Assembly (NCBI GenBank): GCA_012729145.1
Contig: JAAYDT010000027.1
Location: 1 to 53,294, forward strand
Origin: Synergistaceae bacterium
GTDB lineage: Bacteria; Synergistota; Synergistia; Synergistales; Thermovirgaceae
Reading direction: 5' to 3'
DNA: 53,294 bases
Shown here piece after piece: positions 1 through 53,294 of the stretch (the stretch's first letter is position 1; each line of letters starts with the position of its first letter). The notes beneath the pieces were generated by a model. It saw only the letters and a program-made list of their open reading frames with translations. It was not told where the DNA came from and did not search any database. A program made the position numbers and the translations under genes.

Positions 1-126
1 CGTTACTCACCCGTCCGCCACTATCCGTACATATCCAGCAAGCTTTCAATATACAGACCGTCCGACTTGCATGTGTTAAGCACGCCGCCAGCGTTCGTCC
101 TGAGCCAGGATCAAACTCTCCATAAA
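1..126 (-). rRNA. rrs: 16S ribosomal RNA, 5' end (partial)
   Basis: Read on the minus strand, this stretch contains the universal bacterial 16S start (GAGTTTGATCCTGGCTCAG) followed by GACGAACGCTGGCGGCGTG and CACATGCAAGTCGGACGG. It then runs through the first variable region to GGACGGGTGAGTAACG at the window edge. Only about the first 125 nucleotides are present; the rest of the gene lies to the left of the window. The exact mature 5' end is estimated, a few bases upstream of the conserved GAGAGTTTGATC. It is transcribed leftward from the promoter at 208-236. Confidence 0.97.
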
Positions 127-160
127 TATCCTAACTGGGTCCCACTCTATTCTGTACGCT

Positions 161-200
161 GTATTCTTTTTTCAAGGTACTGTCGCCCTTTATGGGCGAC
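161..200 (-). promoter_or_regulatory. 16S rRNA leader: hairpin and boxA-like antitermination element
   Basis: Between the rRNA promoter and the 16S start the transcript contains a perfect 7-bp hairpin (GTCGCCC/GGGCGAC, plus-strand positions 182-200, 5-nt loop). Immediately downstream comes ACCTTGAAAAAAGAATAC (plus-strand 161-178 region), which resembles the CTTTGAAAA/CCTTGAAAAC boxA-type sequences found before rRNA genes in many bacteria. The hairpin and sequence are seen directly. A role in Nus-dependent antitermination or RNase III processing is inferred from position. Confidence 0.5.
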
Positions 201-207
201 GGCGAAA

Positions 208-236
208 AATATACCATGCATCGGGAGTTAGTGCAA
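208..236 (-). promoter_or_regulatory. Sigma-70-type rRNA promoter
   Basis: On the minus strand a -35 hexamer TTGCAC (plus 231-236) is separated by exactly 17 bases from a -10 hexamer TATATT (plus 208-213). Transcription would start near position 200 and read toward the 16S gene at 126. Hexamer quality, spacing and distance to the rRNA all fit an rRNA promoter. The upstream flank on the minus strand (TTTTTCGTAGTTTCAATTG and onward) is AT-rich, as expected for an UP element. Confidence 0.75.
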
Positions 237-333
237 GCGTTTTACAATTGAAACTACGAAAAACTCCCTTTTTCTGATATTCTTCTATGGTCCGTGTAAC
301 TTCCCGGACCTTACCTAAAAGCGAGGAGTCAGG

Positions 334-2709
334 ATGAAGAACAACATCTTCAATTTCTACAGAAAAAAACAGCCAGAGAATACCCCGAAGGCTGAAAGGA
401 CCACCAGGACAAAGAAAGTACACATCACCAGGAAGACCAGCACTTTTGCAAAGCTGGCGCTGACCTTTCTCTTCGTGATCGTCCTTCTGTTCGCAGTGGC
501 ATCGATAGCAGGTGTCCTTATCATCAGGGACGCAGCTTCAACCCTTCCCTCCGTGGAGGAGATGACCCATTACGAACCGGACCTCTCGACCATAGTATAT
601 GACCGTAACGAAAAGGTGATCACCAGGCTATTCCATGAGAACAGGACCTGGGTACCCCTTTCCCAGATCCCCATAGAGGTCCAGGAGGCATGTATAGCGG
701 CCGAGGACAGCTCCTTCTACAGCCACAGGGGGTTGGACTTTATCGGTATCGTAAGGGCCTTCTGGGTGAACCTCAGAAGCGGCAGGACTCTCCAGGGTGC
801 AAGTACGATAACCCAGCAGCTGGCCTGGAACCTCTTCCTTACCAAAGAGAAGACCCTCCAGAGAAAGATCAAGGAAGCAATTATATCGATCCGTCTGGAG
901 AGGATCTACTCCAAGGAACAGATCCTGGAGATGTACCTCAATATGATCTACTTCGGCCATGGGGCCTGGGGGATACATTCGGCTTCACAGCTCTACTTCA
1001 ACAAGGAACCATCTGAACTGGACCTCTCGGAAGCGTCCCTTCTCGCAGGGATAGTCAAGGGACCCGAGTACTACACTCCGTTGCGGCACCCGGAAAGGGC
1101 CTCTGAGAGACAGGCCTATGTTTTGGGAAGAATGGCCCAGGAGGGAATGATCACCCCAGAGCAGGCCCAGGCCGCCAGAAAGATCGATCTGGATTTTCAG
1201 ACCCTGAAGAAACCGGCCATAATGTTCGACGAGGCCCCCTACTTCATCTCCCACATCCTCTTTGAGCACCTCCTTCCGTCTTACGGAAGCGATATGGTCT
1301 ACAGGGGCGGGCTCAGGGTACACACGACCCTGGACCTGGACCTGCAGCATGCGGCCGAAGAAGCAATAAAGGGGCTCAAGAGCGAGGGAGCCATAGTTGC
1401 TCTGGACCCCGGGACGGGCGAGATCCTTGCACTGGTGGGAGGGAAGGACTTCGAACAGACCAAGTTCAACCGGGCCACCCAGGCCTTTCGCCAGCCCGGG
1501 TCGTCCTTCAAGCCCTTTGTCTACACCGCTGCCCTTATGAAAGGACTCAGGCCGGTGGACCACATTCTGGATGCTCCTGTCTCCTACGACAACGGGATCG
1601 ACGAGCGGGGTGATAGGGATATCTGGGAACCCGGCAACTACACCGGGGATTTCAAGGGAGAGGTGACATTGCTCCAGGCCCTTGTCCACTCCTACAATAC
1701 CGTCGCGGTCAGGCTTGCCCATATTACTGGCATACCGGAAATAATCGACGTGGCTCGCCGGTTCGGCTTTACTTCGCCCCATATACCCAACGACCTGTCC
1801 ATCGCTCTGGGGTCGGCCAACGTGACCCCCCTGGAGATGGCATCTGCTTACAGCGTCTTCGCCAACGGCGGATCAAGGATCACACCCTACGCCATAAGAA
1901 AGATCAACACCGCTGCAGGCGAGACCCTGGAGCAGTACGGACCGAACCTTTCACCGGCTGTCCCCGAGGCTATCGCCCTTTCAATGCGTTCTGTCATGAT
2001 GGAGGTTGTAAGGTCCGGTACGGGGACCAGGGCCAGGGTTCCCGGTTATGAGGTCTTCGGCAAGACGGGGACGACCAACGATTATACCGACGCATGGTTC
2101 GCCGGAGGTATTCCGGGTCTCGTGGTTGTAGTATACGCCGGTAACGACGACAACAAGACCCTGGGCAGACCGGGTACGGGGGGTGTAGTTGCAGCCCCCG
2201 TCTGGCAGGCCTTTGTAAGCAAGGCTGTCAAACACCTCACCCTCAGGGAATCCTTCGAGATCCCTGAAAGGGCGGGTATTGACACTATAACTGTCTGCAG
2301 GGACTCCGGGTTCCTTTCGGCTGGCAGTTGTCCTTCAACAGCGATCTTTCTCCCCTCGGGCCTGGCCCCATATTCGACGTGCCCCATCCATGGGGGTTCA
2401 TGGATAATGGCCGAGTCCGACCGGAACGAACCGAGAATGCTGCTCTCGCCGAGGGACGAGGAAGTCCTGGGGATCCCCGCCCGCATGGCAAGGCTTTACA
2501 GTATCTCCATATCAGGCATTGCAGCAGCCCCTCCAATGGAGGAACTTCCAACCTATCAGCCTCCTCAGATGCCGACCTATACTCCTCCGTCTCCTCCTGC
2601 CACCACCCCGGTCACACCCTCCAGACAGTCCAAACCAAGGGAGAGGACCCCCGAAGAGATAGAGGACCGGTACCAGGAGCTGCTCAAGCAGTACGGCATC
2701 TCCGATTGA
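334..2709 (+). CDS. ponA: Penicillin-binding protein 1A (bifunctional peptidoglycan synthase)
   Basis: Class A PBP that polymerises lipid II glycan strands and cross-links their peptides outside the cytoplasmic membrane. A basic cytoplasmic tail (1-35) precedes one membrane segment (about 36-66). The GT51 glycosyltransferase domain (about 90-260) has the catalytic Glu in AAEDSSFYSHRG (E124) and the QGASTITQQL motif. The transpeptidase domain shows SSFK (catalytic S390), SYN (453-455) and KTGT (577-580). The C-terminal 70 residues are proline-rich (PTYQPPQMPTYTPP) and end in a charged helix. GAGGAG lies 4 to 5 bases before the ATG. It is divergent from the 16S gene and convergent with dgt (17-bp gap). 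A 6-bp hairpin (289-294/305-310) lies in its leader, with no known role. Length (791 aa) is normal for PBP1A. Confidence 0.96.
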   Translation: MKNNIFNFYRKKQPENTPKAERTTRTKKVHITRKTSTFAKLALTFLFVIVLLFAVASIAGVLIIRDAASTLPSVEEMTHYEPDLSTIVYDRNEKVITRLFHENRTWVPLSQIPIEVQEACIAAEDSSFYSHRGLDFIGIVRAFWVNLRSGRTLQGASTITQQLAWNLFLTKEKTLQRKIKEAIISIRLERIYSKEQILEMYLNMIYFGHGAWGIHSASQLYFNKEPSELDLSEASLLAGIVKGPEYYTPLRHPERASERQAYVLGRMAQEGMITPEQAQAARKIDLDFQTLKKPAIMFDEAPYFISHILFEHLLPSYGSDMVYRGGLRVHTTLDLDLQHAAEEAIKGLKSEGAIVALDPGTGEILALVGGKDFEQTKFNRATQAFRQPGSSFKPFVYTAALMKGLRPVDHILDAPVSYDNGIDERGDRDIWEPGNYTGDFKGEVTLLQALVHSYNTVAVRLAHITGIPEIIDVARRFGFTSPHIPNDLSIALGSANVTPLEMASAYSVFANGGSRITPYAIRKINTAAGETLEQYGPNLSPAVPEAIALSMRSVMMEVVRSGTGTRARVPGYEVFGKTGTTNDYTDAWFAGGIPGLVVVVYAGNDDNKTLGRPGTGGVVAAPVWQAFVSKAVKHLTLRESFEIPERAGIDTITVCRDSGFLSAGSCPSTAIFLPSGLAPYSTCPIHGGSWIMAESDRNEPRMLLSPRDEEVLGIPARMARLYSISISGIAAAPPMEELPTYQPPQMPTYTPPSPPATTPVTPSRQSKPRERTPEEIEDRYQELLKQYGISD

Positions 2710-2726
2710 TCCTGTCGGGGCCGGCC

Positions 2727-3761
2727 TCAGGGCCAGGGGCTGGGCAGGACCATCTTTTCGAAAAGGGCAACGGCGTACCTGTCTGTCATTCCAGAGATGT
2801 GGTCGAGGGCGAAAAGGGCAGAACCATATCCCCGGCAGTCGATATCCTCGGCGGGGTTCTTCTCGAAGTGTTCAAAGAGAGTTGAAAGGACGTGCGTCAC
2901 CTTGGGTTCCTCCCCAAGCACCCTCTCTGAATCGTAGACCCTTTGGTAAAGGAAGGAGCGTAGTTCCTCTACGGCTCCAAGGAGTTCTGATCCCATGTTC
3001 ACACCATCGGAGCCGCTGTTGGAGACGACGCTCTCCACCATTCTCCCGATCCTTGCGCCGTGGCCGGAACCAAGCCTGGAAACTACCGAAGACGGAACAT
3101 CTCCAAACTTCACAATCTCCGCTCTCATCGCATCGTCAAGGTCGTGATTGAGATAGGCGATGGAATCAGAGATACGTACGACCCTTGCTTCGTGTGTCAG
3201 CGTCGGTTCACCGCCGGAAAAACCTTCCCTGACATCCACCTGCCCCTTGGAGTGCTTCAGGATACCGTCCCTGACCTCTACAGAAAGGTTCAGGCCCTGG
3301 CCGTCTTTTTCGAGGCAGTCAACCACTCTCAGGCTCTGCCTGGCGTGGGAGAAACCCTCAAGACCCCTGCTTTTCGCTATCCTGTCCAGGACCCTCTCCC
3401 CCATATGACCGAAGGGCGTGTGGCCAAGGTCGTGCCCGAGAGCGATTGCGTCGGTAAGGTCCTCGTTCAGCCCTAAAGCACGGGAGATGGTCCTTGCTAT
3501 CTGGCACACCTCAAGGGTGTGGGTAAGCCGCGTCCTGTAGTGATCACCTTCGGGTAGCAGGAGGACCTGTGTCTTGTGCTTGAGCCTTCTGAAGGCCTTG
3601 GAGTGGATAATCCTGTCACGGTCCTGCTGGAAGATGGTCCTCAAGGGGCAGAGAGGCTCTTCCCTCGATCTTCCCCGGCTTGCGTCGCTGAAAGCTGCGC
3701 AAGGCTCAAGGATGATCCTCTCGATTTTTTCCCAGCGGACCCTGGGCATCTCTTCTCTCAT
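2727..3761 (-). CDS. dgt: Deoxyguanosinetriphosphate triphosphohydrolase-like HD protein
   Basis: HD-domain dNTP triphosphohydrolase that removes triphosphate from dNTPs, so it affects dNTP pools. It carries the family signatures RTRLTHTLEV (H81) and LGHDLGHTPFGHMGE (H110-D111), and a later metal-site segment SIAYLNHDLDDA. The start at 3761 (MREEMPRV) is chosen because AAGGAGAAGCC precedes it at good spacing. A longer frame to 3818 would translate through the hairpin at 3781-3811. The resulting 344-aa protein fits the short dGTPase-like (type 2) subfamily. It lies 86 bp downstream of ppdK with that hairpin between, so expression is probably partly uncoupled. Substrate specificity within the family cannot be read from sequence. 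Confidence 0.92.
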   Translation of the reverse strand: MREEMPRVRWEKIERIILEPCAAFSDASRGRSREEPLCPLRTIFQQDRDRIIHSKAFRRLKHKTQVLLLPEGDHYRTRLTHTLEVCQIARTISRALGLNEDLTDAIALGHDLGHTPFGHMGERVLDRIAKSRGLEGFSHARQSLRVVDCLEKDGQGLNLSVEVRDGILKHSKGQVDVREGFSGGEPTLTHEARVVRISDSIAYLNHDLDDAMRAEIVKFGDVPSSVVSRLGSGHGARIGRMVESVVSNSGSDGVNMGSELLGAVEELRSFLYQRVYDSERVLGEEPKVTHVLSTLFEHFEKNPAEDIDCRGYGSALFALDHISGMTDRYAVALFEKMVLPSPWP

Positions 3762-3780
3762 GGCTTCTCCTTTGTATATA

Positions 3781-3811
3781 CAGGGGCCGCCACTTGCCGT
3801 GGCGGCCCCTG
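3781..3811 (-). terminator. Strong hairpin between ppdK and dgt (terminator or attenuator-like)
   Basis: A perfect 13-bp stem (CAGGGGCCGCCAC / GTGGCGGCCCCTG) with a 5-base loop lies between the ppdK stop and the dgt start. On the minus strand it is followed by TATATACAAAGG rather than a clean U run. It could therefore be a weak terminator, a processing or stability element protecting the ppdK mRNA 3' end, or an attenuator for dgt. The stem is seen directly; function is inferred. Confidence 0.6.
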
Positions 3812-3847
3812 GTCTCAAAAACCTTGCATCCGCCCCCGTTCAGGGTT

Positions 3848-6517
3848 TCAGTCCAGCAGACCCAGTTTAGAATGTGCCGCCGAAAGCCTTGCGACAGGGA
3901 CCCTGAAGGGGGAACAGCTTACGTAGTTCAGTCCCAGTTCATGGCAGAAGACAATACTCTGGGGGTTCCCACCGTGTTCCCCGCAGATCCCTATCTGCAG
4001 TTCGGGGTATTTCTGCCTTCCTTCGGCCACGGCAAGTGTCATCAGTCTTCCTACCCCTTCACGGTCAAGCACGTGGAAGGGATTATCGGGGAGAACACCG
4101 TCGTTAACGTACTGGGCCAGGAACTTGCCCTCGGCGTCATCCCTGGAGTATCCGAAGGTGGTCTGGGTCAGATCGTTGGTCCCGAAGCTGAAAAACTCGG
4201 CAAATTCGGCTATTTCACCGGCGACAAGTGCCGCCCTCGGCACTTCGATCATGGTTCCGACAAGGTATTGCAGATCATCAAGTCCCTGCTGGGTGATGAT
4301 CCTGCCGGTTATGTCCTTGACCATCGCCAGCAGCCTCTTCATCTCCTCCCGGGTACCCACCAGGGGCATCATTATATCGGGCTTGACATCAATGCCTTCT
4401 TTCTTAAGTTCACAGGCAGCCTCGATAATGGCAGCGATCTGCATCTCGTAGATCTCGGGATAGACAAGCCCCAGCCGGCAGCCCCTGAATCCCAGCATGG
4501 GGTTGTTCTCCTGGAGTGACAGGACCCTTGCCAGCACAGTTTCGGCGTGCACAAGTTCCTCCGGCGAAGCCTCGCTGTCGGTCTTTATGGAAGCAATGGT
4601 ATCCCTGAGCTCGTGCTCCTTGGGTAGGAACTCGTGAAGAGGAGGGTCCAGGAGCCGAATGGTCACGGGGAGGCCGTCCATGACCCTGAATATTCCCCGG
4701 AAGTCCTCCTTCTGCATTACCTTGAGCCGGTCAAGGGCCTTCACCCGGGATTGCCTGTCTCTGGCCAGGATCATCTCCTGCACGACCGGGAGCCTGTCGG
4801 TCGCCATGAACATGTGTTCCGTCCTGCAGAGACCTATGCCTTTTGCCCCGAAAGACCTCGCTCTTTTGGCATCTTCTGGTGTATCGGCGTTCGCCCAGAC
4901 CTCAAGGGTCGATACCGAATCGGCGATATCCAGCAGTTCCCTGAAATCATCGGTGAACGAGGGCTGTACCAGAGGCACCTCCCCGAAGATGACATGCCCC
5001 TTCGATCCGTCTATCGTCAGGATATCACCCTTTTTCAGGGTCTTGTCGCCGACGATCATGACCCCCCTTGCGACGTCGATAACCACCGATTCACAACCCG
5101 AAACACAGGGCTTTCCTAGACCTCTGGCGACAACGGCGGCATGGCTCGTCATTCCCCCCCTGCTGGTCAGGACACCCTGCGCCGCATAGAGTCCATGGAT
5201 GTCGTCGGGTGTAGTCTCCGGTCTTACCAGGATGACCGGCTGTCCCGATTGAGCGACCTTCTCGGCCTCGTCGGCATCGAAAATGACGATCCCGACAGCC
5301 GCTCCCGGAGAGGCCGGGAGACCCTTTGCTGCTATATCGAAAGAGGCATCGGGGTCGATCTGCTTGTGCAGAAGCTGTTCAACCTGATCGGGTGTTACCC
5401 TTGATACCGCCGTAGCAGCATCGATAGACCCTTCATTGTACATGTCCACTGTTGACTTTACCGCGGCTCTGGCGGTCCGCTTGGCATTTCTGGTCTGTAG
5501 CATGTAGAGTTTGCCCCGTTCCACTGTGAACTCGATGTCCTGGACATCCCGGTAGTGTTTTTCCAGCAGATCAGCGATCCTGTGAAGCTCCCGGTCCGCT
5601 TCAGGGAGCTTGGACCCGAACTCGTCAATAGGATGCGGTGTCCTGATGCCGGCCACCACATCCTCGCCCTGGGCGTTCACAAGGAACTCCCCGTAAAGCT
5701 TCTTCTCACCGGTGGAGGGGTTCCTTGTGAAACAGACCCCCGTCCCGCAGTCTTCTCCAAGGTTCCCGAAGACCATGGTCATTACATTGACAGCTGTACC
5801 CAGGTCATCGGGGATCTTGTTGATCCTCCTGTAGGTTATTGCCCTGGGGTTCTTCCAGCTGAGGAAGACCGCCTCAACGGACTTTTCCAGCTGGACCCAG
5901 GGGTCATCGGGGAAGGGTTCTCCCGTTTCCTGCTCAACTATCTTGAGGTACCTGGAGATTACTCCCTTCCAGGAAGAAGCGGGGATCTCGAAGTCATAGG
6001 AGACCTTGAGGTCTTTCTTGACCTGGTGCAGCACGTTCTCGAAGACGGACCCATCCATGCCCAGCACCACGTTGGAGAACATCTGGATGAATCTCCTGTA
6101 GCTGTCCAGGGCGAACCTCTCATCGCCCGACTCCGTTCCGAGAGCCTTGACGGAATCGGCGTTGAGGCCCAGGTTAAGTATTGTGTCCATCATGCCAGGC
6201 ATTGATACCGCTGCCCCGGAACGCACGGAGACCAGAAGCGGGTTGGTCTTTCCGCCGAAATTCTTTCCCGTCTCCTTTTCCAGGTCAGTCATGGCTGTCC
6301 GGATCTCGCCCCATACCTCTTCAAGGAACTGTTCCCCTCTTTTCAGGAATTCAAGGCAGGCCTCTGTAGAAATGGTGAACCCCGGCGGAACCGGTAGACC
6401 TATCCTGAGCATCTCGGCCAGGTTGGCACCCTTACCACCCAGGAGGGACCTCTTTTCCGCACTTCCCTCTGTGAAATGGAAAACGAACCTCTTCCTTTCA
6501 TTTCCGGCTTCCGTCAT
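3848..6517 (-). CDS. ppdK: Pyruvate, phosphate dikinase
   Basis: Interconverts pyruvate, ATP and Pi with PEP, AMP and PPi; in anaerobes it often runs glycolytically, or supplies PEP for gluconeogenesis. The N-terminal ATP-grasp nucleotide domain begins SLLGGKGANLAEM. The central phosphohistidine domain has GGMTSHAAVVARGLGKP with catalytic H459, and T457 two residues earlier is the expected target of the regulator PpsR encoded just upstream. The C-terminal TIM barrel carries GTNDLTQTTFGYSRDDAEG and the CGEHGG catalytic-cysteine segment. Length (889 aa) is typical. GGGGAGG precedes the ATG. The gene is 32 bp downstream of ppsR and in the same transcript. Confidence 0.98.
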   Translation of the reverse strand: MTEAGNERKRFVFHFTEGSAEKRSLLGGKGANLAEMLRIGLPVPPGFTISTEACLEFLKRGEQFLEEVWGEIRTAMTDLEKETGKNFGGKTNPLLVSVRSGAAVSMPGMMDTILNLGLNADSVKALGTESGDERFALDSYRRFIQMFSNVVLGMDGSVFENVLHQVKKDLKVSYDFEIPASSWKGVISRYLKIVEQETGEPFPDDPWVQLEKSVEAVFLSWKNPRAITYRRINKIPDDLGTAVNVMTMVFGNLGEDCGTGVCFTRNPSTGEKKLYGEFLVNAQGEDVVAGIRTPHPIDEFGSKLPEADRELHRIADLLEKHYRDVQDIEFTVERGKLYMLQTRNAKRTARAAVKSTVDMYNEGSIDAATAVSRVTPDQVEQLLHKQIDPDASFDIAAKGLPASPGAAVGIVIFDADEAEKVAQSGQPVILVRPETTPDDIHGLYAAQGVLTSRGGMTSHAAVVARGLGKPCVSGCESVVIDVARGVMIVGDKTLKKGDILTIDGSKGHVIFGEVPLVQPSFTDDFRELLDIADSVSTLEVWANADTPEDAKRARSFGAKGIGLCRTEHMFMATDRLPVVQEMILARDRQSRVKALDRLKVMQKEDFRGIFRVMDGLPVTIRLLDPPLHEFLPKEHELRDTIASIKTDSEASPEELVHAETVLARVLSLQENNPMLGFRGCRLGLVYPEIYEMQIAAIIEAACELKKEGIDVKPDIMMPLVGTREEMKRLLAMVKDITGRIITQQGLDDLQYLVGTMIEVPRAALVAGEIAEFAEFFSFGTNDLTQTTFGYSRDDAEGKFLAQYVNDGVLPDNPFHVLDREGVGRLMTLAVAEGRQKYPELQIGICGEHGGNPQSIVFCHELGLNYVSCSPFRVPVARLSAAHSKLGLLD

Positions 6518-6549
6518 TCTTTCCGACCTCCCCGGCGATCAATGTAGGA

Positions 6550-7371
6550 TCAAGCTCTCAGATAATCCAGGATCTCCTGGGCCGTCTCCTCAATGGCCCT
6601 GTTGGTGACGTTCAATATACGGCAGCCAATTTTGCGCATGATGTTCTTGGCGAACTGGAGTTCTTCCTCGACCCTCTCCCACTGGGCGTAGTTGGATATC
6701 TCCGAATCAAGTCCCAGTAGCCGAAGTCTCTCTCGCCTAATATCCACAAGCTTTTCGGGTTGAACGGTCAGCCCGAATATCTTTTCGGGCGGTATCTCGA
6801 AGATCTCCCCCGGAGGTTCCGTTTCTGGTATAAGGGGGACGTTCCCCACCATGAAACCCCGGTGGGCAAGGTACATGCAGAGCGGGGTCTTGCTCGTCCG
6901 GGACACCCCAAGGATGACCACGTCCGCTGAAAGAAGGTGTTCCGCACACCTTCCATCATCACACTTGATGGCGAACTCAATTGCCTTCACTCTGCGGAAA
7001 TACTCCTCGTCCATCCTTCTCATCAGACCCGGGGTCTCAAGGGGGGGGTGTTCGAGCCGTCTCTCGAGCATATCCAGGATCGGGCCGAGGATGTCTATGA
7101 CGTCGGTCCCCTGGTTGCGGGCTTTCTCCATGAACCATCGCCTGAGATCGTGGTCGACAAGGGTACAAACGACCATTGCTCTTTCCGTCTCGGCCTCTTC
7201 AAGCACCTCGAGAGCCCTGTCCTTGTTGTTGATGTAACGGAACCTATGCAGGGTTATGGCATCCGAAGCGAACTGGCTCAGTGCCGCTTTCGCAACATGT
7301 TCGGCCGTCTCGCCGGTAAAATCGGAGACCACAAATACCGGAAGAGGTTGACGATCTTCTTTTTCAACCAT
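6550..7371 (-). CDS. ppsR: PPDK regulatory protein: bifunctional serine/threonine kinase and Pi-dependent phosphorylase (DUF299)
   Basis: Controls PpdK by ADP-dependent phosphorylation of the threonine two residues before its catalytic histidine, and by Pi-dependent dephosphorylation. The family P-loop-like motif GVSRTSKTP is at residues 155-163. The N-terminal segment FVVSDFTGETAEHVAKAAL and the downstream GNVPLIPETEPP are also family hallmarks. The start at 7371 (MVEKEDRQ) is supported by GGAGG seven bases upstream; an in-frame ATG at 7392 would only add seven residues containing that site. The product is 273 aa, the usual size. Linkage to ppdK makes PpdK, rather than PEP synthase, the likely partner. 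Confidence 0.95.
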   Translation of the reverse strand: MVEKEDRQPLPVFVVSDFTGETAEHVAKAALSQFASDAITLHRFRYINNKDRALEVLEEAETERAMVVCTLVDHDLRRWFMEKARNQGTDVIDILGPILDMLERRLEHPPLETPGLMRRMDEEYFRRVKAIEFAIKCDDGRCAEHLLSADVVILGVSRTSKTPLCMYLAHRGFMVGNVPLIPETEPPGEIFEIPPEKIFGLTVQPEKLVDIRRERLRLLGLDSEISNYAQWERVEEELQFAKNIMRKIGCRILNVTNRAIEETAQEILDYLRA

Positions 7372-7411
7372 TACCAGACCTCCAGGACCCATACGGGATC
7401 TGTTCCAACTA

Positions 7412-9478
7412 TCATGTCTTCAGCAACCCCAGATCCCCTGATGTCTTGAACAGCCCGTCGCACCTCTCAAGAAGGGCTATTCTATTGTTCCTGATATGTT
7501 CATCGTTGTCCATCACCAGCACCTTGTCGAAAAAGGCTGAAATGAACGGCTCCAGCTTTGAAAGGACCTTGGTCAACCGGGTCCAGTCGCATGACCCTAC
7601 AGCCTCCTCGACCTGGGGTGAGAGAAGTTCCACTGCATCGTAGAGCTCTCTTTCGGCGTCCTCCCTTAACAGACCGGGGTCAAGTCCGATACCAGAGACC
7701 TCGGTTTTCTGAAGGATGTTCCTGACCCTTACGGCCGACGTGATCAGGCCACCGAACCAGTCGGCCCCCTGGACCTCCTGGAAGGCCTCCAGCAGTCCAA
7801 GTGCCTGTTTTGGTCTCGATCCCGCCACAGAGATCGCAAGGGTGGTCAGCTCGTGGGAGTAGCCCTTCTCCCGAAGCTGATTATGGAGCCTATGGAGAAT
7901 GAACTCCGTGGCGGCCTCTTTCTGGTCCTCCGAAAGTCCTCTCGACCCGGAGGAGACCTCCGTCAGTGCCAGAAGGTCTGCATCAAGGTCCATCCCCCAC
8001 AGGATCTCGTTAAGCGTCCTCGAAGCCCTTCGTATTCCGTAGGGGTCCTGGGAGCCCGTCGGCTGGAGACCTGCCTTGAACCCTCCAGTGATGGTGTCTA
8101 TTCTGTCGCAAATTCCCACCATGGCACCGATGATGTCGGAGGGGACCCTGTCACCGGAAAAGGCAGGGAGGTACTGTTCGTAGAGAGCCAGGGCCACCCT
8201 GGGGTTTTCGCCGTTCTTCAAGGCATACTCCCGCCCCATTACTCCCCTCAGTTCAGGAAATTCGTACACCATATCGGTGACGCTGTCTGCCTTGGAGAGC
8301 AGTGCGGCGCGATCGACCATCTTGGCCTCCTCTGCTGAAAGGGACATCATCTCGCAAAGGGAGCCGCAGAGTTTTCTCACCTGGGAAACCTTTTCGTAGA
8401 CCGTCCCCAGTTTTTCGTGGTGGACGATCTTCTTGAGAGGATCCACTCTTGCCGAAAGTGGTATCTTCTGGTCCTCCTCCCAGAAGAAGGAGGCATCGGA
8501 GAGTCTCGCCCTCAGGACCCTCTCGTTACCCTCTCTGACTACGGACATGTTGGTGGCACGGTTGTTGCTGACGCCTATGAAGAAGGGTTTCAGGGCTCCG
8601 GAACTGTCCCTTACCGGGAAGTAACGCTGATGGTTCTTCATGGTCGTGACAAGGACCTCCTCGGGGATGCCGAGAAATGACTGGTCAAAGGCCCCGAAGA
8701 ACGGCACTGGGTATTCGACGAGAAAGAGGTTCTCTTCCACCAGGTCCTTGTCAAGGACGGCCTTTCCTCCTATCTCCTTCTCGATGGATGATATGCCTGC
8801 CAGCATCTTCTCCCTGCGCTTTTCAGGATCTGCGATGACGAAGTTATCGTGAAGCTTCTCAAGGTATTCACCCACGGTGGACACCTCGATCTTTCTGACA
8901 CCCATGAAGCGATGTCCCCTTGTGAAGCTGTCGGAGACCACCGTTCCGAAGTCGACCTTCAGTGTTTCCTCCCCGTAAATGGACAGGAGCCACCTGACAG
9001 GCCGGGCAAAACGGTTGAAAGTACCGTCCCAGTACATGCTCTTCGGGAAGGAGAGCCTTTTAATTATCCTTTCAAGTATTTTCGGCAGGATCTCGGAAGT
9101 TGCTCTCCCCTCCTCCCTCTTGACAGCCACGACGAACTCCTGGCCTCCTATGTCCCTTTTCTCGAGGGAATCGACATCGACACCCTTGCTCTTCGCGAAA
9201 CCCCTTGCGGCCTTGGTCGGATTGCCGCTGGGATCGAAACCCGATGTCCAGGCAGGCCCCTTGAACTCCTCGGTCTTGTCCTGCTGCCGTTCCTCCAGGG
9301 ACCGCACTATCAGAACGATCCTCCTGGGAGTTCCCAGTGTATGCATCTTCTCGAAGACCAGCCTTTCGGCCCGGAACTCCTCTTCCGCAATGGCCGCCGT
9401 CTCGGAAAGCGCAGGGGGGATAAACCTGGAAGGTATCTCCTCTGTCCCTATCTCTAGAAGAAGGTCCCTTTTCCCCAT
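7412..9478 (-). CDS. glyS: Glycyl-tRNA synthetase, beta subunit
   Basis: The beta chain of the bacterial alpha2-beta2 glycyl-tRNA synthetase, involved in tRNA-Gly recognition. It starts with the family N-terminus LLLEIGTEEIPSRFIPPAL and contains TRGHRFMG and the GLQPTGSQDPYGIRRASR segment typical of the HD-like and anticodon-binding region. Length (688 aa) matches the family. It is four bases downstream of glyQ with GGGAGG before its ATG, so the two subunits are translated from the same message. It is followed 40 bp later by ppsR. Confidence 0.97.
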   Translation of the reverse strand: MGKRDLLLEIGTEEIPSRFIPPALSETAAIAEEEFRAERLVFEKMHTLGTPRRIVLIVRSLEERQQDKTEEFKGPAWTSGFDPSGNPTKAARGFAKSKGVDVDSLEKRDIGGQEFVVAVKREEGRATSEILPKILERIIKRLSFPKSMYWDGTFNRFARPVRWLLSIYGEETLKVDFGTVVSDSFTRGHRFMGVRKIEVSTVGEYLEKLHDNFVIADPEKRREKMLAGISSIEKEIGGKAVLDKDLVEENLFLVEYPVPFFGAFDQSFLGIPEEVLVTTMKNHQRYFPVRDSSGALKPFFIGVSNNRATNMSVVREGNERVLRARLSDASFFWEEDQKIPLSARVDPLKKIVHHEKLGTVYEKVSQVRKLCGSLCEMMSLSAEEAKMVDRAALLSKADSVTDMVYEFPELRGVMGREYALKNGENPRVALALYEQYLPAFSGDRVPSDIIGAMVGICDRIDTITGGFKAGLQPTGSQDPYGIRRASRTLNEILWGMDLDADLLALTEVSSGSRGLSEDQKEAATEFILHRLHNQLREKGYSHELTTLAISVAGSRPKQALGLLEAFQEVQGADWFGGLITSAVRVRNILQKTEVSGIGLDPGLLREDAERELYDAVELLSPQVEEAVGSCDWTRLTKVLSKLEPFISAFFDKVLVMDNDEHIRNNRIALLERCDGLFKTSGDLGLLKT

Positions 9479-9482
9479 CGTT

Positions 9483-10373
9483 CTACCTCCCGGTCCTTTC
9501 CTCGAATTTGCCTATCAGCGGGAAACCCATCTCTTCCCTCTGTCCGGCGTAGGACTGACAGCAGGCGCTTGCCAGGGCACGGACCCTGGAGATGTACCCC
9601 GTCCTCTCCGTAACACTTATGGCGTTCCTCGCATCCAGCAGGTTGAAGGTGTGGGAGCATTTCAGCACGTAGTCGTAGGATGGCAGCACCAGGCCCCTGG
9701 AAAGGGCGTTCCTGGCCTCGGCCTCGTACATGGAAAAGAGCCTGAAGAGCATTTCCGTATCGGAGACCTCGAAGTTGTATGTAGAGTGCTCTACTTCCCC
9801 CTTGTGGTGAACATCCCCATACCTTATTTTCCCCACCCATTCGAGGTCGTAGACGTTATCCACTTTCTGGACGAACATGGCTATTCTCTCGATCCCGTAG
9901 GTTATCTCTGCCGGTACCGGGTCCATATCAATGCCGCCCACCTGCTGGAAATAGGTGAACTGGGTGATCTCCATGCCGTCGAGCCATACCTCCCAGCCAA
10001 GGCCCCAGGCGCCTATGGTAGGCGATTCCCAGTCATCCTCAACGAAACGGATGTCATGGTCGGCGGGCTCGATCCCCAACGTCTTCAAGCTTTCCAGGTA
10101 GATCTCCTGTATCTCTTCCGGGGCCGGCTGAATGATCACCTGGAACTGGTAGTAGTGCTGAAGGCGGTTGGGATTCTGCCCGTATCTTCCGTCGGTGGGG
10201 CGTCTTGACGGCTCCACGTAGGCCACCCTCCACGGTTCGGGCCCAAGCACACGCAGAGTAGTCGCGGGGTTCATGGTACCCGCCCCCACCTCGATATCGT
10301 ACGGCTGCTGAATTATGCAACCCTGTTCGGCCCAGAACCTTTCAAGGCGCATCACTATCTCCTGCAGGTTCAC
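9483..10373 (-). CDS. glyQ: Glycyl-tRNA synthetase, alpha subunit
   Basis: Catalytic class II chain of glycyl-tRNA synthetase. Family motifs are plain: [45 protein letters not shown]-like [16 protein letters not shown] and [19 protein letters not shown]. Length is 296 aa, as usual. The start is GTG at 10373, with GGGGGA eight bases upstream. The leader to recO is only 27 bp, so there is no room for the T-box riboswitch that controls glyQS in many Firmicutes. Confidence 0.97.
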
Positions 10374-10400
10374 CTGGATATTCCCCCTTCTGAAGCTGCG

Positions 10401-11120
10401 TCACGATCTGTCCGACAGCGTCCTTGCAAGCTGCCTTGTGCATGAAACGACCTTCCCGGGATCGATCCCGGGCTGGACCTTGATCGCCAGCATCTCACTG
10501 TAGCTCAAGTTCAACGCAGTAAAAAGTTCACTTCTTTCCCGAGGGCTGAGTTCCACACCGTACCTTCCTCCGGAGCATCTTCCGCAGAATAGAGACTCTC
10601 CACAGAAAAGGGCACCTTCCAGTTCGACACCGCAACCCTGACATCTCTCCAGGTCAGGTGCAAGCCCCCAGCTCTTCAGCCATCTCCAGTAGAACCGCCA
10701 ATCTGCCAGATCCACCCTCAGACTACCGGACTCCAGAATACACAAGGACCAGTAGAAAATGGGCAGAAGGTCGTCGGAAGCATGTCCCGGAAATGTGTAT
10801 TTTACCAGAGAAGAAGCCCACTCCGCAGCACACCTTATGCGGGATGGGGAACTCCTAAGGGACAGAAAGTCCTTTCTGACGTCTATCTCTCTCAGGTACC
10901 ACCTGTTGGGTCCCCTGTATATGTGAAATGTGCCCCACACCAGTGGATCGGTGGCACCTCCGAACCGGACCTTGCCCCGGGCAGCACCGGGTGCAAGAAG
11001 CCAGACAGGCCCCTCCTTTTCGAGAAGGGCGTAAATGCTCCTGTCGCCCTCGTTGGAATCTTTCCTTCGGAGAACTACTCCACGTTTCCGGAGCAACCCC
11101 TGACCGGTCCTGCTCTCCAA
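10401..11120 (-). CDS. recO: DNA repair protein RecO
   Basis: Mediator of the RecFOR recombination pathway that loads RecA on gapped DNA. The N-terminal OB-fold region has RGVVLRRKDSNEGDRSIYAL and GKVRFGG. The C-terminal part carries a four-cysteine zinc finger (CQGC ... CGRC), found in many but not all RecO proteins. The start is TTG at 11120: GAGGGG lies eight bases upstream and no in-frame ATG precedes it after the era stop. At 239 aa it is a normal RecO. It sits directly after era, a common bacterial neighbourhood. Confidence 0.9.
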   Translation of the reverse strand: MESRTGQGLLRKRGVVLRRKDSNEGDRSIYALLEKEGPVWLLAPGAARGKVRFGGATDPLVWGTFHIYRGPNRWYLREIDVRKDFLSLRSSPSRIRCAAEWASSLVKYTFPGHASDDLLPIFYWSLCILESGSLRVDLADWRFYWRWLKSWGLAPDLERCQGCGVELEGALFCGESLFCGRCSGGRYGVELSPRERSELFTALNLSYSEMLAIKVQPGIDPGKVVSCTRQLARTLSDRS

Positions 11121-11133
11121 GTACGCATCCCCT

Positions 11134-12045
11134 CTATGTATAGCCCATTCTCCTGAGTTCCTTTTCGGAGTTCCTCCACCCGGGCCTTACCTTTACCCAG
11201 AGGTCCAGGTAGACTTTGTACCCGAAAACCTCTTCAAGCTCCTTCCGGGCGACTTCACCTATGCTCTTGAGTCTTGCCCCGCCCTTTCCGATAAGGATAG
11301 CCTTCTGACCTGATCTCTCCACAAAGATAGTTGCGCGTACCAGCAGGTTTCTCCTCTCAGGGTACTCCTCGGGCGACTTGAACTCTTCTACGAGGACGGC
11401 AACGCTATGGGGCACCTCCTGCTCGGTCTGCCTGAGCACCTGCTCCCTGATGACCTCGGCAGCGAGGAATCGTTCGGTGCAGTCCACCAGCCTGTCGTCC
11501 TCGAAGATAGGAGGTCCGGGGGGCATGATAGAAAAGAGGGTGTCCAGGAGGAGATCAAGGTTGCGCCTTTCAAGGGCCGATACCAATACGGTATGGATGA
11601 ATTTCTTCCTTTCGGTGAAACAGTTCCATCCATCAGACAGGCCTGGAGGGCCCGGTTCGTCGATCTTGTTCACCACCAGAACGACAGGAACGGTTATGCT
11701 CTTGAGGATGTCAAGGATGATCTCGTCAGCCTTTCCTATCCTCCTGTCCCGAGCTTCCACGAGAAAACAGACGACATCTGCCATCTCCAGAGAGATCGCC
11801 GCCTGTCTTTCCATGAAACGACCCAGATCGTGAAGGGGCCGGTGCAGTCCCGGTGTATCTATGAAGACCATCTGCCCGCGCGGGTCGTTCAGGACCGCCC
11901 TGATGCTGTTGCGGGTGGTCTGGGGCTTGTTCGAGACAATGGCGGCCTTGGCGCCCACCAGGACGTTGATCAGCGTGGATTTGCCAACGTTGGGCCTTCC
12001 CACAACAGCAACGTAACCGGACCTGAAAGTAGGGGCTTCGTTCAT
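11134..12045 (-). CDS. era: GTPase Era
   Basis: Ribosome-associated GTPase that binds the 3' end of 16S rRNA and is needed for 30S maturation. The G domain shows GRPNVGKS (16-23), the DTPG loop (IDTPGLHRPLH) and NKID. The C-terminal KH domain includes ILIGKGGARLKSIGEVAR. Length is 303 aa. Its ATG overlaps the cdd stop by four bases (ATGA), so it is translationally coupled in a ybeY-corC-cdd-era-recO operon; YbeY acts in the same rRNA maturation process. Confidence 0.98.
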   Translation of the reverse strand: MNEAPTFRSGYVAVVGRPNVGKSTLINVLVGAKAAIVSNKPQTTRNSIRAVLNDPRGQMVFIDTPGLHRPLHDLGRFMERQAAISLEMADVVCFLVEARDRRIGKADEIILDILKSITVPVVLVVNKIDEPGPPGLSDGWNCFTERKKFIHTVLVSALERRNLDLLLDTLFSIMPPGPPIFEDDRLVDCTERFLAAEVIREQVLRQTEQEVPHSVAVLVEEFKSPEEYPERRNLLVRATIFVERSGQKAILIGKGGARLKSIGEVARKELEEVFGYKVYLDLWVKVRPGWRNSEKELRRMGYT

Positions 12046-12473
12046 CCCCTGGACTCTCCTAGTTGAAAGGGCCTGGGGAAAAGATCCTCCAGTGAGACGA
12101 CCTCAAGTCCTCCCTTGCCGTCTTCTAACACGACCGCCATGGAGGGGTTGAACTCAGCCAGCACCTGCCGGCAAGCCCCGCAGGGAGTACACGGCACGCC
12201 AGGAGGACCTGCCACGGCTATTGCGACCGGGTTTACCCTTCCTGAGGCGACAAGCATGGAGACGGCATTCCTTTCAGCACAGACCGAAAGGCCATAGCTA
12301 CCGTTCTCCACGTTGCAGGCCCGGAAGACGACTCCATCCCCGGACAGGACGGCAGCGCCCACCGGGAACCCCGAGTAGGGTGCGTAGGCTTTATCCCTGG
12401 CACCCCTTGCTTCCGCCATAAGACCTTTCAGGACTTCGACCGGCAGAGGGGCTTTTTGGGTAAATTCTCTCAT
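12042..12473 (-). CDS. cdd: Cytidine deaminase
   Basis: Deaminates cytidine and deoxycytidine to uridine and deoxyuridine for pyrimidine salvage. The zinc site is complete: CAERNA (C65 ligand, E67 proton shuttle) and TPCGACRQVLAEF (C98 and C101). Length (143 aa) is that of the short tetrameric enzyme. It overlaps corC upstream and era downstream by four bases each (ATGA), a placement between ybeY and era seen in many Gram-positive genomes. Confidence 0.97.
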   Translation of the reverse strand: MREFTQKAPLPVEVLKGLMAEARGARDKAYAPYSGFPVGAAVLSGDGVVFRACNVENGSYGLSVCAERNAVSMLVASGRVNPVAIAVAGPPGVPCTPCGACRQVLAEFNPSMAVVLEDGKGGLEVVSLEDLFPRPFQLGESRG

Positions 12474-13753
12474 TCCACTACATCTCCGATCCTGAACAGG
12501 TCGTCCAGGGGGGTCACCCTGACCATTTTGATCCTGTGGTCCTCCACCTCAAGGACCTGGAACTCCCAGTGACCGTATGGCAGTCTCTGCCCCTTGTCCG
12601 GGAAGCGCCCGGCCAGGGACAGGACCAGACCGCCCACACTGTCCATGTCGCTTGATTCGAAGGGATAGCCCAGGGCCTCGCTGAGATCCTCGAGCCCCAT
12701 CTGCCCCCTGACAAGATAGCTGCCGTCGGGCTCCTTCTGGATCAGGGCGCTCTCATCGTCGTATTCGTCCTGTATCTCGCCGACGATCTCCTCGATAAGG
12801 TCCTCAAGGGTGACCAATCCCGCCGTCCCGCCGTATTCATCGATCACGATGGCCATATGGACCCTCTTGCCTCTCATTACGTCGAAAAGGTCTGCTATTC
12901 TCATCGTCTCAGGTACGAAGAGCGCCTCCCTTGCCAGTGAAGAAACCGGGATCGAGGTTTCGTCCGACATGAAAGCCCCTATAAGATCCTTCACATAGAG
13001 GATCCCCACAATGTGATCGGGGCTCTTCTCGTAGACGGGAAGCCTTGAGTGCCCGCACTCCCTGAACACCGGGATGGAGTCGCTAATGCTAATGTCGCCG
13101 GGGACGGCCATCATGTCTGTCCTGGGTATCATGATCTCGTAGACTCTGGTCTCCTCGAAGGAAATAACGCCGTGGATCATCCGGCGCTCCTCCTCTTCGA
13201 ATACTCCCGAGGCCTCCCCGATGTTGACCATCTGCTCTATCTCCTCCCTGGTCACAAAGGGGTGCTGGGATGAAAGATCGACCTTCATGAGGGATCCGAA
13301 GAACTTGACTATCCCCACGGTGATCCAGATCAGCGGGGAGAAGACAACATTGATGAACCTGAGGAGAGGCAGGGCGTTCGAGACTATCCCGTCAGGTTTC
13401 AGAATGGCTATGCTCTTGGGGAGTATTTCTCCGAAGATCACTATCACTACCGTCATGAAGGCCACTGCCAGCAGGAGCCCCTTCGCCCCTATTAGGGATA
13501 TCGCCACCTGGGTCGCGACAGCACTTGCGGCTATATTGACAAGGTTGTTCCCGATAAGGATGACAGTCAGGGCCCTCTGCATGTCTGATATCAGCCAGTC
13601 TATTCCTTTTCTTCTTTGCGGGTTCTTTTCCTGGATCGCAAGGAGCTTGCCACGGCCTATGGAGGTGATGGCCGTCTCGCTGCTACTGAAGAAAGCCGAG
13701 AAGAGTAGAAGTACGACCAGGATCAGAATACTTTGGGCGATCTCTTGGTTCAC
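12470..13753 (-). CDS. CNNM/CorC family transporter-like protein (DUF21, CBS pair, CorC_HlyC)
   Basis: Four-segment CNNM (DUF21) membrane domain at about 1-190, beginning SILILVVLLLFSAFFSSSETA with the conserved SETA. It is followed by a CBS pair (about 205-330, including MIPRTDMMAVPGDISISD and DEYGGTAGLVTLEDLIEEI) and a C-terminal CorC_HlyC domain. Members of this family are linked to Mg2+ (MpfA, CorC) or Na+ homeostasis, and older annotation as haemolysin is misleading. GTG start adjoining the ybeY stop (TAGGTG), with GGATGGAT upstream. The transported ion cannot be told from sequence. Confidence 0.92.
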   Translation of the reverse strand: MNQEIAQSILILVVLLLFSAFFSSSETAITSIGRGKLLAIQEKNPQRRKGIDWLISDMQRALTVILIGNNLVNIAASAVATQVAISLIGAKGLLLAVAFMTVVIVIFGEILPKSIAILKPDGIVSNALPLLRFINVVFSPLIWITVGIVKFFGSLMKVDLSSQHPFVTREEIEQMVNIGEASGVFEEEERRMIHGVISFEETRVYEIMIPRTDMMAVPGDISISDSIPVFRECGHSRLPVYEKSPDHIVGILYVKDLIGAFMSDETSIPVSSLAREALFVPETMRIADLFDVMRGKRVHMAIVIDEYGGTAGLVTLEDLIEEIVGEIQDEYDDESALIQKEPDGSYLVRGQMGLEDLSEALGYPFESSDMDSVGGLVLSLAGRFPDKGQRLPYGHWEFQVLEVEDHRIKMVRVTPLDDLFRIGDVVE

Positions 13754-14302
13754 CTACTGATCCATCCTTTCTTGTTGAGCCTTTGTCCCTGCTTCTCCCC
13801 CGGAGGCCAGGTAATTTTCCACTCTGTCCCGATAACGCTTCTGGACCTCCCACATCTCGAGCCTTTTTTCCTCGGTTTCGTGGTCCCAACCAAAGAGGTG
13901 CAGAAGTCCGTGTACCAGCACCAGAGAGAGTTCGCTGAGGGGAGAATGTCCTGCCTCTGATGCGTTCTCGAGCACCTTTTCCGCACAGATCATAATGTCG
14001 CCCAGGAGACACTCGGGGAGATCCGGCGGGCAGGAGAACACCCCGTCGGAGGCATGGATGGGGAAGGAGAGCACATCCGTGGGATAGTCCTCTCCCATGA
14101 AGCGGCCGTTCAGCCTGCTCATCTCTTCCTCGTCAATGAAACTGACCGAAAGGAGGATCTCCCCCCCCCGGTCCCAGCCTGGACAGAGTGTCAGAAAAGT
14201 CTCCTCTGCTACCTCTCCCAGTGCGCCCGGGATCCTCTCGATGATCCCGCCTGGCAACACTTCCTGTGAAATGCCTGTAACCTCGGTAAGCACCTTCATC
14301 AT
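13754..14302 (-). CDS. ybeY: Endoribonuclease YbeY, rRNA maturation factor
   Basis: Zinc-dependent single-strand RNase involved in 16S 3' end processing and 70S quality control. The signature HGLLHLFGWDHE supplies three histidines (H131, H135, H141). The ATG at 14302 overlaps the pgpH stop as ATGA, with GGAGG seven bases upstream. At 182 aa it is slightly longer than many YbeY. The order phoH-pgpH-ybeY-cdd-era is a classic Firmicutes-type cluster and supports the call. Confidence 0.96.
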   Translation of the reverse strand: MMKVLTEVTGISQEVLPGGIIERIPGALGEVAEETFLTLCPGWDRGGEILLSVSFIDEEEMSRLNGRFMGEDYPTDVLSFPIHASDGVFSCPPDLPECLLGDIMICAEKVLENASEAGHSPLSELSLVLVHGLLHLFGWDHETEEKRLEMWEVQKRYRDRVENYLASGGEAGTKAQQERMDQ

Positions 14303-16350
14303 CCAGAAGCCTCCATTGTCTCCTCTTCCGTGGTCCCTATGGGAGCGATCTTCCGCGTGTGATAGACGTGTTTCAAGGTCTCGATAAAGGCGGTCTTTAT
14401 CCTGGTAAGGTCCTGGAGGGTAAGAGGCACATCGGAGAGCTGGGATTCGGCTATCTTTGTGTCAATTACCTCCTTTGCCAATTCCTCCAGTTCACGGCTG
14501 TCGGTTATGGCGGGGGCAGCTGCCCTGACGGCGGCCTCGACCGAATCGGCAAGCATCAGCACCGCCGATTCCCGGCTCCTGGGACGGTCACCGGGATAAC
14601 AGAACTGGTCCATGGGCAGGTCCGGATCCAGGCTCAGGGCCTTCTTGTAAAAATAATGGAGACAGGTGGTCCCATGATGCTCCTTGATGAAGACCCTGAT
14701 CTTCTTGGGGATCCCGAACTGCCGGGCCGTTTCCAGCCCCTCCCTGACATGGGAGATTATTATTAGCGCGGAAAGGGTGGGCGCAAGTTCGTCATGAGGA
14801 TTGTGACCGGTCTGCTGGTTCTCCACGAAGAACTGGGGTCGCCTGAGCTTCCCCACGTCGTGGAAAGATGCTCCTGCCTTGACGAGAAGAGGGTTCATCT
14901 TAAGCTTACCGGCTGCGGCTTCGGCGAGGGTCCCGACCATCAGCGAGTGGTGATAGGTTCCCGGGGCTTCTATCTGGAGCCTTTTCAGCAGGGGGTGAGA
15001 TGGGTGTGTAAGGTCAACGAGACGGATTGGGGTCAGGATATCGAAGAATCTCTCCCAGAGAGGAAGAGCGACCAGGGCAACCATTACCCAGGCAAAAGCC
15101 GAGACGATCTGGGTGACTAGGATCGATCTGTCCGATGGCAGGTATAGGCCCCAACCTATGAAGAAGGCCCCGAAGGCAAGGAAGAACCCCAGGAGGAACA
15201 TCTTCCGGACAAGGTCCAGGCGGCTCGTGATCTTCCTCATGAGTATGTATCCGAGGCTCGCAGTTATCCCAGAAGCGAACACGGAGAGCATAAGGCCCAC
15301 CGTTGAACTGCCTGAAGTTATCACCGATCCGATTATTCCACCCCAAAGGACCAGGTGAAATGCGAAGGAGCCGGAAAGGCCAAGGTAGGCCCACCCTGCC
15401 AGGGATATCACACCGAGTCCGTTCTCTCCAAGAAGTGCCGAGACGAACATGGCGACCCAACCGGCTATCAGGATGGTGATAATGAAGCCCCACTCCAGGG
15501 AGTCGAAATTGAACTCCCGGCGCACGGAGTACCACCACATCCACGATGCCCAGAGAATGACCCCAAGGACGACGAAGGTCAGGGTCTTCCAGGGGAATGA
15601 TAGCTCCGGGTATCCCTGGGCCCGGAGTACAAGAGCCAGTTCGGCCGATACCGTCTCACCCTCCCTGACGATGACATCTCCCACCGCAAGGACTCTCTCC
15701 ACAGGTTCTATCTCCGAAGCGGCAAGAACCCTGACCTCACTGGTCATTTCAGGGTCCATTACCATGGCTCTCTCCATTATATGATCAAGGATCTGGAAGG
15801 CCAGGTTCTGCTCGGGTATGGATAGGTCCGAGGCCTCAAGGCCCTTCCAGATCGTCTCTGCCGGGGATCCTTCCATCATCGGGAAGCTGAGCATTGATAT
15901 GGCGACCCTTGAAGAAACGGTTGCGATCCTCCCCGCCGAGATCTCTGGGAGACTCTCCAGGATACCAGCCAGTGATTCCGGCAGAACAGTCCTGTACTCC
16001 CCTCTCTCTATCGAAGCCAGTTTGCTTTTTACCTCTTCCGGGAACCTCCTGTCCCTCACAAGGACACCACCGACGTCGGACATCCTTTGTTCCCTGAGCG
16101 CCCTGGTGGCGTTCTCGTCGACGATCCTCATCCGTGAATGGGCATAGAAGGTCTGTGGAGCGGGGCTGCCGATCCGGAAGGAACTCCTGCCATCCCTCAC
16201 CCACCACGTGCCTGCAAGTAGTGAGGAGGCAACAGCCGCAAGCAGGAAAGTGGCCGTCCAGCGCAGACGGTATACCCTGTCACTGGCCATCTTTTCGGCG
16301 TATAGCCCTATTCGGGAGAGAGCGGGTCCTTTACTGCCGTTTCTGCTCAT
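14299..16350 (-). CDS. pgpH: 7TM-HD family phosphodiesterase, probable c-di-AMP phosphodiesterase PgpH
   Basis: Membrane protein that in Gram-positives hydrolyses c-di-AMP to pApA. After a first membrane segment (about 30-50) comes a large extracytoplasmic 7TMR-HDED domain to about residue 250. About seven membrane helices follow (about 255-440), then a cytosolic HD domain with GTYHHSLMVGTLAEAAA and FHDVGKLRRPQFFVENQ (H497-D498). The start is ambiguous: 16350 (MSRNGS) or 16359, both overlapping the end of phoH; an ORF start at 16398 would overlap more. The diadenylate cyclase CdaA is encoded 20 kb away in this window, which supports a c-di-AMP role. Confidence 0.88.
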   Translation of the reverse strand: MSRNGSKGPALSRIGLYAEKMASDRVYRLRWTATFLLAAVASSLLAGTWWVRDGRSSFRIGSPAPQTFYAHSRMRIVDENATRALREQRMSDVGGVLVRDRRFPEEVKSKLASIERGEYRTVLPESLAGILESLPEISAGRIATVSSRVAISMLSFPMMEGSPAETIWKGLEASDLSIPEQNLAFQILDHIMERAMVMDPEMTSEVRVLAASEIEPVERVLAVGDVIVREGETVSAELALVLRAQGYPELSFPWKTLTFVVLGVILWASWMWWYSVRREFNFDSLEWGFIITILIAGWVAMFVSALLGENGLGVISLAGWAYLGLSGSFAFHLVLWGGIIGSVITSGSSTVGLMLSVFASGITASLGYILMRKITSRLDLVRKMFLLGFFLAFGAFFIGWGLYLPSDRSILVTQIVSAFAWVMVALVALPLWERFFDILTPIRLVDLTHPSHPLLKRLQIEAPGTYHHSLMVGTLAEAAAGKLKMNPLLVKAGASFHDVGKLRRPQFFVENQQTGHNPHDELAPTLSALIIISHVREGLETARQFGIPKKIRVFIKEHHGTTCLHYFYKKALSLDPDLPMDQFCYPGDRPRSRESAVLMLADSVEAAVRAAAPAITDSRELEELAKEVIDTKIAESQLSDVPLTLQDLTRIKTAFIETLKHVYHTRKIAPIGTTEEETMEASG

Positions 16351-17341
16351 ATTCTTCATAAGCCTGGACGATCCTTTGAACGACTTCGTGACGAACAACG
16401 TCGTTCTTGTCGAGAGACACGAATTCGACCCCGGGGATCCTCTTCAGGATGTTCCTTACCACTTTTAGGCCAGAGTCCTTGCCCGAGGGGAGGTCTATCT
16501 GGGTTATATCCCCTATGACGACCGCCTTGGAGCCGAAACCCAGTCTGGTGAGGAACATCTTCATCTGTTCAGGAGTGGTGTTCTGGGCCTCATCAAGAAT
16601 AATGAAGCTGTCATTCAATGTCCTACCCCTCATATACGCGAGGGGGGCTATCTCGATCACCTTCTTCTCTACGTACTTCATGAACCTCTCCGGAGAGAAC
16701 ATTTCGTAGAAGGCATCATAAAGGGGCCTCAGGTAAGGCTCGACCTTCTCCTTCAGATCCCCTGGAAGATACCCCAGGCTCTCTCCGGCCTCTACGGCGG
16801 GACGGACGAGAACGACCCTGTTGACCTTGCCCTCCTTGAGGGCAGCCACGGCGAGAGCCACGGCGAGGTAGGTCTTGCCCGTCCCGGCAGGACCTACAGC
16901 GAAGAGGACATCGTTCCTTCTTATGGCGTCAACATAACGCTTCTGGCCCCCTGTCTTCGGACGTACCGGCTTTCCCCTGTAGGTCAGGCAAATTACGTCC
17001 TCGTACATGGGCAGAAGATCGATGACACCCTCCTCTGCGAAAACGTTCATGGCATAGGTGACCTCGGCAGGTCGAAGGACGTGCCCCTTTCTGGCAATAC
17101 CCATAAGCTGCCTGATCAGTTCCGAGACCAGGTCGACGACCTCGGTATCAGGCCCTTGTACGGAGACCAGAAGGTCCTTGACGGCGAGCCTTACAGGGTA
17201 ACGCTCCTCTATGAGCCTCAGGTTCTCGTCCCTGGGACCGAGAAGACGCGAAAGGGTCTCTTCGTTGGACGCCTCCACGGAACAGCTCCTGTCGGAGATA
17301 ACCCTGTCACCCGCTGTTCTTCCCGCCCTGTCATGCTTCAT
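16331..17341 (-). CDS. phoH: PhoH family ATPase
   Basis: PhoH-like P-loop ATPase (PhoL/YbeZ type) that commonly neighbours ybeY and is linked to RNA metabolism. A roughly 110-residue N-terminal region including RLAVKDLLVSVQGP precedes the helicase-like core with Walker A GPAGTGKTYLAVA and Walker B FIILDEAQNTTPEQMKM. Also present are GFGSKAVVIGDITQIDLPSG and a C-terminal FVSLDKNDVVRHEVVQRIV. Length is 336 aa. Its ATG overlaps the NifU-like stop by four bases. Confidence 0.94.
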   Translation of the reverse strand: MKHDRAGRTAGDRVISDRSCSVEASNEETLSRLLGPRDENLRLIEERYPVRLAVKDLLVSVQGPDTEVVDLVSELIRQLMGIARKGHVLRPAEVTYAMNVFAEEGVIDLLPMYEDVICLTYRGKPVRPKTGGQKRYVDAIRRNDVLFAVGPAGTGKTYLAVALAVAALKEGKVNRVVLVRPAVEAGESLGYLPGDLKEKVEPYLRPLYDAFYEMFSPERFMKYVEKKVIEIAPLAYMRGRTLNDSFIILDEAQNTTPEQMKMFLTRLGFGSKAVVIGDITQIDLPSGKDSGLKVVRNILKRIPGVEFVSLDKNDVVRHEVVQRIVQAYEEYEQKRQ

Positions 17342-17574
17342 TGTATCCTAACGACCTTTTCTATCTCGGGTATCTCCTTCCGGATGACGGCCTCCACCTG
17401 GGTTCGCAAGGTCTCTGCGGCAAAGGGACAACCGCCGCATGCTCCCTTGAGCCTTACTGTAAGTACGCTGCCGTCGGGATCAAATCCCACTATCTCTATA
17501 TCGCCTCCATGCTCCTGAAGCGCCGGCCTGATCTGTTCATTGATAAGGGACCTGGCCCTTTCTTCCGTCTCCAA
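17338..17574 (-). CDS. NifU C-terminal-domain protein (iron-sulfur scaffold-like)
   Basis: A 78-aa protein made up solely of the NifU C-terminal domain, which in stand-alone form (Nfu type) carries or transfers Fe-S clusters. The family motif GACGGCPFAAETL holds the CxxC pair (C46, C49). The start is TTG at 17574 with GGAGGT seven bases upstream; no ATG is available. It lies between oadA (43 bp upstream) and phoH (overlapping downstream). Its exact client proteins are unknown. Confidence 0.92.
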   Translation of the reverse strand: METEERARSLINEQIRPALQEHGGDIEIVGFDPDGSVLTVRLKGACGGCPFAAETLRTQVEAVIRKEIPEIEKVVRIQ

Positions 17575-17617
17575 TAAGAATACCTCCAGTCATTCAGCCG
17601 CCGATCGGGATCGGACA

Positions 17618-19093
17618 CTAAAGAGGGTAGGCTGCACCCTCGACAAGGGGTTCCAGACCTACGTCCCTGAGATTCTCCCGGGCGAACTTCCTTACGAGGA
17701 AATCCTTTGCTACGGCAGGGAAAAGAGCGTAGCTAAGGGCGTCCTCGGGCTGCATGATCCATGACCCCATGGCTTCGTAGACACCTGGCAGCTCCGGTTC
17801 CAGCACCTCTCCGGGCCGGCAGGTAATGGCCTTCTCGTCGCCGATGACCTTCTTCTGGACTTCCCTGTCCAGAGGTCCCGGGGGCGTCCCATAGTAACCG
17901 AGGAAGTAGTTCTTTACCTCCTTGGAGACCATTTTCCACCTCTCTCCCATGAGTACGTTTAGGGTGGCCTGGGTGCCCACCAACTGGCTCGTCGGCGTGA
18001 CAAGGGGCGGGTAGCCCATCTCCTTGCGGACAATGGGAACCTCCCTGAGCACGTCCTGGAGTCGGTTCAGGGAGTTCTGCTCCTTCAGCTGGCTCACAAG
18101 GTTGGAGTACATGCCGCCTGGTATCTGGTAGATGAGGACGTTGATATCGACCCCTTCAAGACCCATTATCAGCTTGCTGTACTTCTCCCTGAGCTCCTTG
18201 AAATACCCTGATACCGGGACCAGCCTGTCAAGGCTTATGCCCGTCTCATACTCCTCCCCCGTCAGCGCAGCCACCATCGTCTCCGTGGCTGGCTGACTCG
18301 TGCCCATAGCGAAGGGTGAAATGGCGCAGTCCACCACGTCAGCTCCAGCCTGGACCGAGGCGTAGTAGGCCATGGCGGCCATTCCGCTGGTGTAATGGGA
18401 GTGGACCTGGACAGGCAGGGATGTCTTCTTCTTTATGGTCCTCACCAGTTCGTAGGCATCCACGGGGCCCAGAAGGCCTGCCATGTCCTTTATGCAGATC
18501 GAATCGGCTCCCATCTTCTTCATCTTCAGGGACAGGTCCGAGAAGGCCTCCAGGGTGTGCATCGGGGAGATCGTGAAGGATATGCACATCTGGAGGTGGG
18601 AGCCCTCCTTCTTGACCTGGTCAGCGGCGATCTCCATGTTCCGGAGGTCGTTCAGGGCGTCGAAGACCCTGACAATGTCTAGCCCGCTTCCGACGGCCCT
18701 CTTCACGAACTCCCTTACCACGTCGTCAGCGTAATGCCTGTAGCCGACAATATTCTGACCCCTCAAAAGCATCTGGAGCCTGGTCTTGCGAAAGTACTTC
18801 CTCAATGTGCGGAGACGTTCCCATGGGTCTTCGTCCAGGAAGCGCATGCAGGTGTCGAAAGTTGCGCCCCCCCAGACCTCGAGGGAGTGGTAGCCAACTT
18901 CGTCCATCCTTTCCGCCACGGGGATCATGTCCTCGGTGCGAAGTCTCGTTGCCATGATGGACTGATGTGCGTCCCTGAGGGCTGTCTCGGTGATGCCTAT
19001 CTTCTTTTTTCTGGGCATTTCCCTGGGTGTCTCCTTGTCAATATCCCCCGTTTCGGGAGTTGTAATTTTCTTCTCTTTTGTTCGCGCGCTCAT
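17618..19093 (-). CDS. oadA: Oxaloacetate decarboxylase alpha subunit / pyruvate carboxylase subunit B-type carboxyltransferase, without biotin domain
   Basis: Carboxyltransferase acting between carboxybiotin, pyruvate and oxaloacetate. The DRE-TIM barrel shows ITETALRDAHQSIMATRLR, metal-site VHSHYTSGMAAMAYY, the lysine-containing ICIKDMAGLLGP and the PYC_OADA domain at the C-terminus. At 491 aa it stops before any biotinyl-lipoyl domain and lacks the MKM biotinylation motif, so biotin must come from a separate carrier not found in this window. A charged 25-residue extension precedes the usual start, but GGAGGTG five bases before the ATG at 19093 supports it. Direction (decarboxylation with Na+ export, methylmalonyl-type transfer, or anaplerosis) is not decided here. 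Confidence 0.9.
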   Translation of the reverse strand: MSARTKEKKITTPETGDIDKETPREMPRKKKIGITETALRDAHQSIMATRLRTEDMIPVAERMDEVGYHSLEVWGGATFDTCMRFLDEDPWERLRTLRKYFRKTRLQMLLRGQNIVGYRHYADDVVREFVKRAVGSGLDIVRVFDALNDLRNMEIAADQVKKEGSHLQMCISFTISPMHTLEAFSDLSLKMKKMGADSICIKDMAGLLGPVDAYELVRTIKKKTSLPVQVHSHYTSGMAAMAYYASVQAGADVVDCAISPFAMGTSQPATETMVAALTGEEYETGISLDRLVPVSGYFKELREKYSKLIMGLEGVDINVLIYQIPGGMYSNLVSQLKEQNSLNRLQDVLREVPIVRKEMGYPPLVTPTSQLVGTQATLNVLMGERWKMVSKEVKNYFLGYYGTPPGPLDREVQKKVIGDEKAITCRPGEVLEPELPGVYEAMGSWIMQPEDALSYALFPAVAKDFLVRKFARENLRDVGLEPLVEGAAYPL

Positions 19094-19120
19094 TTCGTCA
19101 CCTCCGGAGTATCTACTCGT

Positions 19121-19939
19121 TCAAGCAGTGCCAGCGGCTTTCTCTCTCTTGGCATTGTCCCAGAGAATCTCCAGCTCTTCAAGGGAATAGTCCGACCATG
19201 GCCTTCCGCTCCGCTCGACGCTGTCTTCTATGAAGCGGAACCTATCCTCGAATTTTCTGTTGGCTCTCTGAAGGCTGAACTCGGCTTCAACTCTCAGATG
19301 CCTGGAGAGGTTGACCAGGGCAAAGAAAGTATCGCCGATCTCCTCTTCGATGTTATCGCTGTCGCAGGAGGCAACTGCTTCGTGCAGCTCTTTGATCTCC
19401 TCCTGGACCTTGTCCATAAGGGGCTTCAGGTCACCCTCCTCCCAGTCGAAACCGACCTTGGCGGCCCTGTCCTGGATCTGCCTGGACTTGACCAGAGCGG
19501 GAAGACTGGGGGGTATCCCCGCAAAGAGCGACGAGTCCTTCTTCCCGATCCTTCTTTCGCCCTGCTTGATCAGGTCCCAGTTCTTCCTGACGGCAGAACT
19601 GTTTTCCACTCTCTCTTCCCCGAAAACATGGGGATGTCTCCTTTTCAGCTTGTCGTTGAGGGCCTTGATGGAGTCTGCAAGATCGAACAGACCCTCCTCC
19701 ATGCAGATCCGGGCCACAAATACGACCTGGAGGAGCAGGTCCCCACACTCTTCGCAGATGGACCCCGGCTCCTCCCTTTCAATGGCATCAACCAGTTCAT
19801 AGGCCTCCTCCAGAATGAAGGGTCTCAGGCTTTTCAGGGTCTGCTCCCTGTCCCAGGGACATCCCCCTGGCTCTCTGAGCCTTTTCATTATCGAAAGAAG
19901 TCTGTCCATCTGTTCATGGACCCCTGGACCCTTATCCAT
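19121..19939 (-). CDS. mazG: Nucleoside triphosphate pyrophosphohydrolase MazG
   Basis: Hydrolyses NTPs/dNTPs to NMPs and PPi, limiting aberrant nucleotides. Two MazG domains are visible: the first with LREPGGCPWDREQT, EEAYELVDAIE and CGDLLLQVVFVARI; the second with KVGFDWEEG and EEIGDTFFALVNLSRHL. At 272 aa it is a full-length two-domain MazG. GGGGAGGA sits just before the ATG, inside the 3' end of mfd (8-bp overlap), so it is translationally coupled to mfd. Confidence 0.95.
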   Translation of the reverse strand: MDKGPGVHEQMDRLLSIMKRLREPGGCPWDREQTLKSLRPFILEEAYELVDAIEREEPGSICEECGDLLLQVVFVARICMEEGLFDLADSIKALNDKLKRRHPHVFGEERVENSSAVRKNWDLIKQGERRIGKKDSSLFAGIPPSLPALVKSRQIQDRAAKVGFDWEEGDLKPLMDKVQEEIKELHEAVASCDSDNIEEEIGDTFFALVNLSRHLRVEAEFSLQRANRKFEDRFRFIEDSVERSGRPWSDYSLEELEILWDNAKREKAAGTA

Positions 19940-22900
19940 CTTCTTCCTCCCCTGTCAATATACCCATGCGGGCACAGACCATATCTGCAAGCCCGAGCAA
20001 GCCCCTGTAGCCCCCGGGGCCCGTCAGTACGCCTCCTGAGGACAGCACCCATCCCGGCCTTCCCGAGGCGAGTACTTCCAGCCTCTCAGGATCACCTCCG
20101 GCCTGGGTCTCCTTAAGGGTACAACGAACGTATTGTAACCCATTGCGGTGCCCCATGGACCTAATCTTCGCAGAGGCTATCATGAAGGATACCGACTGAG
20201 GTACAGGGCCAAAGCGTTCCCGGATCTCCTTCTCAAGGTCAAGGACCTCTGGAAGGCTGTCCACCCTCAGGAGCCTGCGGAAGATGGCGATCCTTACGCT
20301 GGACTGGGGAACGTAGGAACTGGGGAGGACCACGGGAAGGCGTAAATCCATCCTGACCCTCTGGTCCGGATCCCTCCCCGACTCGGAGGTGACTTCCTCC
20401 TCGAGCATCCTGAAGTAGGTATTGAACCCTATCCTGTCAATATGGCCATGCTGACGGGTGCCGATCAGCTGTCCTCCGCCCCTTATCTCCATATCCCTCT
20501 TCGCCAGCGCAAAACCGCCCCCGATATCGCTCAGCCCCGCAATGGCCTCGAGGCGCTCGAGGGACTCGTAGGGTATTGCCCTGTCCGCAGGGTAGAAGAA
20601 AAAGGCGAAGGCCTGTTCTTCCCGTCTGCCCACCCTGCCTCTCAGCTGGTACATCTGGGCAAGACCCAGATCCTGGGCGTTGTCTACGATAAGCGTGTTG
20701 GCCCCGGGGAGATCGAGTCCGCTCTCAATAATGGTGGTACAGACGAGAAGGTCCGTCTCCCTCCTGGAGAACTTCAACATCGCCTCTTCCAGTTTCTTCT
20801 CTTCCATGCGGCCGTGAACGATATCCACCCTCAGATCAGGAAAGCCCATCCTTATCCGGGCCGCAACGGATTCGATGGACTCGATCCTGTTATGGACGAA
20901 GAAGACCTGCCCCCCCCGCGCCCTCTCCCTCATGACAGCCTCCCTGAAAAGATCGTCCCTCCAGGGACCCACGTAGGTCATTACGGGCTGACGGCGGTAG
21001 GGAGGAGAGGATATTATCGAAATGTTGCTTATCCCTCCAAGGGCCATGTGAAGGGTTCTGGGGATCGGTGTGGCGGAGATGCTCAGAACGTCGATCGAGG
21101 GATCAAGCTTCTTCAGGCGTTCCTTGTGCAGGACACCGAAACGATGCTCTTCGTCTATGACGATCAGACCCAACCTGCGGAACCTCAGATCACCCTGGAG
21201 GAGCCGGTGGGTTCCGAAGACCACGTCTACCAGACCTCTTTCGAGGTCTTTCCTTATCTCTTCCTGTCTCTTTCTCGGCACGAAACGGGAGAGGACCTCG
21301 GCCCTCACCGGAAGACCGGTTATCCTTGCGGTGAATGACTCGAAGTGTTGAACGGCCAGAAGAGTTGTGGGAACCAGGAAGGCCGTCTGTCTTCCGCCTT
21401 CTGCTGCCTTTACGGCCGCCCGGAAGGCCACCTCGGTCTTCCCGAAGCCCACGTCGCCGACAAGGAGCCTGTCCATGGGAAGGGGGTCCTCCATGTCCTT
21501 CTTGATGGCAAGTACGGACGAGATCTGGTCACTGGTCTCTTCGAAGGGGAAGGCGCTCTCGAACTTGCCCACCAGTTCACCGTCGGGGGGAAGGGGCTCT
21601 TTCCTGCTCGTCTCTCTCGCAGAGTATAGGGCAAGGATCTGTTTTGCGGTCTCTCTTGCCTTCTCCCTGGCCCTGTTCGATGCCTTCTTCCAGGCAGTAC
21701 CCCTGAGACTGTCCAGTTGCGGCAACTCACCTGAGAGGGCCGGGTAGGGAGTGATCTTGTAAAGCTGGACGAGTGGCAGGAGGAGTCTTCTGTTCTCTGC
21801 GAAGAGCAGGACCAGACAGTCCCTGTCCATGCCGCCGGAGGTCACTCTCTCGATACCCAGGCTCCTGGCAATGCCGTAATCTTCGTGGATAACGTGATCG
21901 AGCTCCCCGATTCTCTCCTCCCATTCTCTTGGAGGGATACGCCTGATCCTCCCCTCCCTGGTAACGGGGGACACCCCCACCAGGTCGCTGTCAGAGAGCA
22001 GTACTCTCCTTTCAAAACGGTCGACGAAACCCTTCGACAAGGTGCCCTTCTCGGTCCTGATCCCAAGATCCGATGCCCAGCGAGCCAGAAGATCGTTGGA
22101 GGAATAGAGCCTTATTTCAAATCCGTCTTCCTTCCAGCCTCTGATTATGGATTCAGCTGCTTCAAGTCTTCCCCTGAAGGACTGGACCTCCATTACAGGG
22201 ATCCGCAGCACCGCTCCCTCCAGGGACCTGGCTATCGAACAGTTCGGATGACCGGAGAACCTCTCCAGCACTTCCTCCCACTGTGGAAGTGGGTCCAGCA
22301 CCTCGTCAGCGGCCATCCTGTCCCATATCCAGCTGTATGCCTCTGCAGACCTGGCCAACCCCCGGGGTTCGAAGAGGACGACGCTGGCGCTCTTTGGCAG
22401 CATCTCGTCAAATCTTTTTCCGATGCCCCCCGCCAGCGAAAGAACCCGTGTGGGTCCGACGGGAGACCTGCTTCTCTGGCTTTCAGGGTCGAAGAGGTGG
22501 ATGCTCTCGATGCGGTCGTCGAAGAATTCTATTCTGAGAGGTGAACGATAGGAAGGGTCAAAGATGTCGACGATGCTTCCCCTGCTTACGAACTGTCCCT
22601 CCTGCCAGACAAGGTCAGACCTCCTGTAACCTGAAACGTGGGCCCACTCAAGGAACCTGTCCCTATCGAGGGGAAAGCCTGCCTGAATATCTATTCCCGC
22701 AGAAGGAAGCGCAAGAGGTGCCATTACCGCAGGAGGTGTCGCAACGATACAGCCTGCAGCGGATCTCCACTGCTCGGTGGAGCTGCCTCTTTCGATCCTG
22801 TTAGCCTCATTCGAAATATGTTCCTGGGTCAGGGGGATCTCGGAAAGAACGTGGAGTTCTCTCTCCGGGAAGAGGACCTTCCAGTCCGAGACGAACTCGG

Positions 22901-23072
22901 ACAGTCTCTGCTGGTCGGGGACTACAGCAAGATGGGGACCCTGAACGTCCCTGAGGGTCCAGCACCACGAGGACGTCCCCGCGGGCAGGTGGACCGTGGC
23001 TGAGGACCGCTGTTGCAGTATCGCTCCTATTGTTCCTGCCTTAATAGGTTGTTCATCTTCCGCAGCGATCAT
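19932..23072 (-). CDS. mfd: Transcription-repair coupling factor Mfd
   Basis: DNA translocase that displaces RNA polymerase stalled at lesions and recruits UvrA. The N-terminal UvrB-like module contains SRGSIVDIFDP. The RNA-polymerase-interaction domain includes HEDYGIARSLGI. The RecG-like motor has Walker A GDVGFGKTEVAFRA, IVIDEEHRFGV (DEEH box) and SATPIPRTLHMAL, and motif VI QLRGRVGRREEQAFAFFFY. The C-terminal TRCF domain is present. At 1046 aa it is about 100 residues shorter than most Mfd, mainly at the N-terminus. The ribosome site for the ATG at 23072 is poor, so the start is less certain than the identity. Confidence 0.96.
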   Translation of the reverse strand: MIAAEDEQPIKAGTIGAILQQRSSATVHLPAGTSSWCWTLRDVQGPHLAVVPDQQRLSEFVSDWKVLFPERELHVLSEIPLTQEHISNEANRIERGSSTEQWRSAAGCIVATPPAVMAPLALPSAGIDIQAGFPLDRDRFLEWAHVSGYRRSDLVWQEGQFVSRGSIVDIFDPSYRSPLRIEFFDDRIESIHLFDPESQRSRSPVGPTRVLSLAGGIGKRFDEMLPKSASVVLFEPRGLARSAEAYSWIWDRMAADEVLDPLPQWEEVLERFSGHPNCSIARSLEGAVLRIPVMEVQSFRGRLEAAESIIRGWKEDGFEIRLYSSNDLLARWASDLGIRTEKGTLSKGFVDRFERRVLLSDSDLVGVSPVTREGRIRRIPPREWEERIGELDHVIHEDYGIARSLGIERVTSGGMDRDCLVLLFAENRRLLLPLVQLYKITPYPALSGELPQLDSLRGTAWKKASNRAREKARETAKQILALYSARETSRKEPLPPDGELVGKFESAFPFEETSDQISSVLAIKKDMEDPLPMDRLLVGDVGFGKTEVAFRAAVKAAEGGRQTAFLVPTTLLAVQHFESFTARITGLPVRAEVLSRFVPRKRQEEIRKDLERGLVDVVFGTHRLLQGDLRFRRLGLIVIDEEHRFGVLHKERLKKLDPSIDVLSISATPIPRTLHMALGGISNISIISSPPYRRQPVMTYVGPWRDDLFREAVMRERARGGQVFFVHNRIESIESVAARIRMGFPDLRVDIVHGRMEEKKLEEAMLKFSRRETDLLVCTTIIESGLDLPGANTLIVDNAQDLGLAQMYQLRGRVGRREEQAFAFFFYPADRAIPYESLERLEAIAGLSDIGGGFALAKRDMEIRGGGQLIGTRQHGHIDRIGFNTYFRMLEEEVTSESGRDPDQRVRMDLRLPVVLPSSYVPQSSVRIAIFRRLLRVDSLPEVLDLEKEIRERFGPVPQSVSFMIASAKIRSMGHRNGLQYVRCTLKETQAGGDPERLEVLASGRPGWVLSSGGVLTGPGGYRGLLGLADMVCARMGILTGEEEDG

Positions 23073-23084
23073 GGCGAAAGAAGG

Positions 23085-23696
23085 CTACCCCTTCTCTCCG
23101 TTCTCGTTGATCGAAGTCCCGGAAATGTCCAGGGGTTGATTGGCCTCCCGCATTGCCTCGTCCAACCCCCTGGAGATCCACGTCATGACTGCGCTGCCGG
23201 CCTTTTCACAGATAGATGGGAGCTCGGTCAGTTCTTCCTGGGAAAAGGGATCCGTAACGAAGTCCACCAGCTCTCTTTGCACTCCAGGAGAGCCTATCCC
23301 GATGCGCAGCCTCGGGAAGTCAATGGACCCGAGGTTCGCAATGACCGACACCATCCCCTTGTGCCCGCCAGCAGACCCCCTGCCCCTTAGACGGATCCGC
23401 CCGAAGGGGAGGGCAACATCATCATAAACCACAAGAAGGTCTTCCAGTCCCAGGTCGAGGGACCAGAAGACCTTCCTGACTGCGTTGCCACTAAGGTTCA
23501 TGTAGGTCATCGGCTTCATGAGAAGCACTTGCTCTCCGTCAACAAGACGGGGGCCCCAGACCTGGGAGTCCATAGACAGGGAATGCTTCCCGGCGCCGAT
23601 CCGTTGGCGGAGAAGGTCGAGAACATGCCAGCCGGCGTTGTGCCTTGTCCAGGCATAACGCACCCCCGGGTTGCCCAGCCCCACGACCAGTTTCAA
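23085..23696 (-). CDS. pth: Peptidyl-tRNA hydrolase
   Basis: Releases tRNA from peptidyl-tRNAs dropped by ribosomes. The N-terminal LVVGLGNPGVRYAWTRHNAG includes the catalytic histidine (H19). MKPMTYMNLSGNAV, VVYDDVALPFGRIRLRGRGS and GGHKGMVSVI follow in the family order. Length is 203 aa. It lies between rplY (6 bp upstream) and mfd (12 bp downstream), the same order as the ctc-pth-mfd cluster of Bacillus. Confidence 0.97.
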   Translation of the reverse strand: MKLVVGLGNPGVRYAWTRHNAGWHVLDLLRQRIGAGKHSLSMDSQVWGPRLVDGEQVLLMKPMTYMNLSGNAVRKVFWSLDLGLEDLLVVYDDVALPFGRIRLRGRGSAGGHKGMVSVIANLGSIDFPRLRIGIGSPGVQRELVDFVTDPFSQEELTELPSICEKAGSAVMTWISRGLDEAMREANQPLDISGTSINENGEKG

Positions 23697-23702
23697 AAAA
23701 AG

Positions 23703-24365
23703 CTAGACCTCCTCTTCCTTCGCCTTTCCCTTTGATACTACCTCTACCTCGGCGGTCTCTTCCTCCTCTTCCGCTCCCTCTTCGACCTCGGCCTCCACGC
23801 GGGCGTGGACTACGGTCACGATCACTTCTTCGGGAGAAAGGGTGAGGACCGCGCTCTCCGGAAGCTTGACGTCGGCAATGCGCACAGTCCCTTCGATGGG
23901 CAATGCCGTTATGTCTATGACAATGGAGTCAGGTATCTCCCTGGGGAGAACCTCCATCTCCACTTCATGGATCAGCTGTTCGAAGACGCCCCCCTGCCTG
24001 ATACCCGCGCACTTTTCCCTTCCGAGTATCTCGACGGGAACATTGACCGAAACCCTGTGCCCTTTCTGGAGCTGGAGGAAATCCACGTGAAGGATATCAC
24101 CGGTCAGCGGGTCTCTCTGGAGATCTCTCATAAGGCAGAGCTCCTTTTTCCCTCCGGGGGTCTCAACGTCCAGCCTGGCGGTCTCCCAACGACCTGAGTT
24201 GGCTATGGGAACAATGGTCTGGGTGTTCACACAGAAGGGCATAGATCCGGGGTATCCGGGTCCGTAGAGAACCCCGGGCACCTTGCCTTCGCCTCTGATC
24301 TTCTTGCAGTGCTGCTTCCCTGTTCCTTCTCTCATTTCGAGCCTGATCCTGGTACCCTTGTCCAT
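23703..24365 (-). CDS. rplY: 50S ribosomal protein L25, Ctc type
   Basis: 5S-rRNA-binding ribosomal protein with the extra C-terminal beta domain (TL5/Ctc form). The N-terminal L25 domain has GTGKQHCKKIRGEGKVPGVL and DILHVDFLQLQKGHRVSVNV. The second domain includes VLPREIPDSIVIDIT. The C-terminal 30 residues are strongly acidic (VEAEVEEGAEEEEETAEVEV), as in many Ctc proteins, followed by a short basic-acidic end. GGAGGG precedes the ATG. Length is 220 aa. It stands between prs and pth, an order conserved with Firmicutes. Confidence 0.96.
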   Translation of the reverse strand: MDKGTRIRLEMREGTGKQHCKKIRGEGKVPGVLYGPGYPGSMPFCVNTQTIVPIANSGRWETARLDVETPGGKKELCLMRDLQRDPLTGDILHVDFLQLQKGHRVSVNVPVEILGREKCAGIRQGGVFEQLIHEVEMEVLPREIPDSIVIDITALPIEGTVRIADVKLPESAVLTLSPEEVIVTVVHARVEAEVEEGAEEEEETAEVEVVSKGKAKEEEV

Positions 24366-24410
24366 AAAATTCCCTCCTCGTTGTGTATAAGAACCAGAGG
24401 TCGCAGTGAT

Positions 24411-25385
24411 CTACCTGAAAAGGATGCTCACCGAATGATCGGAGTGGATCCTGCTGATGGCCTCTGCAAAAAGCGGTGCTATCGAAAGAACAGTTATCTT
24501 GTCGATCTTCTTTTCCTCCGACAGGGGTATGGTATTGGTCAGTACCACCTGGTGAATGGGCGACCTGCTGATCCTGTCTATGGCTGGACCCGAAAGGACG
24601 CCATGGGTCGCACAGGCGTATACCTTTTTGGCACCCCGTGCCAGAAGGGCTTCAGCGGCCTGAACCATCGTGCCTGCCGTATCTATGATGTCGTCAACGA
24701 GCACAGCTGTCTTGCCGGAAACGTCACCGATTATCTCCATAACCTCGCTGAAGTTGGCCACCTCGTGGGAGCGGCGCTTGTCAACTATTGCCAGGTCGGC
24801 GTTCAGGTGTACAGCAAATCGCCTTGCCCTGACCACACCCCCGATGTCAGGCGATATTACCACAAGCCTGTCCTGTTCCAGTTCCCTCTTGAGGGTATCC
24901 CTGAAATAGGCCGCCAGGAGCGGAATGCCTGTAAGATGGTCCACAGGGATGTCGAAAAAACCCTGGATCTGACCGGCGTGCAGATCGGCGGCCAGGACAC
25001 GGTCAGCACCGGCCTTCTCGATCAGGTTGGCCACCAGTTTCGCCGTGATCGGCTCCCGGGCCTTGGTCTTGCGATCCTGCCTGGCGTATCCAAAATAGGG
25101 GGTAACTACGTTAACCCTGTAGGCGGATGCCCTGCGCATGACATCGATCATTATCAGCAGTTCCATAAGATTCTCGTTAACAGGTTCACAGGTGGGTTGG
25201 ACAACGTAGACGTCAGCTCCCCTGACGCTCTCCTCCACGGAAACACCTATCTCGCCGTCAGAGAACCGGAAGAGGTTCGCTGTGGCTATCCCTACACCGA
25301 GGTTCTCGCAGATGGACCTGGTGAACTCGGGGTGGGCGCTCCCTGAAAAAATCTTAAGTTCCCTTAGTTTTGAGGCCACCTTCAT
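24411..25385 (-). CDS. prs: Ribose-phosphate pyrophosphokinase (PRPP synthetase)
   Basis: Makes PRPP from ribose-5-phosphate and ATP for nucleotide, histidine, tryptophan and NAD synthesis. Seen are FSGSAHPEFTRSICENLG, YFGYARQDRKTKAREPITAK, RVLAADLHAGQIQGFFDIPV and the PRPP-binding loop AVLVDDIIDTAGTMVQAAEAL. The start at 25385 (MKVASKLR) overlaps the glmU stop as ATGA with GGGAGGGG upstream. A frame running back to 25568 lies over the glmU 3' end and is rejected as a start. The 324-aa product has normal length. Confidence 0.97.
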   Translation of the reverse strand: MKVASKLRELKIFSGSAHPEFTRSICENLGVGIATANLFRFSDGEIGVSVEESVRGADVYVVQPTCEPVNENLMELLIMIDVMRRASAYRVNVVTPYFGYARQDRKTKAREPITAKLVANLIEKAGADRVLAADLHAGQIQGFFDIPVDHLTGIPLLAAYFRDTLKRELEQDRLVVISPDIGGVVRARRFAVHLNADLAIVDKRRSHEVANFSEVMEIIGDVSGKTAVLVDDIIDTAGTMVQAAEALLARGAKKVYACATHGVLSGPAIDRISRSPIHQVVLTNTIPLSEEKKIDKITVLSIAPLFAEAISRIHSDHSVSILFR

Positions 25386-26776
25386 TCCCCTCCCCCGTCG
25401 GGTTTCCTCTTCCTGCGAGCCCACCCTTCGATATTCTTCTGCCTTGCCCTTCCGATAGCCAGGGATTCGGCGGGGACATCCTTCGTGATGACCGAACCGG
25501 CTGCAGTACAGGACCTGTCGCCCAGCGAGACGGGCGCCACGAACATCGTATCGCTGCCGACGAAACAACCTTCCCCTATGGTGGTAGGGTTCTTCCTTTC
25601 GCCGTCATAGTTGCAGGTTATAGTGCCGGCTCCTATGTTGCTGCCCTTTCCCACCGTGGCATCCCCTATGTAGGAGAGGTGGGGAACCTTGACCCCTTCG
25701 CCGATCATGCTTTTCTTGATCTCGACGAACTTCCCTGCGAAGGCCCCTTCGCCCAGCTCCGATCCGTCCCTGACATAGGTGAACGGGCCAAGGACCGAAT
25801 TGTCCCCTGCCCTGCTGTCACATATCACGACATGACCTGACAGATGGACATTCTCGCCTAAAATGCTGTTCCTGACAATAGAATAACTTCCAAGCCTGGA
25901 ACGGCTGCCGATATCCGATCTGCCCCAAACCTGCACAAAGGGCTCTACCGTCACGTCATCACCGATGGACACACCCGGTCCGATCCAGACCGTCTCGGAA
26001 TCTACGCATTTGAGCCCGTTCTTCATATGACGGTCCAAAATACGTCTCCTCATGATCCTCGAGACCCTGTCAAGCTGAAGGGGGTCGTTAACGCCCTCCA
26101 TCTCGTCCGGGTCGGGGCAGACCATCATTCCCACTCTCTTGTCCTCTTCACAGAGGTTATGGATGACATCTGTAAGATAGAACTCTCCCTGGGAGTTTTC
26201 CCTTCCGATATTTTCAAGCTGTTCCAGAAGTGACCCGGTCCTGAAGATGTAGATCCCGCTGTTCACCCTGCCGCACTTTTTTTCGTGCTCTTTTGCATCC
26301 TTCTCCTCCACGATCCGGAATCCCTTCTCTGTATCGAGGACCCGTCCGTAACCGGTGGGATCAGAAGGTTCAAAGACAAGGAAAGTGCAGTCCTCATCAG
26401 CTTCAAGGTACCGTGAGTTCAACCTGGCAAGAGTCTCCCCTGTGATCATGGGAACGTCTCCCGGGATTATCATCACCCGTTCGAAACGGGATATCCATTT
26501 TCGGGCAGTGAAGACCGCATGGCCCGTTCCCAGCTGCTCCTGCTGGATAACCACCTCTGTGCCTGGCCAGGCGTTCTGCAGGTATTGGGAAACGGTCTCG
26601 CTACCGTGCCCCACCACCACCGCCCTCCCTGAGAAGTCGGGGGCATCCGTCGATCTCATGGGGTAGTAAAGGAGAGGTTCGTCCAGGAGTCTGAGAAGGA
26701 CCTTGGGGGTTTCGCTCTTCATCCGCATACCCTTGCCCGCGGCCAGTACCAGTACCCCTGTGCCGGGTATTGACAT
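25382..26776 (-). CDS. glmU: Bifunctional GlmU: GlcN-1-P acetyltransferase / GlcNAc-1-P uridylyltransferase
   Basis: Last two steps to UDP-GlcNAc. The N-terminal pyrophosphorylase has LAAGKGMRMKSETPKVLLRL, and the C-terminal half is a left-handed beta-helix acetyltransferase with NIGAGTITCNYDGERKNPTT and GSDTMFVAPVSLGDRS. The start at 26776 (MSIPGTG) is chosen by GAGGGATCGCC before the ATG; the longer frame to 26848 runs into the spacer. Length is 464 aa. GlmM and GlmS for the preceding steps are also in the window, at separate loci. Confidence 0.97.
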   Translation of the reverse strand: MSIPGTGVLVLAAGKGMRMKSETPKVLLRLLDEPLLYYPMRSTDAPDFSGRAVVVGHGSETVSQYLQNAWPGTEVVIQQEQLGTGHAVFTARKWISRFERVMIIPGDVPMITGETLARLNSRYLEADEDCTFLVFEPSDPTGYGRVLDTEKGFRIVEEKDAKEHEKKCGRVNSGIYIFRTGSLLEQLENIGRENSQGEFYLTDVIHNLCEEDKRVGMMVCPDPDEMEGVNDPLQLDRVSRIMRRRILDRHMKNGLKCVDSETVWIGPGVSIGDDVTVEPFVQVWGRSDIGSRSRLGSYSIVRNSILGENVHLSGHVVICDSRAGDNSVLGPFTYVRDGSELGEGAFAGKFVEIKKSMIGEGVKVPHLSYIGDATVGKGSNIGAGTITCNYDGERKNPTTIGEGCFVGSDTMFVAPVSLGDRSCTAAGSVITKDVPAESLAIGRARQKNIEGWARRKRKPDGGGE

Positions 26777-26854
26777 GGCGATCCCTCCCTGAAGTAAATT
26801 CACTCTAGATTTTAACACGCCCGGAGCACCTTCCGTCCGGGAACACACAACAAT

Positions 26855-26880
26855 CCAGGGGAAGCCAAGACTTCCCCTGG
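26855..26880 (-). terminator. Hairpin downstream of tRNA-Gln, likely intrinsic terminator
   Basis: A perfect 10-bp stem (CCAGGGGAAG / CTTCCCCTGG, 6-base loop) begins 11 bases beyond the tRNA 3' end. On the minus strand it is followed by ATTGTTGTGTGTT, moderately U-rich. Position and strength fit termination or 3' trimming of the tRNA-Gln transcript before glmU. Confidence 0.65.
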
Positions 26881-26890
26881 TCGGATCTGC

Positions 26891-26965
26891 TGGCTGGGGT
26901 GGCTGGATTCGAACCAGCGATCACGGATCCAAAGTCCGCCGCCTTGCCAGCTTGGCTACACCCCA
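26891..26965 (-). tRNA. trnQ: tRNA-Gln (anticodon TTG)
   Basis: The minus strand folds as a tRNA. The acceptor TGGGGTG/CACCCCA is followed by discriminator G and an encoded CCA. The D arm is AGCCAAGCTGGCAAGGC-like and the T arm carries GGTTCGAATCC. The 7-base anticodon loop CTTTGGA has anticodon TTG at its centre, reading CAA and, with wobble, CAG. It has its own promoter at 26982-27012. Confidence 0.97.
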
Positions 26966-26981
26966 ACAGTTAAGCCCCGCA

Positions 26982-27012
26982 ATTATAGCCTCACCAGGGG
27001 GAATGGTGTCAA
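26982..27012 (-). promoter_or_regulatory. Promoter of tRNA-Gln
   Basis: On the minus strand there is a perfect -35 TTGACA (plus 27007-27012) and a perfect -10 TATAAT (plus 26982-26987). The spacer is 19 bases, two longer than ideal. The expected start lies a few bases before the tRNA 5' end. It is divergent from the perR-like gene, so the same spacer may also hold that gene's promoter. Confidence 0.7.
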
Positions 27013-27110
27013 GGCAGGCGGTTTTCCGGTGTATTCCATGTTGTGATATAGTACACTTCATGTAAGGACAGATTCGCAAAAACCAACATGGGAACGGGAG
27101 GTCCTGGAGT

Positions 27111-27569
27111 ATGTGGACCATAGAGGACGGAATCGAGCGCATAAGAAACCGGGGGCTGAAGATAACATCCCAGAGGATAGCGATCCTGAAGCTCCTGAAG
27201 GGGCGGAAGGACCACCCCTCGGCGGAGAAGATCTTCCGCGAGATGAAGAAGACCTACCCCACAATCTCTTTCGCCACCATCTACAGCACTGCCCAGATCC
27301 TCCAGGATGCAGGCCTTCTCCAGATACTCACCATAGACGAACACAGGGTATTCTTTGACCCGAACCCCCACCCCCATGCCCACTTCCGCTGCGAGAAGTG
27401 CGGAGCCCTGGAGGATATTCCGCTGGATGAAGGTCTCCTCGAGAGGATAAGGAATTCCTCATCCCATGATATCGACACCGTCCAGGTCTACTGCTACGGT
27501 ACATGCCGCAGCTGCGGTGAACAGGGCCCGACCACCACAAGGCCAAGGAAGAAGCCCCGCGTCCACTGA
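27111..27569 (+). CDS. perR: Fur-family metalloregulator, PerR type
   Basis: Metal-dependent repressor with an N-terminal winged helix (ITSQRIAILKLLKGRKDHPSAEKIF) and C-terminal dimer domain. The regulatory-metal ligands of PerR line up by spacing: H35, D83, H89, H91 and D102; the two aspartates favour a peroxide sensor over Fur. A structural zinc site is present as C94-x2-C97 and C132-x2-C135. Length is 152 aa, ending in a basic tail. GGGAGG lies nine bases before the ATG. It heads a three-gene plus-strand island in an otherwise minus-strand region. The PerR assignment rests on ligand spacing; no PerR box was confidently found. Confidence 0.85.
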   Translation: MWTIEDGIERIRNRGLKITSQRIAILKLLKGRKDHPSAEKIFREMKKTYPTISFATIYSTAQILQDAGLLQILTIDEHRVFFDPNPHPHAHFRCEKCGALEDIPLDEGLLERIRNSSSHDIDTVQVYCYGTCRSCGEQGPTTTRPRKKPRVH

Positions 27570-27572
27570 GTC

Positions 27573-27857
27573 ATGTTCCGGATCCCTCTGGCGCTGACGA
27601 TCGTCTTCTTTGCCTTGTCCATGGTCCTTGGAGTCATGATCTCCAGGGCCAAGAGTCGTCTGCCCCTTTCGGCTTTCTGGGGTTCCCTTCTGCTTTTTTT
27701 GCTATTTTCATCTTTTTCCCTGTACTCTTATGCCCCACTCTGGATCGCTATCGCACCCCTGATACCTGCAGCTATGGTCACCCTTCTGTTCAGTGTTTCC
27801 AGGAAGAACGAAAGGAACAGGTCTACGGGAGCGGAGGAGGACGATGAGAAAAGCTAG
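27573..27857 (+). CDS. Small membrane protein, unrecognised
   Basis: A 94-aa protein with two or three hydrophobic stretches (about 4-22, 33-52 and 56-73) and a short charged tail (RKNERNRSTGAEEDDEKS) probably in the cytosol. I do not recognise a family. Its start is 3 bp after the perR stop, and its last 14 bases overlap the next gene, so the three genes form one operon. The ribosome site is weak, suggesting translational coupling to perR. Confidence 0.7.
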   Translation: MFRIPLALTIVFFALSMVLGVMISRAKSRLPLSAFWGSLLLFLLFSSFSLYSYAPLWIAIAPLIPAAMVTLLFSVSRKNERNRSTGAEEDDEKS

Positions 27858-28986
27858 TGTCCCAGGATCACTAACGAGGACCATGGGAAGACCTCTCACC
27901 CTTCTGCTTTTCTCAGGGGCATTGCTTTTGGTGTTCCTGACCCCTCTGTTTCCCGCCTGTGCCGGGGTGCTTGACGAGGAATTCACCATTACCGTAGAAC
28001 TCACACCCGGCGGGAAGATCTCCGTCAGCCGCGCTGACGGACCTGATATCATCCTGGGCAGGGTGAAGGACCTTCCCGTCAACAGCAGGTGGCCCAGCTT
28101 TACCGCCTCTGCCTGGGGGCAGGAACAGACCGTCGTTGCCAGCGCTGTTAACGCCATCCACATCCTCCTCTCCGTTGAAAAGGACAAGGGCAGGACCGTA
28201 AGCCTCCTGCCCTGGGAGACCGTAGCCCCGGCAGCCGGCCCAGGTGCGGCGGTCGTGACCGATATAAAGGCAGGCCGGGCCATTTTCGGCGCCTGGTCCC
28301 CGCCGGTGGGCAGCAGGGTGATATTCGAGCGCAAGGACGGAGAACCCTACCGTGCAGAAGGCCCCCCGCGTCGTGGAGATATCATGAAGATCCTTGCAGT
28401 ACCCTCCCAATGCCCCTTCTTCGTTGAGTTGGAGAACCGCCCTGGCGGGCGAGTGACCGCATGGTACAGCGGCGGGCCGAATATCCTGGGCAGGGTGATC
28501 AGGCCCCTTGGAGGGACCGGGAGATTCGACGGGACGATCTTTCAGGATACGGGCAGAATAAGGGCGAACCACCCCGGGGTCATCGATGTCTGTACCTCTC
28601 CGGAAGGTCTGGTGGGCGGTTTCCAGATCATTCCTCTGGAACACGCCTTCTCCCGCGAGATGCTGGGAGCCTGGAAAATGACCCAGTGGATGATCGTGGG
28701 TCCTGCTGAAATAGGAGGGCCCAACCTTAAGGGATCAGGTCCTCTCTTTTCCGGAGGCCTTCTCCCCGGCCCGTCCAGGGGCGAGACACTATGGGACCTA
28801 TGGTCAACTTACGGCCGCAAACCACTAGTCCTGGTCAGGCTTGATGGAGGTCCCTGGTCCAAAATGCCTGCCTTCACAGGCAGGCAGGATCACGCCCTCG
28901 AGGACGTCACTCACGTCAGGATCTACTTCCCCTTCACCGCGGAGCCGCAGGGGGCAGGTCAAGCCCGCTCCCCCGCGGCGAGATGA
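27844..28986 (+). CDS. Secreted protein with two internal repeats, function unknown
   Basis: A 380-aa protein with a signal peptide (basic start, hydrophobic 18-36, SPase I-like site after PACA at 40). I recognise no family. Two diverged repeats are visible: about 51-107 (VELTPGGKIS, GPDIILGRV) and about 194-250 (VELENRPGGRVT, GPNILGRV, then RANHPGVIDV matching AVNAIHI). This suggests two copies of a beta-rich module. The cysteines at 39, 190 and 250 are few. The start at 27844 is chosen for GGAGGAGGACG before the ATG; the longer frame to 27793 would run over the previous gene. It is convergent with glmS (7-bp gap). Confidence 0.8.
   Translation: MRKASVPGSLTRTMGRPLTLLLFSGALLLVFLTPLFPACAGVLDEEFTITVELTPGGKISVSRADGPDIILGRVKDLPVNSRWPSFTASAWGQEQTVVASAVNAIHILLSVEKDKGRTVSLLPWETVAPAAGPGAAVVTDIKAGRAIFGAWSPPVGSRVIFERKDGEPYRAEGPPRRGDIMKILAVPSQCPFFVELENRPGGRVTAWYSGGPNILGRVIRPLGGTGRFDGTIFQDTGRIRANHPGVIDVCTSPEGLVGGFQIIPLEHAFSREMLGAWKMTQWMIVGPAEIGGPNLKGSGPLFSGGLLPGPSRGETLWDLWSTYGRKPLVLVRLDGGPWSKMPAFTGRQDHALEDVTHVRIYFPFTAEPQGAGQARSPAAR
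28865..28886 (-). terminator. Hairpin 3' of glmS, inside the convergent gene; possible terminator
   Basis: A perfect 8-bp stem (TGCCTGCC / GGCAGGCA, 6-base loop) lies about 110 bases past the glmS stop on the minus strand and is followed there by TTTTGG. It sits within the 3' coding end of the plus-strand secreted protein gene. It may end the glmS transcript, since the gap between the two convergent genes is only 7 bp. Coding constraint could also explain the symmetry. Confidence 0.35.
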
Positions 28987-28993
28987 AACCCCT

Positions 28994-30826
28994 CTACTCG
29001 ACGGTAACGCTCTTGGCGAGGTTGCGGGGCTGATCAATCTCTCTCCCCTTCAACAGGGCAATGTGGAAAGCCAGAAACTGCAAGGGGACCACCGAAAGGA
29101 AAGGGGTGAACTCCTCGTCTGTCCAGGGTATCTCTATCACCGATTCCACGTGTTGGGGAATGATCGTGTCCCCCTCTGTACAGACGGCAATAAGGGGAGC
29201 ATTCCTGGCCTTGGCCTCCTGAATATTGGACAGGGTCTTCTCGTAAAGACCATCCCTTGGGATCACCGCCAGGACGGGCAGATCAGGCTCCAGCAGTGCA
29301 ATGGGGCCGTGCTTCATCTCCCCTGCGGCGTAGGCCTCGGCGTGAATGTAGGATATCTCTTTTAACTTGAGGGCCCCCTCCAGGGCTATGGGGAAGGATA
29401 TCCCCCTGCCGATGAAGAGGAAGTTGCTCTTGGATGCATACCTTTTAGCCAGTTCCATTACCTCGTTCTCCCTTTCAAGGAGCAGTTCCACCTTGTAGGG
29501 AATATGGATCAGCTCGCTAATAAGTCTCTCCTCCTCGTCGGAGGGTAGGGTTCCTCTCAGCCTGCCGAGCTGGAGGGCCACCAGGAAGAGCGCCGCCATC
29601 TGCCCCGTAAAGGTCTTGGTGGCAGCCACGCCTATCTCCGGACCGGCCTTCAGGAGCATTACGCTGTGGACCTCCCTGGCCAATGTTGAGCCTCTCACGT
29701 TGGTGATGGCAAGGCAGTGCGCTCCGTCGGCCCTGGCCTTGCGCTGGGCCGCAAGGGTATCCGCCGTCTCGCCGGACTGGGAGACGAAAACAGCAAGCGT
29801 GGAAGGGTCGCACTTGATGTGTCGGTACCGGTACTCCGAGGCTACGTCAACTTTGATCTCCAGGTCGGTCCACTTCTCCAGGACCCTTTCCGCGACCAGG
29901 GCCGAGTAGTACGAGGTTCCGCAGGCCACCAAATGGACCTTATCCCACTTCGAGGCCATCTCCGCATCCCAGCCCAGTTCCTGGTCAACGGCGGTCCTTC
30001 CGTCGGCGATCCTCCCCTTCAGGGTGGATCGGAGTACCATGCCCTGCTCATGGATCTCCTTGAGCATGAAGTGTGAGAACCCCGACTTCTCCGTCATGGA
30101 AACGTCCCAATCCACGGTGAAGACTGTCTTCTCGACAGGGCAGCCGTTCTCGTCCCATACCCTAATGCCACCAAGGGATATCTCGGCTATGTCACCCTCC
30201 TCGAGGTACTGGATCTTCCTCGTGTAAGGAAGAAATGCCGGGACGTCCGAAGCGCAGAACGATTCTCCGTCGCCGGACCCCAAGACAAGGGGAGAACCTT
30301 TCCTTACGCAGTAGATCCTGTCAGGAAGATCCTGCTGTATCACCACAAGGGCAAAGGATCCTCTCAACCTCCCCTGCAGGTTGACGAGCGTCTCAAGGAT
30401 GTCCCCCGTCTGGGAGAATGATGTGGCGATAAGATGGACGACCACTTCAGTGTCCGTCTCGGAGAGGAACTCCACCCCTTCCCGTTCGAGTTCCTCCTTA
30501 AGCTCCATGTAGTTCTCTACGATCCCGTTATGGACAATGGCGAACTTGCCGCTTCCATCCCTGTGGGGATGGGCATTCACCTGGGTCACGCCGCCATGGG
30601 TCGCCCATCGGGTGTGTCCGATACCCTGGGTGGAGCAGGGGGATATCTCCTCGAGCATCCTCTCCAGGTCTGCAACCTTTCCGACCTCCTTGAGGATGAT
30701 CAGGCCATCGCCGGTCCTCAGTGCCAGACCGGCCGAGTCGTAACCGCGATATTCAAGCCTCTTGAGTCCATCGATCAGGACATCGGAGGCATTTCTTCTG
30801 CCGACATAACCTACTATCCCACACAT
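28994..30826 (-). CDS. glmS: Glutamine-fructose-6-phosphate aminotransferase (isomerizing)
   Basis: Makes glucosamine-6-phosphate from fructose-6-phosphate and glutamine, the committed step to amino sugars. The N-terminal class II glutamine amidotransferase starts with the nucleophile C2 (MCGIVGYVG), with HTRWATHG and GNVPNAHP-equivalent VNAHPHRDGSGKFAIVHNG. The two SIS isomerase domains have SQSGETADTL and the C-terminal ends LAKSVTVE. Length is 610 aa. Its leader holds a glmS ribozyme, 48 bases upstream of the ATG, so the message is probably cleaved when GlcN6P is abundant. The ribosome site is weak. Confidence 0.98.
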   Translation of the reverse strand: MCGIVGYVGRRNASDVLIDGLKRLEYRGYDSAGLALRTGDGLIILKEVGKVADLERMLEEISPCSTQGIGHTRWATHGGVTQVNAHPHRDGSGKFAIVHNGIVENYMELKEELEREGVEFLSETDTEVVVHLIATSFSQTGDILETLVNLQGRLRGSFALVVIQQDLPDRIYCVRKGSPLVLGSGDGESFCASDVPAFLPYTRKIQYLEEGDIAEISLGGIRVWDENGCPVEKTVFTVDWDVSMTEKSGFSHFMLKEIHEQGMVLRSTLKGRIADGRTAVDQELGWDAEMASKWDKVHLVACGTSYYSALVAERVLEKWTDLEIKVDVASEYRYRHIKCDPSTLAVFVSQSGETADTLAAQRKARADGAHCLAITNVRGSTLAREVHSVMLLKAGPEIGVAATKTFTGQMAALFLVALQLGRLRGTLPSDEEERLISELIHIPYKVELLLERENEVMELAKRYASKSNFLFIGRGISFPIALEGALKLKEISYIHAEAYAAGEMKHGPIALLEPDLPVLAVIPRDGLYEKTLSNIQEAKARNAPLIAVCTEGDTIIPQHVESVIEIPWTDEEFTPFLSVVPLQFLAFHIALLKGREIDQPRNLAKSVTVE

Positions 30827-30873
30827 TTTTGTATGGGCACCGCCTTTCTGATCTGGAAGAGAACGGATGCCGT

Positions 30874-31009
30874 CCCTTTTGTCCCGGAGATCACTCCCTG
30901 GTTTTGTGGGAACGGCTTCATGGCCTTACCGTTCAGGCCACCGGGGCATCCGCCGAATTATTCGATACTCCCCGGCCCTCGTCAACTGGCCCTGGCCAGT
31001 TCTGGCGCT
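30874..31009 (-). ncRNA. glmS self-cleaving ribozyme-riboswitch
   Basis: Read on the minus strand, the leader of glmS carries the conserved ribozyme core in order. The cleavage-site segment AGCGCCAGAAC comes first, with cleavage expected between A at 31009 and G at 31008. A 7-bp P1 stem follows (AACTGGC/GCCAGTT), then TTGACGAGG, GGGGAGTATCGA, and the hallmark TTCGGCGGATGCCCCGG. P3-region hairpins, AAAACC, a GGAG/CTCC stem and a terminal CAAAAGGG complete it. This matches the Bacillus and Thermoanaerobacter glmS ribozymes block by block. In that family GlcN6P acts as coenzyme for cleavage, and the cut mRNA is degraded. The 3' limit is approximate. Confidence 0.95.
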
Positions 31010-31048
31010 TGGTCAGCCGCCAACCTCTTTCTTACTCCCCCGACACTG

Positions 31049-31942
31049 TCACCTCCCCGTGACCCCGAGCCTTTCGAGCTCGGAGAGGATTATGCCCCGC
31101 AGGTCCTCTCGCTTCAGGGCCATGCCGAGAGTGGCCAGAAGCCAGCTCTCCATGGTACCGCAATCAAACCTCTCGCCCTTGTACATGACCCCCCAGACGG
31201 GTTCATCCTCGGAAAGGGACCTGATGGCGTCCGTGAGCTGGATCTCCCCTCCGGTACCCACACCTGAATTCCTGAGATAGCGGAATATTCCCGGAGAGAG
31301 CACGTACCGGCCCATCACGGCATACCGGCTCGGCTCACTGCCGGGTTCAGGCTTCTCAACAAGGTCCTCTATCCTGAAAAGGCCGTCCTCAACCTGTTCA
31401 CCCCTAATAATCCCGTACCTGAAGGTTTCCCCCGGAGGAACCTCTTCCAGGGCCACAACTGATCCACCAAGCCTCTGGTGGACCTGTACAAGCTGCCCGA
31501 GCACCGGAGGCGTTCCGGGAGGAGTTACCATTACGTCATCGGGGAGGATCACACCAAAATAGCAGCCGCTGCAGAAAGGCTCTCCGCACAGGACCGCGTG
31601 ACCCAGCCCTAGTGGTTCCGGCTGTCTGACATAGGCGAAATCTGCCATCTGGCTTATCTCTCTTACAAGCTGTGCAGAATCTGCCTTGCCCTTTCCGATG
31701 AGTATCTGCTCGAGCTCTATGGACCTGTCAAAGTAGTCCTCTATAGCCCTCTTGCCCCTGCCTGTGACGAAGACTATCTCACCGCACCCTGATCGGACGG
31801 CCTCCTCGACCCCGTACTGGATAAGGGGCCTGTCGATAAGGGGCAGCATCTCCTTGGGGATCTCCTTAGTGGCAGGCAGGAACCTGGTACCCATACCTGC
31901 GACGGGGAAGAGGCATTTCCTGACATCACCCGTCGTCAACAC
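31049..31942 (-). CDS. galU: UTP-glucose-1-phosphate uridylyltransferase
   Basis: Makes UDP-glucose for glycans and envelope sugars. The N-terminus LFPVAGMGTRFLPATKEIPK and IQYGVEEAVRSGCGEIVFVT are the GalU signatures, followed by GLGHAVLCGEPF and VEKPEPGSEPSRYAVMGRYV. Length is 297 aa. The GTG start at 31942 overlaps the glmM stop and has GAGGAGGTGAGGG just upstream; a TTG at 31939 is an alternative. The gap to glmS is about 220 bp and contains the ribozyme. Confidence 0.96.
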   Translation of the reverse strand: MLTTGDVRKCLFPVAGMGTRFLPATKEIPKEMLPLIDRPLIQYGVEEAVRSGCGEIVFVTGRGKRAIEDYFDRSIELEQILIGKGKADSAQLVREISQMADFAYVRQPEPLGLGHAVLCGEPFCSGCYFGVILPDDVMVTPPGTPPVLGQLVQVHQRLGGSVVALEEVPPGETFRYGIIRGEQVEDGLFRIEDLVEKPEPGSEPSRYAVMGRYVLSPGIFRYLRNSGVGTGGEIQLTDAIRSLSEDEPVWGVMYKGERFDCGTMESWLLATLGMALKREDLRGIILSELERLGVTGR

Positions 31943-33342
31943 CCCTCACCTCCTCTGAGATCCCGGACAAGGACCTCTTCGCCGCTTCTCCTTATCTCTT
32001 CGAAGAGCGCCTCCGATACGGACCTCAATACCGGATCTTCCCGCGCTTCAACGAGGACACGCACAAGAGGTTCCGTGCCAGAGGGTCTGACCAGGACCCT
32101 GCCCAGTTCACCCAGCTCCTGGCAGGCTCTTTCTATCGCCCCCCGCACCCCCGGGTGACCGAGAAAGGATTCCTTGTCAGTGGCATGGAAATTCTTCAGA
32201 ACCTGGGGATACCTCCCGAACCTGTCCACCAGGGTGTTGATATCCTCACCCAACCTTGAGCATGCCGAGAGGAACAGAAGACCGGAGCTGAGCCCGTCGC
32301 CGGTGGGGAAGAAATCGCTTGCGATAACGTGCCCCGACTGCTCTCCTCCAAGAGAAGAACCCGAGGATCGCATGGCATCGAGCACATACCTGTCGCCCAC
32401 GGGACAGCGCGTCAGGTGGATACCGTCCTGTGCGAACTTCTCCTCCAGGGCTTTGTTGCTCATCACTGTCGCCACTACCCCGTTCACCAGCCTGCCCTCG
32501 CCATGAAGCCACCTTCCAAGGACCCAGAGGATGATATCTCCGTCGATGATCCTCCCCTTGGTATCGACGAAGAGAACCCTGTCAGCATCGCCGTCAAGGG
32601 CCATCCCCAGCGAATGTCCCCCTGAAAGGACTGCAGACGCCACATTCTCCATGTGGATGACCCCGCAACCGTCGTTGATGTTGTTTCTTTCGGGTCTGTC
32701 GGATATGATGATGGCCCTGCCGAAGCAGCGCCGGAAGATCATGGCTGCAGCCTCCGAAGCCGCCCCGTGGGCACAGTCCACTACGATAGAAAGTTCCTGA
32801 TCTACCCCGAAGCCGCAAGTCCTGACCACGTGTTCGGTGTACTCCGAAAGAATCCCGGTCCTCGGGGCGACCGATCCCACTGACGAACCTGTGGGTCTCC
32901 AATCGTCGAAGACCACGTCAGCCAGATACTCCTCGATCTCCGCCTCGTCGTCGTCGCTCAGTTTGCAGCCGTCCCTTCCTAGGAACTTGATACCGTTGTA
33001 TTCGAAGGTGTTATGGGAGGCACTTACAACCGCACCACCGTCGCAGGATAGTTTTCTGACGGCGAAGCTTACACCTGGAGTGGGGATCACCCCCAGGGAG
33101 ACCACTTCTGCTCCAGCGGAGAGGAATCCCGAGACAAGGGCCATTTCGATCATGGGTCCTGAACGCCTTGTGTCCCTCCCGACGGCAATGACCGGGCGGG
33201 ATACGCCTCTTTCGATAAGGAAAAGTGCATAGGACCTGCCCAGGCGAAGTGCCATTTCGGGGGTCATAAGCCCACGGTTGGCCACATCCCTTACGCCGTC
33301 GGTCCCGAAGAGACACCGGCATTTTCTGGAAGTTTCCTGCAT
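31936..33342 (-). CDS. glmM: Phosphoglucosamine mutase
   Basis: Converts GlcN-6-P to GlcN-1-P. The N-terminal LFGTDGVRDVANRGLMTPE is diagnostic. The active-site phosphoserine lies in VVSASHNTFEYNGIKF (S109), where the usual SASHNP reads SASHNT. The metal loop DGDADRVLFVD and the C-terminal RPSGTEPLVRVLVEA are intact. The start at 33342 (MQETSRK) is supported by AAAGAGGTG. The 468-aa product is slightly longer than the usual 450. Gene order cdaA-cdaR-glmM is the classic c-di-AMP operon, and GlmM is known to bind and restrain CdaA in Firmicutes. Confidence 0.97.
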   Translation of the reverse strand: MQETSRKCRCLFGTDGVRDVANRGLMTPEMALRLGRSYALFLIERGVSRPVIAVGRDTRRSGPMIEMALVSGFLSAGAEVVSLGVIPTPGVSFAVRKLSCDGGAVVSASHNTFEYNGIKFLGRDGCKLSDDDEAEIEEYLADVVFDDWRPTGSSVGSVAPRTGILSEYTEHVVRTCGFGVDQELSIVVDCAHGAASEAAAMIFRRCFGRAIIISDRPERNNINDGCGVIHMENVASAVLSGGHSLGMALDGDADRVLFVDTKGRIIDGDIILWVLGRWLHGEGRLVNGVVATVMSNKALEEKFAQDGIHLTRCPVGDRYVLDAMRSSGSSLGGEQSGHVIASDFFPTGDGLSSGLLFLSACSRLGEDINTLVDRFGRYPQVLKNFHATDKESFLGHPGVRGAIERACQELGELGRVLVRPSGTEPLVRVLVEAREDPVLRSVSEALFEEIRRSGEEVLVRDLRGGEGC

Positions 33343-33370
33343 CGGAACACCTCTTTCCCTGCGCCCTGAC

Positions 33371-34582
33371 TCACTCGGTAAGCGCATAGACCGTTACGTT
33401 GGGTGGATCTATATCGGCCAGTGAGACCCCCTTGGAACGAAGGGTTGTCTTGACCGGCACGGTTATCTTCTGGGAGACCAGGTTCGTTACGTCCACGTAG
33501 ACATCGACCGGACTACCCTTGACCTCGGCTGCATCAAGGTCTGACGGTGATCCTTCAAGGATCACGCTAACCTCGGAGGGTTCGACCCTCCAGCCGGGGT
33601 ATATGCTTCTACCGGAAAGCCTGACGGGCACCTTGGCATAGAGTCTCCTTTCGGTCCTTCCCGCGAGCAGTATCCTCACCCGCACCGATGGGTCTTCAAC
33701 GACCTGAACGTCATCAGCAGGATCTTCGACCGTGACGACCCTGGTGACGTCCGCCGAAAGCCCCGTTATGTCCAGGGGGCCAAGAAAGACCTGTTCGATC
33801 CTTTCGATAGACTCAAGAGGCCCCTGGATAGTCAGCTCCGGGGGGTCCACGACCACGGCTTCCACCTGGAAATCCTTCCCCGGATCGCCCTTCAGTTCCA
33901 CCCTGACAGGAACGACCCTCCTGGGGAAACCTCTGACCAGGCTGTAGGAGAGATCAGCCTCGGCAGGCTCTATCATAAAGGGAGTTCTCTGGTCCCTGTC
34001 GGGGGATGACACAATGGGCAGTGTGAGTTCCTTCTCCTGAAGCAGCTGTTCCAGGGTTGGGACCACCCAGACATTCTCCAGGGAAGAGAGCAAGTGTTCA
34101 GGCCCCTTGACGGTAACCTCCATGGGAGCGACCCTCTGCTCCTCAAGCCGGTATCCCGGAGGAAGGCCATCGGGCACAAGCAACCTGACAGACAGCACCC
34201 TGGATCCCAGTCGGGTAAGGTCAAGGTCGACAAAGGGCGGAGATACCTCGACCAACCTCAGTCCTGAGGGAAGTATCGCCTGGACGGGCCTGCGATGAGA
34301 TCCAGGTCCCAGGCCCTTGAGATCTATCTGGGACGCGATGGTTTCCGTCAGGGAGAAGGCCGTCTCCCTCGTTCCCGATACCTGGATGTCCACTTCACGG
34401 ACCCCGCTGGATACGGACATGTCCACAGGGACGTTGAGGAACTCAAGAGGTACCGTAACAGTCCTTACTATCTCGGTGCCCCGGTCAGAGGCCAGGTAGA
34501 ACCAGACCAGCACAGCCACCAGAACTGAAACCACCTTGAGGAAGAGCCTGGAGGACAGGAGACGGTCAATCGATCTCATCAT
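33371..34582 (-). CDS. cdaR: YbbR-domain protein CdaR, regulator of diadenylate cyclase
   Basis: Extracytoplasmic partner of CdaA. One N-terminal membrane anchor (about 10-30, LFLKVVSVLVAVLVWFYLAS) is followed by several YbbR repeats of roughly 80 residues, recognised by phrases such as VTVPLEFLNVPVDM, EVDIQVSGTRE, PPELTIQGPLESI, PSEVSVILEG and ITVPVKTTL. The start at 34582 or 34579 (two adjacent ATGs) overlaps the cdaA stop, with GGGAGGGG upstream. A longer frame to 34660 lies inside cdaA. Length is 403 aa. Effect on CdaA (positive or negative) differs between species and is not visible here. Confidence 0.9.
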   Translation of the reverse strand: MMRSIDRLLSSRLFLKVVSVLVAVLVWFYLASDRGTEIVRTVTVPLEFLNVPVDMSVSSGVREVDIQVSGTRETAFSLTETIASQIDLKGLGPGSHRRPVQAILPSGLRLVEVSPPFVDLDLTRLGSRVLSVRLLVPDGLPPGYRLEEQRVAPMEVTVKGPEHLLSSLENVWVVPTLEQLLQEKELTLPIVSSPDRDQRTPFMIEPAEADLSYSLVRGFPRRVVPVRVELKGDPGKDFQVEAVVVDPPELTIQGPLESIERIEQVFLGPLDITGLSADVTRVVTVEDPADDVQVVEDPSVRVRILLAGRTERRLYAKVPVRLSGRSIYPGWRVEPSEVSVILEGSPSDLDAAEVKGSPVDVYVDVTNLVSQKITVPVKTTLRSKGVSLADIDPPNVTVYALTE

Positions 34583-35411
34583 TCTCGGTTCCCCTCCCTG
34601 AAAAGACCGAGCCCAGCCTCTCCTTGACACCCTCCATGGCCGATCCCGTCCCTGTCGCATGGGCGAAGTAGTGCATGAGGAGCCTTCTTATCTGCCCCTC
34701 CTTCAGCTCCCTTGAAAGATGGCCGTTGATCGCAAGGGCGACCTCTCCCCGCTCCTCGGAAACTACCAGCGCCATGGCATCGGAAACCTCCGTTACGCCC
34801 AGGGCGGCACGATGCCGGGTCCCTATCCACCTTGAAAGGTTGCTGTTCTCTGTCAGGGGCAGGTAACACGCGGCGGCGATAACGCTCTGCCTGTCAAGAA
34901 TGGTCGCACCGTCGTGGAGGGGGTTCCCCGGCCAGAAGATGGAGACCAGAAGATCCTGGGATATCTCTCCCCCTATCTGGACGGCGGATCTCCATATATC
35001 CTTCAGGCCTGTGTCCTTCTGGAAGACCAGGATAGCTCCTATCTTACGGCTCTGAAGGAAGAGGAGAGCCCGGGTTATCTCGTCGGTCAGCTGGGCCGCC
35101 CTCTCCTCTGCCTGACGGCGCCTCCAGATGTTGCCCCGTCCGAGCTCCTCGAGCATCCTCCTTATCTCGGGCTGGAAGACGATAGGGATGGCTATGATGA
35201 AGACCCCCAGCATCCTTCCCAGGATCCATGAGAGTGCGGCAAGCTTCATCAGCCGTGCGGTTGCGAAGAGGAGGCCGATGACGAAAAGCCCCTTAACAAG
35301 CTGCATGGCACGGGTATCCACAAGCAGGAGAAGCAGCCTGTAGACAATAAATGCGATTATCGCGATATCAATGAAATCCTGCCAGCGTATGGACTCAAGG
35401 ATCCCGGACAA
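34566..35411 (-). CDS. cdaA: Diadenylate cyclase CdaA
   Basis: Makes c-di-AMP from two ATP. Three N-terminal membrane helices (about 12-32, 38-53 and 62-80) precede the DAC domain, which carries both catalytic motifs: HDGAT (D167-G168-A169) and GTRHRAALG (R199-H200-R201). The C-terminal 30 residues form a charged tail. The start is TTG at 35411, with AGGAGT seven bases upstream. Length is 281 aa, typical. It is cotranscribed with cdaR and glmM; the likely degrading enzyme PgpH is at 14299-16350. Confidence 0.96.
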   Translation of the reverse strand: MSGILESIRWQDFIDIAIIAFIVYRLLLLLVDTRAMQLVKGLFVIGLLFATARLMKLAALSWILGRMLGVFIIAIPIVFQPEIRRMLEELGRGNIWRRRQAEERAAQLTDEITRALLFLQSRKIGAILVFQKDTGLKDIWRSAVQIGGEISQDLLVSIFWPGNPLHDGATILDRQSVIAAACYLPLTENSNLSRWIGTRHRAALGVTEVSDAMALVVSEERGEVALAINGHLSRELKEGQIRRLLMHYFAHATGTGSAMEGVKERLGSVFSGRGTENDEID

Positions 35412-35429
35412 GCTATCACTCCTGACAGT

Positions 35430-36503
35430 TCAGCTGTTAATGATCCTTTTCCTGACATAGGGCGAAGTTGTGGCCGCCAGAACGGCGCCGTAATCCGGAA
35501 CGAAGGATATAGTATCACCCGGTTCAAGGGAACCCCTGAGATCTTCTGCGTCGAGAGTCAGATGATCGCTGGAGGCTCCGATAATGGACAGCCCCTCATC
35601 AACAGGGGTAAGCCCCTCGGGTCTGACATCCTGCCTCCCCATTGCGACTATGGCCCGCCTTCTCACTCCCCTGTCCCTGAAGACCTGGACGTTCCCGAAG
35701 GCATCGGTCCCGGTCTCTCCGATCGGCATGGAGGGTTTCCTCCTGACCTCTACCACCTCGGCCGTTATCCTTATTGCGTCGTTCTCCAGGTATGGTATAA
35801 GCCTGCTCCGGGTTATATCTGTCCCCAGAAGTATACCTTCACCCACTCGCAGCTGGTTGACCCCCTCGGGAACAATGCCCTTCTCCACCAGCATCAGCGT
35901 AGACGTCGCGCCTCCTGATACGACTCCCAGCGGGCACTCCAGGAACGAGGAAAGCTCTTCCCCGGTCCTGACGAGGAGAGACAGGTTCTTCTCCGTAGGG
36001 AGTACCCCCGAAAGACATCCAAGGTTGCTCCCCACCCCCAGATACCGGACCCTGCGGCATTGTCTTATCGCTTCTGCCATCTCCTCAACACCATCGGGCC
36101 AAATACCCTCGCGAAGATCGCCAAGGTCCACCATAACTATGATGCCAACCTCTGTCCCGGCTTCCCTGCAGGCACTGTCTAGCATCAGGACCGAGCCTGG
36201 CATGGAGATCAGGCAGCTATCGGCTGTCTCCGCCACTTCGTCCATCTCGCCCGGCATTGGGATCCTCAAAAGCATCATGGGATTATTGAACCCGAAAAGG
36301 CGGAGTTTTCGGATATTGTCTACACGACTGTCGGCCAGCCCTTGACAACCTCCCTCAAGCATCGCCGACGCCACAGCCGGATGGGCGCTGACACCCTTGG
36401 TAACACCCCAGACGCGTATGCCCTTGTCTGCACAGAGTTTGACCACTGTTTCAGTGTTTTTCGATATAACTCCCGTATTGATGCAGATCTCCGGATACCT
36501 CAT
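35430..36503 (-). CDS. PLP-dependent alanine/ornithine racemase-like protein
   Basis: Fold III PLP enzyme with the alanine racemase N-terminal barrel. The likely PLP lysine sits in WGVTKGVSAHP, and SGGATSTLMLVEKG and QLRVGEGILLGTD match the ornithine racemase (Orr) subgroup more than classical Alr. At 357 aa it is close to Orr-type length. Ornithine racemization feeds ornithine fermentation in some anaerobes, which would suit an amino-acid fermenter, but the substrate is inferred only. The ATG at 36503 has a weak ribosome site, and a TTG two codons earlier is an alternative. It lies between nfo (53 bp upstream) and cdaA (18 bp downstream). Confidence 0.78.
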   Translation of the reverse strand: MRYPEICINTGVISKNTETVVKLCADKGIRVWGVTKGVSAHPAVASAMLEGGCQGLADSRVDNIRKLRLFGFNNPMMLLRIPMPGEMDEVAETADSCLISMPGSVLMLDSACREAGTEVGIIVMVDLGDLREGIWPDGVEEMAEAIRQCRRVRYLGVGSNLGCLSGVLPTEKNLSLLVRTGEELSSFLECPLGVVSGGATSTLMLVEKGIVPEGVNQLRVGEGILLGTDITRSRLIPYLENDAIRITAEVVEVRRKPSMPIGETGTDAFGNVQVFRDRGVRRRAIVAMGRQDVRPEGLTPVDEGLSIIGASSDHLTLDAEDLRGSLEPGDTISFVPDYGAVLAATTSPYVRKRIINS

Positions 36504-36555
36504 GGCCAACTGTACCGCCCCGCTTTCCTGGCTTCTATTCCACTAACATTCTCAC

Positions 36556-37398
36556 TCAATGGCCCCTCATTTTTCTGAGAAGGGCAATATTCCCCTCGTC
36601 ACCGGGTCCGCCCTTCGGGGTCTCGAGCAGGCACGGAGTATCCTCCCACTTTGGATCGGAAACAATGCAGGAGAAGAGCTCTGTGCCTATGAAACCTTCC
36701 CCGATATGCTGATGCCTGTCCCGCCGGCTTCCCATCTCCGTCCGGGAGTCGTTGAGGTGCCAGCATCCGATCCTTCCCAGTCCGATATGCCTCTCCACGG
36801 ACCTGAGAAGCCGGTCGTAGGACGAGCGCCCCCGCAGCTCGTGACCTCCGGCGAAGAGGTGGCACGTATCAAGGCACACCCCGGTGCGTGAGATATCGCC
36901 CACCCTGTCAAGTATCCATGCCAGGTCCTCTATTGTCGAGCCAACGGAGTGGCCCTGGCCCGACATGGTCTCCAGAAGGACCCTGGCTCTCATTCTTGGT
37001 GTCCTCTCGATGGCCCGCCTCAATCCTTCGGCCACCAGTTTTCTGCCATTGTCCAGTCCATCCCCCAGGTGAGATCCCGGGTGCAGTACCAGGTCATCGA
37101 TACCCAAAGCTTCACATCGGGCGATCTCTTCCACCAGGGCCGCGATACTTTTCTCCCGGGTTTCCTTAACCGACGCCAGGTTAAGAAGATAGGACCCATG
37201 GGCGACCACCTTCCTGATGCTGCTCTTCGCCCATGCAGCCATGAACCTCGTCGCGGCCGGCTCCGGTATGGGAAAGGCCCGCCACTGGAGCTGGTTCTTG
37301 GTAAAGATCTGGATGGCCTCGCAGCCCAGGGCTTCTCCTCTTTCGATCGCTTTCCACAGACCCCCGGCAACGGAGACATGGGTACCGATCAGGGACAT
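36556..37398 (-). CDS. nfo: Endonuclease IV (apurinic/apyrimidinic endonuclease)
   Basis: Zinc-dependent AP endonuclease of base excision repair. The N-terminal IGTHVSVAGGLWKAIERGE, HGSYLLNLAS, LVLHPGSHLGDG, LLETMSGQGHSVGSTIEDL, VCLDTCHLFAGGHELRG and HLNDSRTEMGSRRDRHQHIG give the full set of metal ligands. The start at 37398 (MSLIGTHV) follows AAAGGGG and overlaps the NUDIX stop by ten bases; the longer frame to 37470 lies inside that gene. Length is 280 aa, as expected. Confidence 0.96.
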   Translation of the reverse strand: MSLIGTHVSVAGGLWKAIERGEALGCEAIQIFTKNQLQWRAFPIPEPAATRFMAAWAKSSIRKVVAHGSYLLNLASVKETREKSIAALVEEIARCEALGIDDLVLHPGSHLGDGLDNGRKLVAEGLRRAIERTPRMRARVLLETMSGQGHSVGSTIEDLAWILDRVGDISRTGVCLDTCHLFAGGHELRGRSSYDRLLRSVERHIGLGRIGCWHLNDSRTEMGSRRDRHQHIGEGFIGTELFSCIVSDPKWEDTPCLLETPKGGPGDEGNIALLRKMRGH

Positions 37399-38018
37399 TG
37401 GGACCCCTTTATATCCCCGTCCTTCAGGGTCCGGATAAGGTTGAGGATTATCCAGGCCGTCGCCCCCCATATGTTCACTCCGTCGCCGATCCGGAAAACA
37501 GGGTAGCTCAGGACCTTGCCCTCCCTGGTGAAGTTCTCCATGACGGGGGCCCGTTCCAGTGCCTTCAGGGGAACCTCCAGAACGCTCTTCACTTCGTGAC
37601 TGTCCGGCGACAGGTCACCCGGACCTATACCGGAGGGGATCAATCCCACCACAGGGAATAGCGAAAAATCGCTCGAATAGGCCCTGACCTCCGGCAGTGT
37701 CCCGACTATCTCCACTCTCTCTCCGGGGATCCCCGTCTCCTCGGTGAACTCTCTGAGAGCTGTGTCCACTGGACCCCGGTCCCTCTTCTCCATGGCACCC
37801 CCGGGAAAGGCTATCTGTCCCGGATGTCTTCTCAGAGAAACTGACCGCTCCAGCAGGAGAAGGAAGAGTTCACCATCCCTCGGGAAGACTGGGACAAGCA
37901 CGGCACTCTTCCTTCCAGAACTATCTGAAAGGTCCTTCCAACCCCTGTCGATCCCTGAGGAGGGAATTTTCGAAAGAATGGACCGGAGCCTCGTGGCCCC
38001 TTCCCGATCATTTGCCAT
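37389..38018 (-). CDS. NUDIX hydrolase, CoA pyrophosphatase (NudL) type
   Basis: The CoA-pyrophosphatase signature LERSVSLRRHPGQIAFPGG directly precedes a Nudix box (GGAMEKRDRGPVDTALREF then TEETGIPG), which points to CoA and its derivatives as substrates. The 209-aa protein from MANDREGA overlaps the pyk 3' end by 11 bases, and a longer frame to 38069 lies within pyk. The ribosome site is poor, so coupling to pyk translation is likely. Its downstream neighbour nfo overlaps by ten bases. Confidence 0.87.
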   Translation of the reverse strand: MANDREGATRLRSILSKIPSSGIDRGWKDLSDSSGRKSAVLVPVFPRDGELFLLLLERSVSLRRHPGQIAFPGGAMEKRDRGPVDTALREFTEETGIPGERVEIVGTLPEVRAYSSDFSLFPVVGLIPSGIGPGDLSPDSHEVKSVLEVPLKALERAPVMENFTREGKVLSYPVFRIGDGVNIWGATAWIILNLIRTLKDGDIKGSQCP

Positions 38019-39777
38019 CGGAATGAAGCCTGACCATCCCCCGTAGCACGACCCCGCGCCTCCCGTCAACGGTCACGATCATGCCATCGTCCAGAACGGA
38101 GATTGCATCGGCGGCGGAAACAATGCAGGGGATCCGGAGTTCAAGGCATACGATCGCGGCATGACTCGTCAGGCCGCCTTCCTCGCATATGACGGCAGAG
38201 GCCTTCCTCATGGCCGGCACGTAATCCTTGTCGGTTTGCCTCGTTACCAGTATGGCCCCGTCCTTCATCTTGCGATCGGCCTCAGCGGCCGAAAGAGCCT
38301 TCACGACTTCGCCCGAGGCATCCCTCTTGAGAAGCGAGAGCCCCTTGAGGAGTATCTTCGCCACTGTAAGGACCTGTATCGAGTTCGTGGTCCCTGGACT
38401 TCCTATGGGGTAGCCCGCCGTGGCAACCACCATGTCCCCCTCCCTGAGAAGGGATCCCTTCCGGGCTATCTCGATGGCCGACGTAAGGGCTGTCTCCAGG
38501 TCCTTCTCCCTTGGGACGAGGAGGGGTTCTACACCCCAGACCAGGGTCAGGTACCTCAATGTCTCCTGGTGGGGTGTTGCCCCAATTATGGGGGCTCCTG
38601 GCCTGTATTTGCTGACCATCTGGGCCGTAACCCCGCTCTGGGTCAGAGAGAGGACAGCCTGGGACTTCATCTGGTCGGAGATCATTCCCGCGGCCTTGCT
38701 GACTGCGTCGGGTATCCCCGGAGCTCCGGTCTGGAGCGGGATAGCCCTTCTCCAGGGAGACTCCCCCTCCTCGGTTTTCCTGATGATCCTTGACATGGTC
38801 TCCACCGACAGCACAGGATGAGCGCCATTGGCCGTCTCGCCAGAGAGCATGAGGGCATCCGCTCCGTCAAGAACAGCATTGGCAACATCGCTTGCTTCGG
38901 CCCTGGTGGCCCTCACGTTCCTTATCATCGAATCCAGCATCTGGGTAGCGACAATGACGGGCTTTCCGTGGAGGCGGCACCTGTCGATGATCATCTTCTG
39001 CACCAGGGGGACTTCCTCCAGGGGTATCTCCACCCCCAGATCGCCCCTGGCCACCATCATGCCGTCCACTACCTCGATTATCTCCTCTATGTTATCCACT
39101 GCCTCGCGGGTCTCGATCTTTGCGATTATCCTCAGGTTGCCCCCTATCTCCTCGAGCACCCGGCGGACCTCCATGATGTCGGACCTGTCGCGGACAAAGG
39201 AGAGGGCTATCAGGTCCATCTTCTTCTCCAGGGCCCAACGGACGTCATCGACATCACGGGGAGTTAGGATGGGGAGCGAAATCTTCGCTCCAGGTACGGA
39301 GATTCCCTTCCTTTCGCCCAGTTCACCGCCGACGTTGACTCGGCAGATGATGTCCTTCCCTGCAACTTTTTCGACAGTGAGGTGAAGGGTGCCGTCGTCT
39401 ATGAAGAGGGCCTGCCCCCGGGCGACCTCACCGGACAGACCCGGGTGGCTTATCCAGACCCTGGATGCGTCCCCCTCCTCGACAGGTTCTGAGGTAAGGA
39501 TAATGGTCTTGCCGCTCTCGATCACGACCGGCATACGTCCCCTGAGGGTCCCGGTCCTGATCTCGGGTCCCTTGGTGTCTATCATGGTCCCTATCGGCCT
39601 GTCCAGCTCCTTCTCCAGCCTCCTGACCCTGTCAAGGTGCTTTTCATGGGTATGGTGATCCCCGTGACTAAAGTTCAGGCGGGCTACATCCATGCCCGCC
39701 TGAACCATCCTTTTCAGAATCTCGTATTCTTCGCAGGCCGGCCCAAGGGTACAGACGATCTTAGCTCGTTTCTTCAT
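38008..39777 (-). CDS. pyk: Pyruvate kinase with C-terminal PEP-utiliser domain
   Basis: Converts PEP and ADP to pyruvate and ATP. The core has [65 protein letters not shown] and [17 protein letters not shown] roughly 90-residue C-terminal extension carries a PEP-utiliser mobile domain with [20 protein letters not shown]. Such a domain occurs on pyruvate kinases of Bacillus and other Firmicutes. Length is 589 aa, against about 475 without it. The gene starts inside the 3' end of mtrB (17-bp overlap), with AAAAGGA before its ATG. Confidence 0.97.
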
Positions 39778-40021
39778 TCCTTTTCCCGCTTTCGACAGCC
39801 CCGTGGGCTGTAAGAATTAGGGCCTTTCCCCTGATCTTCATGGCTGAGGTGAACTCAGTGAACTGGGCTATCCAGACCTCACCGGCATCAAGCTTCTCCG
39901 AGTGGGCGAACTTCGTCTCCTGACCTCTCGTCATACCTATCACCGAGACCCCGTTCTCCAGAGCCTTAACGACAATGAAATCAGAAAGGACCGAAGGCTT
40001 ACCGTTATTCTCCACGCGCAT
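39761..40021 (-). CDS. mtrB: Tryptophan RNA-binding attenuation protein (TRAP)
   Basis: An 86-aa homologue of Bacillus MtrB, the 11-mer ring that binds (G/U)AG repeats in RNA when loaded with tryptophan. The alignment is ungapped over the core: [20 protein letters not shown] and [22 protein letters not shown]-contact residues K43, K62 and R64 (Bacillus K37, K56, R58) are kept. Tryptophan-pocket positions T31, Q53, T55 and S59 (Bacillus T25, Q47, T49, S53) are also kept, so both activities are expected. It differs by a longer N-terminus and W50 in place of Ile. It lies 47 bp after dnaE and overlaps pyk, with GAGGAGGAGAGGAA before the ATG. No trp gene or clear target leader is in this window. 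Confidence 0.94.
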
Positions 40022-40068
40022 TTCCTCTCCTCCTCAGCGCCCTTGACAAAGGGGCTACCTACCCTATT

Positions 40069-43000
40069 TTATACCACCTCGATACCTCCGCCGGAAATCT
40101 CCATTATCTTTGCGGAAAGATCTTGGGAGGGTTCAACGTTAAGGTCCCTGGCCCTCAGTATCGCTTTTTTCCCTCCAACAGCTACTTCCAGGAGCACGCT
40201 GGCATCCCCTGGGTGCCCCTTGAGCTCCCGGTACACTTCTCTAAGCCTACCGTTAAGGGCCGGACCGTCGGGAAGGATCCTGAGCCGGAGCCACCTTCTG
40301 GCGTTGCCCTTCAGCTCCTCGACGGTCATTATCTTTTCTGCGATCAGCGACAGTCCTTCCCTTGTCCTGGGTGCCCCTTTGACAATGACAAGCTTTCCCT
40401 TCTCCGGAAGTGTTATGCCCGACCAGGTCCTCGGGAAACAGACCACCTCTATCTTCCCTGAAGAGTCCTCGATCTCCAGGATGCCCATGCGGTCACCCTT
40501 CCTGGTGAACTTCTCCTGGATCCCCACCAGTATCCCGGCCACAACGGCAGGGCAGTTCTCAGCCTTCCAGCATGCCAGGTCCGGAATGGAACAGGTGCTG
40601 TATGGCTGAACTTCCTTCTCGTACTGATCGAAGGGGTGTCCCGAAATATAGAGACCGGTGGCCTCCTTCTCCATCTCCATCCTGGTATGGAGGTCGTAGT
40701 CCTCCACCTCCAGCAGGACCGGGCCCTCCTCCTCGGCAAGGTCTTCAAGGCCCAGCAACTGCTGGCTGCGGCAGTCCGATGCCCTTCTCTGGGCAAGTTC
40801 GAACATCCCCGGGAGGGACTCCATGAGCTGACGCCTGTTGGAGGTTATGGAATCGAAGGCACCCGCCCTTACAAGGTTCTCCATGACTGCTCTTCCTACG
40901 ACCCTGGTGTCGACACGGTTTATGAAATCCCAGAGAGACAGGAAGGGCCCCTTCTCCCTTACCCCGATAATATGGACCACCGTCGGATCCCCCAGCTTCG
41001 AGACTGCGCTCATACCGAACAGGATCACGTCCCCGTCAACGCTGAAGTTGGCCTCGGACCTGTTGACGTCGGGAGGCAGTACCTTTATTCCGGAGTTCCT
41101 TACAGCCCTTATGTGTCCTGCCAGGGTATCCAGTTTGGAGTGAATGTGGCTGGAGAGGAAGGCCGCATAGAATTCGCTGGGGAAATGGGCCTTCAGGAAG
41201 GCCGTCTGGTAAGTGATCATCGCATAGGCAGCGCTGTGGGATTTATTGAAACCGTAGCCGGCGAACTCCTGGACCAGGTCGAAGATATGCTCCGCGTCGG
41301 AGTGACTGACCCCGCTACCAACGCACCCCTCCACGAACTGCTTCCTCTGGGTCTCCATGACATCGGCCTTCTTCTTGCCCATGGCCCTGCGGAGGAGGTC
41401 GGCCTCACCGAGAGTGTATCCAGCAAGCCTCGCCGCGCACTCCATGACCTGCTCCTGGTAGAGGATCATGCCGTAGGTCTCCTTAAGGACATCCTTCAGC
41501 TTTTCGTGGAGCCAGGATATATCCCTTCTCCCATGCTTGCAGTCTATGTACTGCTCCACCATTCCGCTGCCAAGGGGACCGGGCCGGTAGAGAGCAAGCA
41601 CGGCTATCAGATCCTCGAAACAGTCAGGGCGAAGCTGTTTAAGGAGTTGCCTCATGCCTGAGGATTCCAGCTGGAAGACCCCCAGCGTGTCGGCACGGCA
41701 GAGCATGTCGAAGGCAGGCTGGTCGTCGGGGGGGATCGAGTAAACATCCGGGGCCTTCTTGCCGTTGCGGGTGATGTTCGACAGGGTCTCCTCGATCATT
41801 GACAGGGTCCTGAGACCCAGAAAATCCATCTTTACAAGACCGAGCTTCTCCAGGGGCTCCATGGAGTACTGGGTCACTATCTGAGCCTCGCCTATCCTTC
41901 GAACAGGAACAACTTCCGTGAGCGGCTCCGGGGTGATCACTATTCCTGCTGCATGCTGGGAGCAGTGTCTCGCGAGCCCCTCTATCCTTGACGCGTAATC
42001 GAGCAGTTTGCCCACCGAAGGATCTTCCTTCTTTGCCTGCTTCAGGTCAGGTGACTGCTCCACGGCCTCCTCGATGGAGACCGCTCCTGAGGGAACAAGC
42101 TTGGCGATCCTGTCCACGTCGGGGTACTTCATGTCCAGGGCCCTTCCTACATCCCGGATGGCAGCCCTGCTCTTCATCCGGTCAAAGGTTATTATCTGCG
42201 CCACGTGGGATCGTCCGTACTTCTCCACAATGATCTCAAGGACGCGGTCCCGCCCCCTGTCCGATATGTCCGTGTCTATATCGGGCATGCTTATCCTCTC
42301 CGGATTGAGGAACCTTTCAAAGAGCAGGCCGTACCTTAGGGGGTCGATCTCAGTGATCCTGAGAGAGAAGGCCACCAGGGAACCCGCAGCAGAACCTCTC
42401 CCCGGGCCGACGGGGATCGACTCCTCCTTTGCGGAGTGGATGATGTCGGAGACGATCAGGAAGTAACCGGCGAACCCCATCTGGTTGATCACGTTCAGTT
42501 CATAGTCCAGCCTCTCGAGATACTCCCTGGGGACAGACAGCTCGCCGAAACGGGCCTTTAGCCCCTCATGGGACCTTATATGGAGCTCCTCCTCGAGGGT
42601 TGTCCCCTTTCGGACCTCAACCCTGGGCAGTCTGTAGGCCCCGAAGGTGAAGTCCACGTTGCACCGTTCCGCTATTGCCACGGTGTTCTCCAGTGCCTGT
42701 GGGACATCTTTGCCAAAGAGGGACCACATCTCCTCCGGTGAGCGCAAATAGAAATCGTCGGCCCCGAAACGGTACCTGTTAGGGGTGTTCACTGTAGAGT
42801 TCGTCTGGACACAGAGCAGAACGTCGTGCCAGGAGGCATCCCCGGCCTCCAGGTAGTGGGCGTCGTTGGTCGCTATCAGGGGGATGCCCGTCCGGGAGGA
42901 CATCTTTATCAGGGCCCTGTTCGCTGCCGCCTGTTCGGGGATCCCGTTGTGCATTATCTCGAGGAAGAAGTTGTCCTCGCCGAAGATGTCACGGTACAGC

Positions 43001-43476
43001 ATGGCCCTCTGGAGAGCTTCATCTTCCGCCCCTTCAAGGATGAGGCTGGGTATCTCTCCGGCAAGACAGGCCGAACTCGCTATAAGGCCGCCTGAATAAC
43101 GGGAGAGAAGATCGTGATCGACCCGGGGGCGGTAGTAGAATCCGTCTGTGTTGGCGATGGAGACGAGCTTGACCAGGTTCTGGTAACCCTCCTGGTTCTC
43201 TGCCAGGACCAAAAGATGGTAGTTCCTTCCCATGCGGTCCTTTAAGGTGTGCCCCCTGGGATCCACGTAGAGTTCGCACCCTATGACGGGTTTGACCCCC
43301 TCCTCTCGGCAGGCCGAATAAAACTCGATGGCACCGTACAGAGCTCCGTGGTCGGTTATAGATACGGCTGGACAGCCCCACTGTGCGGAGCGCCTTGCCA
43401 GGTCGCAGCACCTGATCGCTCCGTCCAGAAGGCTGTATTCGCTATGGACATGAAGATGGACAAAGGGTCTGTTCAC
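40069..43476 (-). CDS. dnaE: DNA polymerase III alpha subunit, DnaE1 type
   Basis: Replicative polymerase. The N-terminal PHP domain has HLHVHSEYSLLDGAI and DHGALYGAIEFY with its metal histidines. The polymerase core carries the catalytic pair in MPDIDTDISDRGRD, where the more common PDIDTDF reads DI. SQHAAGIVITP, GLVKMDFLGLRTLS, NKSHSAAYAMITYQTAFLK and a C-terminal OB fold (GILVGIQEKFTRKGDRMGIL) follow. At 1135 aa it is a standard DnaE. The GTG start overlaps the dnaX stop by one base (TAGTG), so the two are coupled. There is no PolC-type exonuclease insertion. Confidence 0.97.
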   Translation of the reverse strand: MNRPFVHLHVHSEYSLLDGAIRCCDLARRSAQWGCPAVSITDHGALYGAIEFYSACREEGVKPVIGCELYVDPRGHTLKDRMGRNYHLLVLAENQEGYQNLVKLVSIANTDGFYYRPRVDHDLLSRYSGGLIASSACLAGEIPSLILEGAEDEALQRAMLYRDIFGEDNFFLEIMHNGIPEQAAANRALIKMSSRTGIPLIATNDAHYLEAGDASWHDVLLCVQTNSTVNTPNRYRFGADDFYLRSPEEMWSLFGKDVPQALENTVAIAERCNVDFTFGAYRLPRVEVRKGTTLEEELHIRSHEGLKARFGELSVPREYLERLDYELNVINQMGFAGYFLIVSDIIHSAKEESIPVGPGRGSAAGSLVAFSLRITEIDPLRYGLLFERFLNPERISMPDIDTDISDRGRDRVLEIIVEKYGRSHVAQIITFDRMKSRAAIRDVGRALDMKYPDVDRIAKLVPSGAVSIEEAVEQSPDLKQAKKEDPSVGKLLDYASRIEGLARHCSQHAAGIVITPEPLTEVVPVRRIGEAQIVTQYSMEPLEKLGLVKMDFLGLRTLSMIEETLSNITRNGKKAPDVYSIPPDDQPAFDMLCRADTLGVFQLESSGMRQLLKQLRPDCFEDLIAVLALYRPGPLGSGMVEQYIDCKHGRRDISWLHEKLKDVLKETYGMILYQEQVMECAARLAGYTLGEADLLRRAMGKKKADVMETQRKQFVEGCVGSGVSHSDAEHIFDLVQEFAGYGFNKSHSAAYAMITYQTAFLKAHFPSEFYAAFLSSHIHSKLDTLAGHIRAVRNSGIKVLPPDVNRSEANFSVDGDVILFGMSAVSKLGDPTVVHIIGVREKGPFLSLWDFINRVDTRVVGRAVMENLVRAGAFDSITSNRRQLMESLPGMFELAQRRASDCRSQQLLGLEDLAEEEGPVLLEVEDYDLHTRMEMEKEATGLYISGHPFDQYEKEVQPYSTCSIPDLACWKAENCPAVVAGILVGIQEKFTRKGDRMGILEIEDSSGKIEVVCFPRTWSGITLPEKGKLVIVKGAPRTREGLSLIAEKIMTVEELKGNARRWLRLRILPDGPALNGRLREVYRELKGHPGDASVLLEVAVGGKKAILRARDLNVEPSQDLSAKIMEISGGGIEVV

Positions 43477-45263
43477 TATTCTGCTACTGCTCCTTCCGGG
43501 TTGTCTGGTTCATCGGGGTTCTCTTCCTTCAGCACGAGCAGGTCGGCATTGAATAACTTCTGGATCTCCAGGAAGCACTCCTGCCTTTGTTCTCCGTCCT
43601 CGGTCTCGATATGGTTTGCCCGCACCCTCACCGAGGGGGGCGACTTTTCGGAAGGGACATCTCCGGAGGAAGAGAAGGTGTTAGGGCTGCCATCCTGCTC
43701 TCCCGGCTGGACAGCATTTCCAGCGGAAAAATTATCTTCAACCTGGACCGACCTATCCCCGCAGACCAGCTTCATCTGCACCCCTGGGAAACGGTCTAGC
43801 CTTATGGAGTCAAGGTAGGCGATGCTTCTCGGTGAGGAAGCTATCTCGAAGGAGAACTGCCGGTCCTCCGGGAACAGGATGACCAGCGAGTCCCCGTCCC
43901 TTTCTGACCTTGTGGGGACACAGGCACAGTAGAGCGGCAGGTTGTCAGATGCCATGGCGTCGACACACTCATCCCAGTTACCACCGGACGACACGTCAGA
44001 TGCCGGGGGAGACCCTTGCAGGACCTCTTCTTTGTCGGGAGAATGGATCTCGTGCTCTTTCTGTTCAGGTTTCTGTTCAGGTTTCTGTTCGATCTTATGG
44101 CTACGCCCCTTCCCGGGGGTAGCTCCATCTTCCATTTCGAATGCCGCTTCCTTCCGAACCCTCTCTTCCGTCTTCGCCGGCGAGAGCACGAAAAGCCCCA
44201 AAACCATGCCCAGGACCACCTCGGCCTTCAGTCCGTAACGGGCCCTTGGAAGTGTGGCAGAACAGAAGTTGAGGACCTTCCAGAGCTCGGGTTCTCTCCA
44301 GTGCCCCGATTCTTCCCGGATGAAGGTTCTCTCATCTTCGCTCAGGGGAAGTGAGCTGATCCCATCCTCGCCCCAGAGAACAGTCACGAGGATGTCCCTG
44401 AAAAGAAGGAACAGGCCCTCAAGTAACCGTTCAGCCGTAAGTCCCCGTTGAAGAAGCTCCGAGAAACCCCTGAACACCTCGGCGCTCCCGTCCCTCATGG
44501 CAGGGATCAGTCTCTCCAGGTCGCTCCTTCCTCCGCCGCCGAGAATGCCCCGGATATCCTCGAGAGACACAGCCGGAAGACCTGACGTTACTGCCTGTTC
44601 CAGCAGGGAGAGAGCATCCCTCAGTGATCCGTCCGACTCCCGGGCCATCTCCCAGAGGGCATCCTGCTCGATCACGGCTCCCTCAAGGGCTGAGACCTTC
44701 TCCATGCACTCGACGATGGCAGGCACGGGAATGCGATGGAAGGGGATGTGCTGGCACCTGGAGCGGATCGTCGCAGGGACCTTGTGCGGCTCTGTCGTTG
44801 CAAGAATGAAGACTACCGTCTGGGGAGGCTCTTCCAGGGTCTTCAGAAGGGCGTTGAAAGCAGGGTCGGTGAGCATGTGCACCTCGTCGATGATATAGAC
44901 CTTGTACATCCCTGAAAAAGGCGAGAGGGAGATATGTTCCTTGAGTTCCCTTATCTCGTCGATGCCCCTGTTGGATGCCCCGTCTATTTCGATAACGTCC
45001 AGGTTGTCCCCCGATGCAATGGAGATACATTGGGGGCATTTTGCGCATGGTTCCCCATCCTCCCTTCGGTTGGGACAATTCAGGGCCTTGGCAACTATCC
45101 TGGCAAGGGTGGTCTTACCACACCCTCTTGGTCCGGAAAAGAGATAGGCGTGGCTGTTTTTCCCACCGGCTATCTCCCTTCGAAGCAGGCTTACAGCCGC
45201 ATCCTGGGCTACTACCTCTGAGAAAACCCCCGGCCTGTGCCGTCGGTAAAGGGAAAGGTGCAT
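43476..45263 (-). CDS. dnaX: DNA polymerase III subunit gamma/tau
   Basis: Clamp-loader ATPase. The AAA+ module starts LYRRHRPGVFSEVVAQD and has Walker A GPRGCGKTTLARI and a zinc module (CPNRREDGEPCAKCPQC). Walker B VYIIDEVHML and sensor FILATTEPHKVPATIRSRCQ complete it. A low-complexity linker with EQKPEQKPEQKEHE (about residues 380-395) leads to a C-terminal region with FPEDRQFSFEIASS, expected to contact the polymerase. Length is 595 aa. AGGAGG precedes the ATG. I saw no slippery A6G-type site, so separate gamma and tau forms by frameshift are not indicated. Confidence 0.95.
   Translation of the reverse strand: MHLSLYRRHRPGVFSEVVAQDAAVSLLRREIAGGKNSHAYLFSGPRGCGKTTLARIVAKALNCPNRREDGEPCAKCPQCISIASGDNLDVIEIDGASNRGIDEIRELKEHISLSPFSGMYKVYIIDEVHMLTDPAFNALLKTLEEPPQTVVFILATTEPHKVPATIRSRCQHIPFHRIPVPAIVECMEKVSALEGAVIEQDALWEMARESDGSLRDALSLLEQAVTSGLPAVSLEDIRGILGGGGRSDLERLIPAMRDGSAEVFRGFSELLQRGLTAERLLEGLFLLFRDILVTVLWGEDGISSLPLSEDERTFIREESGHWREPELWKVLNFCSATLPRARYGLKAEVVLGMVLGLFVLSPAKTEERVRKEAAFEMEDGATPGKGRSHKIEQKPEQKPEQKEHEIHSPDKEEVLQGSPPASDVSSGGNWDECVDAMASDNLPLYCACVPTRSERDGDSLVILFPEDRQFSFEIASSPRSIAYLDSIRLDRFPGVQMKLVCGDRSVQVEDNFSAGNAVQPGEQDGSPNTFSSSGDVPSEKSPPSVRVRANHIETEDGEQRQECFLEIQKLFNADLLVLKEENPDEPDNPEGAVAE
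44061..44092. repeat. 12-bp tandem repeat inside dnaX
   Basis: On the plus strand the unit CTGTTCAGGTTT is present twice in tandem, followed by a partial third copy (CTGTTC). On the coding strand it encodes EQKPEQKPEQK in the linker of DnaX. The unit length is a multiple of three, so copy-number change would keep frame and only lengthen the linker. Confidence 0.8.
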
Positions 45264-45300
45264 CTCATCGCCTCCTGTGGAACGCTTTCATTCAGGGTAC

Positions 45301-46386
45301 CTACCTGTGGTAATCAGCAACAGGGTGGATCGACCTCGCCCGGTTGAGCGCGGCCAGAATATTCTCCCTGAACTCCTCCAGTGAAGGCATTCCGGGAAGA
45401 AGATCCTTTGTCGAGACTATCACGCCGAGGCCAACCCTCAGCACCTTGTCTCCCTGTACCTCCTGGACGGTAACATCGTAGGGCGAAGTCTCCATCTGGA
45501 GGTGCCGGTCCAGCGACCGGGCAACTTTCTCCAGCAGTTCGGAGGGACCTTCGACGGCCGGTGCCTGCCAAACGGGCCTTCCGTCTATGTTAAGGAATAT
45601 GGTCCCGTTCCTTTCGTCCGTCCCGGACCTGAGCAGCCGAAGTGCCCTCTTTCTCTCCAGGGGCCAGCCCCTCTCCCTGATAATGCCCACAAGACTCAGG
45701 ACCCTTTCGCGGGTCTTGGGGTGACCAGCGTATATTCCCGGGTCGACATATGGCCTCTTCATCTCCTCCTCCTGGAGCCTCTCCATGACGGTTACCGCCC
45801 CCGACGGTTCATACCCCGACTGGAAGATAATATCCAGGCCACTCGTATCGGCCTCCCTTTCAAGGTCCTTGCTGTAGGAGTTCATTATGGCTACCTGGGC
45901 GAGGTTTGCAAGGATCGGCGCTGCTCCGGCCCCTCCGGTGGCTATTATCACCGCAAGGGCCCCAATGGTAAGCCGCTGGTTCCTTGACGACTGGATCAGC
46001 CCGTGTTTCCTGTCGGTATGGACCAGCTCATGGGCCAGGATCGAAGCGAGTTCATCGTCGCTGCGGCAGAAATCGAGCATCCCCGTTGTGAGGTAGATCC
46101 TCCCGCCGGGGAGCGCAAAGGCATTGGGCATCTCTTCCTCCACGATCCTGACCTCGAAGGGGAGGTCTCTCTCCGTGAAGGGGGTGAGTCTCGAAAGTAC
46201 CATGGAGACCCTTGCCACCCGGACCGGGTCGGTCACACGGTCCCAGTGCTTCTCAACCTGTTCGGAGACCTTGTCTCCCAGTTTTAACTCTTTCTCCAGT
46301 TCATCCGTACCGGCTTCGCAATGGAATGGGGAAGCCAGGATGAAAAAGGAGAGGACGAGGACAACTACGGCGGTCCTTGTTCGCAT
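45301..46386 (-). CDS. M48-family zinc metallopeptidase, secreted or periplasmic
   Basis: Signal peptide (hydrophobic 7-20, possible cleavage near CEAG at 23-26) followed by an M48 peptidase domain. It has the gluzincin motif LASILAHELVHTDRKHG (H119, E120, H123) and third ligand E176 in LEREAD. FALPGGRIYLTTGMLDF is also typical of the BepA/YfgC-like M48C group. The C-terminal 110 residues (after HPKTRERVLSL) have a dodecin-like or unknown fold with no TPR visible. Length is 361 aa. Start: GGAAGGA six bases before the ATG. It is separated from the upstream phosphatase gene by 128 bp, in which I see no convincing promoter or RNA structure. Confidence 0.9.
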   Translation of the reverse strand: MRTRTAVVVLVLSFFILASPFHCEAGTDELEKELKLGDKVSEQVEKHWDRVTDPVRVARVSMVLSRLTPFTERDLPFEVRIVEEEMPNAFALPGGRIYLTTGMLDFCRSDDELASILAHELVHTDRKHGLIQSSRNQRLTIGALAVIIATGGAGAAPILANLAQVAIMNSYSKDLEREADTSGLDIIFQSGYEPSGAVTVMERLQEEEMKRPYVDPGIYAGHPKTRERVLSLVGIIRERGWPLERKRALRLLRSGTDERNGTIFLNIDGRPVWQAPAVEGPSELLEKVARSLDRHLQMETSPYDVTVQEVQGDKVLRVGLGVIVSTKDLLPGMPSLEEFRENILAALNRARSIHPVADYHR

Positions 46387-46514
46387 AGGCTATCCTTCCG
46401 GGACCGATGATGGGATCCTGTACCTGATATTCTATGGCAAAGACCCGTTCACGGGAATGTCCCCCAAGAAGTCGGGGCGAATGGCCGCCGGTCGCCCGCT
46501 GGGATTTCGGGGTG

Positions 46515-47003
46515 TCAGTGATCCCTGAGGGAGTTCAGCAACCCCATGGTCATCTCACGGATGACCCCGGCAATCTCCCGGTAACTGGCCAGGCTGCCTC
46601 CAAAGGGGTCTGGAACTTCGAGTATGTCCCCCTCGTAGAACGGACGGGAGGCCTCGCCAAGTAGACAGACCGCCCCCCGCCGTCGGGGGAACAGGTTCCT
46701 AAGGCAGTTCACATGATCTCTCGTCATTCCCAGGAACAGGGAATCTTCCGGTGGTTCCCATGAACCGGCAGGCTTCGAGCGGTGCCGGGAGATATCAATT
46801 CCATTCTCGGACATTACCCTTACCGCAAGTCCATTGGCGGGAAGACCATCTATGGCCATGGTCCCCGACGATGAGGCGCCCCAAATACCGTCCAGGCCAT
46901 GGATCTTGAGGAAATGGTTCATGAACCCCTCCGCCATTGGACTCCTGCAGGTATTGCCCGAGCAAACGAACATCATCACCTTGAGGGGATCCTTGTTAAC
47001 CAT
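46515..47003 (-). CDS. Low-molecular-weight phosphatase, YwlE-like (probable protein-arginine phosphatase)
   Basis: Low-Mr PTP fold with the P-loop FVCSGNTCRSPMAEG (C14 nucleophile, R20) and the general-acid segment PDPFGGSLASY (D132). The loop has Thr (T18) where tyrosine phosphatases have Ile or Val. In YwlE that Thr sets specificity for phosphoarginine, and DPFG is also the YwlE form. Length is 162 aa, with a 20-residue longer end than YwlE. Start is uncertain: the ATG at 47003 has a weak site, and ATGs at 46976/46973 lie close to the conserved core. The arginine kinase McsB is not in this window, so the partner is unproven. Confidence 0.85.
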   Translation of the reverse strand: MVNKDPLKVMMFVCSGNTCRSPMAEGFMNHFLKIHGLDGIWGASSSGTMAIDGLPANGLAVRVMSENGIDISRHRSKPAGSWEPPEDSLFLGMTRDHVNCLRNLFPRRRGAVCLLGEASRPFYEGDILEVPDPFGGSLASYREIAGVIREMTMGLLNSLRDH

Positions 47004-47007
47004 GTGA

Positions 47008-47940
47008 TCAGTCCAGTTTTTCGATGTTCACCTTTGAGGCGAGCCTGTCTATCTCTGACCTGTCCCGGAAGCCCTTCTCCACATGGAGCGAGTCCTCCCA
47101 GGCGCAGGCCGTTGAGAACCGGATGGTCTCCTCGGCATCCATCCTCTCCTCCCTGGCGATCATGAAACCGGCAACCAGGGCGTCGTCGGCGGCGAAGAGT
47201 GAGACCAGGCCCTTACGTTCGTACTCCGCCAGATAGATACCCTGGGGGGAGAAAAAGACCGCTCCGTAAGTCCTGTAGGAGACAACTGCCCACTCTACCC
47301 CGTAATCATGTACCCTGGAGACCACCTCTATGAGGTTGTCCAGGGAAGTAAGGGACACCCCTGCGACCCTGGCCATGAAACGGTGGTCTATCCTGGCAAA
47401 GGCGGGACCTCCCTCAATGGCTGCCATCAACGGCGGCCCCGCCGCGTCCAGCAGGGTCGGGACCCCCTTTGACTTTGCCCTGTCGACCAGGTCGCGGTAG
47501 ATATCCTGGGGGACCCCCGGCGGCAGGGAGCCTCCGATCATGACGAACCTTGCCCTGCCTAGCATCCTTTCGTAGTTGGAGAGGAATCTCCCCAGGGCTT
47601 CCTCTGGTATGTAGGGTCCGCTTTCGGCTATTCCCGTCTCGAGGTGGCCGACCTCGTCCACAATGTACACGTTGGAACGGGTCTCGCCGGGGACGTGGAT
47701 GAAGTTGGTGGTTATGCGCAGCCTCCTCAGGGCATCCCGGATGTACTCACCGTTGAACCCTGCAAGGAAACCCATAGCTACAGAGGGATACCCCACCTGG
47801 GAGAGCATGTACGAAACGTTTATTCCTTTCCCCCCGGGCGACCTGTCAACGTGGCTCGTCCGGAACCATTTCCCCGGTCTGAACTCCGGGACAAGGAACT
47901 CCTCGTCCACGGCAGGATTAAGAGTTACTGTTACTATCAT
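47008..47940 (-). CDS. PfkB-family sugar kinase, 1-phosphofructokinase-like
   Basis: Ribokinase-fold kinase resembling FruK/LacC. The N-terminal TVTLNPAVDEEFLV and the PfkB signature SPGGKGINVSYMLSQVG are conserved. The second signature, normally GAGDSMVAGF, reads FAADDALVAGF: the base aspartate is in place but the anion-hole glycines are replaced. Activity may therefore be altered. The start at 47940 (MIVTVTL) fits GGGGAGG at eight to nine bases; a GTG three codons earlier (47949) is less likely. Length is 310 aa. No PTS fructose permease or fruR is adjacent, so the substrate is unknown. It ends 4 bp before the phosphatase gene. Confidence 0.82.
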   Translation of the reverse strand: MIVTVTLNPAVDEEFLVPEFRPGKWFRTSHVDRSPGGKGINVSYMLSQVGYPSVAMGFLAGFNGEYIRDALRRLRITTNFIHVPGETRSNVYIVDEVGHLETGIAESGPYIPEEALGRFLSNYERMLGRARFVMIGGSLPPGVPQDIYRDLVDRAKSKGVPTLLDAAGPPLMAAIEGGPAFARIDHRFMARVAGVSLTSLDNLIEVVSRVHDYGVEWAVVSYRTYGAVFFSPQGIYLAEYERKGLVSLFAADDALVAGFMIAREERMDAEETIRFSTACAWEDSLHVEKGFRDRSEIDRLASKVNIEKLD

Positions 47941-47999
47941 GGACCGCACCTCCCCTGAGTATCAGACAAACATGACGACGCGCACCGGGGCGGCCCCGA

Positions 48000-49187
48000 T
48001 CACGATAGGAATTTCGCAGCCTCTTCCAGGGATCCTGCCTGTTGCTTCCGTTTGATGCTCCCCTTTCTGAACTCGACCAAGGATGGAAGCTCTGTGATCC
48101 CGAGCTTCTCGACCACCCTCCGGTTCTTGTAGCCGTCAAGAAGGACCACCTTTGACGACCTCCCGGAAGAGTATTTCTCTATCTCCGATGCCAGCCTTGC
48201 CTGGGGTTCGTCGATGCTTGAGAAGATGAAGACCGTGACCTGTTCGGGCTCCATGAGAAGGCTCTGGATATGTAGCTGCTCCGATATATAGGCAGATGCA
48301 GCCATGGCTGCCGTGGCTCCATCACCGGCAGCGGTAATTACCTGCCTAAGGTACTTGTCCCTGACGTCACCGGCTGCGAATATGCCCTCTACGTTGGTCT
48401 CCATCCTCTCGTTGGTCACGATCCATCCGCTTCCGACGGAATCAACAAGCCCCTGCATGAAGGAGATGTTGGGGTCCATACCGGCGAAGACGAAAACGCC
48501 CGATACGGGAAGATCGGATGTCTCCCCTGTCCTGACGTTCTTCAGAACCAGCTTCTCCACCATGTCCTCTCCGGAGATCTCCTCGACGACGGTGTTCCAT
48601 ATGACCTCTATCTTCGGGTTTGACATGGCCCTCTCTATGGCCAGCCTGTCGGCACGGAAGCTGTCCCTTCTGTGGATTATGGTCACCTTCGAGGCGAACT
48701 GCGTCAGGTAGACCCCCTCTTCGACGGCCGTATTGCCCCCGCCGATGACGGCGATCTCCTGGTCCTCGAAAAAGGCCCCGTCGCAGACCGCACAGTAGCT
48801 GACCCCCCTGCCGGTGAACTCCTTCTCTCCCGGAGCCCCCAGTTTCTTGAAACTTGCCCCGGTGGCAATGATCACGGCCTCGGCCTCGATCTCATCACCA
48901 TCGGTATGAATGACCTTCCTTCCTCCGACGACAGTAATACCCTTTACATCGGTCTCACGGAATTCAGCCTTGAAGTGCTCGGCGTGCTTTCGGAACGTAT
49001 CGGCCAGCTCTGCTCCGCTGGCATGGATCACCCCTGTCCAGTTCTCTATCTCGTCGGTGACATTTATCTGCCCTCCCGGGATCCCCTTTTCAAGGACAAG
49101 AACGTCAAGACCCGATCTCTTCCCGTAGATGGCGGCCGTGAGCCCTGCCGGCCCTGCTCCGACAATAACCAGTTCCCTCTTTTCCAT
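48000..49187 (-). CDS. trxB: Thioredoxin reductase with C-terminal cysteine-less thioredoxin-like domain
   Basis: NADPH-dependent flavoprotein. FAD-binding GAGPAGLTAAIYGKR (10-24), redox pair VSYCAVCDGAFF (C132, C135) and NAD(P)-binding IGGGNTAVEEGVYLT are intact, with FVFAGMDPNISF and FAAGDVRDKYLRQVITAAGDG near the end of the reductase. The last 90 residues (from about 305) read as a thioredoxin-like fold (VTVFIFSSIDEPQARLAS, ITELPSLVEFRKG) but contain no cysteine. The start at 49187 (MEKREL) follows GGAGGG; the frame to 49232 is longer without support. Length is 395 aa versus about 310 for a plain TrxB. Confidence 0.93.
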   Translation of the reverse strand: MEKRELVIVGAGPAGLTAAIYGKRSGLDVLVLEKGIPGGQINVTDEIENWTGVIHASGAELADTFRKHAEHFKAEFRETDVKGITVVGGRKVIHTDGDEIEAEAVIIATGASFKKLGAPGEKEFTGRGVSYCAVCDGAFFEDQEIAVIGGGNTAVEEGVYLTQFASKVTIIHRRDSFRADRLAIERAMSNPKIEVIWNTVVEEISGEDMVEKLVLKNVRTGETSDLPVSGVFVFAGMDPNISFMQGLVDSVGSGWIVTNERMETNVEGIFAAGDVRDKYLRQVITAAGDGATAAMAASAYISEQLHIQSLLMEPEQVTVFIFSSIDEPQARLASEIEKYSSGRSSKVVLLDGYKNRRVVEKLGITELPSLVEFRKGSIKRKQQAGSLEEAAKFLS

Positions 49188-49243
49188 CGATGGATCCCTC
49201 CTGGGATTAATGTTTTCTTTGCATGAAAGCAAACATCATTGTA

Positions 49244-50092
49244 TCAGAACGGAGACCTCTTCAAAACTACCACCCTGGCCGTCCCCTGCAGGTCCCTCAC
49301 TATCGACACCGGGGTCAGCTCCCCTGTCCGGACGGACTTCAGCCTCTCCGCCTGTTCATCGCTCCCCGCCTCGAGGATCAGCACACCTCCAGGCACAAGG
49401 GCCGACGGGGCCCATCCGGCAAGAGACCTGTAATGGTCAAAGCCGTCCTCTCCCCCGTCGAGGGCGGAGCGGGGCTCATAACGTTCCACCTCCGGCATCA
49501 GGTCGGGGATCTGGGCAGAGGGAATGTACGGGGGATTGCTGACTATCATCTCGAACCCCGGGGGCGGAACGGGGATCCTCTCTGGGGAAGGGCAGTGGCA
49601 GAGAAGACATCTCCCAAGAAGGTTCTTCTCCCTGAGGTTCTTCCAGGCCCAGGTTATTGCGACGGGACATTTATCGACGGCAACGCACCTGCTTGCGGGG
49701 TTGTCCAGGAGTATCGATGCGGCAATGCACCCGGAACCGGTTCCCCAGTCCAGGAAGACCCCCCCCTTGAAATGCTTCCGGCTCTCGGCCACCAGAAGCT
49801 CAGTCTCGGGACGGGGGACGAGGCACCCCGGTCCTACGCGAAATGCTCTGCCCATGAATTCACATACGCCGGTTATATACTGCAGCGGTTCCCTGGCGGC
49901 CCTTCTCTCTATGGCCGCCTTCAGTGTCGGGATAAGGTGTTCCGGGAAGGGTCTATCCGGGTGGGCGAGGAGAAGGATGCGTTCCATGCCGGTAATGGAG
50001 CAGATCAGCAGGTCTGCCTCGAACCAGGGCCTGTCGATCCCGGCCTCATGAAGTTTGTCCGAGGCGAGTTTGCGGACCTCCCGAAGGTTCAA
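49244..50092 (-). CDS. prmC: Release factor glutamine N5-methyltransferase
   Basis: Methylates the Gln of the GGQ motif in release factors. The N-terminal PrmC helical domain (DRPWFEADLL, REPLQYITGVCEFMGR) is followed by a Rossmann methyltransferase with RPETELLV, LDWGTGSGCIAASILL for SAM and catalytic SNPPYIPSAQIPDL (NPPY 186-189). The start is TTG at 50092 with GGAAGG seven bases upstream, within the end of prfA. Length is 282 aa. It directly follows its substrate gene prfA (3-bp gap). Confidence 0.96.
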   Translation of the reverse strand: MNLREVRKLASDKLHEAGIDRPWFEADLLICSITGMERILLLAHPDRPFPEHLIPTLKAAIERRAAREPLQYITGVCEFMGRAFRVGPGCLVPRPETELLVAESRKHFKGGVFLDWGTGSGCIAASILLDNPASRCVAVDKCPVAITWAWKNLREKNLLGRCLLCHCPSPERIPVPPPGFEMIVSNPPYIPSAQIPDLMPEVERYEPRSALDGGEDGFDHYRSLAGWAPSALVPGGVLILEAGSDEQAERLKSVRTGELTPVSIVRDLQGTARVVVLKRSPF

Positions 50093-50095
50093 GGC

Positions 50096-51169
50096 TCAGC
50101 CTTCCAGGGATCTCATCTTCTCCGACTGATCGGCCATGATCAGGGCGGAGATCATCTCCTGGAGATCCCCCTCGAGCATGCTTTCCAACCTGTATAGTGT
50201 CAGTCCGATACGGTGGTCGGTCAACCGGTTCTGGGGGTAGTTGTAGGTGCGTATCCTCTCCGACCGGTCTCCAGTCCCCACCTGCCCCTTTCGCTCCGCA
50301 GCCACCTTCGCCTGCTGCTCCCTTAGCTCCATGTCATACAGCTTGGCCTTCAGGAAGTTCATGGCCTTGACGCGGTTCTTGATCTGGGATCTCTCATCCT
50401 GGCAGGTCACGACAAGGCCCGTGGGGAGGTGGGTTATCCGGACGGCGGAATCGGTCATGTTGACATGCTGCCCGCCGGCCCCGCTGGCCCGGTAGGTATC
50501 TATCTTGAGGTCCTCCTGCCTGATGTCGATATCCACATCCTCGGCTTCGGGAAGCACTGCTACCGTCGCGGTGGATGTATGGATCCTTCCGCTTGATTCG
50601 GTCACGGGGACCCTCTGGACCCTGTGGACGCCGCTCTCGAATTTGAGCTGGCTGTATGCACCCGGGCCGTCGACCTTGAACACTACCTCCTTGTACCCTC
50701 CTATACCCGTCTCGTTGCTGTTCATGACCTCCACTTTCCAGCCATTGTTCTCAGCAAAGAGGGAGTACATGCGGAAGAGGTCCCCCGCAAAGAGAGCCGC
50801 CTCATCCCCTCCGGTCCCTGCCCTGATCTCAACGATAACGCTCTTGTCGTCGTTGGGATCCCTCGGCAGCATGAGGAGCCGCAGTCTGGACTCCAGCTCC
50901 TCCAGCTGCGGCTCCAGTTCGTGCATCTCATCCCTGGCCAGGTCTGAGAGCTCGGGGTCTCCGGAGTGAATGAGACCCCTTGCCTCTTCGAGCCTGGAGA
51001 GGGTCTTCCTGTATTCCCTGTAGGTCTCCACCACCCCGACTATTTCCGAGTGCTTCTTGCCCAGACGATGCAGCTCTGCCGGGTTCGAAGCCACCGAGGG
51101 CTCGGACATCATGCGTTCGATGTCTTCCAGGGACCTTTCAAGTTCGTCCAGTTTTCCCAATATCTCCAT
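50096..51169 (-). CDS. prfA: Peptide chain release factor 1
   Basis: Reads UAA and UAG stop codons and triggers peptide release. It has the catalytic GGQ (232-234, [19 protein letters not shown]). The codon-recognition tripeptide is PVT (188-190, [15 protein letters not shown]), of the PxT type that marks RF1 and not SPF of RF2. The N-terminal coiled-coil domain is present. Length is 357 aa. It starts 2 bp after the yqhQ stop, and prmC follows. Confidence 0.98.
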
Positions 51170-51171
51170 TG

Positions 51172-52122
51172 TCAGTTCTCACCGCCGCATGAGGCACTCT
51201 TGGCCCCCTCTTCTTCGAGGGCAAGTTCAAGGGCCGATATGGCCACCTCGATCTGGTCCAGGTCGGGCTCCCTCGTGGTCAGGTACTGAAGCCAGAGAGC
51301 AGGGGCCATAAGCGCTCTTCCGAGAGACCTGTTCCTGGAGCACCACCGGATTATCTCGTATGAGATACCTATGACCACGGGCAGGAGCATCAGCCTCGAA
51401 ACGACCCTCCAGGCCAGGGAGCCGTGCCCTGCAGCTGCAAATACGATCACGCTCACGGCGACCACAACGAGCAGGAAGGACGTCCCGCATCTTGTGTGGA
51501 TCCGGGAGAAACCGGACACGGATTCCCTGTCCAGCGGCGCCTCGGACTCCCAGGCGTTGATAGTCTTGTGCTCGGCGCCGTGATAGGCGAAAACACGGGC
51601 AATATCCTTCCAGAGGCCGATAACGGCAATATATGCAACGAAGACACCGGCTCTGGTCAGGCCTTCCAGGATGTGCCCAAAAGACCTGCTCAGGCCCAGG
51701 TAGCTGACCCCCAGGTCGGAGATCCAGACTGGCAGAAGGACGAAGAGCCCTACCACTCCCAGTATCGCAACGGCAAAGGTCACTGCCAGTTCAAGAGGCC
51801 CTATCTTCTCTTCCTCGCCCAGTGCGACCTGGGCTGAAAGGGAGATGGCGCGGAAACCGGTGACAAGCATCTCAGCCATGGTCGCCAGGCCTCTGAAAAC
51901 GGGAAGATCCCAGGGAAAGGAGGAGTTCCACGGTCTTACCGCCCACTTCTTGTGCCAGATACCCCCTTCGGGATCCCTGACTGCAAGAGCCCAGCTCCCG
52001 GGACCTCTCATGAGGACGCCTTCTATGACAGCCTGGCCGCCTACAGGTATCTCCCTTGCCCGAAGAAGAGATGAGTGGACAAGGGAAAGGATCAGAGAAA
52101 GAAAGGTGGTGGGTCTCAGCAT
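51172..52122 (-). CDS. yqhQ: DUF1385 membrane protein (YqhQ family)
   Basis: Conserved membrane protein of unknown function, often next to prfA-prmC. Family motifs are [20 protein letters not shown] near the N-terminus and [14 protein letters not shown] in the centre. About four to five hydrophobic segments follow the first motif. The start at 52122 (MLRPTTFL) follows AGAGGT and overlaps the thyX stop by seven bases; the much longer frame to 52284 is inside thyX. Length is 316 aa. Confidence 0.92.
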
Positions 52123-52811
52123 CCGGAAAGGACCTCTTCCATGTCGGAAAAGGGTTGGCCGCAGGGCCTGCTCTCGAAGCAGCGACCCCTGGTGACGCAA
52201 TCGGGACCGGCGATGGAGAAGAGCAGAGGCGACCTCTCTCTTGCAAGGATCAACATCTTCCGGGCCAGATCCTGGATCTCCCACTGGGCCCTCCGGCAGA
52301 GACGCATGGTGAAGAAGTGGTGAAGTTCACGGGCATTCATTGTCACCACAATCTTCGTTGACCATCCGTGGGGAAGGATGTAGCGGGCATCCTCCTTGGG
52401 GATCCCCGATCCGATCATCTTCCTGTAGGCTTCGTGCGCCTCTTCTGCGGTCCTGGAAAAAAGTTCCATGACCTCCGGATCGGAAGATACCGACGAAGGC
52501 ACGACCATATCAGGTTCCTTCATGTCGACGTAACGCTGGCTCTGCTGGGAGTAGCTGGCCATCCTGTGCCTTACAAGCTGATGTGAACATACCCTGCTGA
52601 TCCCGTCTACGGCGAAAGTGAAAGATGCATGCTCAAAGGGGGAGAGGTGGCCCGAGGTCCTCAGGTGGCCTATGAAACGGGAGATATCCTCCCCCTTCAT
52701 ACCCTCGGCGATATCCCCGGCGGATACATCACTGTAGCAGAGCCTTGCTGCAGCGGCCACCGTCCTGTCGGGATCGTGAGTACTCGCTATCAGCAGAACA
52801 CTGATCGACAT
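52116..52811 (-). CDS. thyX: FAD-dependent thymidylate synthase
   Basis: Makes dTMP from dUMP using FAD and methylenetetrahydrofolate, instead of ThyA chemistry. The ThyX motif is present as RHRMASYSQQSQRY (R81-H82-R83, S88, S91). SPFEHASFTFAVDGISRVC and LPHGWSTKIVVTMNARELHH provide the dUMP and FAD contacts. Length is 231 aa. GAGAGGTG precedes the ATG. It is 26 bp downstream of rpmE. Confidence 0.97.
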   Translation of the reverse strand: MSISVLLIASTHDPDRTVAAAARLCYSDVSAGDIAEGMKGEDISRFIGHLRTSGHLSPFEHASFTFAVDGISRVCSHQLVRHRMASYSQQSQRYVDMKEPDMVVPSSVSSDPEVMELFSRTAEEAHEAYRKMIGSGIPKEDARYILPHGWSTKIVVTMNARELHHFFTMRLCRRAQWEIQDLARKMLILARERSPLLFSIAGPDCVTRGRCFESRPCGQPFSDMEEVLSGC

Positions 52812-52837
52812 GGGTTCACCTCTCGGGGACCTGGGGG

Positions 52838-53092
52838 TCAGTCCTTCTTATCTTCCTGGGCTTCCTGGGACTCCTCGGGTTTTCCGAAGCGGGTACCGGC
52901 GTACTTCTTCTGGAACTTCTCAACCCGGCCGGCCTCAGATACCCTTGTTCCGCGCTTGCCCGTGTAGACGGGATGGCAGGCTGAACATACGGCAACCTTG
53001 ATCTCCTCGACGGTGGACCCGGTCTCGAAGGAGTTCCCGCAGGCGCAGGAAACCTTGCATTTACGGTACTCGGGGTGGATATCCTTTTTCAT
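52838..53092 (-). CDS. rpmE: 50S ribosomal protein L31, zinc-binding form
   Basis: Small ribosomal protein bridging the subunits. [37 protein letters not shown] and the KFQKKYAG segment define L31. Cysteines (C12 or C16, C18, C37, C40) keep the zinc site, so this is the C+ form, used under zinc-replete conditions. The C-terminus is acidic ([12 protein letters not shown]). GGAGGT lies seven bases before the ATG. Length is 84 aa. Confidence 0.96.
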
Positions 53093-53139
53093 CTGTTACA
53101 CCTCCATGGATACTCATTCTTTCCATACCACAAGGGAGA

Positions 53140-53168
53140 AATGTAACATACGGGCGGGGAAAAGACAA
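53140..53168 (-). promoter_or_regulatory. Candidate promoter for rpmE
   Basis: On the minus strand TTGTCT (plus 53163-53168) and TACATT (plus 53140-53145) are separated by 17 bases, each matching four of six consensus positions. The distance to the rpmE ATG is about 50 bases. A weak GGCGGG/CCCGCC stem overlaps it and could end the upstream gene. Evidence is sequence match only. Confidence 0.4.
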
Positions 53169-53187
53169 GAAGGCCCGCCGCTGCACT

Positions 53188-53294
53188 TCAGATATGCATT
53201 ACCCCCAAACCGCACCTCTCGTGGTGGGCGACGGCGTGGTAGGCGGTATCACCAACGACAGCCACGGCGACCCAGTGCCTGTTCCTCACTATGC
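53188..53294 (-). CDS. C-terminal end of an unknown protein (partial)
   Basis: An open minus-strand frame enters from the right edge and ends at a TGA at 53188-53190, giving about 34 residues that include RNRHWVAVAVVGDTAYHAVA and finish GLGVMHI. Too little is present to name a family. The lack of any stop, the position just before the rpmE leader and the strand shared with neighbours suggest a real gene end, but chance cannot be excluded at this length. Confidence 0.45.
   Translation of the reverse strand, partial: IVRNRHWVAVAVVGDTAYHAVAHHERCGLGVMHI

Follow-up and report, generated by a model that had tools for sequence, protein, structure and literature searches.

In the Bacillus subtilis operon cdaA-cdaR-glmM-glmS, a ribozyme lies in front of glmS, and a point mutation in the ribozyme core raises the level of glmS mRNA more than 50-fold (PMC6171935). 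The known route of action runs from GlcN6P-assisted cleavage to decay of the 3' fragment by RNase J1, and mutants at G1, C2, G3, A27, C28, G56 and G57 have been used as non-cleaving controls (PMC7125110). Here we analysed a 53,294-nucleotide stretch of DNA (the window), in which an earlier note had recognised a glmS ribozyme ahead of glmS. The element is like the RF00234 ribozymes of Bacillus subtilis, B. anthracis and Thermoanaerobacter tengcongensis in its full-length match, its identical catalytic core, its P1, P2, P2.1, P2.2, P3, P3.1 and P4 and its position before glmS, and it differs from them in host phylum, in its G+C-rich helices and in a short P1. When compared with the operon of B. 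subtilis (PMC6171935), the locus shares the order and direction of cdaA, ybbR/cdaR, glmM and ribozyme-glmS, but galU stands between glmM and the ribozyme, as it does in most ribozyme-bearing Synergistota, and genes for pyruvate kinase, a NUDIX protein, a TIM-barrel protein and an ornithine racemase-like protein precede cdaA. The sequence and structure of the element, its conservation, its gene context and the RNase J gene of its host are direct observations of this analysis. The element is an ordinary member of its class in a typical setting, and the mechanism itself is known.

A full-length glmS ribozyme in the leader of glmS

When Infernal was run with the Rfam covariance model RF00234, as had been proposed, the minus strand at 30860-31020 matched the model from end to end (1-167/167) with 89.0 bits (E 2.8e-19), compared to a gathering score of 37 bits. 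A whole-genome search of the 1.78-Mb draft genome returned this one copy, before glmS. All three of the conserved core motifs read earlier, AGCGCCAGAAC, TTGACGAGG and TTCGGCGGATGCCCC, were found in the correct order, and the RF00234 alignment places the predicted cleavage site exactly where it had been put (Table 1). On sequence grounds, the leader of glmS is a standard glmS ribozyme and a member of RF00234.

Table 1. Features of the ribozyme and of the genes around it, in window coordinates
Feature	Position	Strand	Evidence
glmS ribozyme, A(-1) to P3.1 end	30861..31009	-	full-length RF00234 match, 89 bits
Predicted self-cleavage site, A(-1) 31009 / G1 31008	31008..31009	-	RF00234 alignment; G1 unchanged among 28 Synergistota copies
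Helix P1, tetraloop about 30994-30991	30984..31001	-	RF00234 structure line; fold
Catalytic core with P2.2 and P2.1	30950..31008	-	PMC7125110 numbering applied to window sequence
P2.2	31007-31004 and 31002 with 30951-30955	-	PMC7125110 numbering
P2.1	30981-30979 with 30963-30965	-	PMC7125110 numbering
Helix P3	30921..30940	-	RF00234 match
P3.1 5' strand GAACGG, P3 loop	30929..30934	-	6-bp complement of 30866-30861; covaries, 28 sequences
P4 domain	30869..30916	-	RF00234 match
P3.1 3' strand CCGTTC, tail after P4	30861..30866	-	perfect pairing with 30934-30929
glmS, glutamine--fructose-6-phosphate transaminase, 610 aa, MCGIVG start	28994..30826	-	TIGR01135 799 bits, cut-off 418
galU-like UTP--glucose-1-phosphate uridylyltransferase	31049..31942	-	TIGR01099 326.5 bits, cut-off 326.8
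glmM	31936..33387	-	TIGR01455 over cut-off
ybbR/cdaR	33371..34660	-	PF07949
cdaA diadenylate cyclase	34566..35411	-	TIGR00159 over cut-off

The published core numbering (PMC7125110) puts G1 at 31008, C2 at 31007, G3 at 31006, A27 at 30982, C28 at 30981, G56 at 30951 and G57 at 30950, and the window ribozyme carries the wild-type base at all seven of the sites used for non-cleaving controls. In the same numbering (PMC7125110), every pair of the P2.1 and P2.2 double pseudoknot is present in the window sequence. Among 28 Synergistota copies, the bases of the core, P2.1 and P2.2 vary little or not at all, and for that reason covariation is no test of the double pseudoknot. A pseudoknot-free fold (z -2.7) recovered P1 and P3; folding of this kind cannot test the core.

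A further pairing joins the loop of P3 to the tail after P4 (GAACGG with CCGTTC), which we take to be P3.1, as named and placed in the crystal structures. This helix provides an independent test because the Rfam consensus structure omits it. Loop and tail co-vary, giving 24 different helices among 28 relatives, and the mean helix score was 16.6, compared to 12.7 +/- 0.57 for randomly re-paired loops and tails (none of the 500 shuffles reached the observed mean), although kinship among the 28 Synergistota sequences inflates such tests. The number of distinct helices speaks for a real pairing. Since the 3' strand of P3.1 lies after P4, the functional element ends at about 30861 and not at 30874, leaving 34 bases to the ATG of glmS. 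The extent of 30874-31009 given in the earlier note was therefore right at its 5' cleavage end, while its 3' end fell short, leaving out the last part of P4 and the 3' half of P3.1, and its spacing of 48 bases to the start codon was too long.

Operon setting and proposed action of the ribozyme

The start codon of glmS had been chosen correctly: the ATG at 30826-30824 opens MCGIVG, in which the catalytic Cys adjoins the start Met, and TIGR01135 identifies the product as GlmS. Inspection of the region near this start revealed no strong Shine-Dalgarno sequence. The minus-strand order is pyruvate kinase, NUDIX, TIM-barrel, ornithine racemase-like, cdaA, ybbR, glmM, galU, ribozyme and glmS, and the run from pyruvate kinase to glmS is co-directional, with neighbours that overlap or are separated by short gaps. 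The stop codon of galU lies 39 bases from A(-1), and because a scan of this gap found no credible promoter or terminator, we infer that galU and glmS are co-transcribed; alternatively, a promoter within galU may drive glmS. The promoter scan gave three matches compared to 2.5 expected from shuffling, which is chance level. The best sigma-70-like match, TTGACG-17-AATAAT at 30985-30957, was rejected as a promoter, as it is invariant ribozyme core.

The glmU gene (25382-26848) belongs to a separate unit beyond genes on the opposite strand. Convergent with glmS is a 397-aa ORF (27793-28986, plus strand) that has no Pfam match, ends 7 bases from the glmS stop and may be a real gene. At the edge of the window (positions 1-126, minus strand), a 16S rRNA gene is interrupted by the contig end.

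We propose that accumulated GlcN6P, the product of GlmS, would bind the preformed pocket of the ribozyme and serve as its cofactor, that the GlcN6P-bound RNA would self-cleave between A31009 and G31008, and that the glmS message freed with a 5'-OH would then be degraded by the RNase J of the host. The cdaA-ybbR-glmM-galU RNA would be spared after the cut; release of glmS and sparing of the upstream part would both follow because the ribozyme has galU before it and glmS after it in a run of genes read in one direction. Cleavage, its dependence on GlcN6P, RNase J decay and co-transcription are expected here by analogy with known members. RNase J, the enzyme that breaks down the cleaved message in B. 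subtilis, is encoded by the host (TIGR00649, 537.7 bits, cut-off 400) and in 60 of the 61 Synergistota genomes sampled. Overall, we hold it as nearly certain that this is a bona fide RF00234 ribozyme, inherited within Synergistota, whose GlcN6P-triggered cut would lead to RNase J decay of the glmS message.

The mid-operon position means that the cut would also create a new 3' end on the upstream message, and the element might have kept its fold and its GlcN6P binding while acting mainly in another way, for instance by processing the upstream message or by controlling translation, instead of through RNase J decay of glmS. We consider this improbable, as RNase J occurs almost throughout the phylum, the glmS cistron follows immediately on the 3' side of the cut and the arrangement of the genes matches that of B. 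subtilis (PMC6171935). The earlier suggestion that the whole UDP-GlcNAc pathway would come under feedback holds for flux at the first step and fails for co-regulation of glmM and glmU. Cleavage would affect glmS alone, the only gene downstream of the cut, since glmM lies on its 5' side and glmU belongs to a different unit.

Distribution in Synergistota

The GlmS protein is 98% identical to that of Synergistales bacterium 58_81 and 69-90% identical to those of Thermovirgaceae and other Synergistota. These nearest relatives bear out the assignment of the host to Synergistota and, by GlmS sequence, make it Thermovirgaceae-like. Of 188 Synergistota genomes, 63 had an RF00234 match above the cut-off, one copy each; given the strict search filters, this count is a lower bound. 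All 10 genomes of the host's family carry the ribozyme, and it is present in ten families of the order. In a GlmS tree built by a quick method, the order's own proteins formed one clade (support 100) that contains all of the ribozyme carriers. The distribution had been called patchy, which fits insofar as the ribozyme is missing in defined lineages; in the main GlmS clade of the order, however, it is native. The element is thus native and widespread in Synergistota and not a stray case.

McCown et al. reportedly placed the class outside Firmicutes, in Deinococcus-Thermus, in 2011, and Deinobacterium chartae, included as a control, scored over the RF00234 cut-off. A search of the accessible literature for the glmS ribozyme in Synergistetes found no report. 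The description of the element as lying outside the classic Firmicutes setting is accurate for the host phylum, but not as a novelty, since the class was already known outside Firmicutes and the locus layout is classic. A Candidatus Sumerlaeota MAG provides another non-Firmicutes case, with a full-length RF00234 match of 101.5 bits before glmS (L040:2822-2977).

In favour of a recent horizontal import from Firmicutes, it is there that the class is best known, and B. subtilis has the same locus plan; such an import is nonetheless very improbable, given that all ribozyme-bearing GlmS proteins stand in that single Synergistota clade, apart from every Bacillota sequence, and that the ribozyme spans ten families. 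An ancient transfer may have preceded the diversification of the order. Least credible of all is a decayed, inactive relic, for although the window copy, at 89 bits, is outscored by other Synergistota copies, which reach 120.7 bits, all family-invariant core positions are intact and P1, P2, P3, P3.1 and P4 all pair.

Retention and loss of the ribozyme across glmS loci

The gene neighbourhood was compared between 25 ribozyme-bearing and 21 ribozyme-free glmS loci, some of which are near copies and all of which are related by descent. The ribozyme-bearing glmS adjoined glmM and/or galU at 24 of 25 loci, compared to 1 of 21 for the ribozyme-free gene, and a search of the 21 ribozyme-free Synergistota loci found no ribozyme remnants, even when the Infernal filters were relaxed and matches up to E = 1 were admitted. 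In the GlmS tree, 16 ribozyme-free genes formed a single branch inside the order's clade (support 95), and four ribozyme-free Synergistota proteins branched with Clostridia. These Clostridia-branching proteins (L117, L118, L119 and L120), which have no ribozyme and are 43-46% identical to the window GlmS, are apparent gene replacements. In two ribozyme-free single-contig genomes (G138 and G039), glmM and glmS are about 0.9-1.3 Mb apart. The ribozyme-free glmS genes are relocated or Bacillota-type. One ribozyme-bearing glmS (L142, genome G011) lies away from glmM and galU and has apparently been relocated along with its ribozyme; therefore, relocation does not force ribozyme loss.

Outside the order, locus L114 (genome G002) has galU followed directly by glmS with no ribozyme match, representing either the state before gain or a loss. 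At another locus (L133:5260-5744, minus strand), two tandem Moco riboswitch matches precede, by about 3 kb, a glmS that lies on the same strand and lacks the ribozyme.

A tentative reading, to which we give somewhat less than even credence, is that the Synergistota ribozyme acts as a processing site inside one transcript, separating glmS from the part for c-di-AMP synthase, GlmM and GalU, and was lost when glmS left that locus or gave way to a Bacillota-type gene, so that operon membership, and not only metabolite feedback, would select for its retention. The pattern of loss with relocation is the only part that a specialist might follow up; in it, the phylum offers a natural series, from loci that keep the ribozyme to those without it after relocation or gene replacement, for studying what retains a metabolite-sensing ribozyme.
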